Source: Thermodesulfovibrionales bacterium
Lineage (GTDB): Bacteria; Nitrospirota; Thermodesulfovibrionia; Thermodesulfovibrionales; Dissulfurispiraceae
Assembly: GCA_020062545.1 (NCBI GenBank)
Contig: JAGUWD010000002.1
Coordinates: forward strand, 62,001 to 126,000
Length of the DNA: 64,000 nt
Direction of reading: 5' to 3'
Below are positions 1-64,000 of this stretch, piece after piece. Within the stretch, counting starts at the first letter, position 1. Each line of letters begins with the position of its first letter. The notes below the pieces were generated by a model. It had not been told where the DNA came from, did no database searches, and was given only the letters and a program-made list of their open reading frames with translations. The position numbers and the translations under genes are program-made.

Positions 1-422
1 ATTCTTTCAATGTCTTCAGCAGGAATCTTCGCTAAATTCACAGTGCCCGCACGATGCCCGTTGATAAGGACAAGAACCCTGCTTTTTAAATCACTGAAGA
101 GGTCTGTGGTTAATCCTCTTAATTCAATTCTGGCGGTAAGCGCCCCTGGATACTTGTGGACATGACCTATGGATGCCTCTGAAATTAAGTCACCGGCATC
201 CTTTGCTGTGGAATTTTTTATATCTTCCTGTGTGATTATCTGGACAGATGCAGGAACATCTTTTTTCGGTTCTTCGACTTTTGTTGCGGTTACTACGATT
301 TCTTCCAATGAAGCAGATCTTTCTTCTGCAAACAAAGATGTGGCACATAAAATCATGGTGAGCGATACAAAAACTGACAGGTTGCACGCCATGCGTGCAA
401 GAAAAGACAATAATGATTTCAT
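1..422 (-). CDS. TonB-dependent outer-membrane receptor, N-terminal part (runs off the window)
   Basis: About 140 N-terminal residues are visible; the gene continues beyond base 1. A signal peptide (residues 1-32, ending SLFA) is followed by a TonB-box-like EEIVVTATK at about 40-48. The start of a plug domain follows, with GDLISEA, RIELRGL and VLVLINGHRAG, typical of BtuB/cobalamin-type receptors. The ATG at 422-420 has a GGAGGAAG ribosome site just upstream. It lies downstream of a cobalamin riboswitch on the same strand, so the likely cargo is a corrinoid or another cobalt-related chelate, imported across the outer membrane with TonB energy. The family call is secure; the substrate is inferred from the riboswitch and the neighbouring cobalt transporter. 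Confidence 0.9.
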   Translation of the reverse strand, partial: MKSLLSFLARMACNLSVFVSLTMILCATSLFAEERSASLEEIVVTATKVEEPKKDVPASVQIITQEDIKNSTAKDAGDLISEASIGHVHKYPGALTARIELRGLTTDLFSDLKSRVLVLINGHRAGTVNLAKIPAEDIER

Positions 423-482
423 TCCTTCCTCCCTCGGGAAATTTTTGATTTGGATTTGTCAGAGTCTCTTGTTCGTGTTTTT

Positions 483-517
483 AACTCTTAACTCCGAACT
501 CTAAACTCTGAACTTTC
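483..517. repeat. Degenerate 7-bp tandem array (five units), 5' leader of the TonB receptor gene
   Basis: Five consecutive heptads of the form AACTCTN (GTTNNGA on the minus strand) fill the space between the cobalamin riboswitch and the receptor's ribosome site. In the minus-strand transcript they lie after the aptamer, where an expression platform would be expected. They belong to the heptad family seen throughout the window. Confidence 0.75.
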
Positions 518-518
518 T

Positions 519-669
519 GGCTTGGATAGGTCTTCCGGCTCAGGGCATCCTACTCACCCGCCTTCCCATCAAGATATTGCTCATGACAGTGGCTTTTGAT
601 TGGATTTTCGTTCCCTTCACGGCTGCGGGGCAGCGGAGGATTTTCACCTCTCTTCCCTGACATCCAGCC
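519..669 (-). promoter_or_regulatory. Cobalamin (AdoCbl/B12) riboswitch
   Basis: Read on the minus strand, the segment has the cobalamin aptamer landmarks in order: a GGCTGGAT arm that pairs with ATCC(A)AGCC at the other end (P1), a CCGCTGCCCCGCAG core, AGCCACTGTC, GGGAAGGCGGG, and a B12-box-like GAGCCGGAAGACC. It sits about 100 nt upstream of the TonB receptor start and should repress the receptor when cobalamin is plentiful. No clear terminator hairpin is seen between aptamer and start codon, so control may act on translation. Confidence 0.93.
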
Positions 670-770
670 AAATAATGTTTTTAGTGATTAGTGTTTTATA
701 CTTACTTTAACCACCTCCTCCTCTCAAGAATTTTCATGTCTCAAAATTGCTGACTTTATAGCATATGCCT

Positions 771-983
771 TTATGATTTTTCAAGTTGAATTGTCTTTAT
801 AGCCTCTTCAAAAAGCCCATTCAGTTTCTTTGTCTCATGATAGAGCTTATCGAGAACCTTTGAAAGTTCCTCATTGCCAAGCAATGATGCCTTTTCAGCC
901 CAATCCCTGTAAATCTCTGCATGTTCATTGTTATGCTCATTCCAGTGATGAAGCAACCTCTTCAGTTTTTCAAGTTCATTCAT
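771..983 (-). CDS. Small His-rich helical protein at the end of the cobalt transporter operon
   Basis: This 70-residue protein has no signal peptide and is predicted to be helical. Its N-terminal part contains closely spaced histidines (HHWNEHNNEHAEIY, about residues 11-24), followed by a charged second helix. An AAGGAG ribosome site precedes the ATG. It lies 29 bp after cbiO on the same strand, so it is probably the last gene of the cbi operon. I recall short proteins of this type next to Ni/Co transporter ATPase genes, but no function is established that I can name. A metal-binding accessory role is inferred from the His cluster and the context. Confidence 0.7.
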   Translation of the reverse strand: MNELEKLKRLLHHWNEHNNEHAEIYRDWAEKASLLGNEELSKVLDKLYHETKKLNGLFEEAIKTIQLEKS

Positions 984-1012
984 AAATACTCCTTCTTATA
1001 ACAAATTTCCTA

Positions 1013-1825
1013 TCAGTGTTTATGGAAAAAATAGTGCGAATGCAAATGCCTATGCGCCGTGTCTCCATGACAATGCATATGCTCATGTATCAAATTTACT
1101 CTAAGCAATAGTTCACCGTCGCTCAGGATATTATCAGGATTGCCGATTTTTTCAATCCTATGGTCTTCTGAAAGCACTGCCACCCTGCAATGAAGCTCGT
1201 CCACCAATGATAAATCGTGTGTAGCAATTACAATAGTCTTTCCTGCCTCATTCAGTTCGAATAATAGTTCAACAAGGAAACACTGGGTTCTTGGATCAAG
1301 GCCGTTTGTAGGCTCGTCAAAAAGCAGGACATCGGGATTCATTGTCAATACCGAACCTATCGCTACCCTCTTTTTTTCCCCGCCAGAGAGCATATAGGAA
1401 GGCCTGTCTTTAAGATTTTCTATATTGAGCATCTTCATAACTTCAAATGCCCTGTCCATGGCCTCACTTTCAACCATACCCAACTGCATCGGGCCATAAA
1501 GCAATTCATCCAGGACACTGGGGCAGAATAACTGGACATCCGAGTCCTGAAAAACATATCCTACACCTTCACGAAAAAATCTCAAGAATTCTTTACCCCT
1601 TAATGACTTTTCCGACACCTCTTTGCCTCTGAAAAATATACTGCCAGATGATGGATGAATGAGGCCGTTCATTATCTGCAACAGGGTCGATTTTCCGCTC
1701 CCGTTTGCGCCTATTACAGCAAACTTCTCACCCTCTTTTATTTCAAGACTTACATCCACAAGGGCTGGAATTTTGCCGTAATAGCTGTAACTTACATTCT
1801 CTGTCTTTATAATTTGCCTATCCAT
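1013..1825 (-). CDS. cbiO: Cobalt (ECF-type) transporter ATPase CbiO
   Basis: This is the cytoplasmic ABC ATPase that drives cobalt import by the CbiMNQO complex. Walker A GANGSGKST is at residues 39-47, the LSGGEKKR signature is near 145, Walker B VLLFDEPTNGLD near 165, and the H-loop motif ATHDLSLVDE follows. Length (270 aa) fits the family. The last 24 residues are strikingly His-rich (HEHMHCHGD...HRHLHSH), as seen in some Ni/Co transport ATPases, and may buffer or sense metal. It lies downstream of cbiM, the PDGLE gene and cbiQ on the same strand. Cobalt rather than nickel is favoured by the nearby B12 riboswitch, but this is not proved. Confidence 0.93.
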   Translation of the reverse strand: MDRQIIKTENVSYSYYGKIPALVDVSLEIKEGEKFAVIGANGSGKSTLLQIMNGLIHPSSGSIFFRGKEVSEKSLRGKEFLRFFREGVGYVFQDSDVQLFCPSVLDELLYGPMQLGMVESEAMDRAFEVMKMLNIENLKDRPSYMLSGGEKKRVAIGSVLTMNPDVLLFDEPTNGLDPRTQCFLVELLFELNEAGKTIVIATHDLSLVDELHCRVAVLSEDHRIEKIGNPDNILSDGELLLRVNLIHEHMHCHGDTAHRHLHSHYFFHKH

Positions 1826-1864
1826 AATCTTCTCATAATAGCAAAGCAGGCATGGATGAAAAGC

Positions 1865-2713
1865 CTAACTCCACAAAAATATCACTCCTGCAAAAAATAA
1901 AAAAAATCCTGCAGTCCAATCCATGCTATTCATTTTTCTAAAACCATAAAGTTTAATGGTATCAGAAAAACCCCTTCCGAGCATAGCCTTAACTACCTCT
2001 TCGCACCTCTGCTGCGTTTTCTTGAACATAAATGCGATCCTTCCTGCGATCCACTTTCTTGCCTCGGTATTGGCCACTTCATCGAGCATCCTGCTCTTCT
2101 TTGCGAGATGCATATCTTCAACTGTTTTTGCAAAGATAAAGATGTATTTGTAAGTGAGGGTTATAATCATCAGAATTGCATCAGGTACTCTAAAAACCTT
2201 TAATGCCCTGATAATCTCTGAAAAAGAAGTTGTGTATAGAATCAGAAAAGATAGGGAAACAGAATTTACAACCCTGAGTGTGAGCATGGCAACACCAGAT
2301 ATCCCTTCTCTTGTAATGCCTATCGTCTCAGGTACATGATAAATCCAGAAATCATAAGACCTCGAAAAATGAATGACAGGCAGGATAACCTCTCCCTTTG
2401 TAATGACATTAAATGCAGAAGGCAGGGCAATAAGAAAGCCGAATATAAATCCGAGGGGGATCACTTTTTTATAGAAATTAAAAAGATTCAGTCGTGATAT
2501 TGCTGTTAGACCGAATACAAAAAGTGCAATGATAATTTCAGGCACTATTTCTTTTTTCAGGCTTACAATAATGATAAAGAAAATTAAAAAAAGCACCTTT
2601 ATGCGCGCATCAATCCGATGAAAAAAACCATCCTTTGACGCAAGCTCCCACTGGATATACCCAGTTTTAATTACTCTGCCAAAATGGCTTATGCCGCTGT
2701 CGATAAAAGACAT
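1865..2713 (-). CDS. cbiQ: Cobalt ECF transporter transmembrane protein CbiQ
   Basis: This 282-residue integral membrane protein of the EcfT/CbiQ family couples the ATPase CbiO to the substrate-binding CbiM. Several hydrophobic segments are seen, together with the cytoplasmic coupling-helix pattern near residues 200-250, including AMLGRGF, the Ala-Arg-Gly-type signature of EcfT proteins. It starts 3 bp after the PDGLE-domain gene and sits 39 bp before cbiO, consistent with one transcript. The early residues ELASKDGFFHRIDARIK match the usual CbiQ entry into the first membrane helix. Confidence 0.92.
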   Translation of the reverse strand: MSFIDSGISHFGRVIKTGYIQWELASKDGFFHRIDARIKVLFLIFFIIIVSLKKEIVPEIIIALFVFGLTAISRLNLFNFYKKVIPLGFIFGFLIALPSAFNVITKGEVILPVIHFSRSYDFWIYHVPETIGITREGISGVAMLTLRVVNSVSLSFLILYTTSFSEIIRALKVFRVPDAILMIITLTYKYIFIFAKTVEDMHLAKKSRMLDEVANTEARKWIAGRIAFMFKKTQQRCEEVVKAMLGRGFSDTIKLYGFRKMNSMDWTAGFFLFFAGVIFLWS

Positions 2714-2716
2714 TTT

Positions 2717-3067
2717 CTATACCCTATGCTCTTTGCCATTTGCCTTCACCAGAAGTCTTGATATTAAATAAACCACACCGCCAACAATGGCTATTCCCAA
2801 TATCCCGGAGATTACATAAGATAAAACCTGAATAATAATCGGGGAGTTTTCGCTTCCGAGATTGTAATCCGCTATCGGAGCTTTCCACAAATCGGTTAGC
2901 TTCTTTAATCCCTCCGGCACATATCCGAGGAGTTTTTCGAGGGTATCTGTTCCCCATTCTCCCCACGCATCTCCTGCATTGAATTTTTCTGGAAGAAGGA
3001 TGCCAATCGGGGATAGTAAGGCCATTATAATAAGACCTATCCAGAGTTTTTTCTGAAAGAGTGTCAT
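2717..3067 (-). CDS. PDGLE-domain (CbiN-like) subunit of the cobalt transporter
   Basis: This 116-residue protein has an N-terminal membrane helix (about 8-27), a periplasmic loop containing the family hallmark in the form VPEGLKKL (about 49-56), and a second helix near the C-terminus (about 85-108). That two-helix layout is the PDGLE/CbiN/NikN type, the small subunit that works with CbiM to capture metal. It is separated by a single base from cbiM and lies 3 bp before cbiQ. Family membership is fairly certain; it could equally be annotated cbiN or nikN. Confidence 0.85.
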   Translation of the reverse strand: MTLFQKKLWIGLIIMALLSPIGILLPEKFNAGDAWGEWGTDTLEKLLGYVPEGLKKLTDLWKAPIADYNLGSENSPIIIQVLSYVISGILGIAIVGGVVYLISRLLVKANGKEHRV

Positions 3068-3068
3068 C

Positions 3069-3749
3069 TTAGTACTCCTTTACTGCATAAATCAAATCGG
3101 GTTCATGTTTAATAAAGTATTTAAGAAGCAATACTGTTACTATACCTTCGACTATGCCGAACAGAAGCAGATGCTCCAGTGCCATTACAGGGACAGCCAC
3201 CGATAAAGGATATGGTGCATAAAGAGGCCTTCCGTCAGAAGACATGGCAATCAATGGCTGAATGCCGAACTCTACAGCAGTAATTAATGCGGCAATTGAG
3301 AGCCCTAACCATCCAGAGAGAAAGGCCGCTGTGTATAATCTCATCCCTCCTTTTGAATTTCCCTTTACGACTTTAAAGATCCAGTACGATACGAATGGCA
3401 TCACCACAGCCATATTAAAGCAGTTCGCTCCGATGGCTGTTATCCCTCCGTCTCCGAATACAACAGCCTGAATTATCAAAACAACAGATACTGCTATCAC
3501 TGCTGTCCATGGCCCTAAAAGGATTGCAATAATACCTGCTCCAACAGCATGGCCAGTAGTTCCTCCTGGAATGGGAATATTAAACATCTGGATAAGAAAG
3601 GAAAAGGCAGATGCCATAGCCAAATATGGAATATATTTAGCAGACATGTCTTTCTTAAACTTTTTAAGTGCAACTGCCCAGAATATAAATGATGCTCCAT
3701 ATAACGGCACATAGGTTTGAGGGCTTAAGTACCCATCAGGGATATGCAT
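3069..3749 (-). CDS. cbiM: Cobalt ECF transporter substrate-capture protein CbiM
   Basis: The protein begins MHIPDGYLS. The family requires a free N-terminal Met-His that forms the metal site, so the ATG at 3749 is well supported. Its 226 residues form a polytopic membrane protein with the typical NIPIPGGTTGHAVGAG stretch (about 77-92). It is the first gene of the cbiM-PDGLE-cbiQ-cbiO operon. A GGAGG ribosome site lies 5-9 nt before the ATG. The roughly 95-nt leader carries a terminator-like hairpin (3770-3833), which suggests control by attenuation. Confidence 0.93.
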   Translation of the reverse strand: MHIPDGYLSPQTYVPLYGASFIFWAVALKKFKKDMSAKYIPYLAMASAFSFLIQMFNIPIPGGTTGHAVGAGIIAILLGPWTAVIAVSVVLIIQAVVFGDGGITAIGANCFNMAVVMPFVSYWIFKVVKGNSKGGMRLYTAAFLSGWLGLSIAALITAVEFGIQPLIAMSSDGRPLYAPYPLSVAVPVMALEHLLLFGIVEGIVTVLLLKYFIKHEPDLIYAVKEY

Positions 3750-3769
3750 AGATCCTCCACATAAAGAAA

Positions 3770-3833
3770 TAAAAAAGCCACGAAGGCTTGAACTTACTGA
3801 GACCTGCTGGTCTTTGATTAGGCCTTCGTGGCT
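3770..3833 (-). promoter_or_regulatory. Terminator-like hairpin in the cbiM leader (candidate attenuator or metal-sensing RNA)
   Basis: On the minus strand a perfect 12-bp outer stem (AGCCACGAAGGC with its complement) encloses an inner 5-bp stem (AGACC/GGTCT) and is followed directly by a run of six U. It lies between the predicted promoter and the cbiM ribosome site, so transcription must pass through it to reach the operon. That is the geometry of an attenuator. I do not recognise a named riboswitch class here. Confidence 0.65.
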
Positions 3834-3849
3834 CTAATATTCTGACAAA

Positions 3850-3879
3850 AGAATAGCATCACAAAAAACTGTTTGTCAA
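3850..3879 (-). promoter_or_regulatory. Predicted sigma-70 promoter of the cbi operon
   Basis: Minus-strand TTGACA (3874-3879) is separated by 18 nt from TATTCT (3850-3855). Initiation would fall near 3843, about 95 nt upstream of the cbiM start and just before the leader hairpin. Confidence 0.6.
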
Positions 3880-3910
3880 TATAAAAAAACTCAAGTAAAA
3901 TAAATCTGCT

Positions 3911-5185
3911 ATGCATCCCCTTTTAGAGCTATTCATTGATTTTACTGAAAAACAAGGCATTACAACCGATTCATTCATTGTCGGCGGTGCTGTCAGGGAC
4001 ATCCTTTTGGGGAAAGAGTTAAAAGATATAGACATAGCCGTAAAAGGAGATGCCATTGATATTGCTAAGAGGTTTGCTCATGAAATTGATGGCTCCTTTG
4101 TACTGCTGGATAAAGACTTTGGGATTGCAAGGGTGGTAAAGGATAATCGATTTATCGATATTTGCCTGATGAGAGGCAACACGATTTATAATGACCTCGC
4201 AGATCGGGATATTACCATCAACGCAATGGCGATACCACTTTTAAAATTCAGAAGTCAGGAGTCAGAAGTCAGAAGTCAGATTATTGACCCCTTTAATGGC
4301 AAAAATGACCTCTTCAACAGAATTATAAAAATGGTATCGGAGGAAAATCTTATAAAAGACCCCTTAAGAATCCTCAGAATTTACCGCTTTGCTACAGCAC
4401 TGAATTTCTCCATAGAAGAGGATACACTAAGTGCAGCCGAAAGGCTTGCACCATTGATAACCTCTGTAGCTGTAGAGAGAATCGCCGAGGAGTTGAGATA
4501 CATAGTCAGGCTCGGTAATTCCTACAAAACAATGAAAGCCTTGATAGACAACAGGATCCTTGCAAATATCTTTCCTGATGTCAGAATAAACTCTCTGAAG
4601 TTATACAAAACTACCGAAGAAATTTTAAGTAATCTATCCGATAGCCTTCAGCTTTCGGCCTTCAGCCTTCGGCCTTTAATTAAATATTTCGAAACCGAAT
4701 ACAGATATATATGCTTAAAACTATCCACTTTATTCCCTGATCCTGATAGTGCCAAACAATCTGCTATAAGATTAAAGATGTCGAGAAAGGAAGTGGAGTT
4801 CATTCATAAAATAACACTTAAGCGCGCAAAGATTTTAGATTCTTATAAAGAAATTCAGGGGATGGCGGATGAAACGAAGACCATCGGACTTCTAAAGGAA
4901 TTCCGTGACGATGTATATCCATTGATAATACTCGCCATAGCACAGGAACCTTCCATCATAGACTTCTGCAAAGAGGTTATCAGCTTTTATGATAATGTAT
5001 TTAAAGCAAGAGCAGCACTGCTTCCAATTATTACAGGCGATGACCTTATAAGGGAATTTAATATAAAACCTTCACCTGCATTCAAAGAAATATTGGCTGC
5101 TATAGAGGATATGGTATTGGAAGGCAGGATAAATACAAAGGAAGATGCGATAAAGGCAGTCAGCGGGATGATTAAAAAAGGATGA
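3911..5185 (+). CDS. CCA tRNA nucleotidyltransferase / poly(A) polymerase family protein
   Basis: This enzyme adds or repairs the 3' CCA (or A) end of tRNA. The class II nucleotidyltransferase head is clear: GGAVRD at about 27-32, the catalytic DIDIAV at about 40-45, then GFGIARV-like and RDITINAMA motifs (about 98-106). The PolyA_pol RNA-binding segment (DPLRILRIYRFA, about 144-155) follows. Length (424 aa) is normal. Two 7-bp repeat arrays lie in frame: one encodes RSQESEVRSQ between head and neck, the other encodes QLSAFSLRPL in the C-terminal half. Both look like tolerated loop insertions. It is transcribed divergently from cbiM. The sequence alone does not tell CCA-adding from A-adding activity. 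Confidence 0.9.
   Translation: MHPLLELFIDFTEKQGITTDSFIVGGAVRDILLGKELKDIDIAVKGDAIDIAKRFAHEIDGSFVLLDKDFGIARVVKDNRFIDICLMRGNTIYNDLADRDITINAMAIPLLKFRSQESEVRSQIIDPFNGKNDLFNRIIKMVSEENLIKDPLRILRIYRFATALNFSIEEDTLSAAERLAPLITSVAVERIAEELRYIVRLGNSYKTMKALIDNRILANIFPDVRINSLKLYKTTEEILSNLSDSLQLSAFSLRPLIKYFETEYRYICLKLSTLFPDPDSAKQSAIRLKMSRKEVEFIHKITLKRAKILDSYKEIQGMADETKTIGLLKEFRDDVYPLIILAIAQEPSIIDFCKEVISFYDNVFKARAALLPIITGDDLIREFNIKPSPAFKEILAAIEDMVLEGRINTKEDAIKAVSGMIKKG
4247..4281. repeat. In-frame 7-bp array (five units) inside the tRNA nucleotidyltransferase gene
   Basis: There are five consecutive heptads of the GTCAGAA type, 35 bp in all. The array encodes a polar, low-complexity stretch rich in S, Q, E and R that interrupts an otherwise conserved head-domain region. 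Confidence 0.85.
4646..4680. repeat. Second in-frame 7-bp array inside the tRNA nucleotidyltransferase gene
   Basis: Heptads alternate CTTCAGC and CTTCGGC type (four units plus a degenerate fifth). The array encodes QLSAFSLRPL. The unit family differs from the array 370 bp upstream in the same gene. Confidence 0.8.
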
Positions 5186-5229
5186 TACAGATCATACACT
5201 ATTTACTTGCTCCATACTAAAATCAAGCC

Positions 5230-6231
5230 ATGGGAAAAATTAATCGCTCAGATATCAGGAAAATACGATATGCCATTCAGTGGGCAGTATTCCTGATAGT
5301 CATATATTCAGGCTATAAATTCTATCTCTTCACTCAGGCGCTTGAGCAGGGACTAATGCCCGCTGTCAGTCGTCCTCCATCAGTAGAAGGGTTTATGCCA
5401 ATTGGTGCATTGATGTCATTAAAGCTCTGGATTGCAGAGGGCATATTTGACCTGATACATCCCGCAGCACTCGTAATATTCATCGGTGCAATACTATTGG
5501 CAATTCTGTTGAAAAAATCCTTTTGCAGTTGGATATGCCCTGTAGGAGCATTGTCCGATGCAGTATGGAAAATAGGCAAAAGAATCTTCGGGAAAAATTT
5601 TGCAATCATAAAATACATAGATTACCCTCTGCGCTCCTTAAAGTATATTCTTATGGCGTTTTTCCTTTATGTCATTATCATTAAAATGACCCCTGTACAA
5701 ATAGCAGAATTTTTAAATACCCCTTATTGGAAGGTTTCTGACATAAAGCTATTGAAATTCTTTACGGAGATGTCGCTCACAACAAAGATAACCCTCGGTG
5801 TACTATTCGGACTTTCCCTTTTATATAAAAACTTCTGGTGCAGGTATCTGTGTCCATATGGAGGATTGCTCGGGCTATTAAGTTCAATTAGTCCGGTAAA
5901 AATACGAAGGGATAAGACTAAATGCATTCAGTGTGGGTTATGCACAAAGAACTGCCCTTCCCTTTTACCGGTGGATAAAAAAGAGTTCATACATTCTCCT
6001 GAATGCACAGGATGTCTCACATGCGTAAGCCATTGTCCTGTTAGAGATGCATTAGATGCAGCCATCCCGAACAGAAAGGCATTAAGACCGGAAATTTTCA
6101 TTTCTGCAGTCGTTGTATTGTTCTTTGGACTTATTTTAATAGCAAAAGTAACAGGCAAGTGGCATTCTTCAGTCTCTCTCGATGAACTGAGAGACCTCAT
6201 GCCTTTTATCCATACCCTCGCCCATCCGTAA
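5230..6231 (+). CDS. NapH/CcoG-like membrane 4Fe-4S polyferredoxin
   Basis: This 333-residue inner-membrane iron-sulfur protein has hydrophobic helices at about 15-35, 75-97, 135-155, 185-200 and 288-308. Two family CxxxCP motifs occur (CSWICP near 102 and CRYLCP near 207). Two classical cluster motifs follow (CIQCGLCTKNC and CTGCLTCVSHC, about 236-270). Such proteins pass electrons between membrane quinols and periplasmic or cytoplasmic acceptors. It stands between the tRNA nucleotidyltransferase and galT with no obvious partner, so its role here is unknown. No strong ribosome site is seen before the ATG. Confidence 0.85.
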   Translation: MGKINRSDIRKIRYAIQWAVFLIVIYSGYKFYLFTQALEQGLMPAVSRPPSVEGFMPIGALMSLKLWIAEGIFDLIHPAALVIFIGAILLAILLKKSFCSWICPVGALSDAVWKIGKRIFGKNFAIIKYIDYPLRSLKYILMAFFLYVIIIKMTPVQIAEFLNTPYWKVSDIKLLKFFTEMSLTTKITLGVLFGLSLLYKNFWCRYLCPYGGLLGLLSSISPVKIRRDKTKCIQCGLCTKNCPSLLPVDKKEFIHSPECTGCLTCVSHCPVRDALDAAIPNRKALRPEIFISAVVVLFFGLILIAKVTGKWHSSVSLDELRDLMPFIHTLAHP

Positions 6232-6282
6232 AAGTTTCATGCAATATGTGATAATATTAGATAAAAGCCAGGGGGGTGAACT

Positions 6283-7287
6283 ATGCCTGAACTGAGACTG
6301 AATCTGATAACACGGGAATGGGTCATCATTGCCAGAGAGAAAAGAAAAAGGCCGGAAGATTTCATAGTTGCGAGGGAGCACAAAAGACTTCCGGAATTTG
6401 TCGAGACATGCCCATTTTGTCCCGGAAATGAGGCAAAAACACCCGATGAAAAATACAGGATCAGCGATGAGAAGGGATGGAAGATAAGGGTCGTGCCGAA
6501 TAAATTCGCTGTACTTTCAAAAGAAGGCGAGAGACAGAGAATAAACATTGGGTTGAAAAAAAACGTTAACGGGGTTGGTCTCCATGAGATCATTATAGAG
6601 TCCCCTGCCCATAATCTCACTACAGCAACCATGCCTGTCGAGCAACTGAAAGAGGTTATACAGACATACAAAGACCGCTTCGTCGAGATATACAATGACT
6701 GCAGGATAGAGCATGTAATTATATTCAAGAACAACGGCCCTGCATCAGGCACCACTATAGAACATCCCCATTCCCAGATAGTCGGGGTTCCTGTAACGCC
6801 TCTCCAGATAAGGGGCAGGATAGAAAACTCCATGAGATATTTCGATGATACAGGAGAGTGTCTTTTATGCAATACATTAAATGACGAGATAAACGATGGA
6901 AGCAGGATACTCTGCAACACGGAACACTTTGTATCCTTTGTCCCTTATGCAGCCCTCTCCGCATTTCATATATGGATATTTCCGAAAAGGCATTCGGGCT
7001 CATTCTCTGACATAAGACCGGAGGAGATGTGGGACCTTGCAATAAACCTCAAAAAAACGATGTCACAACTTTATTATGGCCTGGAGCATCCGGATTTTAA
7101 CTATGTATTGAGGTCAGGAAAGCCGGGCAATTCGTCCTCTGAATTTATACACTGGTATATCAGCATAGTTCCGAGGGTTGCAATGGCATCTGGATTTGAA
7201 CTCGGCTCGGGCATGTATATCAATCCGCTCATACCGGAAATGAGCGCCGAATTTCTGAGGGGTGTGAGAGTACCTGCCAATGAATAA
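6283..7287 (+). CDS. galT: Galactose-1-phosphate uridylyltransferase family protein
   Basis: This 334-residue protein is of the GalT branch of the HIT superfamily, which moves a nucleotidyl group between UDP-glucose and a sugar phosphate. The zinc-ligand pair CPFC is near residue 43. The active-site HPHSQ, whose middle His becomes uridylylated, is near 161. The GPASGTT loop before it and the C-terminal FIHWYISIVPR are all family features. A strong GGGGGGTG ribosome site precedes the ATG. The last 8 bp overlap the next response-regulator gene, so the three genes 6283-9327 are probably one transcript. The related ADP-glucose phosphorylases cannot be fully excluded. Confidence 0.88.
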   Translation: MPELRLNLITREWVIIAREKRKRPEDFIVAREHKRLPEFVETCPFCPGNEAKTPDEKYRISDEKGWKIRVVPNKFAVLSKEGERQRINIGLKKNVNGVGLHEIIIESPAHNLTTATMPVEQLKEVIQTYKDRFVEIYNDCRIEHVIIFKNNGPASGTTIEHPHSQIVGVPVTPLQIRGRIENSMRYFDDTGECLLCNTLNDEINDGSRILCNTEHFVSFVPYAALSAFHIWIFPKRHSGSFSDIRPEEMWDLAINLKKTMSQLYYGLEHPDFNYVLRSGKPGNSSSEFIHWYISIVPRVAMASGFELGSGMYINPLIPEMSAEFLRGVRVPANE

Positions 7288-7978
7288 ATTGACAAGCGAA
7301 AAGATTCTTATAGTAGAAGACGAAAAAAAGATCTCCGACATTGTCGGGTCATATCTTGAGAGGGATGGCTTTAAGGTAACCATAGCAAATACAGGACAGG
7401 ATGCCCTTCAACAGATTAAAAATAATTTCGACCTCATAATCCTTGACCTGATGCTCCCTGACATTGACGGCGAAACCATATGCAGTTCCATAAGGGAGTT
7501 CTCTGACGTGCCAATAATTATGCTCACTGCTAAAAGCTCCGAGGATGACAGGATAAAAGGGCTCGGCATTGGCGCCGATGATTATGTCATAAAGCCATTC
7601 AGCCCGAGGGAGCTTGTGGCAAGGGTCAAGGCACATCTAAGGAGGACAAAGAAGAACGAAAAAAAGCTATTATCATTTAACAATGGTCTTCTGCTCATAG
7701 ACACTCCTTCAATGGAGGTCAAAAAAGATGAAAAGATTATACCCCTTACATCCACAGAGTTTAAGATACTCTTGAGCCTTGCAGAAAGGCCGCAGATTGT
7801 TTTCACGCGCCTTCAGATTGTAAATGCGGTTCAGGGATATGATTTTGAAGGGTATGACAGGGTTATCGATGCACATATAAAGAACATACGCCACAAAATA
7901 GAGGACAATCCCCAGAGGCCTGTGTTTATAAAAACGGTATACGGCACGGGCTACAAATTCATAGGTATTCCTGATTAA
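7280..7978 (+). CDS. OmpR/PhoB-family response regulator
   Basis: The 232-residue regulator has an N-terminal receiver domain: acidic pocket VEDE near residue 11, phospho-acceptor Asp in LIILDLMLPDIDG near 55, Lys in VIKPF near 105. A C-terminal winged helix follows (about 130-230, with SLAERPQIVFTR and VYGTGYKF). It overlaps the end of galT by 8 bp, and its stop overlaps the ATG of the kinase gene by one base (TAATG), so the pair is translationally coupled. Target genes are not evident. Confidence 0.93.
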   Translation: MNKLTSEKILIVEDEKKISDIVGSYLERDGFKVTIANTGQDALQQIKNNFDLIILDLMLPDIDGETICSSIREFSDVPIIMLTAKSSEDDRIKGLGIGADDYVIKPFSPRELVARVKAHLRRTKKNEKKLLSFNNGLLLIDTPSMEVKKDEKIIPLTSTEFKILLSLAERPQIVFTRLQIVNAVQGYDFEGYDRVIDAHIKNIRHKIEDNPQRPVFIKTVYGTGYKFIGIPD

Positions 7979-9327
7979 TGAAGACAAAAATATTTCTTGC
8001 GTTCATAATCGTCATCCTTGCAGCACTTCTTTCCAATTTTATCTTCGAATGGCTGATAATAAAGGATTTCGACAACTATGTGAACGGCGTGAAAGAAGAC
8101 CAGTTTTACTGGATACTTGCATCGGTCGAGGGCAGCTATTCTAATGGAAGGTGGAATACAAAGGCATTGTCCGAATCCATTCACTGGGCGATGATGCTGG
8201 GTCTCGATATAAAAGTCCTCAATGCTGACGGACATGAAGTTATTTCATCCAGAGAAGTTATGGACTCCCTTTCGGATACAATGAAACGCAGGATGGAAGC
8301 ACTCTTTCACATGCACATGACAGAAGGCAAATACGAAGAATACCCTCTTTACATCGAAGGCAAAAACATCGGCAAACTCCTGTCAAGGCCGTTTGAGAAG
8401 GATGTGATAAAAGAGAAGGAATCCGTATTCAGAATGAGGTCGAAAAACTTCATCCTCGTCTCATTCCTTATAGCAGGCGGAGGCTCGATAATAATAGCCC
8501 TGTTCTTCAGCCGGTATCTGTCAAAACCCCTGACCGATCTCAAGACAGCAGCAGAAAGTATTGCAAAAGGCGATTTCAATATGACAATAACACCTCAAAC
8601 TAACGATGAAATCGGCAGATTATCCGAAACCTTCAATATTATGACGGAATCCCTTCAAAGAGAAGAGGAACTACGAAAACGGCTCATGTCAAATATTGCA
8701 CACGAATTAAGAACGCCGTTAACAATAGCAAAATCCAACATTGAGGCTATAGAAGATAGAGTAATCAAAACAGAGAAAGGTTTGGAAAATATAAAAGGCG
8801 AGATTAACCGCCTGATCAGACTCATAAAGGGCATAGAGGATATCACAACTGCAGAGGCGAGTTTCTTCGCCAGGGGTGAGACGGCAGAGGTCAATCTCAA
8901 GGAATTCCTGTCTGAACTATCCGAAGAACTAAGACCGGCATTTAAAGAAAAGCGCCTCGGTATAACTATCACAAAAGAGGATGAGCTGATTGTTTTCGCC
9001 GATATAGAAAAACTGGAAAAGATAATAAGAAATATCATATCAAATTCTTTAAAGTTCACAGAAAAGGGCGGTGTCTGGATTGGTTACGGGACAGAAGAAA
9101 GCGATTTTTACATAGAGATAAGAGATTCCGGAAGAGGCATACCTGAAAACGAAATGCCGCTCATATTCAACCGTTTTTATAGAATTGAAGGATCAAGAAC
9201 CGATGGATTAGGACTTGGACTCGCCATTGTAAAAGAACTGGTAAATGTTATGGGCGGAAGGATTGAGGTGGAAAGCAAGGTGAATGAAGGAACTACATTC
9301 AGAATCTATCTCCCAAGAGGTGCTTAA
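7978..9327 (+). CDS. Membrane sensor histidine kinase, partner of the upstream regulator
   Basis: The order is: membrane helix (about 5-24), a periplasmic sensor region of about 135 residues without a recognisable fold, a second helix (about 158-178), HAMP (about 180-230), HisKA with the phospho-His in NIAHELRTPLT (near 244), and an ATPase domain with NIISNSLKF, DSGRGIP and GLGLGLAIVKEL. Length 449 aa. It is coupled to the response regulator by overlapping stop and start codons. The signal sensed is unknown. A Met/His patch (MEALFHMHMTEGKYEE, about 105-120) might bind metal, but this is speculative. Confidence 0.92.
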   Translation: MKTKIFLAFIIVILAALLSNFIFEWLIIKDFDNYVNGVKEDQFYWILASVEGSYSNGRWNTKALSESIHWAMMLGLDIKVLNADGHEVISSREVMDSLSDTMKRRMEALFHMHMTEGKYEEYPLYIEGKNIGKLLSRPFEKDVIKEKESVFRMRSKNFILVSFLIAGGGSIIIALFFSRYLSKPLTDLKTAAESIAKGDFNMTITPQTNDEIGRLSETFNIMTESLQREEELRKRLMSNIAHELRTPLTIAKSNIEAIEDRVIKTEKGLENIKGEINRLIRLIKGIEDITTAEASFFARGETAEVNLKEFLSELSEELRPAFKEKRLGITITKEDELIVFADIEKLEKIIRNIISNSLKFTEKGGVWIGYGTEESDFYIEIRDSGRGIPENEMPLIFNRFYRIEGSRTDGLGLGLAIVKELVNVMGGRIEVESKVNEGTTFRIYLPRGA

Positions 9328-9330
9328 CAA

Positions 9331-10098
9331 ATGAAAATCGCTTTGATACAACTAAATATTACTTGGGAATCGAAAAAGACGAATTATGACAGGGCAGAGT
9401 CCTTTGCAAAAAAAGCAGCAGAGGAAAAATGCGATGTCATCGTCTTCCCCGAGATGTTCAATACCGGTTTTTCCATGAATGTACCTGCCATTGCAGAAGA
9501 TGAAAATGGACAGACCAATTCGGTGCTGTCAGAAATAGCAAAAAGATACGGCTTATATCTGATTGCGGGCTTCCCCGTGAAGGAGCATGATAAAGAAAAG
9601 GGCAGGAATATAGCAGTTGTCTATGACAGAAGAGGCATTCGCATTGCTGCTTACACAAAAATCCATCCGTTTTCCTTCTCCGGTGAAGATAAATATTATA
9701 TTGCAGGCAATGATACCGTCATCTTTGACATAGACGGAATACCCTCCAGTATCTTCATCTGTTATGATCTGAGATTTCCTGAAGTATTCAGAAAAGTAGC
9801 AAAGAATGTACAGGCGATATTTGTTATTGCCAACTGGCCATCCTCCAGAAAAGATCACTGGGAGATATTGCTAAAGGCCAGGGCAATCGAGAATCAATGC
9901 TTTGTAATCGGCGTTAATCGTACAGGAACAGACGGCAACGGCATTCATTATTCAGGGGCATCACATATTTTTGATCCATCAGGAAATGGCATCCTCTTCG
10001 GTAACGATAAAGAGGAGTTCCTGTCAGGAGAAATAAATCCATCAGAAGTTGCAGAAGTCCGCTCGAAGTTTCCTTTTTTAAAGGATATGAGGATTTAA
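9331..10098 (+). CDS. Carbon-nitrogen hydrolase (nitrilase superfamily, omega-amidase/YafV-like)
   Basis: The 255-residue enzyme hydrolyses C-N bonds with a Glu-Lys-Cys triad: Glu in VFPEMFNTGF (near 43), Lys in YTKIHPFSF (near 110), Cys in IFICYDLRFPE (near 145). The NWPSSR stretch after the Cys is typical of the YafV/Nit2 branch, which clears alpha-keto acid amides such as alpha-ketoglutaramate. It begins 3 bp after the kinase gene, so it may share its transcript. The exact substrate is not shown by sequence. Confidence 0.88.
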   Translation: MKIALIQLNITWESKKTNYDRAESFAKKAAEEKCDVIVFPEMFNTGFSMNVPAIAEDENGQTNSVLSEIAKRYGLYLIAGFPVKEHDKEKGRNIAVVYDRRGIRIAAYTKIHPFSFSGEDKYYIAGNDTVIFDIDGIPSSIFICYDLRFPEVFRKVAKNVQAIFVIANWPSSRKDHWEILLKARAIENQCFVIGVNRTGTDGNGIHYSGASHIFDPSGNGILFGNDKEEFLSGEINPSEVAEVRSKFPFLKDMRI

Positions 10099-10138
10099 TC
10101 TTCATAATTCCTTCAATATCGTTTGTTATCTTAAATCA

Positions 10139-10453
10139 ATGATAAAGCTTGTTTTCATATTTATATTGTTTGCATCTTTATTTTCAGGAACCTACTCCAA
10201 AATCTCAGGAGGTGAAATTACCCCATACGGCGCTTATTGCCCTTTGTGTGGAGAATACGGATACTGCACAAAACAGCCTACAAAAAAAGAGATAACAGAT
10301 GCCCTGAAATCTTATTATTCGAAAAAGGGGCTAAGGGTAGTTTTGATAAAGCAGGACGGGAGATTTGCAGAGGCAGAGGTTTATAAAAATGGGGAACTCG
10401 TTGACAAAATACTGCTTGACTGCAGGACAGGAAGGATCAGGTCTATATATTAA
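10139..10453 (+). CDS. Secreted Cys-motif protein of unknown function
   Basis: The protein has 104 residues with a probable signal peptide (1-20). A mature part follows containing YCPLCGEYGYC (about residues 34-44), a small zinc-ribbon-like CxxC...C cluster, and then a mixed alpha/beta stretch. I do not recognise the family. It ends 27 bp before a strong intrinsic terminator, so it is probably the last gene of the preceding group. Its cysteines and periplasmic location fit a metal or redox role next to the copper island, but this is only context. Confidence 0.65.
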   Translation: MIKLVFIFILFASLFSGTYSKISGGEITPYGAYCPLCGEYGYCTKQPTKKEITDALKSYYSKKGLRVVLIKQDGRFAEAEVYKNGELVDKILLDCRTGRIRSIY

Positions 10454-10480
10454 CAGGCTTTTTACTCACCCCCCCTCCTT

Positions 10481-10514
10481 GAGGCGGCCATCCCCCTATG
10501 GCCGCCTCTTTTTT
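10481..10514 (+). terminator. Intrinsic terminator before the copper island
   Basis: An 11-bp perfect GC-rich stem (GAGGCGGCCAT with its complement) has a 6-nt loop and is followed by six T. It separates the upstream plus-strand genes from the island that starts at 10591. Confidence 0.93.
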
Positions 10515-10590
10515 GGGGTGCAGTTATTCATAATTTATTCAAAATCTTTGAGTATTGTATTACAAATTTGGACTTACAGGAGGTGAGTTA

Positions 10591-10992
10591 ATGAGAAAAT
10601 TCCGAATAACATTATTGCTGATTATCGCGGCAGTGCTCTTTGCGGCAGCGGCAAACAACACATTCGCACAAAAGCCGATGAAGGATGAATCGCTGAGGAG
10701 AGGCGAGACAAGGGCAACCCTTAATCCAGATATGTTCGGCGATCCTCGCATTAAAAAGGCATATCAGGTGGCAAAAGAAATCCCATGGGTACTGGACAGC
10801 ATATACTGCTATTGCATGTGCGAGGAGTCCCCGGCATTCAAGCACAAGAGCCTACTGAGTTGCTATGTTGACAAACATGCTGCAATGTGAGACATTTGTC
10901 TTGGGGAGGCCCTGCGGGCTTCCGAGCTTTATAAAAAAGGCTATCCCGTAAAAAAGATACGGGATACTGTTGAAAAAGAGTTTAAGCGGTAG
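10591..10992 (+). CDS. PCYCGC-family exported protein with in-frame UGA (probable selenoprotein)
   Basis: The ATG at 10591 follows AGGAGGTGAG. A signal peptide (1-26) precedes a mature domain with CYCMC (73-77) and HKSLLSCYV (85-93), matching the PCYCGC-motif family. The frame meets TGA at codon 100 (10888-10890) and then continues without interruption for 33 residues (DICLGEAL... to EKEFKR) to TAG at 10990-10992. In homologues as I remember them, the codon-100 position is Cys in a HAAxCxxC motif, so TGA gives a U-x-x-C redox pair (U100, C103). A SECIS-like hairpin follows at 10905-10923. The next gene begins 8 bp after the TAG but 110 bp after the TGA, so readthrough gives the more natural spacing. 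The alternatives are a nonsense mutation or a base-call error. It probably handles copper or thiols in the periplasm. Confidence 0.75.
10905..10923 (+). promoter_or_regulatory. Candidate bacterial SECIS hairpin
   Basis: GGAGGCCC pairs with GGGCTTCC (8 bp, one G-U) around the 3-nt loop TGC. The loop starts 23 nt after the UGA, within the range usual for bacterial SECIS elements, and has a G at its second position as the bacterial consensus expects. No selA, selB or selC gene is in the window to confirm decoding. Confidence 0.55.
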
Positions 10993-11000
10993 GGGGAATT

Positions 11001-11726
11001 ATGAAAAAATTTATTGTAATAATTGTGCCGATCCTTTTATTGCTGTCAGGAGTTTATGCCGAGGGACATAAAGATCATGACCACAATAAGAAAAATGGAA
11101 TGTCAGAGCAGGCAACCCCTAATGAACATATAAAAATTTGTCCGGTAAGCGGTGATAAAATCGATGAGAAAACGGCGCAAACATATAAATACGAATATAA
11201 AGGTAAAATCTACAGCTTATGCTGCCAGATGTGCCTTGAAGAATTCAAAAAGGATCCGGAGAAATATATCAGCACCGTTTATACTCATTCGGATGGACGC
11301 AGCATGGAAGCCGAAAAGCCAAAATTCACAAAGCATCGCGATAACAGCCTTTTTAAAATCACGGACAAAGGCTTATTCAGCGTAGAAATGCTGCTGGATG
11401 GCAAAGAATTCAAAATCGGCAAGAATGATGTTGGGGTTGTCATACACGGCTCGCATGATGAAGATGTGGAAGGCGCAAAGATACACGTTGATCTGCTAAT
11501 ACACGGAGCATCTCCTTTAGACCTTGGCGATGTCGTTGTGCTCTCTGTTACCGAACAAAAAGGTGGCCTGTACACAATAAAGAATCTTGATCTCCAGAGA
11601 GGCGGTAATTGGGAATTGAGAATAAAAATTAAAAAACAAAAACTTGAAGATGGCGTTATCTTTGTTTTCCCTGATGCAATAAAACAGAATCTGCCTAAAG
11701 GCAAATATAATGCAGAAGGCATCTGA
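11001..11726 (+). CDS. Exported YHS-domain protein with a C-terminal beta domain
   Basis: The 241-residue protein has a signal peptide (1-20) and a His-rich linker (GHKDHDHNKK, about 22-31). A YHS/TRASH-like metal-binding domain follows (about 45-95: ICPVSGDKI... LCCQMCLEEFKKDPEKYI). The C-terminal region of about 120 residues ends in a beta-rich stretch like the YtkA/FixH fold (GGNWELRIKIKK). YHS domains bind copper or other soft metals through their Cys residues. A GGGGG ribosome site lies in the 8-bp gap after the PCYCGC gene. It is probably a periplasmic metal sensor or chaperone of the copper island. Confidence 0.8.
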   Translation: MKKFIVIIVPILLLLSGVYAEGHKDHDHNKKNGMSEQATPNEHIKICPVSGDKIDEKTAQTYKYEYKGKIYSLCCQMCLEEFKKDPEKYISTVYTHSDGRSMEAEKPKFTKHRDNSLFKITDKGLFSVEMLLDGKEFKIGKNDVGVVIHGSHDEDVEGAKIHVDLLIHGASPLDLGDVVVLSVTEQKGGLYTIKNLDLQRGGNWELRIKIKKQKLEDGVIFVFPDAIKQNLPKGKYNAEGI

Positions 11727-11808
11727 ATATGTGCCATGACAATGGGTCTTTCATCGCTGTTACACCAGTGGACTACATAATTAAAATAAGGACTACGGAG
11801 AGGATTCT

Positions 11809-12876
11809 GTGAGAGACCCCATATGTAACATGGAAGTAGATGAAAGAAATGCCTTCACAGCAGAATGTGAAGGCAGAACCTTTTATTTCTGCTCAGAGGG
11901 ATGCAGGGAAAGGTTCATGAGAGAAAGGATATGCAAAATTCCCCGTACATCTTATGACCTCATAATAATCGGCGGCGGCCCTGCTGGACTTACGGCCGCT
12001 GTATATGCAGCCACACTGAAGATGGATGCCTTTCTCATAACAAAAGACCTCGGCGGACAGGCCATTGACAGCACAAAGATAGAAAACTACATGGGCTTTG
12101 ATTTCATCACAGGACCAGAACTTGTAGAGAAATTCCAGTATCAGCTTATCCACTCCCATTACATTGACCACCTTATGAGCGATGTTGAAAAGATTGAAGC
12201 AAGTGATGGCGGATTTAATGTCACCGCATCAGAACTCAAAACATATTTGGCAAAGACATTAATCATCGCCACAGGCATGACAAGACAAAAACTGAAGGTT
12301 CCAGGAGAAGAGGAGTTTCAGAGAAAGGGCATCTTTTATGGAAACATTCAGGATTTCTCTTTTGTCCAGGGGGAGGATGTTGCAGTGATAGGCGGCGGCA
12401 ATTCTGCATTGCAGATAGTTGAAAACCTCAATACCATAGCAAGAAACATATACATCGTCTCTGACAGCAGACTCACAGCAGACCCTGTAATAGTTGAAAG
12501 GGTGAGCGCCTTTAAAAACCTGAAGAAATACGAGGGGTATAAGGTTTTAGAATTTAAGGGTGAAAAGACACTGTCAAGTATTGTTATAAGGAAAATAGCA
12601 TCTGATGAGACATCAGACATTCCAGTTAAAGGTGCCTTTATTGCGATAGGCTTGCAATCCAATTCTTCTCTTGTCTCTCATCTTGTTGAACTTAACGAAA
12701 GAGGTGAGATTATCATCAATCCTGACTGTTCAACTTCATATCCCGGGATATTTGCAGCAGGAGATGTAACCAATGCTTTTGGAAAGAGGATAATTATAGC
12801 CTCTGGTGAGGGCGCAAAAGCAGCATTATCTGCAAGGCGGTATTTATTGAGTCAAATAAAAAATAACAGGGGGTAA
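11809..12876 (+). CDS. YHS domain fused to a thioredoxin-reductase-like flavoprotein lacking the redox CxxC
   Basis: A GTG start follows GGAGAGG. Residues 1-40 are a YHS domain (DPICNMEV, FYFCSEGCRERF). From about residue 47 there is an FAD/NAD(P) flavoprotein: FAD GGGPAGLTAA near 55, NAD(P) site VIGGGNSALQIVE near 198, C-terminal FAAGDVTNA near 317. In thioredoxin reductases the second nucleotide domain carries a CATC redox motif just before its GxGxxA site. Here that place reads IFYGNIQDFSF with no Cys, so it cannot be an ordinary thioredoxin reductase. An NAD(P)H-dependent reductase that delivers electrons to a YHS-bound metal is a reasonable guess. Its stop overlaps the next start (TAATG). 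Confidence 0.82.
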   Translation: MRDPICNMEVDERNAFTAECEGRTFYFCSEGCRERFMRERICKIPRTSYDLIIIGGGPAGLTAAVYAATLKMDAFLITKDLGGQAIDSTKIENYMGFDFITGPELVEKFQYQLIHSHYIDHLMSDVEKIEASDGGFNVTASELKTYLAKTLIIATGMTRQKLKVPGEEEFQRKGIFYGNIQDFSFVQGEDVAVIGGGNSALQIVENLNTIARNIYIVSDSRLTADPVIVERVSAFKNLKKYEGYKVLEFKGEKTLSSIVIRKIASDETSDIPVKGAFIAIGLQSNSSLVSHLVELNERGEIIINPDCSTSYPGIFAAGDVTNAFGKRIIIASGEGAKAALSARRYLLSQIKNNRG

Positions 12877-13043
12877 TGACTACGATAATAACAGCCTTGA
12901 TGTTTCCTGTGCTTATTTACGTTTATTACCTTTTGTCAAAGAGGGAAGAGAGTGATATGATTAAGATGTTTGGTGATGAATATAAACGCTATATGGAAAT
13001 GACACCAATGTTTATACCAACATTCTCAGAAAGAAGGAGGTAA
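12876..13043 (+). CDS. Truncated isoprenylcysteine-methyltransferase-like (ICMT/PEMT) membrane protein
   Basis: The 55-residue ORF starts at an ATG overlapping the previous stop (TAATG). It has one membrane helix (about 5-20), then YYLLSKREESDMIKMFGDEY and YMEMTPMFIP, which is the conserved C-terminal signature of ICMT/PEMT-like methyltransferases (normally 150-200 aa). Only the last helix and tail remain. It may be a remnant left by deletion or a small protein kept for its membrane tail. Its good coding frame and tight coupling suggest it is still translated. Confidence 0.6.
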   Translation: MTTIITALMFPVLIYVYYLLSKREESDMIKMFGDEYKRYMEMTPMFIPTFSERRR

Positions 13044-13047
13044 AAGC

Positions 13048-13110
13048 ATGAGCATCAAAAAGGTGACAAAGAAAAAGGCACTATCCTGTAAGTGTCATCA
13101 ATCTTGCTAA
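13048..13110 (+). CDS. Tiny Cys-rich peptide (20 aa)
   Basis: The 20-codon ORF has an excellent ribosome site (AAGGAGG, 7 nt before the ATG). The N-terminus is basic (SIKKVTKKK) and the end is CKCHQSC, three Cys and one His within seven residues, a compact soft-metal site. It lies between the methyltransferase fragment and the Met-rich protein in a copper island. It could be a metal-binding peptide or a leader peptide sensing metal; neither is demonstrated. Confidence 0.5.
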   Translation: MSIKKVTKKKALSCKCHQSC

Positions 13111-13133
13111 AAACCTATTTAAGGAGGAGAGAG

Positions 13134-13655
13134 ATGAAAAGGACGATTTTTACCTTGTTGGTTTTGTTTGCATTTAGCATTTCTGCATATGCAGAAATGG
13201 GTATGATGAAAGGCCAGTCAGGTGGCCAGATGATAGGCAAAGGACAGCAGATGCCAATGATGCAGATGATGCAGATGATGATGGATATGATGAAGATGCA
13301 GGAAAAGATGATGATGGGTGTAAAGCCCGCAGAGAAAAAACAGATGATGAAGGATATGGCCAGTATGAGAGAGAAGATGCAGAAGATGATGTCTATGCAT
13401 ATGGGTATGATGACCGGAGCGAACGATGCTCAGGCAAGGCTTAAATGCGCTGAGGAGTGGCTCAAAAAGGCCATAGACCTCCATGAATTGCATATGAAAG
13501 ACCCAAAGACAGCAACCGAGGCATCCCAGATGGAGATGATGGAACAGATGAAAAAGGCTTATAGTTGTATTACAGGAACAGGCACTGAGATGAGCGGAAC
13601 ACAGCCAGAAGAATCTGCAGGAGGAGAGAAAAAGAAAGACGCCCACAGCCATTAA
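13134..13655 (+). CDS. Exported Met-rich (probably copper-binding) protein
   Basis: The ATG at 13134 follows AAGGAGG and gives a signal peptide (1-20, ending AYA), so it is preferred over the upstream start at 13092. The mature protein (about 153 aa) has many methionine clusters in its first half (MMQMMQMMMDMMKM, EKMMMG, MQKMMSMHMGMM). Two cysteines lie in the helical second half, and the end is a His tail (DAHSH). Such Met arrays bind Cu(I) in the periplasm. It is directly upstream of copA, so it probably buffers copper or hands it to the efflux systems. Met-rich helices also occur in unrelated coiled-coil proteins. Confidence 0.75.
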   Translation: MKRTIFTLLVLFAFSISAYAEMGMMKGQSGGQMIGKGQQMPMMQMMQMMMDMMKMQEKMMMGVKPAEKKQMMKDMASMREKMQKMMSMHMGMMTGANDAQARLKCAEEWLKKAIDLHELHMKDPKTATEASQMEMMEQMKKAYSCITGTGTEMSGTQPEESAGGEKKKDAHSH

Positions 13656-13751
13656 TATAAATTACATTGGTCACTGAGCTATTTCAAACAAGATATTTAA
13701 GAAAAAATGGCTTAAAGATATGTAGCCATTATTCTGCATGGGGGGGGAACA

Positions 13752-16145
13752 ATGAAGGTCACAGACCCTGTTTGTAAGATGTCAATAGAAGATAGTGAGG
13801 CTGTTGCCAGTTCAACATACAAAGGCATAACTTATCACTTCTGCTCAAGGAATTGCAAGGATAAATTTGACGGCAACCCCGCTCTCTTTCTTGTGGAAAA
13901 AGCTCCAGGGCCTTCAAAAACAGGTGTAATTTTCACCTGCCCCATGCATCCTGAGATAAGGCAGGAGGGACCAGGCTCCTGCCCGAAATGTGGAATGGCT
14001 CTTGAGCCCGTAAGTCCTCCTGCTGGAAAGACTGAATGGACATGCCCGATGCATCCTGAGATTATCAGAGATTCTCCAGGAAGTTGTCCTATCTGTGGAA
14101 TGGCACTGGAACCAAGAACTATCTCAACAGAGGAGGAAAATCCTGAACTGATTGATATGACAAGACGTTTCAGGGCTGGAGTAATTCTTACAATCCCGTT
14201 AATCTTTATTGCCATGAGCGATTATATCCCTTTGTTTTCACTAAAAACACTCCTTTCTCATGAACTCCTGAAATGGATAGACCTCCTCCTCGCAACACCT
14301 GTTGTTCTATGGGCTGGATGGCCATTCTTTGTGCGATTCTGGCAATCCATTATAAGCCGTAACCTCAATATGTTCACATTGATAGGACTCGGTGTGGGTG
14401 TAGCCTACATTTACAGTGTTGTTGCATCGCTTTTCCCAGGCCTATTCCCTGCCTCTTTTAGAAAGGATGGTGAGATCGGGGTATATTTTGAGGCTGCAGC
14501 AGTTATAGTGACCCTCGTGCTTCTTGGGCAGGTGCTTGAACTAAAGGCAAGGAGTAAGACAGGCGCTGCGATCAAGATGCTCTTGGGGCTTGCACCAAAG
14601 ACAGCCCGAAGAATAAGAGATGGTATAGAAGAGGATATACCCCTTGAGCATGTAAAGATAGGAGACTTGCTCCGTGTTCGTCCAGGAGAGAAGATACCTG
14701 TTGATGGCATTGTTATTGAAGGGACAAGTTCTGTTGATGAATCAATGGTTACAGGAGAACCTATTCCTGTTGAGAAACAGAAGGGAGATCGGGTAATTGG
14801 TGCAACTGTAAATGGAACAGGCATGTTGATAATGAAGGCTGAGAAGGTTGGAGCAGATACCCTGCTTTCACAGATTGTTCATATGGTTGCAGAGGCGCAG
14901 AGAAGCAGGGCACCTATTCAGAAGCTTGCAGATATTGTGGCAGGCTATTTTGTTCAGATAGTTGTTGCCGTAGCAGTAATTACCTTCATTATGTGGGCAT
15001 GGCTTGGTCCTGAACCCAGAATGGCCCATGCAATTATCAATGCAGTAGCTGTATTAATCATCGCCTGTCCCTGTGCCCTTGGACTTGCAACACCAATGTC
15101 CATAATGGTTGCAATGGGAAAAGGCGCGACAGCTGGAGTGCTTTTTAAAAACGCAGAGGCGATAGAGGTAATGAAGAAAATTGATACACTCGTTGTTGAT
15201 AAAACAGGTACTCTTACTGTTGGCAAGCCGAGGCTTATGAAGATAGTTCCATTTCAGGGATTTAATGAAGACAGGATACTTTATCTTTCAGCGAGCCTTG
15301 AACGCGGAAGTGAACATCCCCTTGCAGAGGCAATTGTAAGGGCTGCTGAGGAAAGAGGTATAAAGCTCAACGATGTTAAGGATTTTAAATCCATTACAGG
15401 CAAAGGTGTGACAGGCAGGATTGATGGACATGAGGTCACACTGGGAAACAAAAAACTCCTTGATGACCTGGGCATTGACCCTGCTGAAGTATTGACAAAG
15501 GCTGATGAAATGCGTGCCGATGGGCAGACAGTCATGTTTGTTACAGTAGATGGTAAGGTGATAGGGCTTCTCGGTGTTGCAGACCCGATAAAAGAATCTA
15601 CACCGGAGGCGATTGATGCACTCCATAGAGAAGGCATACGTATCGTGATGCTTACAGGAGACAATCGTATTACAGCAGAGGCAGTGGCAAGGAAGCTTAA
15701 TATTGATGATGTGATTGCAGAGGTCCTGCCTGACCAGAAGTCCGAGGTTGTAAAAAAACTGCAGAATGAAGGACGACTTGTTGCAATGGCAGGGGATGGA
15801 ATAAATGACGCACCGGCACTGGCGCAGGCTCATGTAGGTATAGCAATGGGAACAGGCACAGATGTAGCGATGGAAAGCGCAGGCGTAACACTTATAAAAG
15901 GTGACCTCATGGGGATTGTTAGGGCAAGGAGGCTCAGCAGGGCAACAATGCGAAATATAAAACAGAACCTCTTCTGGGCCTTTATTTATAATACCCTCGG
16001 AGTCCCGATTGCAGCAGGTGTTCTTTATCCATTCTCTGGAATACTTCTGAGTCCCGTATTTGCAGCGGCTGCCATGAGCTTCAGCTCTGTATCAGTGGTT
16101 GGCAATGCCTTGAGGCTGAGGAGGGTAAAGATAGTCGAACAATAA
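13752..16145 (+). CDS. copA: Copper-exporting P1B-type ATPase CopA with YHS and two heavy-metal-binding domains
   Basis: The 797-residue ATPase has a YHS domain (about 1-46, DPVCKMS... HFCSRNC) and two successive heavy-metal-binding domains (CPMHPEI...[10 protein letters not shown] near 57-83 and CPMHPEI...[10 protein letters not shown] near 95-120). The pump follows: MVTGEP, the metal-translocating CPC in [11 protein letters not shown], phosphorylation site [16 protein letters not shown] and [14 protein letters not shown] with these motifs indicates Cu(I) export from the cytoplasm. A run of eight G precedes the ATG as ribosome site. The HMA domains of classical CopA are replaced here by YHS and the CPMHP modules. 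Confidence 0.94.
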
Positions 16146-16210
16146 ATCCTCTAATCTTCATAATCTCTTCAAATTTAAATGATAATTTAAATTAAAAATT
16201 TTTAAGGGGG

Positions 16211-16309
16211 TGATAGGATGAAGGCAAGGCACTGATGGCCTTCGAGCCTTACAAAAGGCTATCCGGTAAAAAGATAACAGAGATTGTGGAAAAAGAATAT
16301 AAAAGATAG
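16211..16309 (+). pseudogene. Degraded copy of the 3' end of the PCYCGC-type gene
   Basis: This stretch aligns base by base with the last 100 bp of the gene at 10591-10992, from the TGA to the TAG, with about 3 nt lost from two A runs. It keeps shared blocks such as GGCTATCC and GTGGAAAAAGAATAT. The rest of the gene is missing and stops interrupt the frame. The segment sits just upstream of a signal-peptide gene, as the intact copy does. It is a relic of a local duplication. Confidence 0.75.
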
Positions 16310-16319
16310 GAGGCAGAGC

Positions 16320-16709
16320 ATGAAGAAATTGGCGGTATTTACTTTGATCCTGCTTTTAATTGCAGGCATCGCTTATGCAAAGGATTATGAGGTAAAGAAA
16401 AAAGCGGGGGAATATAATGTTGAGGTAAAAATAGACAAAAACCCGCCTATAGTCGGAGATAACAATATCACGGTCGAAGTCAAGGACGCATCCGGCAAAT
16501 ATGTCACCGATGCAAAGGTAAAGGTCGAATACTCCATGCCTGCAATGCCCGGAATGCCGGCAATGAATTACAAGGCAGATACAGTATTAAGCGGAAATGA
16601 ATACAAGGCGAAGATAAATTTTTCGATGTCAGGTGCATGGAATGTCGTAATTAAGATCAGCCGCGCTGGCAAAACAGCATCGCTAAAATTCAATGTTGAC
16701 GCAAGGTAA
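16320..16709 (+). CDS. Exported YtkA/FixH-like protein
   Basis: The ATG at 16320 after AGGAGG gives a clean signal peptide (1-19, ending AYA); the longer reading from 16284 runs through the pseudogene relic and is rejected. The 129-residue product has an immunoglobulin-like YtkA-type beta domain (GEYNVEVKIDKNPP, VEYSMPAMPGMPAMNYK, GAWNVVIKIS). Met-Pro repeats (MPAMPGMPAM, about 75-84) could bind copper. It overlaps the outer-membrane factor gene by 17 bp, so it belongs to the cusCBA-type operon. A periplasmic copper-chaperone role is inferred. Confidence 0.82.
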   Translation: MKKLAVFTLILLLIAGIAYAKDYEVKKKAGEYNVEVKIDKNPPIVGDNNITVEVKDASGKYVTDAKVKVEYSMPAMPGMPAMNYKADTVLSGNEYKAKINFSMSGAWNVVIKISRAGKTASLKFNVDAR

Positions 16710-18000
16710 AAGTAATAGGTTAAGGTTGAGAAATTTAATTTCTCTTATACTAAATATCTTAACCTTAGCCTCTCCTGTATTTGCCGAGGAATTAAATCTT
16801 CAGCAACTGATTGACGAGGCATTGAAGAACAATCATGAAATCCTTATTGCCAAAGCAAAAATAAATACCTCGAAATTCAGAATACCGCAGGCAAAGAGCC
16901 TTCCCGACCCGATGTTTATGTTCGGTTATCAGAATGAAGGCTTCAGGAAACTCTATAACTTCTCTGAGTCCCCTGATTCTCAGTGGATGTTCTCTGCGTC
17001 GCAAACATTCCCTTTCCCGGGGAAATTATCTCTGAAAGGTGAAATGGCTTCATGGGATGCTGAAAGCCAGAAGGCATTCTCCGAAGTCATCAGGTTAAAA
17101 ACCATAACACGTGTCAAAGAGCTTTATTATGATCTGTTCCTTGCATATAAGAATATCGACCTTATCAAAGACAGAACCATTCTCTTTTCGAGGATAGAGG
17201 ATGCAGCACTTTCAAGATATTCAGCAGGAATGGCCCCACAGCAAGAGGTATTAATGGCTCAGACAGAAAAGTATATGCTCCTTGAGAAAGAGACAATGCT
17301 CAGACAAAAAATACAATCCACAGAAGCGATGCTTAATACCACTATAGGCAGGGATGTCAGCTCGCCCCTCGGCAGGCCTGCTGAAGTGTCATATACCATA
17401 TTCCCGCAAAACATGGAGGGGCTAATCAATACAGCATATGCAAATTCCCCTGAGATAAGGGTCAGAGAGAAAATGATCAGAGGGGCAGAGGCAAAGGTTG
17501 AAATGGCTAAAAGGGAATACTATCCTGACTTTACAATCAACGGCAGCTATTTTTTAAGAAATAAAGAAGTGCCTGATATGTGGAGTCTTACAACTACCAT
17601 TAATATCCCGATCTTTTATAAGACAAAACAGAAACAGGCAGTCAATGAGGCAGAGGCATCACTGTCAGAGGCAAGGCATGAGCTCGAATCAACCAAAATA
17701 ATGCTGTCTTCAGCAATCAGGGACAATTACTCCATGCTCAGGACAGCAGAAAAATTAATGGAATTATACAAAAACGGATTAATCCCAAAAACATATCAGG
17801 ATTTTGAGGCTGCCCTTGCAGGGTATATCACCGGAAAGGTTGAAGCCATTACCGTTATATCGAGGCTGAAATCCCTTATTGAGTTCGAAACATTATACTG
17901 GAATCAGTTCGTCGAGAGGGAAAAGGCAGTAGCACGGATTGAGGCGATAACAGGCGTTGAGCGTCAAGCGTCAGGTGTTAAGGGTCAGGAGGGGAAATGA
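16693..18000 (+). CDS. Outer-membrane efflux factor (TolC/CusC family)
   Basis: The 435-residue protein has an N-terminal signal region ending SPVFA and two outer-membrane-efflux repeats rich in helices (LNLQQLIDEALKNNHEI near 35; the repeat starts again near 230). It forms the outer-membrane tunnel of a tripartite pump. The start overlaps the YtkA-like gene by 17 bp and the stop overlaps the membrane-fusion gene (ATGA). The last residues (VERQASGVKGQEGK) are encoded by a 7-bp repeat array, so the C-terminus has probably been extended by repeat growth. An internal inverted repeat lies in the signal-peptide region. Confidence 0.9.
   Translation: MLTQGKSNRLRLRNLISLILNILTLASPVFAEELNLQQLIDEALKNNHEILIAKAKINTSKFRIPQAKSLPDPMFMFGYQNEGFRKLYNFSESPDSQWMFSASQTFPFPGKLSLKGEMASWDAESQKAFSEVIRLKTITRVKELYYDLFLAYKNIDLIKDRTILFSRIEDAALSRYSAGMAPQQEVLMAQTEKYMLLEKETMLRQKIQSTEAMLNTTIGRDVSSPLGRPAEVSYTIFPQNMEGLINTAYANSPEIRVREKMIRGAEAKVEMAKREYYPDFTINGSYFLRNKEVPDMWSLTTTINIPIFYKTKQKQAVNEAEASLSEARHELESTKIMLSSAIRDNYSMLRTAEKLMELYKNGLIPKTYQDFEAALAGYITGKVEAITVISRLKSLIEFETLYWNQFVEREKAVARIEAITGVERQASGVKGQEGK
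17954..17988. repeat. In-frame 7-bp array at the 3' end of the outer-membrane factor gene
   Basis: Five heptads of the GCGTCAA type encode the C-terminal low-complexity tail just before the overlap with the next gene. Confidence 0.8.
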
Positions 18001-19226
18001 AAAAAAGAAAATTATTAATAATTGCAACAGGATTAATTTTAATTGCAGGTCTTTTATTGTATTTTTCAAAGGCAATATCTCTAAACACTATTTTTAAAAA
18101 CAAAAGTGCGGAATCCGCAAAAACACAGCCTTCAGAGCATCAGGGACATACCGGCGGTGCCATCCAGACTCAAACACAACAGCCCTCGGATACACAGGCT
18201 GCAGAAGAAGAGCCTCCCACAGTAGAAATACCTCCGGAAAAACAACAAATGATAGGAGTAAAAACAGTCGAGGTATCCGTAAAACCCCTTCAAAAGATCA
18301 TCAGGACGGTCGGACGCATTGAATACGACGAGCGCAGGTTATATACCATCAATACGAAATTCGAAGGATGGATAGAAAAGCTCTACGTGGATTACACGGG
18401 AAGATATGTTAAAAAAGGAGAGCCTCTCGCTGATATTTACAGTCCTGAGCTTTTCGCAACACAGCAGGAATTCATAAATCTCCTGAAGTGGTCAAAACAG
18501 AACACAGAAGACAAGAGACAGAAGACAGAGATTGGGACGATGCTCTCAAGAGATGCTGAATCAATAATTGAGGCAGCCAGACAAAGATTGAGACTCTGGG
18601 ATATAACAGACAGCCAGATTAAGAAAATCGAGGAGACCGGAAAACCTGTAAGAACACTTACTGTTTACAGTCCTGTAAACGGCTATATCTTGCAGAAGAC
18701 GGCATTGCAAGGCATGCGTGTAATGCCTGGAGAGAAGCTCTTTGATGTCGCTGATTTATCAAATGTCTGGATTATCTCTGATATTTATGAATATGAATTG
18801 TCACTTATTAAAACAGGGCAACGGGCAAATATCAGCCTAAGTTACTTCCCGGGCAAAGAATTTTCATCAACGATTGATTATGTATACCCTACCCTTTCAG
18901 GCGAAACAAGGACAGCAAAAGTAAGATTCTCAATCCCAAATCCCGGAGGACAGCTTAAACCACAGATGTTTACCAATGTGGAAGTAAAGATCAATCTCGG
19001 CAAAAGGCTTGCTATTCCTGAGGATGCGGTTATTGATACTGGTGTAAGACAGATCGTTTATGTGGATAAGGGAGAAGGATATTTTGAGCCGAGAGAAGTT
19101 ATGCTGGGACTCAAGGCTGACGGGATGGTGGAGGTTTTAAAAGGCCTCAAGGCAGGAGAAAAGATAGCATCGGCAGCAAACTTCCTCATCGATTCAGAGG
19201 CAAAGCTGAAGGGAATTGTAAAATAA
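17997..19226 (+). CDS. cusB: Periplasmic adaptor (membrane fusion) protein, CusB type
   Basis: The 409-residue protein has an N-terminal membrane anchor (about 5-24) and a polar linker with EHQGHTGG. CusB-type beta-barrel, lipoyl and hairpin regions follow (VKTVEVSVKPLQKIIRTVGRIEYDE..., YSPELFATQQEF, VYSPVNGYILQK, LSYFPGKEF). It joins the inner-membrane pump to the outer-membrane factor and in CusB also captures Cu(I)/Ag(I). A 7-bp array encodes NTEDKRQKTEIG in the alpha-hairpin, a place able to accept length change. It overlaps the previous stop and ends 2 bp before the pump gene. Confidence 0.88.
   Translation: MKKRKLLIIATGLILIAGLLLYFSKAISLNTIFKNKSAESAKTQPSEHQGHTGGAIQTQTQQPSDTQAAEEEPPTVEIPPEKQQMIGVKTVEVSVKPLQKIIRTVGRIEYDERRLYTINTKFEGWIEKLYVDYTGRYVKKGEPLADIYSPELFATQQEFINLLKWSKQNTEDKRQKTEIGTMLSRDAESIIEAARQRLRLWDITDSQIKKIEETGKPVRTLTVYSPVNGYILQKTALQGMRVMPGEKLFDVADLSNVWIISDIYEYELSLIKTGQRANISLSYFPGKEFSSTIDYVYPTLSGETRTAKVRFSIPNPGGQLKPQMFTNVEVKINLGKRLAIPEDAVIDTGVRQIVYVDKGEGYFEPREVMLGLKADGMVEVLKGLKAGEKIASAANFLIDSEAKLKGIVK
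18499..18533. repeat. In-frame 7-bp array in the adaptor gene
   Basis: Four clear heptads of the AGAAGAC type plus a degenerate fifth encode a charged loop inside the predicted alpha-hairpin. Confidence 0.8.
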
Positions 19227-19228
19227 TA

Positions 19229-22200
19229 ATGATCGCAAAGATAATAGAATACAGCGCAAGAAACAAGTTCATCATCTTTTTGCTTGTGTTTTTTTTATTC
19301 GCATGGGGATACTGGGCATTAAAAAAGACTCCCCTCGATGCAATACCGGATTTGAGCGACACGCAAGTAATCATCTACACTGAATGGACGGGGAGAAGCC
19401 CTGACCTTGTAGAAGACCAGATAACATATCCCATAACATCCACTCTCCTCGCTGCTCCAAAGGTGCAGGCTGTGCGCGGTTTTTCTTTCCTCGGAAGCTC
19501 GTTTATCTATGTCATCTTTGAGGAAGGTACAAACATATACTGGGCAAGAAGCAGGGTATTGGAATATCTCCAGGCAGTAAAAAACAAGATCCCTGCTGAT
19601 GTCAACCCTGTGTTAGGGCCTGATGCAACCAGCGTTGGGTGGGGTTTTTCCTATGCAGTAGTAGATGAGACAGGTCAGCATGATCTCTCAGAACTCCGCT
19701 CTGTTCAGGACTATAACATAAAACTTGCCCTCGAAAGCATTCCCGGGGTCTCTCAGGTTGCAAGCATCGGCGGATTTGTAAAACAGTATCAAATAACCAT
19801 AGACCCGAACCGCCTTTTGGCATACAACCTCCCGATAACAAAGGTTATGGAGGCCATAAAAAAGAGCAACAGGGATGTGGAAGGAAGGGTGCTGGAATTC
19901 TCAGGGATTGAATACATGGTGAGGGGAAGGGGATACATAAAAAATCTTGACGACCTGAAAAACATCCCTGTAGGCACAAACGGAGTTGGAACTCCTGTAT
20001 TTTTAAAAGACATTGCACGCATACAATTGGGGCCAGAGATAAGAAGGGGACTTACAGAGCTTGATGGAAAAGGTGAAGTAGCAGGAGGAATTGTAGTTGT
20101 CAGATTCGGCGAGAACGTCCTTAATGTCATAGAGCGGGTTAAAGAGAAGATCAAGAATGACATTGCGCCAAGCCTCCCAAAAGGAATGAAGATTATTACA
20201 ACCTATGACAGGTCCGACCTGATACACCGTTCCATCGATACGCTTAAAGAAGAGATATTAAGGCTTTCGATAGCAGTCAGCGCTGTATGCATCGTATTTC
20301 TGTTCCATCTGCCGAGCGCCTTCGTAGTTATCCTCACACTGCCTGTAGCAATTATCATCTCATTCATATGTATGTATTATCTTGGTGTAACCTCAAATAT
20401 CATGAGTCTGAGCGGCATCGCCATCGCCATCGGAGCGATGGTTGATGCGTCCATCATAATGGTGGAAAATGCACATAAAAAACTTGAGGAATGGGAAGAA
20501 CACGGCAGGCAGGGCAGCCGCATAGATGTAATAATTGATGCTGCAAAAGAGGTAGGCCCTTCCCTCTTCTTTTCGCTTCTTGTTATAACAGTCGGCTTCC
20601 TGCCTGTATTCACACTGCAGGCACAGGCAGGCAGGCTTTTTAAACCACTCGCATATACCAAAACCTTTGCTATGCTATTCTCGTCCTTCCTTGCCATAAC
20701 CCTTACGCCGGTTTTGATGAGTATGTTCATACGAGGGAAAATAAGACCTGAGGAAAAGAACCCGATAAGCATCATACTCCACAAAATCTATGAGCCTATT
20801 GCAAAGTTAGCACTGCGGTTTAAAAAGACGGTTATCATCATTGCAGTAATTATTATGGCGATTACAGCGTATCCTTTCATAAAGCTCGGCTCGGAATTCA
20901 TGCCTCCTCTTTATGAAGGTTCGCTTTTTTATATGCCTGTGACAGCACCTGCCGCATCTATATCAGAGGCATCAAAGCTGCTCCAGATGCAGGATAAGAT
21001 ACTAAAAAATATTCCGGAAGTTGAACAGGTCTTTGGAAAGGCTGGCCGTGCAGAGACAGCTACCGACCCTGCACCTCTTGAAATGTTCGAGACAGTCATA
21101 AACCTTAAACCCGAATCTAAGTGGAGACCGGGAGTAACCGTAGAAAGCCTGAAGAACGAAATGAATGACGCCCTCACTATACCGGGAGTTGCAAATTCAT
21201 TTACAATGCCCATCAAAGCCCGTATCGATATGCTTTCTACAGGCATAAGAACGCCTGTAGGCATTAAGGTTCTCGGCCCCCGGCTTGGCGAGATTGAAAA
21301 AATAGGCATGGAGATAGAGAATGTCGTAAAAGACATCCCCGGCACGCGGAGCGCATATGCTGAAAGGGTCACAACAGGATATTTCCTTGACTTCAACATA
21401 AAGCGTGAAGAAGCAGCACGATACGGCCTGACTGTCGATGATATGCAGGAAGTGATACAATCTGCTGTTGGCGGGATGAACCTAACCTCCACAGTGGAAG
21501 GAAGGGAAAGGTATCCTGTAAATGTCAGATACTCAAGGGAACTGAGGGATGATGTGGAAAAACTCAAAAGAGTACTTGTGCCTGTAATGAATAGTCAGCA
21601 GTCAGCAGCCGTCAGTCAACAGTCAGGCATGACAACTACACAACCTGCACCTATGAGAATCCTTCAAGTCCCTCTCGGTGAGCTGGCAGATATAAAAATA
21701 GTAAGAGGTCCGACAGGCATAAAAAGCGAAGAGGGGCTTCTGGCATCGTATGTATATATAGATTTCTCAGGCAGGGATGTGGGTGGATATGTCGAGGAGG
21801 CGAAAAAGAAAGTTGCATCTTTAAAGATTCCAGAGGGCTATCGTCTTGAATGGAGCGGCGAGTATGAATACCTTGTTAAGACACATGAAAGATTGAAACT
21901 CGTCATTCCTCTTACAGCACTTATAATCTTTGTACTCATCTACTTCAATACAAAGTCTGTTACAAAAACAATGATAGTATTGTTAGCTGTCCCCTTCTCC
22001 CTTGTAGGCTCGTTCTGGTTTCTTTACATGCTTAACTACAACATGAGCATTGCCGTATGGGTTGGCATAATAGCCCTTGCAGGTCTCGATGCAGAAACGG
22101 GTGTTGTAATGCTGCTCTATCTCGAACTTGCCCATGAGAAATGGAAAAAAGAAGGAAAACTAAATTCAATCAATGACCTGAAGGAATCAGTCATGTATGG

Positions 22201-22414
22201 CGCAGTAAAAAGAATCAGGCCGAAGATAATGACAGTCAGCGTAATTCTCGCAGGACTTATACCCATCATGTTCAGCCACGGAACAGGAGCCGATGTAATG
22301 AAGAGAATCGCAGCTCCAATGGTCGGCGGCGTAATCACATCCACCATCCTTGAGTTGATAATCTATCCCGCAATATATATGATATGGAAAGGAAGAGAGT
22401 TTAAGAAAGGTTAA
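19229..22414 (+). CDS. cusA: Heavy-metal RND efflux pump, CusA type
   Basis: The 1061-residue proton-driven inner-membrane pump exports Cu(I)/Ag(I). CusA-family features are the DAIPDLSDTQVIIYTEW start, GAMVDASIIMVENAHKKLEEWE in the central membrane region, and TMPIKARIDMLSTGIRTP, the Met-containing stretch of the Cus clade. Twelve membrane helices are expected. A 7-bp array (21594-21628) adds the residues NSQQSAAVSQQSG to a periplasmic loop near residue 790. Only 2 bp separate it from the adaptor gene. The 3' end overlaps the convergent TIGR02757 gene by 14 bp. A monovalent-cation substrate is favoured by clade and by copA next door. Confidence 0.93.
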   Translation: MIAKIIEYSARNKFIIFLLVFFLFAWGYWALKKTPLDAIPDLSDTQVIIYTEWTGRSPDLVEDQITYPITSTLLAAPKVQAVRGFSFLGSSFIYVIFEEGTNIYWARSRVLEYLQAVKNKIPADVNPVLGPDATSVGWGFSYAVVDETGQHDLSELRSVQDYNIKLALESIPGVSQVASIGGFVKQYQITIDPNRLLAYNLPITKVMEAIKKSNRDVEGRVLEFSGIEYMVRGRGYIKNLDDLKNIPVGTNGVGTPVFLKDIARIQLGPEIRRGLTELDGKGEVAGGIVVVRFGENVLNVIERVKEKIKNDIAPSLPKGMKIITTYDRSDLIHRSIDTLKEEILRLSIAVSAVCIVFLFHLPSAFVVILTLPVAIIISFICMYYLGVTSNIMSLSGIAIAIGAMVDASIIMVENAHKKLEEWEEHGRQGSRIDVIIDAAKEVGPSLFFSLLVITVGFLPVFTLQAQAGRLFKPLAYTKTFAMLFSSFLAITLTPVLMSMFIRGKIRPEEKNPISIILHKIYEPIAKLALRFKKTVIIIAVIIMAITAYPFIKLGSEFMPPLYEGSLFYMPVTAPAASISEASKLLQMQDKILKNIPEVEQVFGKAGRAETATDPAPLEMFETVINLKPESKWRPGVTVESLKNEMNDALTIPGVANSFTMPIKARIDMLSTGIRTPVGIKVLGPRLGEIEKIGMEIENVVKDIPGTRSAYAERVTTGYFLDFNIKREEAARYGLTVDDMQEVIQSAVGGMNLTSTVEGRERYPVNVRYSRELRDDVEKLKRVLVPVMNSQQSAAVSQQSGMTTTQPAPMRILQVPLGELADIKIVRGPTGIKSEEGLLASYVYIDFSGRDVGGYVEEAKKKVASLKIPEGYRLEWSGEYEYLVKTHERLKLVIPLTALIIFVLIYFNTKSVTKTMIVLLAVPFSLVGSFWFLYMLNYNMSIAVWVGIIALAGLDAETGVVMLLYLELAHEKWKKEGKLNSINDLKESVMYGAVKRIRPKIMTVSVILAGLIPIMFSHGTGADVMKRIAAPMVGGVITSTILELIIYPAIYMIWKGREFKKG
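21594..21628. repeat. In-frame 7-bp array inside cusA
   Basis: Five heptads of the GTCAGCA type encode a Ser/Gln-rich loop insertion in a periplasmic domain of the pump. Confidence 0.85.
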
Positions 22415-23228
22415 AAAAACTACACTCCTTACAATTCATTCTGCTGCATACCTTTGATATTCCTTGATGACAGAGGGCAAAGTCGTACTTGAGAGGGTCT
22501 TCAGGATCAAACCATTTCAAAGCCTCTGTAATCTCAACAGCCATCTTCCAGTCCTGAGATGACCTCTTCGTAAAACCGAGACATTTAGATATTCGTGCTA
22601 TATGTGTATCAAGAGGAATAACAAGCTTATTCTTTGGAACTCCTTTCCATATTCCGAAATCGATATCCCTGTCCCTAATCATCCATCTCAAAAAAAGATT
22701 CATCCTCTTACATGCACTGCCTTTCTTAGGTGAAGGGAAAAACTGGAGAAAACCAACGGGCTTAATGTTTTTGCCATACACAGGCGATGTGTCTGTGCTC
22801 AATAAAGACTCCACAAATCCTGTTAATCCGATACCGATATTTTGATCATCACTCCAGCAATGAAGCTTAAAAAGGACATCAAGCCGCTTATATTTTTTTA
22901 AAGCCATGTTTAATACATACAGAAGACAGATAATATCACTGTTCTCATTGAACCTGTACTTGATGCCTGAAAACAGATGTCCATGTCTCTTTAAGTTGAA
23001 GTCTAACAGAAAATCATAAGGACTCCCACCCATTGTGGAAAGTATCTTCTTTACCACAGTCTTGAACAGATCCACCCTGCCGTAAGCAAAGCAAGATGCA
23101 ATGAAACCGGAGACCTCAATGTCTTCAGGTCTCTTATACTGATGCGGAAATTCTATAGGGTCATGAAGGATCCTTTCCTTGAAGTCATATGTATTGTAAA
23201 GCCTGTCGAGGGTCTGCTTTAAACTCAT
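22401..23228 (-). CDS. TIGR02757/DUF2400 family protein
   Basis: The 275-residue protein has the family's opening ([21 protein letters not shown]) and [16 protein letters not shown]. It also has [16 protein letters not shown] and a C-terminal Cys set ([17 protein letters not shown]) that could bind zinc or an iron-sulfur cluster. The LDTHIARI motif and helical content resemble the helix-hairpin-helix DNA glycosylase fold, so a nucleic-acid role is plausible, but no activity is established that I know. It overlaps the end of yajQ by 4 bp, so both are one transcript, and converges on cusA. Confidence 0.85.
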
Positions 23229-23722
23229 CTATAATTAGCAAACTGCAAGGCTATCCCGAAGTCCTTTTCCTTAAGCTTCGCCATAATCGCCTGAAGGTCG
23301 TCTATCTTCTTTGCCTTTACGCGCACCTGATCTTTCTGTATCTCAGCACTAACTTTCAGCTTGGTGTCTTTTATCAGCTTTACTATTTCCTTTGCCTTCT
23401 CCTGCGGGATTCCCTGTTGAAGCGTAATGAGCTGTCTGACGGTATTACCGGCTGCCGGCTCAATTTTGCCGTAGGTCAATGCCTTCAAAGAAACTCCTCT
23501 CTTAACGAGCTTTGTTTGCAGTATATCGATAACGCTTTTCAGTTTCATCTCGTCGTCAGAAATAAGAGTGATAGTACCCTTACCCCTGTCCAATTCAATG
23601 CTGCTCTTGCTTCCCTTGAAGTCAAACCTCTGACCTATCTCCTTCATCGCCTGATCTACTGCGTTCAATACCTCCTGCATATTCACTTCGCATACAACAT
23701 CGAATGAATGTTCATCTGCCAT
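23225..23722 (-). CDS. yajQ: YajQ family nucleotide-binding protein
   Basis: The 165-residue cytoplasmic protein has the family sequence [32 protein letters not shown] and [16 protein letters not shown]. YajQ proteins have two RNA-recognition-like folds; some members bind cyclic di-GMP or nucleic acid. A GGAGGT ribosome site precedes the ATG at 23722. It follows a 55-codon zinc-ribbon ORF by 11 bp. The nearby GGDEF protein makes a cyclic-di-GMP link conceivable, but nothing in the sequence shows it. Confidence 0.92.
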
Positions 23723-23733
23723 TTTTACCTCCG

Positions 23734-23901
23734 TTACTCCATTTTCTCGAGACTTTCTATAGTTGCCTTCAACATTTCTTCTGGATCAGGTTTACAAACA
23801 GGACAGTATGGCTCCCCCAGGTCCAGAGGGCATACATGCCCTCATTCCGGGCAGCACGTACACTCACTCACAGGCTGTTTGCAAACAGGACATATTTCCA
23901 T
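23734..23901 (-). CDS. Small zinc-ribbon protein interrupted by in-frame UGA at a cysteine position
   Basis: The ATG at 23901-23899 opens a 55-codon frame. It begins [19 protein letters not shown], meets TGA at codon 20 (23844-23842), and continues [18 protein letters not shown] with a helical tail to TAA at 23736-23734. The cysteine spacing (CPVC, CxCC, CP-E-x-G-x-x-C, CPVC) predicts Cys at codon 20 in a CPxCG zinc knuckle. The frame is open on both sides and ends 11 bp before yajQ. It may be selenocysteine, a Cys-to-stop point mutation, or a base-call error. A short GGGCA/TGCCC hairpin lies right after the UGA, closer than usual for a SECIS. Confidence 0.6.
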
Positions 23902-23949
23902 GATTTTCAATTATATCATATCCTTAAAATACCTATTCCAAAATTAATA

Positions 23950-23978
23950 TTGACATTGTTCCCGGGTTTCTAAATAAT
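23950..23978 (+). promoter_or_regulatory. Predicted sigma-70 promoter of the GGDEF gene
   Basis: TTGACA (23950-23955) is followed after 17 nt by AATAAT (23973-23978), about 75 nt before the chosen start at 24057. The intergenic region is divergent to the yajQ group. Confidence 0.5.
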
Positions 23979-24056
23979 AGTAGCAAATAAAATATAATTT
24001 ACTAACCTGTTTACAGCGCAAAAAATTTGCTTGGGGGACATTTAGTTGGGGGATAC

Positions 24057-26069
24057 ATGTCCATAAATCTCGAGTTTATTGACATTGCACTTCTGTCAAG
24101 CGTACTGGATGCTATTTCAGAGATCAGCGACTTCTCCTTTTCAACATACGACAGCAGCGGGGCATTGCTCATTCCATTCAAGCGTGAAGACAAACTGATT
24201 TCTCAGATAAAGGCGTATGCATCGGGGAAGGATGAACACGAAAAATTCATTCGCAGCGGGATAGAAAGGGCAGTGATAAGAAAGGAGGCCTCTGTTTTCA
24301 AAGGACCTGCCAACCAGCATCATCTTTTTATCCCGGTCATTATAGACAACGACAAAATAGTCCTTGTAAGCAGTGCATTTTATCTTGTACGGAGCGAATT
24401 TGAGGATTTTGTTATCAAAAGAGGACAGAATTTCGGCTTTTCGCCGCCGAAAATGGAATCATGGGTTGATGTGATCGCCGTAAAAGACTATGCCTCTGTC
24501 CAGAAAGTTGCATCACACCTCAAATCCCTGTTGGAAAACATTCTGAGAAGCAGCTACGAAAGGAATCTGAACCACAAGAGATACCAATGGGCTAAAACCC
24601 TTATAGATGTACTGTACAATATGCAATTACCTGCCCCTATAAAGGATGTCCACTCATTAATTGTTGATGCACTGTTGTTCTTATTCCATGTTGACACGGT
24701 CTCTATAATGGTCAAAGAGAGGAATTTCTTCAAGACGGTTATGTCCTCCGGGAAACTGAGGGATGATGTGATATCTCTCTACATAGAAGATAACAACCAC
24801 ATGATTTCACGCGCCATCGAGGGCTTAAAGCCAACGTCCACCAATGATATCGCCGAAATATCCAGACTTGGCTTCCCCGACAGTATCAATTCAATGCATA
24901 TCTTCCCTATTGCATGCAAGGATTGCACGCACGGCGTAATAGCCATATACAATTCTGTTATCTCACGGGAAGAGGCATACAGCATATTAGAGTTTTGCAA
25001 GCTCGTCTGCCTCGTATTTAAGGCAAACATCCTTCATAATGCCTATGACGAATGCATCAATGACATGCATATATTAAACACCTCTGTAACTAAACTGGCG
25101 CCGCAACTGCATAACCCTGATTTACTTTATGAATCGATTGTAGACACTGCCACCGAACTTCTGACTGCTGAAAAGGGGTCATTAATGCTGCCTGAAGGGG
25201 ACAGCCTGCTGATAAAGGCTGTGAAGGGTATAAACAAGTGGCTTGCGCATGGAATTCGGATAAAGTCAGGCGAAGGGATTGCAGGGAGGGTATTCAAGGA
25301 TGGAGCCCCCCTCTTTATAAAAGATGTTAACAAGATGGAACTGCCGCACATAAAACCAAAGCCCCATTATAAAACAGGCTCCTTTGTAAGCGTGCCTTTG
25401 AAGTTCGCATCCGAGACCATGGGTGTCCTCAATGTTACCGATAAAACAACAGGCAAGGAATTTACGGAGCGGGATTTTAACCTCCTTAACCAATTTGCAT
25501 CTTACGCCTCGATCTCATTGAAGGTGTCCAATTATTACAATCTTGCGGAACAGATGAAGGAGCTTTCCATCACAGATCATTTAACCGGTTTATTTAACAG
25601 GCGGTACTTTCAGGAGCGTTTTACAGAAGAAATTCACCGTTCAGAGCGTTATAACCTTATTTTTTCGCTGGCAATATTCGACATCGACGATTTTAAGCTC
25701 CTCAACGATACAGAAGGACACCTTGCAGGCGACAGTGTCCTGAAAGAGCTATCGCGTATTGCCAGGGAGTGCCTGAGGGCAAATGATGTCCTTTGCAGGT
25801 TTGGGGGGGAAGAGTTTGCAATCCTCATGCCCCAGACGCACAAAGACGAGGCATTTATAGTCACAGAAAGGATAAGAAATAACATAAAAGAGTCCCTTAT
25901 TTACAGGTTCAAAAAATTCCCGCGTCCTGCGATAACGGTCAGCATAGGGCTGGCATCCTTCCCCGAAGACGGCAGGAGCGTCAACGAGATGATAAGAAAC
26001 GCCGACATCGCCCTGTATCAGGCAAAAGAATCCGGCAAGGACAGGACTGTACTTTTCAGTATATCCTAA
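24057..26069 (+). CDS. GAF/GGDEF signalling protein (diguanylate cyclase)
   Basis: The ATG at 24057, preceded by GGGGG, is chosen over the upstream TTG at 24027. About 670 residues, soluble. An N-terminal sensory region of unclear fold (about 1-160) leads to a GAF-like region (about 190-330), a second GAF domain (about 345-490, with AEKGSLMLPEGD, GEGIAGRVF and GVLNVTDK), and a C-terminal GGDEF domain (about 500-670). The active-site signature is GGEEF in CRFGGEEFAIL, so it should make cyclic di-GMP. No EAL domain follows. It heads a block of signalling genes, but a 27-bp gap and no overlap with the next gene leave the operon open. Confidence 0.9.
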   Translation: MSINLEFIDIALLSSVLDAISEISDFSFSTYDSSGALLIPFKREDKLISQIKAYASGKDEHEKFIRSGIERAVIRKEASVFKGPANQHHLFIPVIIDNDKIVLVSSAFYLVRSEFEDFVIKRGQNFGFSPPKMESWVDVIAVKDYASVQKVASHLKSLLENILRSSYERNLNHKRYQWAKTLIDVLYNMQLPAPIKDVHSLIVDALLFLFHVDTVSIMVKERNFFKTVMSSGKLRDDVISLYIEDNNHMISRAIEGLKPTSTNDIAEISRLGFPDSINSMHIFPIACKDCTHGVIAIYNSVISREEAYSILEFCKLVCLVFKANILHNAYDECINDMHILNTSVTKLAPQLHNPDLLYESIVDTATELLTAEKGSLMLPEGDSLLIKAVKGINKWLAHGIRIKSGEGIAGRVFKDGAPLFIKDVNKMELPHIKPKPHYKTGSFVSVPLKFASETMGVLNVTDKTTGKEFTERDFNLLNQFASYASISLKVSNYYNLAEQMKELSITDHLTGLFNRRYFQERFTEEIHRSERYNLIFSLAIFDIDDFKLLNDTEGHLAGDSVLKELSRIARECLRANDVLCRFGGEEFAILMPQTHKDEAFIVTERIRNNIKESLIYRFKKFPRPAITVSIGLASFPEDGRSVNEMIRNADIALYQAKESGKDRTVLFSIS

Positions 26070-26096
26070 ATCCGTTAAAATTGATTATAATTAGAT

Positions 26097-27851
26097 ATGT
26101 CTGATTTATTTAAAAAAATCAGAAACCCGAGGCTGAATCTCAGCACTAAATTAATCATAGGTTGCAGCATTACCCTTATTGCAGCCCTCGGCATTTCCTT
26201 CTATTTTATTGCCCATCGTCAGGAAAGACTCATCATGGGACAGGTAGAGAATGAAGCCCGTGCCATATTCAAGCAGATAGTGATCACAAGAAAATGGATA
26301 GCAGACCACGGAGGGATATTCGTAGAAAAGCTTCCGTGGATAAAGCCAAACCCCTATATAAAGGATTCAGAGGTCAGGGATGCACAGGGGAAGCGGTACA
26401 TAAGGGAAACGCCTGCAATGGTTACAAAGGAGCTATCCAGGTATGCAAAGGACAAAGAACTCTACTGGTTTCACATAACAAGCCTGAAACTAACGAACCC
26501 GGAAAACGCACCGGATGAATTCGAGAGAAATGCACTTCAGCAATTCGAAAAAACTACCCTGAAAGAGCTTATCTCCATAAAACAAATCGATAACTCCAAA
26601 TATCTCAGGTATATATCGCCTCTCTATGTTGAAGAGGCGTGCCTTAACTGCCACGCAAAGCAGGGCTACAAAATCGGCGATGTCAGGGGCGCTATAAGCG
26701 TCACAATACCAATGGATAAAACATTTGCAGAGATTGGTAAAAACAGGCAGAGCATGTTGATTGCTGCTGCCCTTACTGTCCTGACGCTTATGACCGCCAT
26801 GTTTTTTATGCTGAAGAAGATTGTACTTACCCCGATGAAAAGGCTGGGATCCGCGATCAATGAATTCTCGGAGGGCACGTACTCTCCGTCAAAGAGGTTA
26901 AAGACAGGAGATGAATTCGAGGACCTCTGCAGGGCATTCTCCCAAATGGCAGGCACACTCACCGATTACCACAACTGCCTCAACGATAAAGTTAGAGAGG
27001 CGACAAGGGGTCTTGAAGAAACAAACAGGAAATTAATCGAAACCAACCGTCTTCTCAACGAGGCTAATATAAGAAAGTCCGACTTCATAGCACGGGCATC
27101 ACATGAATTACGGACGCCTCTGACATCGATCAAAGGTGCAATGGATTACATATCGGCAAAACTCTCGTCCTATTTGCAATATCATCATGAAGAAACAGCC
27201 CTCGACGACCTCTATATATTCTTTGAGGTAATAAAGAAAAACTCGGAGAGATTGATACGCATGGTTAACACCATGCTGGATATCGAGAGAATAGAGATGG
27301 GGACATCGGAATTGCGCTTTTCCGATGTAAATCTTTCCTATCTTATTGCAGAAGCCCTGACGTATCTCCAGATAAATGCAGATGAAAAAGGCATATACTT
27401 CAATGCAAACATACCCAATAATATTACAGTCCATATCGATGAAGACAGGATAAAGCAGGTCATTATCAATCTCCTGTCAAATGCCATAAAGTTTGCCCCG
27501 GAGGAATCCGAGATACTTATCTTTGTATATCCCGAGAAGGATCATGCGGTTGTAGAAATATGGGACGACGGTCCTGGTATACCGCCGTCGGAGCATGAAA
27601 GGGTTTTTGAAAAATTCTACAAAACCGGCAATAAGGAAGGCACAGGGCTCGGTCTTGCCATATGCAAAAGCATAATAGAAGCGCATGATGGTATAATTGG
27701 CGTAAACAGCGACGGTAAAAACGGAAGCTGTTTTTATTTTAAACTGCCTTACACAAAGGGGCATCATGAAAGTTTTTCACAGAAAGGTTTCAACAGGACA
27801 GAACAGCATAAACTGCTGGAAATAGCAAAGAAGATAACAACACCATGCTAA
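26097..27851 (+). CDS. Haem-c-containing sensor histidine kinase (Tll0287-like sensor domain)
   Basis: The 584-residue protein has membrane helices at about 19-40 and 220-240 enclosing a periplasmic domain of the Tll0287-like (DUF3365) type. That domain holds one haem-c motif (CLNCH, about 183-187) in YVEEACLNCHAKQGYKIGDVRG. HAMP, a coiled coil, HisKA (phospho-His in ARASHELRTPLT, near 338) and an ATPase domain (NLLSNAIKFAP, DDGPGIPPSE, GTGLGLAICKS) follow. The haem suits sensing of redox state, oxygen or NO. It overlaps the next response regulator by 7 bp, so the two are partners. Confidence 0.9.
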   Translation: MSDLFKKIRNPRLNLSTKLIIGCSITLIAALGISFYFIAHRQERLIMGQVENEARAIFKQIVITRKWIADHGGIFVEKLPWIKPNPYIKDSEVRDAQGKRYIRETPAMVTKELSRYAKDKELYWFHITSLKLTNPENAPDEFERNALQQFEKTTLKELISIKQIDNSKYLRYISPLYVEEACLNCHAKQGYKIGDVRGAISVTIPMDKTFAEIGKNRQSMLIAAALTVLTLMTAMFFMLKKIVLTPMKRLGSAINEFSEGTYSPSKRLKTGDEFEDLCRAFSQMAGTLTDYHNCLNDKVREATRGLEETNRKLIETNRLLNEANIRKSDFIARASHELRTPLTSIKGAMDYISAKLSSYLQYHHEETALDDLYIFFEVIKKNSERLIRMVNTMLDIERIEMGTSELRFSDVNLSYLIAEALTYLQINADEKGIYFNANIPNNITVHIDEDRIKQVIINLLSNAIKFAPEESEILIFVYPEKDHAVVEIWDDGPGIPPSEHERVFEKFYKTGNKEGTGLGLAICKSIIEAHDGIIGVNSDGKNGSCFYFKLPYTKGHHESFSQKGFNRTEQHKLLEIAKKITTPC

Positions 27852-28543
27852 AAGAGAATAAAAACCACACAATACTGGTAATCGATGACGACAGGGACAT
27901 CCTGAAGGTATTAAAGGCAAACCTCGAGCTTCATAAATACAATGTCGCTACTGCAGAATCATGGACAGAAGGACAAAAGACAATCTCTGCAAGAAAACCT
28001 GACCTCCTGATCCTCGATCTAATGCTCCCTGACGGAGATGGAGTTGAAATATGCCGTACCTTGAGAAAACAGTATCCCTCGTTGCCGATAATAATGCTTA
28101 CCGCAAAGGATAAGATTTCCGATAAGGTAATAGGACTCGAAAGCGGCGCTGACGACTATGTGGTAAAACCATTTGAGACACTCGAACTCATAGCACGGAT
28201 AAAGGCATGCATGAGGAGGTCAAAACCATCTACCGAAGAACAGATAACAATAGGGAAATTGAGCATCGACTATAAAAGAAGAATAGTAAAGGTCAAGAAC
28301 AAAGAGATAATCCTGACACCAAAGGAATACGACCTTTTGTGCCTCCTGATTTCCAGCAGGGGTTCTGTGCTGAGCAGAGAGGAGATAAAAAACCATCTCT
28401 GGAAAGAATCAAAGATATATTCATGGAGCAGGGTTATAGATGTGCACATACAGCACCTGAGACAGAAAATAGAGGACAATCCTTCCGAGCCCGAATACAT
28501 AATCACTGTTTCCGGGATAGGGTACCGTTTTAAGCCGGAATAA
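27845..28543 (+). CDS. OmpR/PhoB-family response regulator paired with the haem sensor kinase
   Basis: The 232-residue regulator has a receiver (acidic DDD near residue 15, Asp in LLILDLMLPDGDG near 58, Lys in VVKPF near 108). A winged-helix DNA-binding domain follows (about 135-232, ending TVSGIGYRFKPE). It overlaps the kinase gene by 7 bp. Target promoters are not identified. The paired class II promoters at 42856-42900 and 48259-48303 are possible targets only in the sense that their tandem boxes suit an OmpR-type dimer. Confidence 0.92.
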   Translation: MLKENKNHTILVIDDDRDILKVLKANLELHKYNVATAESWTEGQKTISARKPDLLILDLMLPDGDGVEICRTLRKQYPSLPIIMLTAKDKISDKVIGLESGADDYVVKPFETLELIARIKACMRRSKPSTEEQITIGKLSIDYKRRIVKVKNKEIILTPKEYDLLCLLISSRGSVLSREEIKNHLWKESKIYSWSRVIDVHIQHLRQKIEDNPSEPEYIITVSGIGYRFKPE

Positions 28544-28553
28544 AAATTTGGGC

Positions 28554-29489
28554 ATGATAATACACCGCCGCAAAACATTATTTTTCATTATAACCCTCGC
28601 CTTTTTATCCATGCTGATCCATAGCTGCAAAGACAGAGAAGTTTCTAAAAAAGTGAGTCTCAGCAAACGGTCCCATGTTACAGAAAACCACATCAAATCA
28701 TCTGATGTCGGATCATTGAAATTCGGCTTCGACCTGAGGCTTGGCCCAAGGGAAGATGTGAGGATATATCTTCCTTTTATGCGTTACCTCGAGCAGAATA
28801 CAGGGAACAGATTTTCTCTCAGATTTACCGAAAAATACGAAGATACCGTAGAAAATTTAGGCAAAGGGATTACTCATTTTGCAGCACTCGGCCCGGTTAA
28901 TTGTGTTTTAGCGAATAAAAAATACGGCACAGGCTGTCTTGTCATGGGACTCAATTCGGATGGGAAACCCGAGTATCGTGCTGTTATTTTTACAAGGATA
29001 AATAGTTCTATAAAAAGCCTTAAAGACTTAAAGGGCAAGACCTTTGCCTTTGGCGATAAATATTCAACGCAGGGTCATATTATCCCCAGAAAGATGCTGG
29101 AAGATAAAGGGATTAGTTTGGGGGATTTAAAGGGTCATGTATTTACAGGCTCTCATGCAAACACAGCGAGGGCTGTCTTGAACGGGGAATACGATGCGGG
29201 TGGAATACAGGACACCCTCGCAAAGAGATTGCTGGCAGAGGGAAAAATAAAAGTACTTGCCACCTCGAAACCATATCCAAGCAGCCTGATTTGCTACAAT
29301 AAAAATGTTGATCCTGTTATTTTAAAGGCTGTAAAGGCAGCACTCCTTTCATTTGATCCGAAGAGTAAACAATATGGTATTCTTGTGGATTGGGATAAGA
29401 CAGAAATGCCCAATGGATTTACCCTATATAGTGAATCTTCTATGCGCGAGATAAAAGACCTCACGCTCAAATACGGCCTGCTCAAATGA
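28554..29489 (+). CDS. PhnD-like periplasmic oxyanion-binding lipoprotein (AioX/ArxX-like sensor subunit)
   Basis: The protein has an N-terminal hydrophobic stretch ending at a lipobox-like SMLIHSC (Cys about residue 25). The PhnD/phosphonate-binding fold follows (LKFGFDLRLGPREDVR, FAALGPVNCVLA, KGKTFAFGDKYSTQGHIIPR, GEYDAGGIQDT). No transporter genes are near. Instead it is followed, with a 4-bp overlap, by a histidine kinase and an NtrC-type regulator. That is the arrangement of AioXSR and ArxXSR, where the binding protein senses arsenite. Cysteines near 117 and 128 could be a thiol site like the essential Cys of AioX. ATG 28554 is chosen; TTG 28548 is possible. The ligand is inferred, not shown. 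Confidence 0.82.
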   Translation: MIIHRRKTLFFIITLAFLSMLIHSCKDREVSKKVSLSKRSHVTENHIKSSDVGSLKFGFDLRLGPREDVRIYLPFMRYLEQNTGNRFSLRFTEKYEDTVENLGKGITHFAALGPVNCVLANKKYGTGCLVMGLNSDGKPEYRAVIFTRINSSIKSLKDLKGKTFAFGDKYSTQGHIIPRKMLEDKGISLGDLKGHVFTGSHANTARAVLNGEYDAGGIQDTLAKRLLAEGKIKVLATSKPYPSSLICYNKNVDPVILKAVKAALLSFDPKSKQYGILVDWDKTEMPNGFTLYSESSMREIKDLTLKYGLLK

Positions 29490-30871
29490 AGCTCTGGTTT
29501 AAGATAGTCCTTCTTAATGTGGTTATTGTCATAAGTCTGGGTATGCTGGTAGGCATGGCAGTAAGAGGGGCTGTAACAGATGCCATGAGGGCTGAGTTGA
29601 CGAGAGAGGGTGAGTCCATTGCAAGAAACCTTTCCAACAGAATTGCAGACTCCATACTGCTCGATGATTCCTATAAGATTCAGGAGGCCATAGATGATGT
29701 CCTTAAGACTGAAAAAGATATAGAATACGTATTTGTTACCGGCAAAGACGGACATCTATTCGCACACACATTTAAAAACGGGCATCCATCTGACCTGATG
29801 CAGTGGAATCCGATGGATACAAATAAACTACTATCCATACAGCTTCTCGACACAGAAAAAGGGTTCATAAGGGATGTTGGTGTAAGGGTATTTGGGGGGA
29901 TGAATCCAGAACTTCATATTGGCATAAGGGAGGAGAGGATTAGACAGACTCTGAACAGAATTAGAAATCTCATTATACTGCTGACAATAGTTGTGACAAC
30001 AATCGGCTCTGTTTTATCATTCTCTTTAAGCAGACTCGTAACAAAGCCTCTTTATAGACTGATGGATTTTATCCATAAACTTCCTTCGGAAGAGTTTGGT
30101 AAGAGCATTGTGATAAAGACGAGGGATGAGGTTGGCGAACTTGCGGAGACATTCAATAAACTTTCTTACGAACTCAAATTATACAAAGAGAGGATGGAAG
30201 AATCCTATAAACAGATGTTAAGGGCAGAAAAATTAACTGCGCTCGGAAGACTCTCTGCAGGGCTTGCCCATGAGATCAGGAATCCACTCACTTCCATAAA
30301 GGTGTTGTTCCAGACATTTAAAGATAATCCGGCATTGACAAAAGAAGATATGGAAGTAGTGCTTTCAGCAGCAGAGCAGATGGATGACCTTTTGACGAGG
30401 TTTCTAAGATTTGCACGAAGCGATGAGTTTAATCTGACAGATGTGTATATTAATTCCATAGTAAAACATGTAATTAAACTCACAGAGTTTCAGCTCAAAG
30501 ACAGGTCAATTGGTTTGTCTTTAGAACTCTCCAAGCTGCCACCTATAAAGGCTGACAGGACAATGATACAGCAGGCACTGTTGAATCTCGTCCTTAATGC
30601 AATAGAAGCCATGCATGATGGCGGCACATTGACCATATCCAGTAAAATGGAAAATGGCAGTGCAGTCGTCGGCATTGGAGATACAGGGAGCGGTATCCCT
30701 GAAGATATAAGGGACAAAATTTTTGACCCGTTCTTTACTACAAAGGGTGATGGAACAGGTCTCGGGCTTTCAATAGTATATAATATTGCAAGCCTCCATA
30801 ACGGAGAGATTAGTTTTGAAAGTAACGGAAAAGGTACAATCTTTACCCTGAAAGTTCCTATAAGTGTATGA
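29486..30871 (+). CDS. NtrB-type membrane sensor histidine kinase
   Basis: The 461-residue kinase has membrane helices (about 5-27 and 155-178) flanking a periplasmic domain of about 125 residues. HAMP (about 180-230), HisKA with the phospho-His in GLAHEIRNPLTSIK (near 267), and an ATPase domain (NLVLNAIEA, DTGSGIPEDI, GTGLGLSIVYNI) follow. HEIRNPL is the sequence usual in kinases that serve sigma-54 regulators. It overlaps both neighbours by 4 bp, forming a tight three-gene unit with the binding protein and the NtrC-type regulator. Confidence 0.92.
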   Translation: MKLWFKIVLLNVVIVISLGMLVGMAVRGAVTDAMRAELTREGESIARNLSNRIADSILLDDSYKIQEAIDDVLKTEKDIEYVFVTGKDGHLFAHTFKNGHPSDLMQWNPMDTNKLLSIQLLDTEKGFIRDVGVRVFGGMNPELHIGIREERIRQTLNRIRNLIILLTIVVTTIGSVLSFSLSRLVTKPLYRLMDFIHKLPSEEFGKSIVIKTRDEVGELAETFNKLSYELKLYKERMEESYKQMLRAEKLTALGRLSAGLAHEIRNPLTSIKVLFQTFKDNPALTKEDMEVVLSAAEQMDDLLTRFLRFARSDEFNLTDVYINSIVKHVIKLTEFQLKDRSIGLSLELSKLPPIKADRTMIQQALLNLVLNAIEAMHDGGTLTISSKMENGSAVVGIGDTGSGIPEDIRDKIFDPFFTTKGDGTGLGLSIVYNIASLHNGEISFESNGKGTIFTLKVPISV

Positions 30872-32256
30872 GCAAGATACTTGTTGTTGACGACCAGAAG
30901 ACTGTATGTTATTCACTTCAGAGATTTCTTCAATCCGAAGGGTATGATGTGCACACAGCCACAAGTGGCGAAGATGCACTGTCAGTTCTAAATGATGCAA
31001 ATCCCGATCTTGTGATAATGGATGTAAGGATGCCCGAAATGGACGGCCTTGAAGTATTAAGAAGGATAAAGGAATCTCATCCAAAGGTTCAGGTAATCAT
31101 GATGACAGCCTTCAGCACCACCGAAAAGGCGATAGAGGCAATAAAATTAGGTGCATACGATTATCTTACCAAGCCTTTTGACAACGACGAATTACTTATC
31201 CGGGCTAAGGATGCTATCAAAACAAGAGAGATGATGGAAGAGGTGGTCACCTTTGATGAGGTGAAGGATTATGCAGGTGGTGAAAGAATTATAGGTAAAA
31301 GCCCTGCCATGCTCGATATTTATAAACAGATAGGAAGGGCAGCGCCAACAGATGCGACTGTTCTTATAAAGGGAGAAAACGGCACGGGGAAAGAACTCGT
31401 TGCGAGGGCAATCTACCATTACAGCAACAGGTCATCCAAACCATTCCTCGCAATAAACTGTGCAGCCATTCCAGAACAACTCCTTGAGAGTGAGCTTTTC
31501 GGATACGAGCGAGGGGCATTTACAGGCGCAGATTTTAAACGCATAGGGAAATTTGAGCAATGCAATGGGGGGACGATCTTTCTTGATGAAATCGGTGATA
31601 TGCCCGTTGGTCTTCAGGCAAAGCTCCTGCGTATACTGCAGGACGGGAAATTCCAGAGACTCGGCGGCACAGAGACTATTGAAACAAATGTAAGGATAAT
31701 TGCTGCAACCAACAAAGATATAGAGGATATGGTAAAAAACAACACATTCAGGGAAGACCTTTATTATCGTATAAATGTGGTCACCATTAATGTGCCGCCG
31801 TTGAGGGAAAGAAAAGAGGATATTAAAGAACTTGTCCATTACTTCATACAGAAATACAATAAGAAGCTCGGCAAGACAATAAAAGGCATCACTGCTGACG
31901 CCCTTAAAAAGCTGGAAGAACATGCGTGGCCCGGCAATGTCAGAGAGCTTGAGAATGTTATTCAGAAGGCAATGGTTTTCTGTAACAGCGATTACCTATC
32001 CATGGAATGCTGCGAAGGGCTGCATGTGCAGAACTTATTACGAAGCAGTTGTGCCTCCATAGAGGAGGTTATTCAAAATATCGTTGAACTTGCATTCAAG
32101 GATGGCTGTCAGGAGAGGTTTCAGGATATAGTCAGCACCCTTGAAAAATCTATGGTCAAGAGGGCGATGGAACTCACAAAAGGAAATCAGGTGCACGCGG
32201 CAAGGCTTCTGGGAATATCGAGAAATACGCTCAGGAAAAAATTAGGGGAAGAATAA
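30868..32256 (+). CDS. NtrC-family sigma-54-dependent response regulator
   Basis: The 462-residue activator has a receiver (DDQ near residue 8, phospho-Asp in LVIMDVRMPEMDG near 51, Lys in TKPF near 103). The AAA+ domain (about 140-380) has Walker A GENGTGKE near 170 and the sigma-54-contacting GAFTGA near 215. Walker B is in GGTIFLDEIGD, and the arginine region WPGNVRELEN follows. A Fis-type helix-turn-helix ends it (ARLLGISRNTLRKKL). It overlaps the kinase gene by 4 bp. A good -24/-12 promoter lies 245 bp downstream in front of the molybdoenzyme operon, its likely target. Confidence 0.94.
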   Translation: MSKILVVDDQKTVCYSLQRFLQSEGYDVHTATSGEDALSVLNDANPDLVIMDVRMPEMDGLEVLRRIKESHPKVQVIMMTAFSTTEKAIEAIKLGAYDYLTKPFDNDELLIRAKDAIKTREMMEEVVTFDEVKDYAGGERIIGKSPAMLDIYKQIGRAAPTDATVLIKGENGTGKELVARAIYHYSNRSSKPFLAINCAAIPEQLLESELFGYERGAFTGADFKRIGKFEQCNGGTIFLDEIGDMPVGLQAKLLRILQDGKFQRLGGTETIETNVRIIAATNKDIEDMVKNNTFREDLYYRINVVTINVPPLRERKEDIKELVHYFIQKYNKKLGKTIKGITADALKKLEEHAWPGNVRELENVIQKAMVFCNSDYLSMECCEGLHVQNLLRSSCASIEEVIQNIVELAFKDGCQERFQDIVSTLEKSMVKRAMELTKGNQVHAARLLGISRNTLRKKLGEE

Positions 32257-32289
32257 GTTGATTTTGTAGCCTAATATTATAAAGTGTAT

Positions 32290-32379
32290 ATGCAGTTCGG
32301 AGCCGTATTGATTACAAAAAACGATAAGGATTTTAGGCTTATTAAAGAAGTTTTTGACTTTAAGTATTTGGCAGTTTGA
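32290..32379 (+). pseudogene. Fragment of a PIN-domain (VapC-type) toxin gene
   Basis: A 29-codon frame reads MQFGAVLITKNDKDFRLIKE... and ends at TGA. The stretch GAVLITKNDKDF is the conserved C-terminal part of PIN-domain nucleases (family 'iTnDkdF' motif). The upstream nuclease core and any antitoxin gene are absent. A short remnant inside the regulatory intergenic region. Confidence 0.55.
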
Positions 32380-32398
32380 CAAGGAGCGTATTTAAAAA

Positions 32399-32423
32399 AG
32401 AATACAGTAACGATAAGTATTCT
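32399..32423. promoter_or_regulatory. Inverted repeat, candidate enhancer site for the NtrC-type regulator
   Basis: AGAATAC and GTATTCT are separated by 11 nt and lie about 80 bp upstream of the -24 element, a usual distance for sigma-54 activator sites. A direct repeat AACGATAAG occurs at 32320-32328 and 32409-32417, the second inside this dyad. Confidence 0.45.
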
Positions 32424-32500
32424 GTTCAGTTTCTGCACATCTGCCCTGTCTTTGAACACTGCTTCAAAATAAATACCCTTGATTATCAATAGGTTCATGC

Positions 32501-32515
32501 TGGCATATTGATTGC
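32501..32515 (+). promoter_or_regulatory. Sigma-54 (-24/-12) promoter of the molybdoenzyme operon
   Basis: TGGCATATTGATTGC has the invariant GG and GC separated by exactly 10 nt and matches TGGCA-N6-TTGC. It lies about 40 bp before the ferredoxin ATG, giving a short leader, and just downstream of a gene for a sigma-54 activator. Confidence 0.85.
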
Positions 32516-32554
32516 TCTTACCTTATCAAAATCTTTTTGAAAGGAGGGGCTATT

Positions 32555-33220
32555 ATGTCAAAAAAGTATGCATTGCTTGTTGACCTGAGAAAGTGCGTTG
32601 GCTGCACATCCTGCCAGGTAAGCTGCAAGATGGAAAATGCAGCACCGATAGGGCAATTCAGGTCAAAAGTGGATATTGCCGATACAGGCGAATATCCAAA
32701 GGCAAAAAGGTATTTTTTCCCTAAGATTTGCAACCAGTGTGATGAGCCGCCGTGCATCCTTCCATGTCCTGTGAACGGGGCCACTTACAAAAGGGAGGAT
32801 GGAGTTGTAATGGTAAACAGAGATCTATGCATCGGCTGTGGAAGGTGTGTAGGCGCATGTCCTTATGGAGCAAGATTCATGCACCCGCATATCCCTGTAA
32901 AGAATGATCCATCAAAGTACGCCAAAGATGTCCCCGAGGTTAAGGGGAAAAAGGCAAAGGATTTGAGGGTGGTTGACAAATGCGATTATTGCAGCCACAG
33001 ACTCGCAGAAGGCATTGAGGAGCCTGCATGCGTTCGCAATTGCGTTGCTAAAGCAAGATTCTTTGGAGATTTAAGTGACCCTCAGAGTGATGTTTCAAAG
33101 ATCAAGGCGTCTGTAAAAACAATGGATTGGCATCCTGAATACGGCACGAAGCCAAGAACGACCTTTATTGCACCTGATGAAAAGGTCTTTGAAGCGGCTG
33201 ATGGCCAGATAAACAGGTAG
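32555..33220 (+). CDS. Four-cluster ferredoxin subunit of a molybdoenzyme (DmsB/PsrB/ArrB type)
   Basis: The ATG at 32555 follows GAAAGGAGGGG. The 221-residue protein has the four Cys groups typical of the electron-transfer subunit of DMSO-reductase-type enzymes: CVGCTSCQVSC near 14, CNQCDEPPCILPC near 64, CIGCGRCVGAC near 98, and CDYCSHR...CVRNC near 148-167. It should hold four [4Fe-4S] clusters. No Tat or Sec signal is present, so it is probably exported with the Tat-signal-bearing catalytic subunit encoded 11 bp downstream. Electrons pass to or from a quinone partner not encoded here. Confidence 0.9.
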   Translation: MSKKYALLVDLRKCVGCTSCQVSCKMENAAPIGQFRSKVDIADTGEYPKAKRYFFPKICNQCDEPPCILPCPVNGATYKREDGVVMVNRDLCIGCGRCVGACPYGARFMHPHIPVKNDPSKYAKDVPEVKGKKAKDLRVVDKCDYCSHRLAEGIEEPACVRNCVAKARFFGDLSDPQSDVSKIKASVKTMDWHPEYGTKPRTTFIAPDEKVFEAADGQINR

Positions 33221-33231
33221 GAGGTGAAAAT

Positions 33232-36078
33232 ATGCAGGTATCAAGAAGGGTATTTTTGAAATATGCCGGAGCACTCAGTGGTCTGGCAGCATTAAATAAG
33301 ACAGGGCTTGTTTCTTTAAAACATCTCTCCCCTGCTGAAGCAGAGGCAATGCAAAAGGCGATGGGCAAATATGAAGTGAAATATACTGCTGATGCAATGT
33401 GTCCTGCTGAATGCGGAATCGAGATGTGGGTTAAGGACGGCAAAATAGCAAAGATTTATGGCAATAAGGCAGTGCCCATGAATGACGGAACAGCCTGCGC
33501 AAAGGGTGCATCAGGGCAGCAGCTTGTATATTCTCCATACAGGCTTAAATATCCGATGATAAGGGTTGGTGAAAGGGGCTCCGGTAAATTCAAAAGAGTA
33601 ACATGGGATGAGGCCATAGACTACATCGGCAAAAAACTTACTGACATCAAAAAGAAATACGGAGCAGAATCTGTAATAATGGACTGCGGCGATGTCACAG
33701 ACAGAGATCAGTACTACAGACTTTTCTTTGCCTATGGCACTCCAAATTGCACAGAGCACGGCGCTATATGCGACACTCCGAGGAGGCACGGACCAAAGCT
33801 CATGGTTGGCGGCAAAAGATGGGAGCCGGACATAATGAGACCCCAGCTTGTAAGACAGCCCGACGGCTCATTGAAAAAGGATTATACCTACAAGACAAAA
33901 CTCATTGTCTATAACGGCTGGAATCCATTTGTAGCAACAAGGATATTCTATGAGCAGAGAGGTACAGTTGGAGCAAAAGTAGAGAATGGATGTAAGGTTG
34001 TGGTTATAGATCCGTCCTACTCAAATACCGCAACTGCTGCGGATATGTGGCTTGCACCAAGAGCAGGCACAGACGGAGACCTCTTTGGAGCAATGCTTAG
34101 ATATATCCTTGAAAACGATGACCAGAGCAACCCGAACAAAAAGTATATTGACTGGAGCTTTAAAAAATATTCAACAGGATGGGAAGATTTCGAAGCAGCA
34201 TTCAAGTCGTGGTGGCACAAGAAAGACCCGATAAACGGCTTGAGTTATTTCAGCCTTGACTGGGCAGCAGACAGGACAGGCCTTTCAAAGGCTCAGATAG
34301 AGGAACTCTCCCATCTCTTTGGAATAACAAAACCAGCAGCCCTTGTCTGGGGCATGCAGTCTCCGGGGCACCACTACAATGGCTATTGTGCTTCAATCAT
34401 CGGCGTGGCTCTGAACGTGATAACCGGAAACTTCGATGTGCCAGGCGGCGTTATAGACACAGAGCTCGTTAAGTCTGATAAAGGCGGTTCTGCCACGGGG
34501 AAACAGTTCAAAAACAGAAAGGTTAAAAGAACCATCGACGGCAAAGAGGTTGAAGGAGAGGTAGAACACCTCCATATGGACCTCTTCGGGAGCAAATATC
34601 CAGCAGCATGGGATGATGCTGTAGCAGATTATCCCAATGCCTTTAAAGAGGGTGTTGACATCAGATATGGCCCGTTCAGGGGTTATCACTATCCCATCAA
34701 GTCATACATCCTGAGAACTGGCAATTCCATCCTAACCGGTTCCGCTCCATGGAAATGGAAAGATGCCATTTTGGCAAAGGATGCGAAAGGCAATTACAAT
34801 CTTGAGCTCTTTGTGTTTATTGATACACTTAATCTTGAAAGCGCCCTTTACGCTGACGTGATTCTCCCGGAGGCGAGCTATGCGGAAAGACAGAGCCTGA
34901 GCGATATCTATCCGTCTCACCAGGTGATCTACAACAGGGATGCGGTTATTAAGCCCCTCCATGAATCTAAGAAGCCCACAGAAATAATGAACATGCTCGC
35001 TAAGAAACTGCATGAGCTTGGCGACCCTGACATTAAAGGCTCTGATTTCTGGGAAAAGTATAAGTCTGAGGAGGATTTTGTAAATGAAATGCTTGCTCCT
35101 GCGCCTGGCAGGGTCAATGTTGGAACACCGCTTCCGTATCCGCAGTATCCGGAAGGCTATAAGCTCATTGGCACCCCAGATTCCCTTGAGAAGGGTGATG
35201 TTACAATTGACCATGAAAAGAAGGTTGTTAAAGGCAAACCCGTAACAGTTGAATGGTTAAGAAATAACAATGGCGTAGCCATCTGGCCCATGAGCTGGTA
35301 TAGGTACAAAAAGCATAATGCAGATGAGCCTAACAAGGCATTCCCGAACACCTCCACGAAGCTCATTGAGTTCAGGTTCGACTGGAAAGACGGTGGTAAA
35401 CGCTATGGAGGTTACAAGTCATATAATGAGAAGATAGAAAAAGCAGGCGGAGAGGTGCCCCTTGGGCTCAAAGAGATTGGCTTTGACAAGTTCCCCTCTA
35501 CCTTCTACTGGTTCGAGACAAAGTGGAATCCTTACACAAACCCGGAGTATAAAAAATACGCAGAGGATTATCCCTTCCAGCTTATCTGCGGTCGTGTGCA
35601 TCATGCGATGAGCGGCACACAGATGGTTCCGTGGCTTGGAGAGATAAAGACTGAAGGAACATGGCAGCCCATGAATAAGGAATTTGAGGCTGATGTTCCG
35701 GAGGCAATGCCCATGGGCGATGAGCCGATGAAATCCATGAAGATGAAATTCAAGGCAAACACCTATTCTGTCGGCACAATATGGATGAACATCGATGATG
35801 CAAAGAAGCTCGGCATTAAAAATGGTGACATAGTAATCGTGGAAAATCCGCTGCACAAATCCACCAAAGGCAAGGTATTTGCCTCAGGCGGAATAAGGCC
35901 TGGCATTATCAAGATTGGTTTTGCCACAGGCGGAAGGTTCAGCGAAGGACTTGGTCCTGCCTATAAAACAAAGGACTACACGCCGAGCCACAGCGACCTG
36001 GTTGATCCTGATGTGTTGAGCCCGATAATGGGATTTCCGGGCTATGCGGATATGATCGTAAGGGTCAAGAAGGCGTAA
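33232..36078 (+). CDS. Molybdopterin oxidoreductase catalytic subunit (Psr/Phs/Arr-Arx-like clade)
   Basis: The 948-residue protein has a Tat signal (SRRVFLKYAGALSG). The iron-sulfur motif near the N-terminus has Cys57, Cys61 and Cys89, but Asp54 stands where the first Cys of C-x2-C-x3-C is expected. The molybdenum ligand is probably Cys180 in EHGAIC. Middle and C-terminal bis-MGD-binding blocks are present (VVVIDPSYSNTATAADMW, LPEASYAERQSLSD, CGRVHHAMSGTQ). The type I features fit polysulfide, thiosulfate, arsenate or anaerobic arsenite enzymes. The XSR-like regulators upstream favour an oxyanion substrate. No membrane subunit follows, unlike Psr. The substrate is not determined. Confidence 0.88.
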   Translation: MQVSRRVFLKYAGALSGLAALNKTGLVSLKHLSPAEAEAMQKAMGKYEVKYTADAMCPAECGIEMWVKDGKIAKIYGNKAVPMNDGTACAKGASGQQLVYSPYRLKYPMIRVGERGSGKFKRVTWDEAIDYIGKKLTDIKKKYGAESVIMDCGDVTDRDQYYRLFFAYGTPNCTEHGAICDTPRRHGPKLMVGGKRWEPDIMRPQLVRQPDGSLKKDYTYKTKLIVYNGWNPFVATRIFYEQRGTVGAKVENGCKVVVIDPSYSNTATAADMWLAPRAGTDGDLFGAMLRYILENDDQSNPNKKYIDWSFKKYSTGWEDFEAAFKSWWHKKDPINGLSYFSLDWAADRTGLSKAQIEELSHLFGITKPAALVWGMQSPGHHYNGYCASIIGVALNVITGNFDVPGGVIDTELVKSDKGGSATGKQFKNRKVKRTIDGKEVEGEVEHLHMDLFGSKYPAAWDDAVADYPNAFKEGVDIRYGPFRGYHYPIKSYILRTGNSILTGSAPWKWKDAILAKDAKGNYNLELFVFIDTLNLESALYADVILPEASYAERQSLSDIYPSHQVIYNRDAVIKPLHESKKPTEIMNMLAKKLHELGDPDIKGSDFWEKYKSEEDFVNEMLAPAPGRVNVGTPLPYPQYPEGYKLIGTPDSLEKGDVTIDHEKKVVKGKPVTVEWLRNNNGVAIWPMSWYRYKKHNADEPNKAFPNTSTKLIEFRFDWKDGGKRYGGYKSYNEKIEKAGGEVPLGLKEIGFDKFPSTFYWFETKWNPYTNPEYKKYAEDYPFQLICGRVHHAMSGTQMVPWLGEIKTEGTWQPMNKEFEADVPEAMPMGDEPMKSMKMKFKANTYSVGTIWMNIDDAKKLGIKNGDIVIVENPLHKSTKGKVFASGGIRPGIIKIGFATGGRFSEGLGPAYKTKDYTPSHSDLVDPDVLSPIMGFPGYADMIVRVKKA

Positions 36079-36105
36079 AAATCAGAACAGCAGAGTATTT
36101 AGACC

Positions 36106-36144
36106 AGCAGAGCAGCAGCTTCTTCTTTTAACTGCTGCTCTGCT
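36106..36144 (+). terminator. Strong hairpin between the catalytic subunit and its chaperone gene
   Basis: AGCAGAGCAGCAG pairs perfectly with CTGCTGCTCTGCT (13 bp) around a 13-nt pyrimidine-rich loop. There is no T run after it, so it may be an mRNA-stabilising or partial-termination element. The surrounding 36085-36165 has a loose 7-bp periodicity like the other arrays. Confidence 0.5.
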
Positions 36145-36182
36145 GTACTGTTGCACTACTGCTCCAAATTAACGAGGTGACA

Positions 36183-36794
36183 ATGATAGAGGAACTTAAG
36201 GATGAACTTTATTTATACAATTTTTTGAGACAGTTATTTTTAAAAGAGCCGACAAAAGAGCTCATTACCGATATTGCAAAGATTGATATGCGTGCTGAAA
36301 TAGATGATGAGATAAATCATGGACTAAAACTGATGATCGACGCGGCAAATAACAATCTACATATGCTTGATAAATGGATTGAAGAACTTGCACTCGAATA
36401 TGCCCGTTTATTCATAGGGCCTAAAAATCCGCCTGCGGTGCCTTATGCCTCTTTTTATTTATCAGAATCCCGTTCATTGATGACAGATGAAACTATTGAT
36501 GTCAGGAAAAGATACCTTGAAGCAGGCATGGCTGTGAAGAACCTTTACAGCATTCCTGATGACCATATCAGCATAGAACTTGAGTTTATCTATTACCTGA
36601 CGCAAAAAATAATAGAACTATTTGAGCAGGGACAGCGAGAAGATGCATCGAGGCTTTTTGAGATAAGGAGCGACTTTCTTAGCAAACACATGGCTTTGTG
36701 GCTCCCTTTTTTTGCGGATAGGATATTAGACTCCACACAAGAGGATTTTTACAAAGGCGCTGCACTTATCCTCAGAGGAGTCATCAATCCATGA
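36183..36794 (+). CDS. TorD/DmsD-family molybdoenzyme chaperone
   Basis: The ATG at 36183 follows GAGGTG; the GTG at 36177 is less likely. The 203-residue all-helical cytoplasmic protein contains the TorD-family core EYARLFIGPKNPPAVPYASFYLSE (about 80-103) and SIELEFIYYLTQK. Such chaperones bind the Tat signal of one partner molybdoenzyme and hold it for cofactor insertion; the partner here is the 948-residue subunit just upstream. It ends 57 bp before the convergent napH gene. Confidence 0.88.
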   Translation: MIEELKDELYLYNFLRQLFLKEPTKELITDIAKIDMRAEIDDEINHGLKLMIDAANNNLHMLDKWIEELALEYARLFIGPKNPPAVPYASFYLSESRSLMTDETIDVRKRYLEAGMAVKNLYSIPDDHISIELEFIYYLTQKIIELFEQGQREDASRLFEIRSDFLSKHMALWLPFFADRILDSTQEDFYKGAALILRGVINP

Positions 36795-36850
36795 ATTTTA
36801 AAATATTTCAAAAAGGTAAAGAGTCACGGAAAAACAGGACGAGCATCCAT

Positions 36851-37645
36851 TTAAAACTTGAATAAAAGTGGTTTGCCTCTATCTTTTATTCTTTCGCATG
36901 CAGCTATGCAGTCTCCGCAGTTGTAGCATAAAGGATATATCCTTCCTTCCATGGGATTTAGTCCCAACTGGCATGCCTTAACGCATTCAAGGCATTTACC
37001 ACATACATGCTCGGCATCTTCTTTATAGAGTACCTTCATGGTTTTGTTAAACCTGAATAGACCCAGAAAGCTCCCGACAGGACAGATATAGTTGCACCAC
37101 ACCCGCCTGACAAGGAATATCTCTGAAAGGACAATGACACCGATGAGACCCATCTCCAATCCTACAGTTCCTTCATAGACATATTTTGAAATCTGAACCG
37201 AAATTATTCCCGGAGCTGATATAAGATTGGCAACGGGAAACCCTAATATAAGCGTTAATAGTAGAAAAGCAGCCATTATTATATACCTTGGCGCCGCCCA
37301 GGGCGAGAGATCTATCAATCGTCTCACAGAAAACCTGTTAGATACATAGTCAAAAAGTTCCGAGAGGGTATTCTGCGGACACATCCAACTACAAAATACC
37401 CTTCCGAAAATTAGCGCAAGAAGAATCGGGATTGTCATTGAGATTAAAAGCACGCTATCAGCAGATAATGTAGATAATATAACCTGAAAACCGCTCAGGG
37501 GATCTGTCATCCATACGCCGTCTATGGCAAGGGAATAGAGGCTTCCCATGAGAATGGTTATACCTTTTCTATTCAGAATTGGAATAGTGACTATCAAGAG
37601 AATCGTTAAAATCTGCGTTATTCGTCTGAATACCTTAATCTTCAT
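36851..37645 (-). CDS. napH: NapH-type quinol dehydrogenase membrane iron-sulfur protein
   Basis: The ATG at 37645, after AAGGTAGG, gives 264 residues and overlaps the end of napG slightly; the upstream TTG-type start at 37666 is less likely. Four membrane helices are seen. The two CxxxCP motifs (CSWMCP and CNYICP) and two cytoplasmic cluster motifs (CGKCLECVKAC, CYNCGDCIAAC) are typical of NapH. With NapG it oxidises membrane quinol and passes electrons towards NapA. It is the last gene of the nap group, with no napB or napC in view. Confidence 0.9.
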   Translation of the reverse strand: MKIKVFRRITQILTILLIVTIPILNRKGITILMGSLYSLAIDGVWMTDPLSGFQVILSTLSADSVLLISMTIPILLALIFGRVFCSWMCPQNTLSELFDYVSNRFSVRRLIDLSPWAAPRYIIMAAFLLLTLILGFPVANLISAPGIISVQISKYVYEGTVGLEMGLIGVIVLSEIFLVRRVWCNYICPVGSFLGLFRFNKTMKVLYKEDAEHVCGKCLECVKACQLGLNPMEGRIYPLCYNCGDCIAACERIKDRGKPLLFKF

Positions 37646-37649
37646 CAAC

Positions 37650-38120
37650 CTACCTTGATTTAACAATTATCGCTGCTGGTTCAACAGGACATACATTCTC
37701 GCATATGCCGCATCCAACACACTTTTTTTCATCCACAACAGGTCTCAGTTCATTGTCCATTTTTATTGCCTCATCAAATATAGGGCAACTCTGATAACAA
37801 CTCCTGCAGAGCGTTCCCTGCCATGCAAGGCATTCCTTTTTGTTTATACTTGCGATGCCCATCCTTACGTCCTGCTTCTTTTTCAATGCCCGGTCAAGGG
37901 CGCCCGAAGGACAGACAGGGGGGCACTTCATGCAGAGATAACATGGTATATCCCTTGCCTTTATAAAAGGCGTTCCCATATCCGTCAAGCCGTCCATAAG
38001 GCTTGCTACTTTTATCGACCTGTACGGGCAGACCTGTGCACACTTGCCGCATCTCATGCATCGGGATATGAAGTCTATCTCTTTCAGTGCACCGGGAGGC
38101 CTTAATAGCTTTTTACTCAT
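37650..38120 (-). CDS. napG: NapG-type ferredoxin of the nitrate reductase system
   Basis: The ATG at 38120 is preceded by GGAG and overlaps the end of napD by 8 bp. About 156 residues with four cluster-type Cys groups: CMRCGKCAQVC, CYLCMKCPPVC, CRSCYQSC and CVGCGICENVC. It matches NapG, but the Tat signal seen in many NapG proteins is absent from this start. It acts with NapH in electron transfer from quinol. Confidence 0.88.
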   Translation of the reverse strand: MSKKLLRPPGALKEIDFISRCMRCGKCAQVCPYRSIKVASLMDGLTDMGTPFIKARDIPCYLCMKCPPVCPSGALDRALKKKQDVRMGIASINKKECLAWQGTLCRSCYQSCPIFDEAIKMDNELRPVVDEKKCVGCGICENVCPVEPAAIIVKSR

Positions 38121-38343
38121 AGTCTCCAGCAAATACAGGATATACCCCGATTACTTTATCAACAGCGTACAATGCCTTGATCGTATCTTCGACAGATTTA
38201 ATGTCATCGCTTTCTATAACGGTAACTATCTGATTGTCTTTGACACCATATACACTTACATTATTGATTCTGGCGAGGCTGTTTAAAACAGCCTCGCCAG
38301 TTCCATTTTCAAACTCAACTATGACGCTTGCAACAGCCATCAT
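38113..38343 (-). CDS. napD: NapD-type chaperone for NapA
   Basis: The 76-residue ferredoxin-like cytoplasmic protein has the NapD pattern: AVASVIVEFENGTGEAVLNSL, then IVTVIESDDIKSVEDTI. NapD binds the Tat signal of NapA and controls its maturation. Its ATG overlaps the napA stop (ATGA), so the two are coupled. Confidence 0.88.
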   Translation of the reverse strand: MMAVASVIVEFENGTGEAVLNSLARINNVSVYGVKDNQIVTVIESDDIKSVEDTIKALYAVDKVIGVYPVFAGDYE

Positions 38344-40643
38344 GCCTTCTCGATTTTAACAGCGCATATCTTGAACTCTGGCTGCTTTGACATTGGATCA
38401 TAGGCATCGATAGTAACGAGGTTGATCAGCTTATCGGGGTAATGCATCGGGACAAAGACAAGTCCATCCCTTGGCACATCGATAACCTTTGCCTCAAGCA
38501 CTATCGACCCCCTCCTCGAGGTAATTTTTACCTTATCCCTGCTCTTGATGCCGAGTTTCTGTGCATCCCTTGGATTGATCTCGACATAGGCATTGGGAGC
38601 CGAGCGCTTTAACTCTGCAACCTTAAGCGTCATCGTGCCTGTATGCCAGTGCTCAATCTGTCTACCAGTAGTTAGAATATAGGGATATTCAGCATCGGCA
38701 GGCTCTGCCGGCCCCTTATAAGGTCTTAGCCAGATAGTCGCCCTATTGCCATCAGCCTTTGCACCGTAAAATGAGACATCCGTTGCGTGCGGGTCGAATT
38801 TCTTCACTAAGATGTCGCCATACTTTGCCGTATATCTTCTCACTGTTCCCGGATGGTCTTCGGTAGGACATGGCCATTGAATGCCGTGGGCCTTCTTCAT
38901 CCTTGCCCTCGTCATACCCATGAAGTCGTAGGCAGTATCCTTTGAGCATTGTCTTATCTCATTCCAGACATCCTCAGAGTTTCTGAAATTAAAGAGTCTC
39001 TTTGCCTCCTCAGCCCTGCCAAGTTTTGCAAAAAGCTTATGTGCAAACTCGATCATCACCTCTAAATCAGGTCTTGCCTCTGCAGGAGGAATTATTGCCT
39101 TTTCAAGATACTGGTACCGCCTTTCGGACTGCCCATAAGTTCCATCTTTCTCTACCCACAAAGCTGCTGGAAGAACCAGATCAGCAAGTTCTGATGTTCT
39201 TGTGGGATGATATGCCTCTGACACAACAAGGAATGTATCTTTCCCTTCCATGCCTTTTCTGTATGGCGTGAGATTTGGCAGGCTTTGTCCTGGATTGGTA
39301 CAGGCAATCCAGAGCGCCTTAACCTCTCCTTTGTTGAATGCCCTGAATATATCAACCGCTGTTGGCCCTGGCTTAGGATATATCCTGCCTTTTGGAATAC
39401 CCCAGAACCTTTCCATATCCTCCCTGTCCTTTTCATTGATAACCAGTCTTCCATATGGGAGGAGATGGCTTAAGAGCCCTGTATCCCTTATACCTCCACA
39501 TGCATTAGGCTGACCGGTAAGCGAAAACGAAGTTGCACCAGGCCTGTTTATTTGACCTGTCAATAAATGAAGGTTGTGCACAAGGTTATTCGCCCAGACG
39601 CCGCGTGTCCTCTGGTTCAAGCCCATTGTCCAGAAGCTCATGGTTGCCTTTGATTGTGCAAACCATCTTGCTGCCTTTATAATATCTTCCTTTGGACAAC
39701 CTGAAACCTTTTCAGCCATTTCAGGTGTGTATTCATCAAGGAACTTCACATACTCTTCAAAAGATACCTTTGCAGGCTTATCGTCCTTGATTGTCTTAAA
39801 TACCACATGGTTATTCACATAGTCTTTGCTGTAAAGGTTTTCCTTTATTATCACATGCGCCATGGCGTGCAAAATCGCAAGGTCAGTGCCAGGGATGAAA
39901 CTCATATGTAAATCCGCAATTCTTGCAGAGAGGGTCTTTCGTGGGTCGACCATTATTATCTTTACATCCTTATTCTTCTGCTTTCTCTCATTTATGAGCC
40001 TGAATATAACAGGATGACACTCTGCCATGTTAGAGCCGATTATGAAAAAGCAGTCAGAATGGTATATATCGTCATAGGCACCCATAGGCTCATCCTTTCC
40101 AAAGGTAGAGACATAACCAACAGCAGCAGAGGCCATGCAGAGACGAGGATTGCCGTCAATATTATTCGTGCCAAGACCGCCTTTGAAGAGCTTGTTCATA
40201 AAATAAGATTCCTCGGTGTATGCCTGGCCAGAACCATAGAAGCCTACAGAGTGAACCCCGTGTTTCTTTATCGCATCGGCAAACTTCTCTGTCATCAAGT
40301 CCATTGCCTCTTTCCATGAGATGCGTACAAATTTATCACCTTTTTTGAGCATTGGATATTTTGCCCTATCAGCAGCATAGAGGATTGGTGGTAGATAATA
40401 TCCTTTTACACAGAGGAATCCCTTATTCCAGTTGTCCTTATCGCCCTGAACAGCAACAACCTTACCTTTATCAACACCAACATATACACCGCACCCAGCA
40501 CCACAATATCTGCAGACGCCCTTTACCCATTTCTCAACATGCACTGCCTCAAGATTCTTTGGCAGGGGTAGCTCAAGACCTATGGCAGAGGCTGCTGCAA
40601 GGGCTGCCGAGTATTTTAGAAGTTGTCTTCTTGTAATATCCAT
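38340..40643 (-). CDS. napA: Periplasmic nitrate reductase catalytic subunit NapA
   Basis: The 767-residue bis-MGD molybdenum enzyme has a Tat signal (TRRQLLKYSAALAAASA). [4Fe-4S] ligands are Cys44, Cys47, Cys51 and Cys78. The molybdenum ligand is Cys169 in GNPRLCMASAA. The nitrate-reductase signature FWTMGLNQRTRGVWANNLVHNLHLLTGQ is present (written in part), along with C-terminal pterin-binding GRQIEHWHTGTMT. It reduces nitrate to nitrite in the periplasm. The operon upstream encodes an octaheme nitrite reductase and a tetrahaem cytochrome, so the pathway runs from nitrate to ammonium. The related assimilatory Nas enzymes lack the Tat signal. Confidence 0.93.
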   Translation of the reverse strand: MDITRRQLLKYSAALAAASAIGLELPLPKNLEAVHVEKWVKGVCRYCGAGCGVYVGVDKGKVVAVQGDKDNWNKGFLCVKGYYLPPILYAADRAKYPMLKKGDKFVRISWKEAMDLMTEKFADAIKKHGVHSVGFYGSGQAYTEESYFMNKLFKGGLGTNNIDGNPRLCMASAAVGYVSTFGKDEPMGAYDDIYHSDCFFIIGSNMAECHPVIFRLINERKQKNKDVKIIMVDPRKTLSARIADLHMSFIPGTDLAILHAMAHVIIKENLYSKDYVNNHVVFKTIKDDKPAKVSFEEYVKFLDEYTPEMAEKVSGCPKEDIIKAARWFAQSKATMSFWTMGLNQRTRGVWANNLVHNLHLLTGQINRPGATSFSLTGQPNACGGIRDTGLLSHLLPYGRLVINEKDREDMERFWGIPKGRIYPKPGPTAVDIFRAFNKGEVKALWIACTNPGQSLPNLTPYRKGMEGKDTFLVVSEAYHPTRTSELADLVLPAALWVEKDGTYGQSERRYQYLEKAIIPPAEARPDLEVMIEFAHKLFAKLGRAEEAKRLFNFRNSEDVWNEIRQCSKDTAYDFMGMTRARMKKAHGIQWPCPTEDHPGTVRRYTAKYGDILVKKFDPHATDVSFYGAKADGNRATIWLRPYKGPAEPADAEYPYILTTGRQIEHWHTGTMTLKVAELKRSAPNAYVEINPRDAQKLGIKSRDKVKITSRRGSIVLEAKVIDVPRDGLVFVPMHYPDKLINLVTIDAYDPMSKQPEFKICAVKIEKA

Positions 40644-40644
40644 C

Positions 40645-40998
40645 CTATTTACCCCCTTTCATGTGAAATCTCAATGTCACAGAGTGATGCTCATGGCAGA
40701 GAAAACAATTTCTCAATTTAGGAGGCATCCTTTTTTCTACATCACTTACCTTTTCACCATGGCATCCCCTGCATTTATAAATATCAGGCTTTGCAACGAA
40801 GTTTTTATCTGTTGAGCCGTGACATACCACACACTTGACATTCATAAGTCCATGCTTACCATCCTGCCATACCTGCATTTGAGTCCCATGACATTCATAA
40901 CATTCCTGATCCTCAGATGTTTTTATATGACCTTTCTCTTTTGCAATAACGGTAACAGGCAGGGCAAATATTAGAAACAGAATTATCAATCTTTTCAT
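40645..40998 (-). CDS. Small periplasmic tetrahaem cytochrome c
   Basis: The 117-residue protein has a signal peptide (1-19) and four CxxCH motifs: CYECH, CVVCH, CRGCH and CFLCH. Its stop is 1 bp from the napA start. It is probably the electron donor to NapA, in place of napB and napC, as in nap clusters with a NapM-like cytochrome. A strong hairpin separates it from the upstream nitrite reductase gene, which may tune the ratio of the two products. Confidence 0.88.
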   Translation of the reverse strand: MKRLIILFLIFALPVTVIAKEKGHIKTSEDQECYECHGTQMQVWQDGKHGLMNVKCVVCHGSTDKNFVAKPDIYKCRGCHGEKVSDVEKRMPPKLRNCFLCHEHHSVTLRFHMKGGK

Positions 40999-41028
40999 AG
41001 AGCCTCCTTTTTATTCTTGCCAGAGGTT

Positions 41029-41066
41029 GATACAAAAGGCGGGGCATTAGCCCCGCCTTTTGTATC
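41029..41066 (-). terminator. Very strong hairpin after the octaheme nitrite reductase gene
   Basis: A perfect 17-bp inverted repeat (GATACAAAAGGCGGGGC and its complement) with a 4-nt loop starts 4 bp after the stop of the octaheme gene and ends 30 bp before the next start. The descending arm holds TTTT inside the stem. It may be a partial terminator or a block to 3' decay that raises the nitrite reductase mRNA over nap. Confidence 0.75.
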
Positions 41067-41069
41067 TAA

Positions 41070-42749
41070 TTACTTTGCAGCGGTTTTTGCTGCCATGGCA
41101 TCTGTTATTATTTTGATGCCCTTCTGTGATTCGTCAACAGACCTTGTGAGCGATTCCCTTGCCATTTCAGGGTTGTGGAAGCCGTCTGAATTTTCTGCAG
41201 TCCAGTATTCCCAGAGTATATGCGCCTTTAGGTGCTGATCCTGTGCCTTCTTTATGGTCTCAGCATCCACTCCGGTCTTCTTTGCCTCAACTATCTTGTC
41301 GATTAAGGCAGAGAGCCAGAACTCGGCCTTTCTCATCTTACCCTTTGTATAAGCCTTGATAGAGTCAATGGCATATTTTGCCTGCTCTTCTGTCCATTTT
41401 GAATGACATTTGAGGCATGTATCCTTAAGCTGAACCTTTGGCGTTACTGCAAAGTGAGATGTGTAGGTCTTACCTGTTTTCTTATCCTTTACCTTCGGAG
41501 TATGGCAACCGTCACATCCGACACCTGCCTTTGCATGTTTTGAATTATAGTAAGTCTCTGCCTCAGGGTGCTGTGCCTTCCAGAGCAACCCTCCTGTCAG
41601 TGCGTGTTTGAAATCGAGGAAGTGGACCTTATTCACATAGTGATCATAAAGCTCAAAGACATCCTTATAAGGGAAGTGGTTTGTCCTTCTGTCCTTCATA
41701 GTGACTGTGTATTTTGAAGTATCAGGATTTGTTGGGTCATAGCCAGGGTTACAGTTATACTCAACATGACACTGTCCACACTGAAGCCTCGTATCATACT
41801 TGTCAAGAAGGGCTATCTTTCTTGTATAGCCCCTTACACCCATATCTACAACCTTGATTCCTGTCCTTTTCGGATCCTTATGCCAGAGGGTATCGCCATC
41901 AGGTCTTGTGAGTGCATCAATTAACCCATCCCTTACGATCCTCGGCTTTGCTGCATGAGGGTCATGGCACATAAAGCAATTAAGTCCGTGCTGAAGATTT
42001 TTTGCAAATTCAGGGACAAAGGATGTCCTTGACCATTTTGCACCCTTGTCAGGGTCTCCCATGTATGCCCAGTCAAGGATATGGTCCTGGGTCTTACAAT
42101 TCAGGCAAACAGGGTTTGCCGCTGGCGCACTTTGAGGAATAAATGCCTTATGCTCTTTTGCATCTGGCTTTGTATCGACAAGCACATCCCAGGCCTTACC
42201 TCCCTCAAAGATATAATTCCAGCCATTCTTTCCCTGGAACCTTCCGCCATAGGCCCTGTCAACAATCAGATGGTCTATGAGCATCCACTTATGACTCCTT
42301 GTAAGGTTGTGCTCCTTTGTAAAGCCATGACCCATCATGAGTTTATCCCAGAATGGATTAGGAGCCCTGTTCGTTAGCTGGGACTTCTCATCCCTTGCAG
42401 GCCTATGATACGCCTCCTTCATGAAGCTGTTATACTGATCTTTATGGCATTTTCCACATGCCTCCCAGGACATGTCTGTTACAGGCCTTGTATCTTTGCC
42501 TGGTGACTTCAGATGTTTGTCAAGACCGCTATGGCAGTTTGTACAGTTGATTTTTGCATGTTTGCCCATTGTGTGAAGCTCTTTAATGGGTGCGTGACAG
42601 CCATAGCATGTCTCTACCTTTACTGGTTTTTCGACTGCTGTCTTCTTCGCATCAGCTTTGTACTGAGCATCTGCGCTTGTGTAGTAAACTCCACCTATAA
42701 GGACAAGCGCCAGAACAGCCATAAATAATACATAAATCCTCTTACTCAT
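41070..42749 (-). CDS. Octaheme cytochrome c nitrite reductase (ammonia-forming)
   Basis: The 559-residue exported protein has a signal anchor (1-28). There are eight haem sites: CYGCH (48), CTNCH (69), CGKCH (98), CLNCK (215, the lysine-ligated catalytic haem), CFMCH, CGQCH, CDGCH and CLKCH. The fourth site being CxxCK, with three CxxCH sites before it, is the layout of octaheme nitrite reductases such as TvNiR. Pentahaem NrfA lacks the three N-terminal haems. It reduces nitrite (and possibly sulfite or hydroxylamine) to ammonium in the periplasm. It is the first gene of the nap operon, with a class II activator-type promoter about 100 bp upstream. Confidence 0.92.
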   Translation of the reverse strand: MSKRIYVLFMAVLALVLIGGVYYTSADAQYKADAKKTAVEKPVKVETCYGCHAPIKELHTMGKHAKINCTNCHSGLDKHLKSPGKDTRPVTDMSWEACGKCHKDQYNSFMKEAYHRPARDEKSQLTNRAPNPFWDKLMMGHGFTKEHNLTRSHKWMLIDHLIVDRAYGGRFQGKNGWNYIFEGGKAWDVLVDTKPDAKEHKAFIPQSAPAANPVCLNCKTQDHILDWAYMGDPDKGAKWSRTSFVPEFAKNLQHGLNCFMCHDPHAAKPRIVRDGLIDALTRPDGDTLWHKDPKRTGIKVVDMGVRGYTRKIALLDKYDTRLQCGQCHVEYNCNPGYDPTNPDTSKYTVTMKDRRTNHFPYKDVFELYDHYVNKVHFLDFKHALTGGLLWKAQHPEAETYYNSKHAKAGVGCDGCHTPKVKDKKTGKTYTSHFAVTPKVQLKDTCLKCHSKWTEEQAKYAIDSIKAYTKGKMRKAEFWLSALIDKIVEAKKTGVDAETIKKAQDQHLKAHILWEYWTAENSDGFHNPEMARESLTRSVDESQKGIKIITDAMAAKTAAK

Positions 42750-42855
42750 ATAATACCTCCTTTTCTTAACTTTTCCGCATGCTTCCTACCTCTCCCTTTT
42801 TACCTCTTGTTTCTTACTATATATTCTCACCCCCTTTTAAATTTCTGTATATTAA

Positions 42856-42900
42856 ATCCTACTACTAAATACAGTAAATTTGGAGTTAATAAGTGTTAAT
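42856..42900 (-). promoter_or_regulatory. Activator-type promoter of the nitrite/nitrate reductase operon
   Basis: On the minus strand a tandem ATTAAC-N4-ATTAAC box (42885-42900) is followed after 23 nt by a -10 element TAGGAT (42856-42861). No good -35 hexamer is visible, so the box replaces it (class II activation, site near -42). Upstream of the box, AAATTTACA plus an A run is shared with the promoter at 48259-48303. Predicted start near 42849, a leader of about 100 nt. The rest of the 240-bp gap 42750-42992 holds only this and a terminator hairpin. Confidence 0.65.
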
Positions 42901-42974
42901 TTTATGTAAATTTTCAGACTCAGATAATCCAGAAAAATTCAATCCTTCAATGTAGAGTTAACCGAGACATTTAC

Positions 42975-42997
42975 TTTGAGGGACAAAGTCCCTCAAA
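42975..42997 (-). terminator. Hairpin overlapping the stop codon of the type II molybdoenzyme operon
   Basis: TTTGAGGGAC pairs perfectly with GTCCCTCAAA across a 3-nt loop (10 bp). One arm overlaps the TGA of the chaperone gene. The following bases are not a strong U run, so termination may be weak; it separates the two minus-strand respiratory operons. Confidence 0.6.
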
Positions 42998-43460
42998 CTC
43001 CCTTTATAAAATTTTCGAGTTCTTCGGCTAAAATTCCATATAACGACGAATGCCTCTTGACCCTTTCAGTAAAATCAAAGATCCATTCCTTAAGTCTGTC
43101 AAGGAAGTCACCATCATTCGTCATCGAGAGAAAATCGAGTTCAACGCTCAGAAGGTCCGGTGGCTCTCCCTCATAAACATAGTCAAAGCCATGGCTTTTG
43201 TATATCTCACAAACCTCAGCAGACGTATTACCATATACAACGCCTTCCCTATAGAAAGACTCATAGGGCGGGCAGAGCAAGGCAGGGAAAGCGGAGATAA
43301 AAAGCCTTGTATATTCCGCTTTCACATCTTCGATGGGCATGCCTCTTAGTATTTCGCTGCAGCGCATTCCCGGAAAATCAGCGCTCAACTCTTCTATTTC
43401 TTCCAACATCTCCTCTGTCGGATAAGAAAAGACCAGGGAGAAGTAGCGAAAAGGATTCAT
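42993..43460 (-). CDS. TorD/NarJ-like chaperone of the type II molybdoenzyme
   Basis: The 155-residue helical protein contains EYTRLFISAFPALLCPPYESFYREG (about 49-73) and LSVELDFLSMTNDG, the core of the TorD/NarJ chaperone superfamily. It overlaps the NrfD-type gene by 4 bp and closes the operon 48162-42993. Partner: the 902-residue catalytic subunit. Confidence 0.85.
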   Translation of the reverse strand: MNPFRYFSLVFSYPTEEMLEEIEELSADFPGMRCSEILRGMPIEDVKAEYTRLFISAFPALLCPPYESFYREGVVYGNTSAEVCEIYKSHGFDYVYEGEPPDLLSVELDFLSMTNDGDFLDRLKEWIFDFTERVKRHSSLYGILAEELENFIKGV

Positions 43461-44728
43461 TGTTCCACCTCTTTCACCGGTAATATCTGCACCAGCTTCA
43501 GGAAGGCGAGAACGAGGAACGCCATGACACCCGCAGTTACAGCAATCTCCACAATGGAAGGGACATAACTCCAGTAGGCTACGAAGACCTTTTCGGGATT
43601 GTTAAGATTACCTCGTATCTGCCCAACAGCAATGGGATAACTCCACTCCACGGTCTCGTTGTGCATAATAACCGGAACCCTTAGCGGTATTATGTTGTAT
43701 GCCGGAGGCAGCAGCAGGAAGCGGTGGGCGAAAACACCCACAATAACCGATAAACTTCCCTGAACCAGCTTTTTAGGGTCTTTGGGATATTTAATAAAGA
43801 TATAGGCCGAGAGAAGGATAAAGATCACTTCTACGGCATGGAGAAATATGTATTTGGTAAAGACAAGCTTGAGGGCGTCGAAATCCCTTCCGTTATGCCA
43901 CCAGAAGCGTATCATAAAGTCATTGTAGTACATGAAAAGCATGATGATGGCTGAGACCGCAGAGACCTTTGCGAGCAGCGTATAAGTGCCCTCCATCTTG
44001 TCTTTGTACCCGAAAACTACAAGGGAAGCAAGGATAACAATGGCCGGACCAGTGGCAAGAGCCGCTGAAATAAAAGTCGGGGCAAGCACCCCACCGTACC
44101 ACCAAGAGCGAGCAAACTGTGTGGCGAGCACCCATGCTGTAACAGTGTGGATGAGAATGGCGAGGGGTAGAGCAATGGGAGCCAGACGTTTCGCCTTTTT
44201 GTCAGATTCTTCCCTGAGCCTTGCCAGTCCTTCTTCGGTCAATTCCTTCCTGCCCACTACACCGTAAAACGGCAGCTTAACGCCTTTTGCGGCGATATCG
44301 GGATACATGAGTGTGTAAGTATAGATGGCCGAGACCACCGCGTAAGAAGAAAGGACTATGAAGTCCCATGGCAGCATGGACTTGAAGTTAGGATGGATGA
44401 TCATATTATAGAGCCTGTCGGGACGGCCTATGTCAGGCAGGAGGATGATCATGGCGCCCATGGCAAAGAGAAAAGCGGTGAGAGCCGCTACACGTGCGAT
44501 GGGCTTTAACTGCCTGGCATTGAAAAGGTAGATGGCAGAGGAAACGACCAGTCCGCCCGCTGCAGTTCCCACATAGAATGCCCATGTTGCCACATATAGT
44601 CCCCATGAGAAGGGGTTCCTCATGTTGGTCACGATAAGGCCGCTGTAAAGCTGGTAGATATAGGCCACAAGGCCCAACACAGCCACTACAGCCAAGCCTT
44701 TTACTATATTGTTATAATTTTTTTCCAT
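43457..44728 (-). CDS. NrfD/PsrC-type membrane anchor (quinone-reactive) subunit
   Basis: The 423-residue polytopic membrane protein has about ten helices and the family pattern PFSWGLYVATWAFYVGTAAGG (in part), LPDIGRPDRLYN, PWDFIVLSSYAV. NrfD/PsrC proteins exchange electrons with quinones without haem. It couples the ferredoxin subunit to the quinone pool. It overlaps the ferredoxin gene by 17 bp and the chaperone gene by 4 bp. Confidence 0.9.
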   Translation of the reverse strand: MEKNYNNIVKGLAVVAVLGLVAYIYQLYSGLIVTNMRNPFSWGLYVATWAFYVGTAAGGLVVSSAIYLFNARQLKPIARVAALTAFLFAMGAMIILLPDIGRPDRLYNMIIHPNFKSMLPWDFIVLSSYAVVSAIYTYTLMYPDIAAKGVKLPFYGVVGRKELTEEGLARLREESDKKAKRLAPIALPLAILIHTVTAWVLATQFARSWWYGGVLAPTFISAALATGPAIVILASLVVFGYKDKMEGTYTLLAKVSAVSAIIMLFMYYNDFMIRFWWHNGRDFDALKLVFTKYIFLHAVEVIFILLSAYIFIKYPKDPKKLVQGSLSVIVGVFAHRFLLLPPAYNIIPLRVPVIMHNETVEWSYPIAVGQIRGNLNNPEKVFVAYWSYVPSIVEIAVTAGVMAFLVLAFLKLVQILPVKEVEQ

Positions 44729-45461
44729 AGCTTATGCCTCCTTTGCCCTCTTTCCTGGACGGCGGAATGTAAAAGACCTTTGGCTCTGTACCCAGGTCTG
44801 AAAGCAGTTTGAATACATCACGCCCCCGAATAATCTTCGATATTTCGCTGTTGGGGTCGTTGAGGTCGCCGAATGTCCTGGCGTTACCCGGACATCCGCG
44901 CACACAGGCAGGGAGCAGCCCCTGATCAACATACTGGACGCAGAAGGTGCATTTTTCGACAATGCCCCTGGGCCGCTTCAGGGTGAAGACGAGCCTGCCA
45001 TCTTTAGTCCTGTGGTCGAGGGGATAACCGTAACGGTATTCCTTGTCCTTAAACCAGTTCTCTTCAAAGCCGGCATTTTTGAACCCTTCCTTGAAGCTGT
45101 CATCAGAACTCTGCCAGTTGAATTGTCTGATGCCGTAAGGGCAGGCAGTCATGCAGTAACGGCAGCCAATGCAGCGTTCGTAATCAACGAGTACGAGGCC
45201 GTCTTCCCTCTGCCATGTGGCGCCAACCGGACATACCTTAACGCACGGAGCGTTTTCACAGTGCTGGCAGGGTATTGGCAGGAAGACCTCCGAGAGGTCT
45301 GGATATTCGCCAGTCGGGATCATGTGCTCCTTTGCCCCCACCGTCTCTACTCTCTGCCACCATGTACCGGGTGGCAATGAGTTATGTATCTTGCAGACGA
45401 CAGCGCAGCTCCTGCATCCTATGCAACGGCTGAGATCTATGACCATTCCTAATTTACGCAT
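44712..45461 (-). CDS. Four-cluster ferredoxin subunit (PsrB/TtrB-like) of the type II molybdoenzyme
   Basis: The 249-residue protein has the four Cys groups of the DMSO-reductase-family electron-transfer subunit: CIGCRSCAVVC near 14, CQHCENAPCVKVC near 67, CIGCRYCMTAC near 100 and CTFCVQY...CVRGC near 170-190. Insertions after the third group lengthen it relative to DmsB. No signal peptide; it should travel with the Tat-signal subunit. It overlaps the catalytic gene by 8 bp. Confidence 0.9.
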   Translation of the reverse strand: MRKLGMVIDLSRCIGCRSCAVVCKIHNSLPPGTWWQRVETVGAKEHMIPTGEYPDLSEVFLPIPCQHCENAPCVKVCPVGATWQREDGLVLVDYERCIGCRYCMTACPYGIRQFNWQSSDDSFKEGFKNAGFEENWFKDKEYRYGYPLDHRTKDGRLVFTLKRPRGIVEKCTFCVQYVDQGLLPACVRGCPGNARTFGDLNDPNSEISKIIRGRDVFKLLSDLGTEPKVFYIPPSRKEGKGGISYGKKL

Positions 45462-48162
45462 GTTTTACCCCCTCGGCCTTTTTTACTTCGCATGCGGTCT
45501 CATTCCAGGCAGTGGTGGGCTCCCACATGCCCGGTACGAAATAGATTAGATGCGCGGCCTTTATCCATGGATATGTTAATGTATTGTAAGAAGTGCCCTT
45601 GAGATACCTGCTCCACCAGCCTTCCTCAAATATAGCCACGCGATAATGAAGCCCGGGGTCGAGGACAGCATATCCGTAGACCTTTCCCCTGTTGTTATAT
45701 GCCTCAACAAGATCTCCCTCCTTTATATTTCTTTCGGCGGCAGCCCTGGGGTTGAGCCAGACCTTGGGTTTCAAGTCCTGCAGTTCCAGCATGGTGATAT
45801 TGTTGCTGTGAGTGGAATGCACACGATAGAGGGCATTCCTGGTGATGAGTGCAAACTTGTATTTCTCCTTTACCCCGGGTGTCTTGTTTTCTGTATCCAC
45901 AAAGGGGTCTTTGTGCATAGGCAGTGTCTCCCCTGTGTCTATGAAGACATCCTCGTCCTTGTGGAATTCAACACGTCCGCTTTTGACAAAGCGCGCTGTC
46001 TTTGGCAGCGGTGCCGGATAGGAGACCGGCGGGAATGGCTGTAGCTCCATAATCTGCTCATAGAACATAATCTGCCTCTTGTTGGGCGTGGGCAGGTTAA
46101 GCCTAACCGGCCCCTGCTTAAGCATGTCAACGGTGATGTCCTGTACCTGTGGCCCGCCTGTCTTGAGCATCAATGCCGCAGCGTCGAGGCTGGCCTGCTG
46201 TGCGATCTCCCGCGCCAGTTTTAGTGTCCATGAACCGTTCTTTCTTGCTTCCTCCTCTTTTTTGAACAATTCAGGATTAACATAAAAATCAGCTATGCTG
46301 TTCAGGATTTCCTCATTTTCTGTCTTTATGGCGATTCTCTTCGCAAGCTCCTTGAATATCCATATTTCTGGCATGCACTGGAAGAGCGGCTCTATGGCGG
46401 GCTGCTGAAGCTGTACATATGGATGCGAGACCGTGGCAGTAAGGTCGTACTTCTCATACCACGCCACACCCGGCAAGACCACATCTGACCAAAGGCAAGA
46501 TGTGCTCATCTGGAAGTCGGTGGAGACGATCAGCTCAAGTTCGCCCTTAGTGGCCTTCTCCCGCATCCTGTTAGACATATTGTGCTGATCAAAGGGATTA
46601 CCCCAGCCGAAGACAAAGGCCTTGACCCCGTTCTTGGGATGGGGGATTTCCTTGTTGTATTTATTGAACTCTTCAGTGTTCCTGTATTCGTCGTTCATCC
46701 AGAGCAGGTAATTGAGCCATTTGTAGGCCTTACTCTTGTAAGCCCACCACGCTCCCAGCGGCCAGCGGACACGGTATTGTCCCGCATAAGTCGAGATGCC
46801 AGCACCCGGCTTGCCAAGGTTTCCTGTGAGGGTAACGATGAGCGACAGCGCCCTGCCCTTCAAGTCGCCATGGAACCATTGGTAATTGCTGGCTCCGTAT
46901 ACGATGTGAAGGGGCTTGATGGTTCCCATCTCGCGACCGAGCTTGATAATCTTATCGGTGTATTCCCTGACCCTTGCCTCTTCAGGGGCAATTATGCGGG
47001 CAACCTTTTCAGGAGTGTATTCCTTATTGATAAACTCGCTCATAAGCTGGAAGACAGGCTTGACCTTTACCCTTTTGCCATTAACGAGTTCAACGTCAAA
47101 CTCCCCTTCGATGGCCGGATCAAAATCTCTCTTCAGGTTTTCGGGATTGGGAATGACAAAGCCTTTGGTCTTCTTGTTGTAAGCCACATAGAGCTCGCGG
47201 TATTCCGGGATTCTGCCCTTCATCGCAGCCGCCGCTCCTGCCAGTGATCTGACTTCACGGGCAAGGAGCCTTTTATTGTTGTCGAGCCTTACCAGCAACG
47301 GCATGTCAGTGTAGGTCTTGATGAATTCCTCATCATAGAGCTTTTCGTTAAGGATGACATAGACAATACCAAGGGCAAAAGCAGCGTCAGTAGAAGAATT
47401 GATCTGCACCCATTCATCGGCCTTGGCAGCAGTAGGGGTGTAATTGGGGTCAACCATGATGAACTTGCCCCCCCGCTCGCGGCTTATATTCAGGAACTTG
47501 GCATCAGGCACCCTCGTCACCATGATATTTGAGCCAAAGACAGCGGTATACTTTGAGTTGGCCCATTCGAGGCTTTCCAACTCCTCTGTCTGCACGCCGA
47601 AGGTCATTGGCCAGAAGGCAGGGAGGTCGCCATTCATGGTATAGGCGTGGATAACACTCCAGTCATACATCGAAGAGAGCCTCATAAGCGCACCCTTGTT
47701 AACATACCCGGTGCCAGGCACCTGTATAGTGCTGGCGACAGATTCAGGACCATACTTCTTCATAATCTCCACAAGTTTTTCAGCCGTGTAATCCAGTGCC
47801 TCGTCCCAGCTCACCGCCTTGAACTTGCCCTCTCCCCTTTTACCTACCCTTATGAGAGGTTGTTTCAGGCGGTCCGGCCCATATATTAGGTTGAGCATCG
47901 ACTGTCCCCTCAGACATCCCCTCGGGTTGTACTCCTTGTCAGGATAATCGGCTGCCTGGACAAGGGACGCGATCCTGCCCTTATAGACCATCGCGTTGAA
48001 TCCGCATGCGCCGGTGCAGTTAGGGGAGCAGGTTGACCGTATGTATGAGATGGCAGCATTGTCCCCCTGCATAGAGTGCGCAAGCTGGAAATACCGCGAT
48101 CCCGCAACAGCAGCAGTCCCTATAGCACAGTACTTTAAGAAATCCCTGCGTGTTACACCCAT
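45454..48162 (-). CDS. Type II (Nar/Ser/Clr-clade) molybdopterin oxidoreductase, catalytic subunit
   Basis: The ATG at 48162, after GGAGG, yields a Tat signal (VTRRDFLKYCAIGTAAVAG) and 902 residues; the longer frame from 48276 is rejected. [4Fe-4S] ligands are Cys45, Cys49, Cys53 and Cys83. Sequence blocks such as AADYPDKEYNPRGC, GPDRLKQPLIRVGKRGEGK and GDLPAFWPMTFGVQTEELE match the type II DMSO-reductase group (nitrate, selenate, chlorate, perchlorate, ethylbenzene and DMS enzymes). Asp179 is the probable molybdenum ligand. Type II enzymes usually pair with haem-b subunits, whereas this operon carries an NrfD anchor. Substrate unknown. Confidence 0.88.
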   Translation of the reverse strand: MGVTRRDFLKYCAIGTAAVAGSRYFQLAHSMQGDNAAISYIRSTCSPNCTGACGFNAMVYKGRIASLVQAADYPDKEYNPRGCLRGQSMLNLIYGPDRLKQPLIRVGKRGEGKFKAVSWDEALDYTAEKLVEIMKKYGPESVASTIQVPGTGYVNKGALMRLSSMYDWSVIHAYTMNGDLPAFWPMTFGVQTEELESLEWANSKYTAVFGSNIMVTRVPDAKFLNISRERGGKFIMVDPNYTPTAAKADEWVQINSSTDAAFALGIVYVILNEKLYDEEFIKTYTDMPLLVRLDNNKRLLAREVRSLAGAAAAMKGRIPEYRELYVAYNKKTKGFVIPNPENLKRDFDPAIEGEFDVELVNGKRVKVKPVFQLMSEFINKEYTPEKVARIIAPEEARVREYTDKIIKLGREMGTIKPLHIVYGASNYQWFHGDLKGRALSLIVTLTGNLGKPGAGISTYAGQYRVRWPLGAWWAYKSKAYKWLNYLLWMNDEYRNTEEFNKYNKEIPHPKNGVKAFVFGWGNPFDQHNMSNRMREKATKGELELIVSTDFQMSTSCLWSDVVLPGVAWYEKYDLTATVSHPYVQLQQPAIEPLFQCMPEIWIFKELAKRIAIKTENEEILNSIADFYVNPELFKKEEEARKNGSWTLKLAREIAQQASLDAAALMLKTGGPQVQDITVDMLKQGPVRLNLPTPNKRQIMFYEQIMELQPFPPVSYPAPLPKTARFVKSGRVEFHKDEDVFIDTGETLPMHKDPFVDTENKTPGVKEKYKFALITRNALYRVHSTHSNNITMLELQDLKPKVWLNPRAAAERNIKEGDLVEAYNNRGKVYGYAVLDPGLHYRVAIFEEGWWSRYLKGTSYNTLTYPWIKAAHLIYFVPGMWEPTTAWNETACEVKKAEGVKHA

Positions 48163-48258
48163 TCTTATACCTCCTTTATCTCTCCACATGGCTTGCCCGG
48201 AGTTTCTCCGTTTATTAAGCCGGTTATTAGACTTCCGCCAATATCCATCTTGATAAAA

Positions 48259-48303
48259 ATTATATACCCGAAGCATATTAATTTATAGTTAATGACCGTT
48301 AAT
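48259..48303 (-). promoter_or_regulatory. Activator-type promoter of the type II molybdoenzyme operon
   Basis: On the minus strand ATTAAC-N4-ATTAAC (48288-48303) is followed after exactly 23 nt by TATAAT (48259-48264), the same geometry as at 42856-42900. The AAATTTACA plus A-run block just upstream is also conserved. Predicted start near 48252, about 90 nt before the gene. Confidence 0.68.
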
Positions 48304-48322
48304 TTTTTGTAAATTTCTTGGC

Positions 48323-48338
48323 ATGATTAGGCAATCAT
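48323..48338. promoter_or_regulatory. Palindrome in the divergent regulatory region
   Basis: ATGATT and AATCAT form a perfect 6-bp dyad around 4 nt. It lies about 78 bp upstream of the predicted molybdoenzyme transcript and about 65 bp upstream of the argS -35. Possible site for a dimeric regulator; nothing names it. Confidence 0.35.
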
Positions 48339-48386
48339 CCCGTTGATAGATTATTCTGGACAGCAGCGTTTAAATTTTAAGCTTAA

Positions 48387-48415
48387 TTGACAATCAGATA
48401 TTAAGATGCTTAAAC
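48387..48415 (+). promoter_or_regulatory. Predicted sigma-70 promoter of argS
   Basis: TTGACA (48387-48392), 17 nt, TTAAAC (48410-48415). The -10 is weak, and initiation would fall very close to the ATG at 48425, leaving a very short or absent leader. Confidence 0.4.
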
Positions 48416-48424
48416 TTAACAGTT

Positions 48425-50071
48425 ATGGAAAAAATTCTCAGGGAAATACTGAAAAAAGCGGTCAGTGCACAGCACGCAGAGGTCAGCATCGAGATCGAGA
48501 TTCCTAAGGAGGAAGGCTTTGGGGATTTATCAACGCCCATTGCGATGGGACTTGCAAAGCCATTGAAAAAGCCTCCCAGAAAGATAGCAGAAGATATTGT
48601 TAACTCCCTCGAAAATAAGGAGATATTTGAAAAAATAGACATAGCAGGGCCTGGATTTATAAATTTTACATTTTCGAAAAGGTACCTATGCGATGAGTTA
48701 AAAGAACTCATTGAAAAGCAGGACAATTTTCTTATTGAGGACATAGGAAAAGGCAGAAGGGTTCAGATAGAGTTTGTCAGTGCAAACCCAACAGGCCCCC
48801 TACACCTCGGACACGGAAGGGGAGCGGCACTGGGCGCTGCACTGTCTAATCTGTTAACAGAGGCAGGATACAGAGTAGAAAGAGAATACTATATAAACGA
48901 TGCAGGCAGGCAGGTAAGGCTGCTCGGCATGTCTGTACTTGCGAAATACAAGCAGTTGATAGGAATAGAATATCCCTTTCCTGAAGATGGCTATAGAGGA
49001 GAGTATATAGAAGACCTTGCAAAAGAGTTTAAAGAAAGTCAAAAGTCAAGAGTCAAGAGTCGAGAGTTAAAAGATGAGGAGTTACTTGAAGAAATTACGG
49101 ATTTCGCATACAAGAAAATGCTCGCCGCCATAAAGAAAGACCTTGAGGACTTTGGTGTTTTCTTCGACTCATGGCAAAGCGAAAAAGTACTTTATGAAAA
49201 AGGAGAGGTCGTTCAAGCTATAAATGATCTTAAAAAACGTGGATATATCTATGAAAAAGAGGGCGCAACATGGTTTAAATCAACGGAATTCGGAGACGAT
49301 AAGGACAGGGTTATAATTAAAAGAGAAGGCGACTACACATACTTCGCTCCCGATATTGCATACCATAGAAAAAAAGTAGAAAAGGGATTCGATGAAATAA
49401 TAGACATATGGGGAGCAGATCACCACGGTTATGTGCCGAGAATGCAGGCGGTTATTCAGGCTCTTGGATACCCGAAAGAACACCTGAAAGTCCTGCTTGT
49501 GCAGATGGTTACTCTTTTAAGGGGAGGAAAGCCCGTGCAGATGTCGAAAAGGGCCGGCGAATTCATCACGCTCCGCGAGGTGATGTATGAGATAGGCGCC
49601 GATACCACAAAGTTTCTATTCCTCACAAGGAGGGCTGACAGCCATCTCGAAGTGGATATAGAAGTGGCAAAGGCACAGTCATCAGAGAATCCTGTATATT
49701 ATGTCCAGTATGCCCATGCAAGGATAAATAGTATATTCGAAAAAGCAAGGGAAAGGTCATGGGTCATGGGTCATGGGTCATGGGCAGATTTTAATGGAGA
49801 ATTATTCAATGAAGAGGAGATTCGCATTATCAAAAAACTCCTTCTATATCCCATGATGTTCAGGAATGCGGCAATAGCGCATGAGCCGCACAGAATAACA
49901 TTTTATCTGCAGGAAATTGCGGGCATGTTCCATACTTATTACCACAAACACAGAGTGGTATCGGAGGATCTGGAGATTACAAAGGCACGGCTTGCCCTCT
50001 GCAAGGCAACACAGAACGTTCTGAAACATGGGGTAAAAATACTGGGAGTAAAGGCACCGGAAAGGATGTAA
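48425..50071 (+). CDS. argS: Arginyl-tRNA synthetase
   Basis: The 548-residue class I enzyme charges tRNA-Arg. It has an N-terminal Arg-tRNA recognition domain (1-80), catalytic HLGHGRG (HIGH motif) in ANPTGPLHLGHGRG near 125, a KMSKS equivalent in VQMSKRAGEF near 375, and a C-terminal anticodon-binding helical domain. Two 7-bp arrays lie in frame: one encodes ESQKSRVKSRELK (near 205-217), the other four perfect units encoding SWVMGHGSWA (near 445-454). Both fall between conserved blocks, so they are probably surface insertions tolerated in an essential enzyme. Confidence 0.95.
   Translation: MEKILREILKKAVSAQHAEVSIEIEIPKEEGFGDLSTPIAMGLAKPLKKPPRKIAEDIVNSLENKEIFEKIDIAGPGFINFTFSKRYLCDELKELIEKQDNFLIEDIGKGRRVQIEFVSANPTGPLHLGHGRGAALGAALSNLLTEAGYRVEREYYINDAGRQVRLLGMSVLAKYKQLIGIEYPFPEDGYRGEYIEDLAKEFKESQKSRVKSRELKDEELLEEITDFAYKKMLAAIKKDLEDFGVFFDSWQSEKVLYEKGEVVQAINDLKKRGYIYEKEGATWFKSTEFGDDKDRVIIKREGDYTYFAPDIAYHRKKVEKGFDEIIDIWGADHHGYVPRMQAVIQALGYPKEHLKVLLVQMVTLLRGGKPVQMSKRAGEFITLREVMYEIGADTTKFLFLTRRADSHLEVDIEVAKAQSSENPVYYVQYAHARINSIFEKARERSWVMGHGSWADFNGELFNEEEIRIIKKLLLYPMMFRNAAIAHEPHRITFYLQEIAGMFHTYYHKHRVVSEDLEITKARLALCKATQNVLKHGVKILGVKAPERM
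49038..49072. repeat. In-frame 7-bp array inside argS (first)
   Basis: Five heptads of the GTCAAGA type. The unit resembles the arrays at 483-517 and 4247-4281. Confidence 0.85.
49755..49782. repeat. In-frame 7-bp array inside argS (second, perfect)
   Basis: Four identical copies of GGTCATG, the only perfect array in the window and so perhaps the youngest. It encodes an unusual Met/His/Gly/Trp stretch. Confidence 0.9.
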
Positions 50072-50074
50072 AGG

Positions 50075-50743
50075 ATGCCAGAAAAGATGGATATGCTTTT
50101 CAGCGGAACTTTCCAGTATCAGTTACCGCACCCATCCAGAATCCACGCAGATCAATGCGCTATTGACATAGCCAGATATGACAATGGTGTCCACTGCGCA
50201 ATGATGACAGAGAGCAAAAATAATAAGGGTTTATCTGTCACCAATGTTTGTGACCGCATCGCAACTCAGGTTTATGCCAGGTTTTTAGCAGATATACCAG
50301 CAGACAAAATAGTCTGGCTTGAGCACAGTCCTGCAAGCAGGATGCATAAGGCTCATGTGGATCTTATACAGTTTCAACACACCTTAAAGAAAGGGATCGT
50401 TTCATTTACCAACCCCCAATGGAAAAGGTTCTTTGAAGCCTCACAGATAGTATCCATCGATTTTTTAAAAAACTACGGTTACACGTTAAAAGAACTCTGC
50501 AATGCGAATATGGTTTTTGCCATCGAGGATAAAAGCAACTATTACTGGCGTGTATGGGCAAATCCAGAAGGCTTTTTTATCGTAAGCTCAAATCCATCCG
50601 CAGCACTCCCTGACAACATGCTTGACGCACACGGCGTTACACAAGTTTTGAAAAACAGCCAACATTTCTTCGGGCCTGATATTGATATTGAGGAGCAATT
50701 CACTGCTGCATTGATGAAGGGATTTCTGGACAAAGGACTGTAA
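50075..50743 (+). CDS. Hypothetical protein, 222 aa
   Basis: Soluble, no signal peptide, mixed alpha/beta. It starts 3 bp after argS and is probably co-transcribed. Notable stretches are HADQCAIDIARYDNGVHCAMMTE (about 24-46), IVWLEHSPASRMHKAHVDLIQF and YYWRVWANPEGFFIVSSNPSAALP. I do not recognise a family. The compact first region could be a catalytic or nucleotide site, but no known motif is seen. Confidence 0.7.
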   Translation: MPEKMDMLFSGTFQYQLPHPSRIHADQCAIDIARYDNGVHCAMMTESKNNKGLSVTNVCDRIATQVYARFLADIPADKIVWLEHSPASRMHKAHVDLIQFQHTLKKGIVSFTNPQWKRFFEASQIVSIDFLKNYGYTLKELCNANMVFAIEDKSNYYWRVWANPEGFFIVSSNPSAALPDNMLDAHGVTQVLKNSQHFFGPDIDIEEQFTAALMKGFLDKGL

Positions 50744-50747
50744 ATTC

Positions 50748-50987
50748 TCAGTTACTATTTTGGGCAAGCTTCTTTTTACCGCCTGTCCACTGTTTTACAA
50801 GCTCTTTTACTGCATCTGCCTCTTCCTTCAAACTATCAGCCTTTGTTGCGATCCAATCCGTGACCTTCTGAGACACAATGCCTGTTTTATCAAAAAACCA
50901 CCTGAATTGGTCGCCGCCTCCTCCTATAACCGCGATAGTGATAAACAGCACCCATACAATTATGATTCTTTTTAAAAGCTTAAACAT
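50748..50987 (-). CDS. Small single-pass membrane protein of unknown function
   Basis: The 79-residue protein has one N-terminal membrane helix (about 7-23) followed by a charged, helical cytoplasmic or periplasmic part. No family recognised. It converges on the hypothetical gene at 50075 with a 4-bp gap and lies 14 bp downstream of the HU gene on the same strand. Confidence 0.6.
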   Translation of the reverse strand: MFKLLKRIIIVWVLFITIAVIGGGGDQFRWFFDKTGIVSQKVTDWIATKADSLKEEADAVKELVKQWTGGKKKLAQNSN

Positions 50988-51001
50988 ATTAAACTCTCTC
51001 C

Positions 51002-51273
51002 TTACTTCACTGCATCCCTCAAAATCTTGCCCGCTGTGAATTTCGGGACCCTGATCGCAGGGATTTTGATTTCTTTACCTGTTCTTGGATTGCGTCCATT
51101 CCTTGCCTTCCTCTTGGAAACAGAGAATGTTCCGAACCCGACAAGGATGACCTTCTGCCCTTTTTCAGAGATACCTCTATCGATTTAAGGGTAGTGTCAA
51201 TGGTCTTTCCTGCCTCGGCCTTTGTGATTCCTGCCGATGATGAAACCTTATCGATTAGTTCTGTCTTTGTCAT
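51002..51273 (-). pseudogene. HU-family DNA-binding protein gene with a frameshift
   Basis: The first part reads [39 protein letters not shown] (in part), a normal HU start. At a run of A (minus strand, near 51158-51165) one base is missing relative to the frame. Adding one A there restores [28 protein letters not shown] and [18 protein letters not shown], a full-length HU of about 90 residues ending at TAA 51004-51002. Everything except that base is intact, so a sequencing or assembly indel, a very recent mutation, or programmed slippage are the options. A Crp-type site lies upstream. Confidence 0.8.
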
Positions 51274-51333
51274 CTTTACCCCCGCCTTTTATTATTTTCT
51301 AAATCCATTATAGCCGGCCTGAAATTGGAAAAA

Positions 51334-51349
51334 TGTGACCAAAATCACA
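51334..51349. promoter_or_regulatory. Perfect Crp-type operator
   Basis: TGTGACCAAAATCACA has both consensus half-sites TGTGA and TCACA spaced by 6 nt. It lies about 60 bp upstream of the HU start and 17 bp beyond the 3' end of the Crp-family gene, whose recognition helix (SRETVTR) is the Arg-Glu-Arg type that reads TGTGA. Confidence 0.75.
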
Positions 51350-51365
51350 AGATAGTGCTTTTTTG

Positions 51366-52046
51366 CTAAAAGGATGGCTTAAGAAGGATATTTCTGTCGT
51401 CAAGGACTTCGATCTCCCCGTCCCTGACGAGCCTGTTAAGAAGGCGGGTTACAGTCTCTCTGGATAGCGATGAATAATCGGCAATATCCTGATGGGTAAG
51501 CCTCAATGTTATGACAGTGCCGCGTTTATCTTTTATGCCATAATGAATTCCCATAAGCTTAAGCAGCATTCTGACTCTTTCCTCAGCGCGCGGCAGGCCC
51601 AGAACCTTGTTCATCATCCATGCATCCCTGAGCCTTGTACAGAGTATGGAAATTATCTCTTTGAGCACCTTGTTGTTTTTCAGTAGAGATTCTTCAAAGT
51701 CCTTTCTTGACATTATCAGGATATCCGTGTCTTCCATTGCTATCACTGTAGCAGGCGCTGTCTTTCCGTCAAGCAGAGCCATCTCCCCAAAGAAATCCCC
51801 TGTTTTATGCACTGCAAGGATATGCTCCTTTCCGTCGGCGCCCAGATACACTACCTTTACCTTACCAGAAAGGATGACATACATATAATTCTGCGTATCA
51901 TCTTCCACAAATATTATCTTATTTCTTGAGAAATGCTTTTCGACGAGCACATGCCGCAGATCCTCGATCTCATCTCCGGAAAGGCATGCAAAGAAGGGAA
52001 TGCCTTTCATAATCCGGTCAAACAAAAGTTTTTTACTCTTCTTCAC
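51366..52046 (-). CDS. Crp/Fnr-family transcription regulator
   Basis: The 226-residue regulator has an N-terminal cyclic-nucleotide-binding-type domain (about 15-130, with GDFFGEMALLDGKTAPATVIA close to the cAMP-cassette pattern). A dimerisation helix and a C-terminal winged helix follow (LTHQDIADYSSLSRETVTRLLNRL, about 180-203). No Cys cluster for an Fnr-type iron-sulfur centre is present. GEMALLDGKTAPATV lacks the exact Arg-Ser pair of cAMP-binding Crp (AP in place of RS), so cAMP may not be the ligand. The recognition helix fits TGTGA half-sites. Confidence 0.9.
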   Translation of the reverse strand: MKKSKKLLFDRIMKGIPFFACLSGDEIEDLRHVLVEKHFSRNKIIFVEDDTQNYMYVILSGKVKVVYLGADGKEHILAVHKTGDFFGEMALLDGKTAPATVIAMEDTDILIMSRKDFEESLLKNNKVLKEIISILCTRLRDAWMMNKVLGLPRAEERVRMLLKLMGIHYGIKDKRGTVITLRLTHQDIADYSSLSRETVTRLLNRLVRDGEIEVLDDRNILLKPSF

Positions 52047-52064
52047 AGAAATCCATTGATAAGC

Positions 52065-52397
52065 CTAAAAATCCGGAAACATTTTGAGGTTAAGGATTTT
52101 CCCGCTCTCCAGCTCGGCCTTTGCCGTGAGTATTCCTCCTTCTATATAGGCGAGGTCGAAATTCTTAAATCCGCTGCTCACGAGTTCCAGCGCATTGGCA
52201 GGACACCCATCTTCGCATCCTGCAATGCCCCTGACCATTCTGGGAAGGAGTCCCTTTATGTCAAAGCCGTTCAATCTGAGCCCTTTAGAAGAAACAAAGC
52301 CATCTATTCTTTCCGCAATTGCATCTACATCGAGGCGAAAAGGGTCGCTGATAGTGATTGAGATAGAATCTTTATCTATACTTACATCCAGTTCCAT
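52065..52397 (-). CDS. Conserved-looking hypothetical protein with a CxxxC motif
   Basis: The 110-residue cytoplasmic protein contains VRGIAGCEDGCPANALELVSSGF (about 56-78), whose Cys pair is reminiscent of an iron-sulfur or zinc site. A beta-rich C-terminal half ends ESGKILNLKMFPDF. It lies 18 bp upstream of the Crp-family gene on the same strand and may be co-transcribed with it. Family not recognised. Confidence 0.65.
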   Translation of the reverse strand: MELDVSIDKDSISITISDPFRLDVDAIAERIDGFVSSKGLRLNGFDIKGLLPRMVRGIAGCEDGCPANALELVSSGFKNFDLAYIEGGILTAKAELESGKILNLKMFPDF

Positions 52398-52449
52398 TAA
52401 AATACCTCCGTCCCATTTGATATTAAAACTCTTAAATTTTACCCGATTT

Positions 52450-52479
52450 TTGAAAAAATACTCAATGCAGAAGTAAAAT
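52450..52479 (+). promoter_or_regulatory. Predicted sigma-70 promoter of the HD-domain gene
   Basis: TTGAAA (52450-52455), 18 nt, TAAAAT (52474-52479), about 37 bp before the ATG. The 118-bp gap 52398-52515 holds nothing else visible. Confidence 0.45.
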
Positions 52480-52515
52480 AATAAGTTAAAACTAATATCA
52501 TTTTATGGAGAATGT

Positions 52516-53097
52516 ATGAAGAGAATAGCAAATTTTTTATTCGAGACAGGGATGCTAAAACGCACACCCAGGACAGGCTTTCAGTTTTTGGGCTCCGGAG
52601 CCGAATCCGTTGCAGAGCATATATTCAGGACGGTATATATCGGATATGCCCTCGGACGAATGACAAATGGCGTTGATACAGACAAACTTATCAAGATGTG
52701 TCTGTTCCATGATCTTCCGGAGGCAAGGACAGGAGACCTGAACTATGTGAACAAAAAATATGTTAAACCTGATGAGCATAAGGCAATCGATGATCTTTCA
52801 GGAACATTGCCTTTCGGAGACGAGATAAAAGAATTTATCTTCGAGTTTCTGGAAGGAAAGACCCTTGAAGCGCAATTGGCATATGATGCCGACCAGCTCG
52901 AAATGATACTCGCACTAAAAGAATACAAGGACCTCGGCAATAAATATGCGGATGAATGGCTCGATTTTGCAATAAAGCGACTGAAAACAGACATCGCACG
53001 TGAACTCGCAGAGACAATCCTCGAAACAGATTCATCACTATGGTGGTTTGAGGACAAAAGCGACTGGTGGGTGCACGGCTCAAAAGATAAGAAATAA
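52516..53097 (+). CDS. HD-domain hydrolase (YfbR-like 5'-deoxynucleotidase family)
   Basis: The 193-residue protein is of the HD phosphohydrolase superfamily. Metal ligands are visible as His in SVAEHIFRT (near 35), the HD pair in CLFHDLPEAR (near 66) and Asp in AYDADQLEM (near 123). This arrangement is typical of YfbR/YGK1-like 5'-nucleotidases acting on deoxynucleoside monophosphates. It is followed after 3 bp by a glutaredoxin-like gene. Substrate assignment is by family only. Confidence 0.85.
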   Translation: MKRIANFLFETGMLKRTPRTGFQFLGSGAESVAEHIFRTVYIGYALGRMTNGVDTDKLIKMCLFHDLPEARTGDLNYVNKKYVKPDEHKAIDDLSGTLPFGDEIKEFIFEFLEGKTLEAQLAYDADQLEMILALKEYKDLGNKYADEWLDFAIKRLKTDIARELAETILETDSSLWWFEDKSDWWVHGSKDKK

Positions 53098-53100
53098 AGT

Positions 53101-53346
53101 ATGGTCAGGCTGACTTTCTACTATAAACCGGGATGCTGGTTCTGCGACATGGCAGAGGAGATGCTGAACGGATTAATGGGAAAATACGAATTAGAGGTCA
53201 ACAAAATAGACATAACCTCTGACGATGAGCTTTATGAACTCTACAGGTTCGATATTCCTGTGTTTGAGTTCAAAGACGGCTCAACCCTTCACGGCCGGAT
53301 AAAGAAAAAAGACCTGCTGAAGAAACTCGAAGAAAATAAAGGCTAA
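53101..53346 (+). CDS. Glutaredoxin-like (DUF836) protein
   Basis: The 81-residue thioredoxin-fold protein has the redox motif [13 protein letters not shown] (C12/C15) and the cis-proline stretch [10 protein letters not shown] (near 52). It probably reduces disulfides or helps iron-sulfur handling. It shares a transcript with the HD-domain gene. Its stop overlaps the convergent icd stop by 4 bp. Confidence 0.85.
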
Positions 53347-54554
53347 ATAGCCTTTTTCAGCCTCTCAGCAACTGCATCGATAAACTCCTCTGTAAGGGCA
53401 TATTTTGTTACAGGAGGCTCTGCAATAAGCATCAGGTCTTTTGTCATGGTGCCGCTTTCCACTGTCTGGATAACAACACCTTCGAGGGTCTTTGCAAATT
53501 TGATTACATCAGGGGTATTATCAAGCTCTCCCCTTTTTGCCAAAGCGCCTGTCCATGCGAAGATAGACGCAATGGAATTTGTTGATGTTGGCTTGCCTTT
53601 AAGATATTCGTAATAGTGTCTCATTACCGTACCATGCGCAGCCTCATACTCGAATTTGCCATCCGGTGATACAAGGACAGATGTCATAAGACCGAGGCTT
53701 CCAAAACCTGTTGCCACCATATCAGACATTACATCACCGTCGTAGTTCATACATGCCCAGAGCATACCGCCTTCTGATTTTATCACCTGTGCAACAACAT
53801 CATCGATCAGAAGATAACGGTAATGTATTTCCGCCTGCTCAAACCTGTCTCTAACCTTTTCCACTTCCTCGGCAAACACATCTCTAAAAAAACCATGATA
53901 CTGTTTAGAAATTGTATCCTTTGCGCCGAACCAGAGGTCAACCTTCTCGCTGAGGGCATAATTTATACACGATTGTGCAAAACTCCTGATGGACTTTTCA
54001 GTATTATGCATTCCCATGATTACGCCTTTGCCCTCGAAGTCGTGAATCTTCAATATGGTCTTTTCACTGCCTCCTTCGGGAGTGAAAACAATCTCTGCAG
54101 TGCCGGGCCCATTGACCACAATCTCCACATTCTTGTATATGTCTCCGTATGCATGACGTCCGATGATGATCGGCTTCTTCCATTTGCGGATTGCAGGTGG
54201 AATATTTTTTATGATTATGGGCTTTCTAAATACCGTACCGTCCAGTATTGAACGGATTGTCCCGTTGGGGCTTTTCCACTGTTGTTTGAGGTTGTATTCC
54301 TTTACACGAGCTGCATTGGGTGTTATGGTGGCGCACTTAACACCAATACCGAACTCCTTTATGGCATATGCTGCCTCAACAGTAACCTTATCATCTGTCT
54401 CATCCCTGTGCTTTATACCGAGGTCGTAATATTTCAAATCGATATCAAGAAAAGGCAGTATGAGCTTTTCCTTTATGAGATGCCATATGATCCTTGTCAT
54501 TTCGTCACCGTCTATTTCAACGATGGGATTTTTCACTTTAATCCTGTCAGACAC
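53343..54554 (-). CDS. icd: NADP-dependent isocitrate dehydrogenase (homodimeric, eukaryote-like type)
   Basis: The 403-residue enzyme oxidises isocitrate to 2-oxoglutarate. Family blocks are present: [14 protein letters not shown] at the start, [35 protein letters not shown] (isocitrate-binding Ser/Asn/Arg region, near 95-110), [19 protein letters not shown], and [11 protein letters not shown] (near 306) followed by the NADP-binding loop. It belongs to the subfamily found in eukaryotes and many bacteria rather than the E. coli type. It is convergent with the glutaredoxin-like gene. A plausible promoter lies upstream. Confidence 0.94.
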
Positions 54555-54575
54555 GTCTCCTCCTTACCCATATTA

Positions 54576-54604
54576 TTTATAAACTTTGTTATGGCAGAAG
54601 ACAA
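54576..54604 (-). promoter_or_regulatory. Predicted sigma-70 promoter of icd
   Basis: Minus-strand TTGTCT (54599-54604), 17 nt, TATAAA (54576-54581), about 20 bp before the GGAGGAGA ribosome site and start. Confidence 0.5.
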
Positions 54605-54654
54605 AGTATTTTCGCTTCGTTCTATGAATTAATACGGGTTTATTGGTGTCTATT

Positions 54655-55620
54655 TTAGCATAATTTGTTTATCGCCTTCTCCATGTCAGAGAAGAGTTCA
54701 TCCGTGGATTCGTAAAACACAGTCGCTCCGTTAGAGAAATGCAGGAGAATATAGTTAAGCTCATCGGGGATATATGGATAGACCTTTTTAAGGTTTGCAA
54801 CACGGTTATGAAACACGATGTTCGTGTCATTTTCATTTATTGAATTCAAAATATCGGGTTTATCTGCAAGGCATTGTATAGTCACATCGCCTCCGCCCAC
54901 AAGGAATATAAGGATATTGCCGAGACCGAACAGATCATAGCCGAATTTATTCTCTCCGTGATAGTAATTAAAATCAAAGTCTATCCATTTATACCTCCCT
55001 GTCTTTGCGTCTTTAAGTATATGATCTCTTCTGATGTCGCCATGTTTTTCTCCATGATTATGAAGAAACCTTACGGCATCTATCATCTCCGTATAAGATT
55101 TCAAGAGCAATGGAAGGTCATCGTGAAAATACTCCTCATGGGATTTCTTTATTGAAAATACAAGGTCGCTTAATGTCTTGCCTTTAATATAATCGATGAT
55201 GCGTATGAGGTTTCCAGCAGAGTCCTCAACAGAGAATCCCTGCATGAAATTGGGATGACCTTTGACCAGTTCGAGGATTCTTGCCTCTTTTTTAGGGCTT
55301 CTGAAGCACTCAAATGAGATGCCCCCGACCTTTGCAGTAAACCTTTCCCAGAAGACCAGTTTTACGATCTTTGTCTCTCCGGTTATCAGGTCTATTGCCC
55401 TCTTGACCCAGAACTTTGGCTGCTCATCGATGCCGAATCTGCCTTCCTTTTCGACATTTCTTATAAGATAAGGTCTGCCTTCAAATATTGCCACATCATC
55501 ATAATCAACCCTGTAAAAATCCGTAGTATCTGTAACAACCCTGAATCTTTTCGGCATGCGCTCAGGTTCAAGCCATTTTGACATTAAATCTCTGAGGTCG
55601 TCCTGGGTGAAATCGGCCAT
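54655..55620 (-). CDS. Protein-kinase-fold protein (Ser/Thr kinase-like)
   Basis: The 321-residue soluble protein has an atypical kinase fold. KEARILELVKGHPNF (near 110-124) resembles the alpha-C region. The catalytic-loop equivalent is HGDIRRDHIL (near 190-199), and the metal-binding DFG equivalent is IDFDF (near 212-216). A second kinase-like feature is the FGYDLFGLGNIL segment. No membrane helix or extra domain. It is encoded next to folP and ftsH, downstream of both. The target is unknown; such kinases may also act on small molecules. Confidence 0.75.
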   Translation of the reverse strand: MADFTQDDLRDLMSKWLEPERMPKRFRVVTDTTDFYRVDYDDVAIFEGRPYLIRNVEKEGRFGIDEQPKFWVKRAIDLITGETKIVKLVFWERFTAKVGGISFECFRSPKKEARILELVKGHPNFMQGFSVEDSAGNLIRIIDYIKGKTLSDLVFSIKKSHEEYFHDDLPLLLKSYTEMIDAVRFLHNHGEKHGDIRRDHILKDAKTGRYKWIDFDFNYYHGENKFGYDLFGLGNILIFLVGGGDVTIQCLADKPDILNSINENDTNIVFHNRVANLKKVYPYIPDELNYILLHFSNGATVFYESTDELFSDMEKAINKLC

Positions 55621-55622
55621 GA

Positions 55623-56465
55623 TTAAATTCTACAATTTTTTATAGCATCCGCAACCTTTGCAACCTTTGCCATCTCCTTCACATCATGCACCCTGACAAT
55701 GTTTGCACCATTGAATATGGAGATAGCCACAGCCGCTGCAGTGCCTTCAAGCCTTTCGGATGGAGGGACATCGCCGAGGATTTTCCCTATAAAAGCCTTT
55801 CTCGATACGCCCACTGCAACAGGCCTTCCGAGGAGGGTAAATTCTTTAAGGTTTTTTATGATCTCAAGGTTATGCTCAAATGTCTTTCCAAAACCAATGC
55901 CCGGATCAATGATAATCTTATCGTCTGAAATGCCGAATTTGTTGGCAAGCCTGATACTTATCCTCAGATAATCCATAATCTCAGGGATCAATGCCTCATA
56001 AACAGGGTTCTGCTGCATATCCTTCGGCCTTCCCTTTATGTGCATGATTATTACAGGAACATTATATTCAGAAACAACCTTTGGCATTTCAGGGTCGAAC
56101 CTCAGTCCGCTTATGTCATTAACAATCGATGCTCCTGCATCAAGGGCGTGTTTTGCAACCCCTGCCTTGTAGGTATCGATTGAAATCGGGACTTTTATTT
56201 CTCTTGAGATAGCCTTTATTACGGGTATTGTGCGCCTGATTTCTTCTTCTACTGAAACAGGCTCAGAGCCGGGCCTTGTGGATTCACCGCCGATATCTAT
56301 AATATCAGCGCCGTCTTCTATGAGTCTGAGGGCATGTTCGATGGCCTTTTTTTCATTAAAAAAAAGGCCTCCGTCAGAAAATGAATCGGGGGTAACATTA
56401 AGCACCCCCATTACATAGGTTTTTTTAGAAAAGTCCAAAGAGAAGTTTGACCACTCGAACTTCAC
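55623..56465 (-). CDS. folP: Dihydropteroate synthase
   Basis: The 280-residue TIM-barrel enzyme joins p-aminobenzoate to dihydropterin pyrophosphate in folate synthesis. Both signatures are seen: [14 protein letters not shown] (near 20-33) and [16 protein letters not shown] (near 53-68). DPGIGFGK (near 190) and VRVHDVKE at the C-terminus complete it. The GTG start overlaps the ftsH stop (GTGA), so it is coupled to ftsH, a common gene order. Confidence 0.95.
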
Positions 56466-58255
56466 GCCCCAACAGCTCTTGTCTTCTCAATCAGTTTATC
56501 TATATCGTGTCCCTCTATGGTCTCTCTCTCAAGAAGGGCGTGTGCAAGTGCATCGAGGAGGTCATAGTTGTCCTCTAAAATCTTCTTTGCCCTTTCATAT
56601 GCGCCTATGACTATCCTCTTTATCTCCTCGTCTATATCAACAGCGGTTTTCTCGCTGTAGTCTTTATGCTTTGCTATCTCTCGACCGAGGAATATCTGCT
56701 CATCCTTTTTACCGAATGTAAGCGGCCCGAGCTTTTCGCTCATGCCCCATTCTGTGACCATCTTTCTTGCAAGCTCTGTAGCCCTTTCAAGGTCATTTCC
56801 TGCGCCTGTAGTCATATGGTGTAAGGCTATCTCCTCAGCAGCCCTGCCTCCTAAAAGCACATTCAATGTCTTTTCGAGATAGTCCCTCGAATATGTGTAT
56901 CTGTCGTCTATTGGAAGCTGCTGCGTAACTCCAAGCGCCCTTCCCCTCGGTATGATGCTCACCTTGTGTATAGGATCTGTCCCTGGTGTAAGCTTCGCAA
57001 CAAGGGCATGACCTGCCTCGTGATAAGCAGTATTCTTCTTTTCAGCATCGCTCAAAACCATGCTCCGCCTTTCAACACCCATCAATACCTTGTCCTTGGC
57101 AGATTCAAAATCTGACATATCTACTTTGTCCTTTGTCTTCCTTGCAGCAAGAAGTGCGGCTTCATTTACAAGGTTTGCAAGGTCTGCACCTGAAAATCCA
57201 GGCGTACCTCTTGCTACCTTTTCGAGATTTACATTCTCATCGAGGGGTATATTCCTCGTATGAACCTTAAGTATCTCAAGCCTACCCTTTACATCCGGAG
57301 TCGGCACGACTATCTGCCTGTCAAACCTTCCGGGCCTCAAAAGAGCAGGGTCGAGGACATCGGGCCTGTTAGTTGCAGCAATAATAATAATGCCTTCATT
57401 TCCTTCAAAACCGTCCATCTCAACAAGAAGGGCATTAAGGGTCTGCTCCCTTTCGTCATGTCCGCCTCCGAGTCCTGCGCCTCTGTGTCTTCCGACAGCA
57501 TCTATCTCGTCTATAAATATTATGCATGGTGCGCTCTTCTTAGCCTGCTCAAAGAGGTCTCTTACTCGCGATGCACCGACGCCGACAAACATTTCCACAA
57601 AATCAGAACCCGATATGGAGAAGAATGGCACGCCTGCTTCGCCTGCTATTGCCTTTGCAAGAAGGGTCTTTCCTGTACCCGGAGGGCCGACCAGCAGAAC
57701 GCCCTTCGGGATTTTTCCTCCAAGTTTGGAAAACTTCTGCGGGTCTTTAAGGAATTCTATTATCTCCTCAACCTCTGTCTTTGCCTCTTCTATACCTGCA
57801 ACATCCGCAAATGTAATCTTTACAGCCTTGTCAGAAACCAGCTTGGCCTTCGCCTTTCCAAAGGACATTGCCTTGTTGCCGCCCATCTGCATCTGTCTCA
57901 TGAAGACAATCCAGACCAGAACAAGGAATATAATAGGACCCCATGAGAAGAAGAAGTTCACATACCATGGGTTCTGGTCAGGCGGCTTGACGGTTATTTT
58001 AATATTCTTATCCCTCAGTTCCTTAACAAGATCTGGATAATTAGCCGTATATGTCCTGAACTTGTTTCCGTCCTTGAACCTGCCGGTAATGTAGTTCTCC
58101 TTGATTGTAACCTCATCCACATCCCCGGATTCCACTTTCGAGATGAATTCGGAGAATATTATCTCCTTTTCGCTCTTGGGCGGAACATTGAAGAGATTAA
58201 AGAGGAGGATCATTGCCATCCCTATGAGCAACCAAACAAACAGACTCTTATACAT
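56462..58255 (-). CDS. ftsH: ATP-dependent zinc metalloprotease FtsH
   Basis: The ATG at 58255, after GGGAAAGG, is preferred over 58276. About 597 residues. There are two N-terminal membrane helices with a periplasmic domain between them. The AAA+ domain has Walker A GPPGTGKT near 194, FIDEIDAVG near 250, and [21 protein letters not shown]. The protease domain has the zinc site HEAGH near 415. It degrades misfolded membrane proteins and short-lived regulators. It is between rph and folP, all on the minus strand. Confidence 0.96.
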
Positions 58256-58279
58256 ATTTTGGCCTTTCCCTTGCATTTT

Positions 58280-59011
58280 TTAATATTTTAACATATTTGA
58301 CTTTACTATCTCTCTCTGGATTTTGAACAACTCTCCAACGCCCTTTTCTGCCAGCGAAAGAAGCACATTTAGCATATCCTTTGAAAATGGCTCTGATTCT
58401 GCAGTACCCTGGATTTCGACTATCCTTGCGTCTCCTGTCATGACCACATTCATATCGACCTCTGCCGTGGAATCCTCGGCATAACAGAGGTCGAGGCGCG
58501 GCTCGCTGTTGATAATGCCCACGCTGACAGCAGCAAGATAGCCTTTTACAGGGTTCCTTTCTATTATGCCGTTCATCATTGCACGATGCAATGCATCATT
58601 AAGCGCAATAAAGGCTCCTGTTATAGAGGCAGTCCTCGTACCTCCATCAGCCTGTATCACGTCGCAATCGATCCATACCGTCCTTTCGCCAAGAAGCTCA
58701 AGGTCAACCACCGCCCTTAGCGACCTTCCGATTAATCTCTGGATCTCGTGCGTCCTTCCTCCTATGCGTCCGGAAGTGGACTCCCTCATGCTCCTTGTAT
58801 GCGTAGCCCTCGGGATCATGCCGTATTCTGCAGTCACCCACCCCTTTTTCTGGTCTCTTAGGAAGGGAGGCACCTTATCCTCTATGGATGCCGTGCATAT
58901 GATCCTGGTGTTCCCCATTTCTATCAGTACAGAGCCTTCAGCAGAGGGTATGAAATTCCTTTTAACCTCCACCCTTCTCAGTTCATCGTTCTTTCTTCCG
59001 TCAGGCCTCAT
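58280..59011 (-). CDS. rph: Ribonuclease PH
   Basis: The 243-residue phosphorolytic 3'-5' exoribonuclease trims tRNA precursors. Family sequence includes [51 protein letters not shown] (in part), and [18 protein letters not shown]. Length is normal. It lies about 110 bp downstream of murI, in a gap filled by two 7-bp arrays, and 24 bp upstream of ftsH. Confidence 0.95.
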
Positions 59012-59030
59012 TTAACCTCCGAATAATTAA

Positions 59031-59058
59031 AGGCATAGGCAATAAGCTATAGGCTATT
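59031..59058. repeat. 7-bp array between murI and rph
   Basis: Four degenerate heptads of the AGGCTAT type in the rph leader. Confidence 0.7.
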
Positions 59059-59100
59059 AGGTTTTATTCTTCCTCTTGGTTTTCATCTTTTGCTTTCTTC

Positions 59101-59128
59101 CTATCGCCTCTGGCCTATCGCCTATCGC
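59101..59128. repeat. 7-bp array at the 3' end of murI
   Basis: Three CTATCGC units and one variant; it overlaps the murI stop codon, which lies inside a repeat unit. Confidence 0.8.
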
Positions 59129-59931
59129 CCAAGATTTATCTTTTCAATATCATCAATCCTTTTTCCCAAAAATCTTTCACCGACATTTACAAACTTTTCT
59201 GTGGAATCGGTCACATAAAATTTTAACCTTCCCTGATCACCTGCTCTTTGCTCTTTGCTTTTTGCTCTTTGCTCTTCCAAAATATCCCTTACAACCTTCG
59301 CTGTCTCGATGGCTGAATCCACAAGACAAACCTTATTCATCACATCCTGAATCACACCCTTCAAAAGCGGATAATGGGTGCATCCAAGGACAAGGGTATC
59401 CACTCCCCTGTACATCATATCCTTCAGGTATTTCTCCACAACAAGTCTGGCTATAATACCATCTGTCCAGCCCTCTTCCACAAGCGGGACAAAGAGCGGA
59501 CATGGCAATCCAAAGACCTCTATATCCTTATCAAGTGCTTTAATAGCCTTCAGGTAGGCACTGCTCTTGATGGTCGCCTCTGTTCCTATTATACCTATCC
59601 TTCTATTTTTTGTGGAATTTACTGCAGCCCTCGCACCCGGCTCTATAACGCCTATTACAGGTATAGAAACCTTTTCCCGTATTTCTTTCAGGCTTATGGC
59701 AGAGACAGTATTACAGGCAACAATCAGAAGCTTTATGTCCTGCCTTAAGAGAAATTCCGTGCATTCAAAGGAGTATCGGGTCACGGTCTCGGCCGATCTG
59801 ATGCCATAAGGAACCCTCGCAGTATCGCCAAGGTAAATGATATTCTCAGAAGGCAATATCCTGCTGACCTCTTTTAAAACCGTAAGGCCGCCTACTCCTG
59901 AATCGAAAATGCCTATTGGCTGATAGCTCAT
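59122..59931 (-). CDS. murI: Glutamate racemase
   Basis: The 269-residue enzyme makes D-glutamate for peptidoglycan. It has IGIFDSGVGGLTVLKE (near 6-21, catalytic Asp and Ser), the first catalytic Cys in IVACNTVSA (near 72), and the second in VLGCTHYPLL (near 185). A 7-bp array encodes EEQRAKSKEQRAGDQ (near 222-236). Both ends lie in other arrays: the start codon and first codons (ATG AGC TAT CAG) are part of the array at 59923-59992, and the stop is in the array at 59101-59128. Catalytic residues are intact, so it should be functional. Confidence 0.94.
   Translation of the reverse strand: MSYQPIGIFDSGVGGLTVLKEVSRILPSENIIYLGDTARVPYGIRSAETVTRYSFECTEFLLRQDIKLLIVACNTVSAISLKEIREKVSIPVIGVIEPGARAAVNSTKNRRIGIIGTEATIKSSAYLKAIKALDKDIEVFGLPCPLFVPLVEEGWTDGIIARLVVEKYLKDMMYRGVDTLVLGCTHYPLLKGVIQDVMNKVCLVDSAIETAKVVRDILEEQRAKSKEQRAGDQGRLKFYVTDSTEKFVNVGERFLGKRIDDIEKINLGR
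59243..59277. repeat. In-frame 7-bp array inside murI
   Basis: Five GCTCTTT-type heptads (AAAGAGC on the coding strand) encode a charged Lys/Glu/Gln/Arg loop. Confidence 0.85.
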
Positions 59932-59992
59932 AGCTCATGGCTCATAGTGAATTAGCATTTATGCGCTATCAGCTATGAGCTATGAGCTATAC
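59923..59992. repeat. Inverted pair of 7-bp arrays spanning the GerMN-murI junction
   Basis: TAGCTCA-type heptads (59923-59951) and GCTATGA-type heptads (59965-59992) are reverse complements. A 16-bp perfect arm (59923-59938 with 59975-59990) flanks a 36-nt spacer. The arrays hold the stop codon of the GerMN gene and the start codon of murI. Confidence 0.85.
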
Positions 59993-60548
59993 TCTTCAGC
60001 CCATAAAGAATCGAGAAATGACCTCCTATGCTCTCTATCTCCTTTCCCTCTATTAATAACCTCACATCCTCTGTCCCGGCAACGTTTGTAATAACAGTAT
60101 CAAACAGCGACTTCAGAAGATAATACTCCTGTCTCGCATCCCCGGAAAAATTCCTCCTGAATTCCTCTGACAGATCTATGTAAAGAACACTATTCCTGTC
60201 CCTGTAAATCCCGATCAGTTTTGTATCCTTCGACCATCCTTTTAATCCCTTCAGATATTCTGCCAGCACTACTTCTGCCATCGACACAGGCAGCGGTTTG
60301 TTCTGGACCGTTTTGTCTTCAGGAGTCACACCGTCCTCGGATGGATAAAATATCTTTACTGTAATCGTATCCTCTTCGGTTATCCCGAAGGCAGCCTGAT
60401 TCTGCGGAATGTCTTCTTTCAGTTCAATCAATGGACTGTTATTCTTCCCGGATGGGATATAGTAATATTTCGTAAACAGCCATCCCGACAGCGCTGCAAT
60501 AAAAAGAAGTAAAACAACGACAACTATTACATTTTTTTTATTTTCCAT
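59973..60548 (-). CDS. GerMN-domain protein, membrane-anchored
   Basis: The 191-residue protein has an N-terminal membrane helix (about 7-27) and an extracytoplasmic GerMN domain (about 60-180: ITVKIFYPSEDG, LAEYLKGLKGWS, VLYIDLSEEFRRNFSGDARQEYYLL). GerMN domains occur in envelope and sporulation proteins and often accompany amidases. Its start overlaps the amidase gene by 11 bp. The last residues (KSIAHSS) and stop are made by a 7-bp array. Confidence 0.85.
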   Translation of the reverse strand: MENKKNVIVVVVLLLFIAALSGWLFTKYYYIPSGKNNSPLIELKEDIPQNQAAFGITEEDTITVKIFYPSEDGVTPEDKTVQNKPLPVSMAEVVLAEYLKGLKGWSKDTKLIGIYRDRNSVLYIDLSEEFRRNFSGDARQEYYLLKSLFDTVITNVAGTEDVRLLIEGKEIESIGGHFSILYGLKSIAHSS

Positions 60549-61551
60549 TGCCTAATCCCATCAATATCGCATTTATCAATCTATTTTTCGTATTTCTGTC
60601 ATATCTGAATCCTTCGGGGTTGGGCAGTTCTATTAATAAAGCAGGTGCATTGACATATGCTATGACCGACAAGGGCATCCTCTCGCGTCTGACATTTACA
60701 CCTAATCCATTTTTAATATTACTTGCTATGGCATTCGCAATACTTTTATCGCTATCCTGCACGGATATGTTTTCTGTCTGTTGGCTCTGAATTGTCATCA
60801 TCTTTGGTGCAGTATATATGCCGAACTCATTTTTGGATGATACATGCATGCTGATAAATATTTCTGGGGACTTCTGATTTGCAGCCCTGACCCTGTCCTT
60901 TATGGAGAGTACCTGATCGCCCTTTCTGGTAAGGAAGACCTTTTTACCCTTTTTTTCGAGTATGTGCGAAAAATCCCTTGCGAATGACATAACAAAGTCC
61001 TTCTCCACAAAATTCTTACCGCGAATCCCGCTGTCGTACCCCCCATGACCGGGATCTATAACAAATGTCTCCATCGGAATGGAACTGCCCTCGATGGGCG
61101 TATCCATGATGGCTTTCTCTTCTTTTGCTGGCTTGCTGATATAGGCATCTATGACAAGCCTTGTCGGTGTTGAAAACTTTGAAACGTTTATATCATCGAG
61201 GTTTTCTACAGTAATAGAACAACTGCTTCCTTTTACGCCAATCCTGACCCCCGATGCTATTTCGAGGGGGGCTTCGCTTTTCAGAATGCCTTTCTCGGGT
61301 GTTTTAAAGGTAACAGGAGACTGAAAATCCACCTTGATAATATTATTACCTGTGAGTATCACCGAGGCCTTCTGCACATACTCATCCGGTATGCCGGAAA
61401 AAACAATCCTTATAAAACTGGGATGCTTGCCGATTTTTATAGTTGCTGCATGTTCTTTGCCGGCCTGTGCAGCAATGAGAGGAACATCAAAAACCCGGAA
61501 TAAGCCAATGGTTAAACCCAAAAAAACAATAAAAAATAGCCTTCTATGCAT
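60538..61551 (-). CDS. N-acetylmuramoyl-L-alanine amidase (AmiC type)
   Basis: The 337-residue exported protein has a signal region (1-28). An N-terminal AMIN-like domain (about 35-135) should localise it to septal peptidoglycan. The Amidase_3 domain (about 160-335) has zinc ligands in VIDPGHGGYDSG (His near 169), EKDFVMSFA (Glu), and FISMHVSSKN (His). The catalytic Glu is in ALLIELPNPEG. It cleaves the peptide from glycan strands in cell separation. Co-transcribed with the GerMN gene. Confidence 0.92.
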   Translation of the reverse strand: MHRRLFFIVFLGLTIGLFRVFDVPLIAAQAGKEHAATIKIGKHPSFIRIVFSGIPDEYVQKASVILTGNNIIKVDFQSPVTFKTPEKGILKSEAPLEIASGVRIGVKGSSCSITVENLDDINVSKFSTPTRLVIDAYISKPAKEEKAIMDTPIEGSSIPMETFVIDPGHGGYDSGIRGKNFVEKDFVMSFARDFSHILEKKGKKVFLTRKGDQVLSIKDRVRAANQKSPEIFISMHVSSKNEFGIYTAPKMMTIQSQQTENISVQDSDKSIANAIASNIKNGLGVNVRRERMPLSVIAYVNAPALLIELPNPEGFRYDRNTKNRLINAILMGLGNGK

Positions 61552-61603
61552 AATTTAAAAGGATACAAGATACGCTAAATAAGATGCAAGTAAACTATTT
61601 AGT

Positions 61604-61631
61604 TCATCGCTCATAGCTGATAGCTCCTGAA
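61604..61631. repeat. 7-bp array in the amidase-feoB gap
   Basis: Three to four degenerate TCATAGC-type heptads. The divergent 180-bp gap 61552-61732 otherwise holds only a weak promoter. Confidence 0.65.
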
Positions 61632-61664
61632 CGAAAGAGACTTATCCTTATCGCCGGATTTATA

Positions 61665-61694
61665 TTGAAAATAATCTGCTATATGTTTTAAAAT
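61665..61694 (+). promoter_or_regulatory. Possible sigma-70 promoter of feoB
   Basis: TTGAAA (61665-61670), 18 nt, TAAAAT (61689-61694), about 40 bp before the start. No convincing Fur box is seen. Confidence 0.4.
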
Positions 61695-61732
61695 GTAACT
61701 GAGATTAAATCGCAATAAAATGGAGGACTGAG

Positions 61733-63709
61733 TTGCACGAACATAAACCGAAGACAAAAAGACAGACCAGCAATTTAGAAAAAATCGCACTTATCGGCAA
61801 TCCAAATGTGGGTAAAAGCGTGATATTCGGTCTTCTCACGGGCAAATATGTAACAGTATCCAACTATCCAGGCACCACTGTTGAAATAACACAGGGCAAT
61901 ATATCACTTGACGGTAAAAGACTGCTACTCATAGATACACCCGGCGTCAACAGCCTTATACCCATGAGCGAAGATGAAAAGGTAACAAGGGATATCCTAC
62001 TCACAGAAGCACCTTTAACAGTTGTACAGGTAGGAGATGCAAAAAACCTGAAAAGAACGATCCTGATCACACTTCAACTCTCGGAAATGGGCATTCCGAT
62101 GGTTCTTGACCTCAATATGATTGATGAGGCAATGGACAGGGGAATATCCATAGATGTAGAAAGCCTTAAAAACACACTCGGCATCAATGTAACAAGCACC
62201 ATAGCGCCTCAGCGAAAAGGGATAAAGGAATTAAAAGAGGCTATGGTATCTCCTATGCGGCCCACAATACAAATAAAGTACAACCCTGTAATCGAGGATT
62301 ATATCGAGAAGATATCAAAACTCTTGCCGTCATCAAATATTTCACGGCGTTCGCTCTCCATAATGATACTGTCGGAAGATGAAAGTCTCAGGGACTGGCT
62401 GAAAGCCAATGTAAAAGAAGAGGCACTCTCAGAAATAGAAAGACTAAGGGATGAGTGCAAGCTTAAGTTCAAAGACTCTGTCGGATATTTAATAAATAAA
62501 ACAAGGATCGAGGCAGCAGAAGAAATAGTCGGCAAGATCATAAAGAAGGTCAGTCCTGAAGGGGGGAAATTCCTGAATTTTATAGGCAGTATAAGTATGC
62601 ACCCTGTCCATGGTATCCCGGTTTTACTGGCAGTGCTATACGGCTTTTATGAATTTGTCGGAGTATTTGGCGCAGGTACACTGGTAGACTTTGTGGAGGA
62701 GACCATATTTAACGGTTACCTCAATCCAGCAGTAACAAAAGCCGTCAAGCTCATTATCCCGATAGAACTGCTGCAGGAATTACTCGTGGGAGAGTACGGG
62801 CTTGTAACAGTAGCCCTGACATATGCGATTGCCATTATACTCCCTATAACCGTAACTTTTTTCATAGCCTTCGCAATCCTCGAAGACAGCGGATACCTGC
62901 CGAGACTTGCCATTATGAGCAACAGGATATTCAATATAATAGGACTCAATGGCAAGGCAGTGCTTCCCATGGTCTTGGGTCTTGGATGCGGGACAATGGC
63001 AGTAATGACATCGAGAATTCTGGAGACAAGAAGGGACAGGATAATCACCACATTCCTTTTGGCCCTCGCCATACCATGCTCTGCACAATTGGGGGTCATA
63101 CTGGGGATGCTTGGCGCTCTCTCCTTAAAGGCTGCGATCATATGGGTATCGAGCGTTCTCGTAGTTCTCTTTGTTTCAGGCTTTCTTGCATCAAAAATCG
63201 TAAGCGGAGAACGGACCGAATTCTTTCTCGAAATACCGCCCATCAGGATGCCAAATATAACGAACATCGTGGTAAAAACAATAGGGAGGGTTGAATGGTA
63301 TCTGAAAGAGGCTGTGCCGCTCTTCATCCTCGGCACGTTCATCCTCTTTGTTTTGCATAAATTCAATCTCCTTATCTACCTCGAAAGGCTCACATCGCCT
63401 GTTGTCGTTAATCTCTTAGGCCTTCCTGCAAAAACATCGGAGGCATTCATCCTCGGATTTCTGAGAAGGGACTATGGTGCAGCAGGACTGTTTACAATGG
63501 CGCAGCAAGGCATTTTAACGCCTGTACAATCCATTGTAAGCCTCGTTACAATAACCCTGTTTGTCCCGTGTCTCGCCAATTTCTTCATGATCATAAAGGA
63601 ACGGGGGCTAAAAACAGCCCTGTGGATTATAGCAATAGTATTTCCTGCTGCATTTCTATTCGGTGGAGTGCTGAACTGGATATTACGATATTTCAATATA
63701 AGCATATGA
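61733..63709 (+). CDS. feoB: Ferrous iron transporter FeoB
   Basis: The 658-residue protein starts at TTG after GGAGGACTGAG. The N-terminal GTPase domain has GNPNVGKS (near 23-30), DTPGVNSL (near 70) and NMID (near 128). A helical spacer follows, then the membrane part with two gate repeats (GCGTMAVMTSRI near 417; AFILGFLRRDYGAAG near 575) and about eight helices. It imports Fe2+ across the inner membrane. No feoA or feoC gene is adjacent. A fur-family gene follows, giving an iron-uptake and regulator pair. Confidence 0.94.
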   Translation: MHEHKPKTKRQTSNLEKIALIGNPNVGKSVIFGLLTGKYVTVSNYPGTTVEITQGNISLDGKRLLLIDTPGVNSLIPMSEDEKVTRDILLTEAPLTVVQVGDAKNLKRTILITLQLSEMGIPMVLDLNMIDEAMDRGISIDVESLKNTLGINVTSTIAPQRKGIKELKEAMVSPMRPTIQIKYNPVIEDYIEKISKLLPSSNISRRSLSIMILSEDESLRDWLKANVKEEALSEIERLRDECKLKFKDSVGYLINKTRIEAAEEIVGKIIKKVSPEGGKFLNFIGSISMHPVHGIPVLLAVLYGFYEFVGVFGAGTLVDFVEETIFNGYLNPAVTKAVKLIIPIELLQELLVGEYGLVTVALTYAIAIILPITVTFFIAFAILEDSGYLPRLAIMSNRIFNIIGLNGKAVLPMVLGLGCGTMAVMTSRILETRRDRIITTFLLALAIPCSAQLGVILGMLGALSLKAAIIWVSSVLVVLFVSGFLASKIVSGERTEFFLEIPPIRMPNITNIVVKTIGRVEWYLKEAVPLFILGTFILFVLHKFNLLIYLERLTSPVVVNLLGLPAKTSEAFILGFLRRDYGAAGLFTMAQQGILTPVQSIVSLVTITLFVPCLANFFMIIKERGLKTALWIIAIVFPAAFLFGGVLNWILRYFNISI

Positions 63710-63744
63710 GTATATGGGTATATTGGTTAATAGTGAATAGGATA
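63710..63744. repeat. Weak 7-bp periodic stretch between feoB and the fur-family gene
   Basis: Up to five very degenerate heptads of the TAGTGAA/GGTATAT type right after the feoB stop. The least certain member of the family. Confidence 0.4.
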
Positions 63745-63794
63745 AAGACCCCAAATGCTCATTTATCCATTCACCAATTAGCTCTGGAGGAGTA

Positions 63795-64000
63795 ATGGAA
63801 AAGCAAAAATTCAGGGAGTTCCTGACCACAAAGGGCCTCAAATTAACAAAAGAACGGGATGAGATACTGAACGAAATACTCGCCATGAAAAAACACTTTG
63901 ATCCAGAAGAGTTGTTTATCAGGCTTAAGACAAAGGGGTCAAAGGTATCGAGGGCATCTGTTTACAGGACAATACCCCTCCTCATAGAAATCGGACTCAT
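63795..64000 (+). CDS. Fur-family metal regulator, N-terminal part (runs off the window)
   Basis: The ATG at 63795 follows GGAGGAG. About 68 residues are visible: a winged-helix start with LTTKGLKLTKERDEIL, HFDPEELFIRLK and the recognition-helix motif VSRASVYRTIPLLIEIGL, typical of Fur/PerR/Zur proteins. The metal- and peroxide-sensing C-terminal half is outside the window, so Fur, PerR and Zur cannot be told apart. The position after feoB favours iron-related control. Confidence 0.9.
   Translation, partial: MEKQKFREFLTTKGLKLTKERDEILNEILAMKKHFDPEELFIRLKTKGSKVSRASVYRTIPLLIEIGL

Follow-up and report, generated by a model that had tools for sequence, protein, structure and literature searches.

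Does a TGA codon that interrupts the gene of a small exported protein encode selenocysteine, and if so, what might the protein do and has its family been described before? We examined this for a locus within a 64,000-nt stretch of DNA (the window), which belongs to a genome of 2.62 Mb in 47 contigs with a listed completeness of 100%. The frame at 10591-10992 comprises 133 codons, with a single in-frame TGA at codon 100, a TAG at its end and a gap of 8 bp between this stop and the next ATG at 11001. Frame, coordinates, TGA, TAG and gap were all exactly as given in the original prediction, and the observation of a TGA-interrupted frame with a downstream hairpin is confirmed. The locus has the following features:

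10591..10992, forward strand: predicted selenoprotein gene of the CYCXC family (OS_HP4), 133 aa, Sec at codon 100, stop codon TAG
10591..10671, forward strand: putative signal peptide (MRKFRITLLLIIAAVLFAAAANNTFAQ), judged by eye from the sequence
10807..10821, forward strand: CYCMC motif (Cys73, Cys75 and Cys77), its cysteines invariant in an alignment of relatives
10888..10890, forward strand: UGA codon 100, predicted selenocysteine, forming U-x-x-C with Cys103
10905..10923, forward strand: bacterial SECIS hairpin with an 8-bp stem and a UGC loop, the loop lying 22 nt from the UGA

The protein matched the NCBIfam model NF041379 (OS_HP4_CYCXC, "CYCXC family (seleno)protein") over positions 1-90 of 90, with 126.1 bits against a curated cut-off of 90 bits (E 4e-37). 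It has the motifs that this model requires, namely CYCxC (CYCMC, residues 73-77) and a downstream C/U-x-x-C (U100-D-I-C103), and all 31 aligned relatives matched the same model. Membership of the Pfam family PF13798, which had been predicted, was borne out as well: with the TGA read through, the match scored 45 bits (gathering threshold 25). The literal PCYCGC motif is absent from the window protein, which has YCYCMC instead and shares only CYCxC with it; membership of PF13798 therefore rests on the profile score, since Pfam defines this family by profile and not by the literal motif. NF041379 is the more precise filing for this protein.

The original prediction had also proposed a new selenoprotein in a family without a described one, and this part did not hold, because NF041379 and two reviews already name OS_HP4. 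"Hypothetical protein OS_HP4, UxxC" is given as a selenoprotein in PMC9312934, and OS_HP4 (UxxC, PF13798), with one Sec, is in the selenoprotein list of the later review, PMC13188914. Both credit it to Zhang and Gladyshev 2007, on the Olavius algarvensis symbiont. The family has thus been known for selenoproteins since 2007 and has an NCBI model of its own, and the window gene adds no new family.

We then considered whether the UGA is decoded as selenocysteine in this genome. The hairpin, GGAGGCCC-TGC-GGGCTTCC, begins at the 15th nucleotide past the UGA and has G at loop position 2. Published limits for bSECIS elements (PMC13188914) are a loop of 3-9 nt, a stem of 4-16 bp, a G among the first two loop nucleotides, a UGA-to-loop spacing of 16-37 nt and an MFE of at most -7.5. 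The window hairpin lies within every one of them (loop 3 nt, stem 8 bp, spacing 22 nt, -14.6 kcal/mol). When the same peptide was recoded synonymously 20,000 times, 0.11% of the recodings reached equal stability at this site, and 1.3% retained the 8-bp stem. A search of Rfam at the gathering threshold returned no RNA family at the hairpin.

In relatives with the TGA (23 distinct forms), the 8-bp stem averaged 7.5 pairs with a mean of -12.8 kcal/mol, whereas the equivalent place in the Cys forms (n=8) averaged 3.8 pairs and -3.4 kcal/mol. Every slid version of the stem scored worse in the TGA forms than the hairpin in place, and 94% of their stem cells pair. Two pairs are altered on both sides, although such covariation alone is of limited weight because of the coding constraint and the relatedness of the sequences; the contrast between Sec and Cys forms in hairpin retention is the stronger evidence. 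The predicted SECIS-like hairpin is thus conserved in TGA forms and fits the published bSECIS model.

A scan of genome contigs with the single protein as query had given three close loci only, and we therefore used a phylum-wide family search. An NF041379-family match over the cut-off was found in 75 of the 396 genomes of the phylum; in 56 of these 75, at least one copy had a TGA within the match, and the other 19 had uninterrupted copies only. The TGA stood at the equivalent codon in all 23 distinct TGA forms that were read. In the 31 aligned proteins, the Sec100/Cys column was invariant (the alignment program reads Sec as C), as were Cys73, Cys75, Cys77, His85, Cys91, His96 and Cys103. UGA thus takes the place of a cysteine that is invariant in the Cys forms read, as had been proposed for codon 100.

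These data bear on the idea that the TGA is really a TGT or TGC, altered by faulty sequencing or assembly. We give this the lowest probability of all the readings, close to nil, since recurrence contradicts it: 56 genomes of the phylum, each assembled separately, have TGA inside this family match, and with it comes a matching hairpin that is missing in Cys forms. Nor is it at all probable that the TGA is a true stop, yielding a truncated product of 99 residues with decaying codons downstream. Table 11 alone does end the frame at 10890, but TGA and hairpin are found again in many other genera and the post-TGA codons are conserved at the protein level. In comparisons with six relatives, synonymous codon changes in these 33 codons (6-14) outnumbered non-synonymous ones (3-5), and the codons beyond the TGA are under protein-level selection.

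The full selenocysteine machinery of the genome also argues against a true stop. As the original prediction had suggested checking, selA (626 bits), selB (396 bits), selD (320 bits) and a tRNA-Sec (selC) with anticodon tca were all present. Two of the conditions named there as refuting the prediction, a genome lacking this machinery and homologues without Cys at the position, thus did not hold. Across the phylum, selA was found in 54 of the 56 TGA-form genomes and in 8 of the 19 Cys-only genomes (Fisher p 9e-7, an optimistic value because the genomes are related and several are incomplete). For two genomes of the same genus that contain selA and selB (G001 and G002), no tRNA-Sec was found, the model hits over the gathering threshold being tRNA-Ser by ARAGORN; the apparent absence possibly reflects assembly gaps. 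The window gene is very probably a selenoprotein gene of the CYCXC (OS_HP4) family, and selenocysteine insertion at UGA codon 100 is strongly supported by these sequence comparisons. The family offers an unusually clean comparative case: Sec forms retain the SECIS, Cys forms lack it, and Cys-only genomes are often without selA.

Several observations on TGA usage were made alongside. The selD of this genome (G000:C19:20916-21830, L021) itself carries a TGA near the N-terminus, followed by a SECIS-like GGTCC-GTC-GGACC hairpin with a 3-nt loop. The terminal stop is apparently also TGA in the Sec-form relatives L029, L039, L042, L043, L050 and L056, so that UGA would serve as both Sec and stop in one gene; the window copy ends in TAG. 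One genome (G272:C1) holds four copies of the family, some interrupted by TGA and some not, and a single copy has two TGA codons. Four others (G134:C34, G221:C29, G320:C32 and G374:C23) hold the C-terminal half of the family only, with TGA, in frames of ~50 codons, which may be split or frameshifted genes, or something else.

What the protein does has to be approached through its residues, its model and its neighbours. The AlphaFold model is all-helical (mean pLDDT 82, pTM 0.69), with an N-terminal helix at 2-21 followed by a low-confidence linker at 23-29, and with a helix that begins at 101, directly past Sec100. A sequence-profile search of the Protein Data Bank gave no match up to E 5, and Foldseek against solved structures gave nothing below E 3. 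A U-x-x-C where a helix begins is a typical feature of thiol redox sites, and the position of the modelled helix right after Sec100 would suit a redox U-x-x-C. The surroundings of the gene in the window are as follows:

11001..11726, forward strand: exported YHS-domain protein, 8 bp downstream of the CYCXC gene
11809..12876, forward strand: YHS and thioredoxin-reductase-like flavoprotein
13752..16145, forward strand: copper-type P-type ATPase
16320..19226, forward strand: YtkA-like, OEP (CusC-like) and CusB-like genes
508-682, reverse strand: cobalamin riboswitch (Rfam, 82 bits)

The copper-island setting that had been proposed is present at this locus, with P-type ATPase, CusB-like, OEP, YHS and YtkA-like genes downstream, and the in-frame UGA, read as a predicted selenocysteine, would thus lie within a copper-export neighbourhood. 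Among the neighbourhoods of 18 relatives, CusB-like and OEP genes were near the family gene in five; a thioredoxin-like gene lay directly downstream in three (two were checked, and both proved ResA-like), and others had neither kind of neighbour. The copper link is frequent in close relatives yet not general, and because the neighbourhoods differ we regard it as lineage-specific. Upstream in the window, 10139-10453 encodes a small exported protein with CPLCGEYGYC for which a Pfam search gave no match; a similar TPYG..C..C stretch occurs in proteins encoded close to the family's gene in L060 and L062.

The neighbours could be taken to mean that the selenoprotein is read through but that Sec and the Cys/His cluster are mainly periplasmic metal (copper) ligands and not a redox pair. 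The copper-type genes in the window, the CusB-like genes in the five relatives, and the five Cys and two His that are invariant besides Sec all fit this reading, which is nonetheless rather unlikely in our estimation: copper genes are missing from the surroundings in several relatives, the adjacent gene is thioredoxin-like instead in three, and the U-x-x-C at a helix start points to redox chemistry. To a redox role as the main function of the CYCXC protein we would give about an even chance. Our best-supported guess at the function of the family, drawn from residues and neighbours, is thiol/selenol redox work in the periplasm, possibly with metal. SelB and Sec-tRNA-Sec would insert selenocysteine at UGA codon 100, guided by the hairpin starting 15 nt downstream, and the mature protein would be exported as a small helical domain. 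Sec100 and Cys103 may then form a selenenylsulfide redox pair at the helix start, while CYCxC together with the invariant His85, Cys91 and His96 could provide either another thiol pair or a site for metal. The protein would exchange electrons with periplasmic partners or pass metal to them (copper here). The ResA-like and copper-export neighbours are testable hints to this function.

A further possibility is distant kinship of the family with CcmH, whose motif is LRCxxC and which is a helical thiol-disulfide protein with a non-thioredoxin fold; the family would then act on the thiols of periplasmic apo-proteins. The N-domain of E. coli CcmH ranked second in structural alignment (Z 4.5, 65 residues, rmsd 3.3), but a Z below ~13 may reflect merely a common helical arrangement, and a designed protein outscored it. 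In hhalign against CcmH from the same phylum, U-x-x-C fell on CxxC in an alignment of 34 columns, with a probability of 44% and, for this one comparison, E 2e-4; both profiles are shallow. Also in favour, a CcmH was not found in the window's own genome; against it, Pfam CcmH (PF03918) was not among the Pfam matches of the window protein at E up to 1. We consider such kinship improbable, and equally so the wider proposal that CYCXC/PCYCGC proteins are remote, partly selenium-using CcmH counterparts, that is, a helical thiol/selenol redox module of non-thioredoxin fold whose targets are thiols of periplasmic proteins or thiols bound to metal.

Set beside known systems, the window protein as modelled would resemble the N-terminal domain of CcmH (PF03918) in being small, helical and periplasmic and in having its CxxC-type motif close to where a helix begins, but it lacks the LRCxxCQ motif of CcmH, and the weak structural and profile similarity is a lead, not an established homology. 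With PF13798 PCYCGC proteins, such as the Parageobacillus lipoprotein (PMC13068155), it has in common the profile match, CYCxC and further conserved cysteines; it differs in having YCYCMC, with Sec predicted to replace one Cys, and in an N-terminus that by eye is a signal peptide not of the lipoprotein type. OS_HP3 (NF041197), OS_HP5 (NF041383) and the YHS selenoprotein (NF041384) come from the same literature source (Zhang and Gladyshev 2007), according to the table in PMC13188914, but are protein families distinct from OS_HP4. The closest counterpart is NF041379 OS_HP4_CYCXC itself: the match is at equivalog level over the full 90-position model, with CYCxC and U-x-x-C in common, and the window protein, from an uncultured Nitrospirota-type genome, differs from it by ordinary sequence divergence alone.
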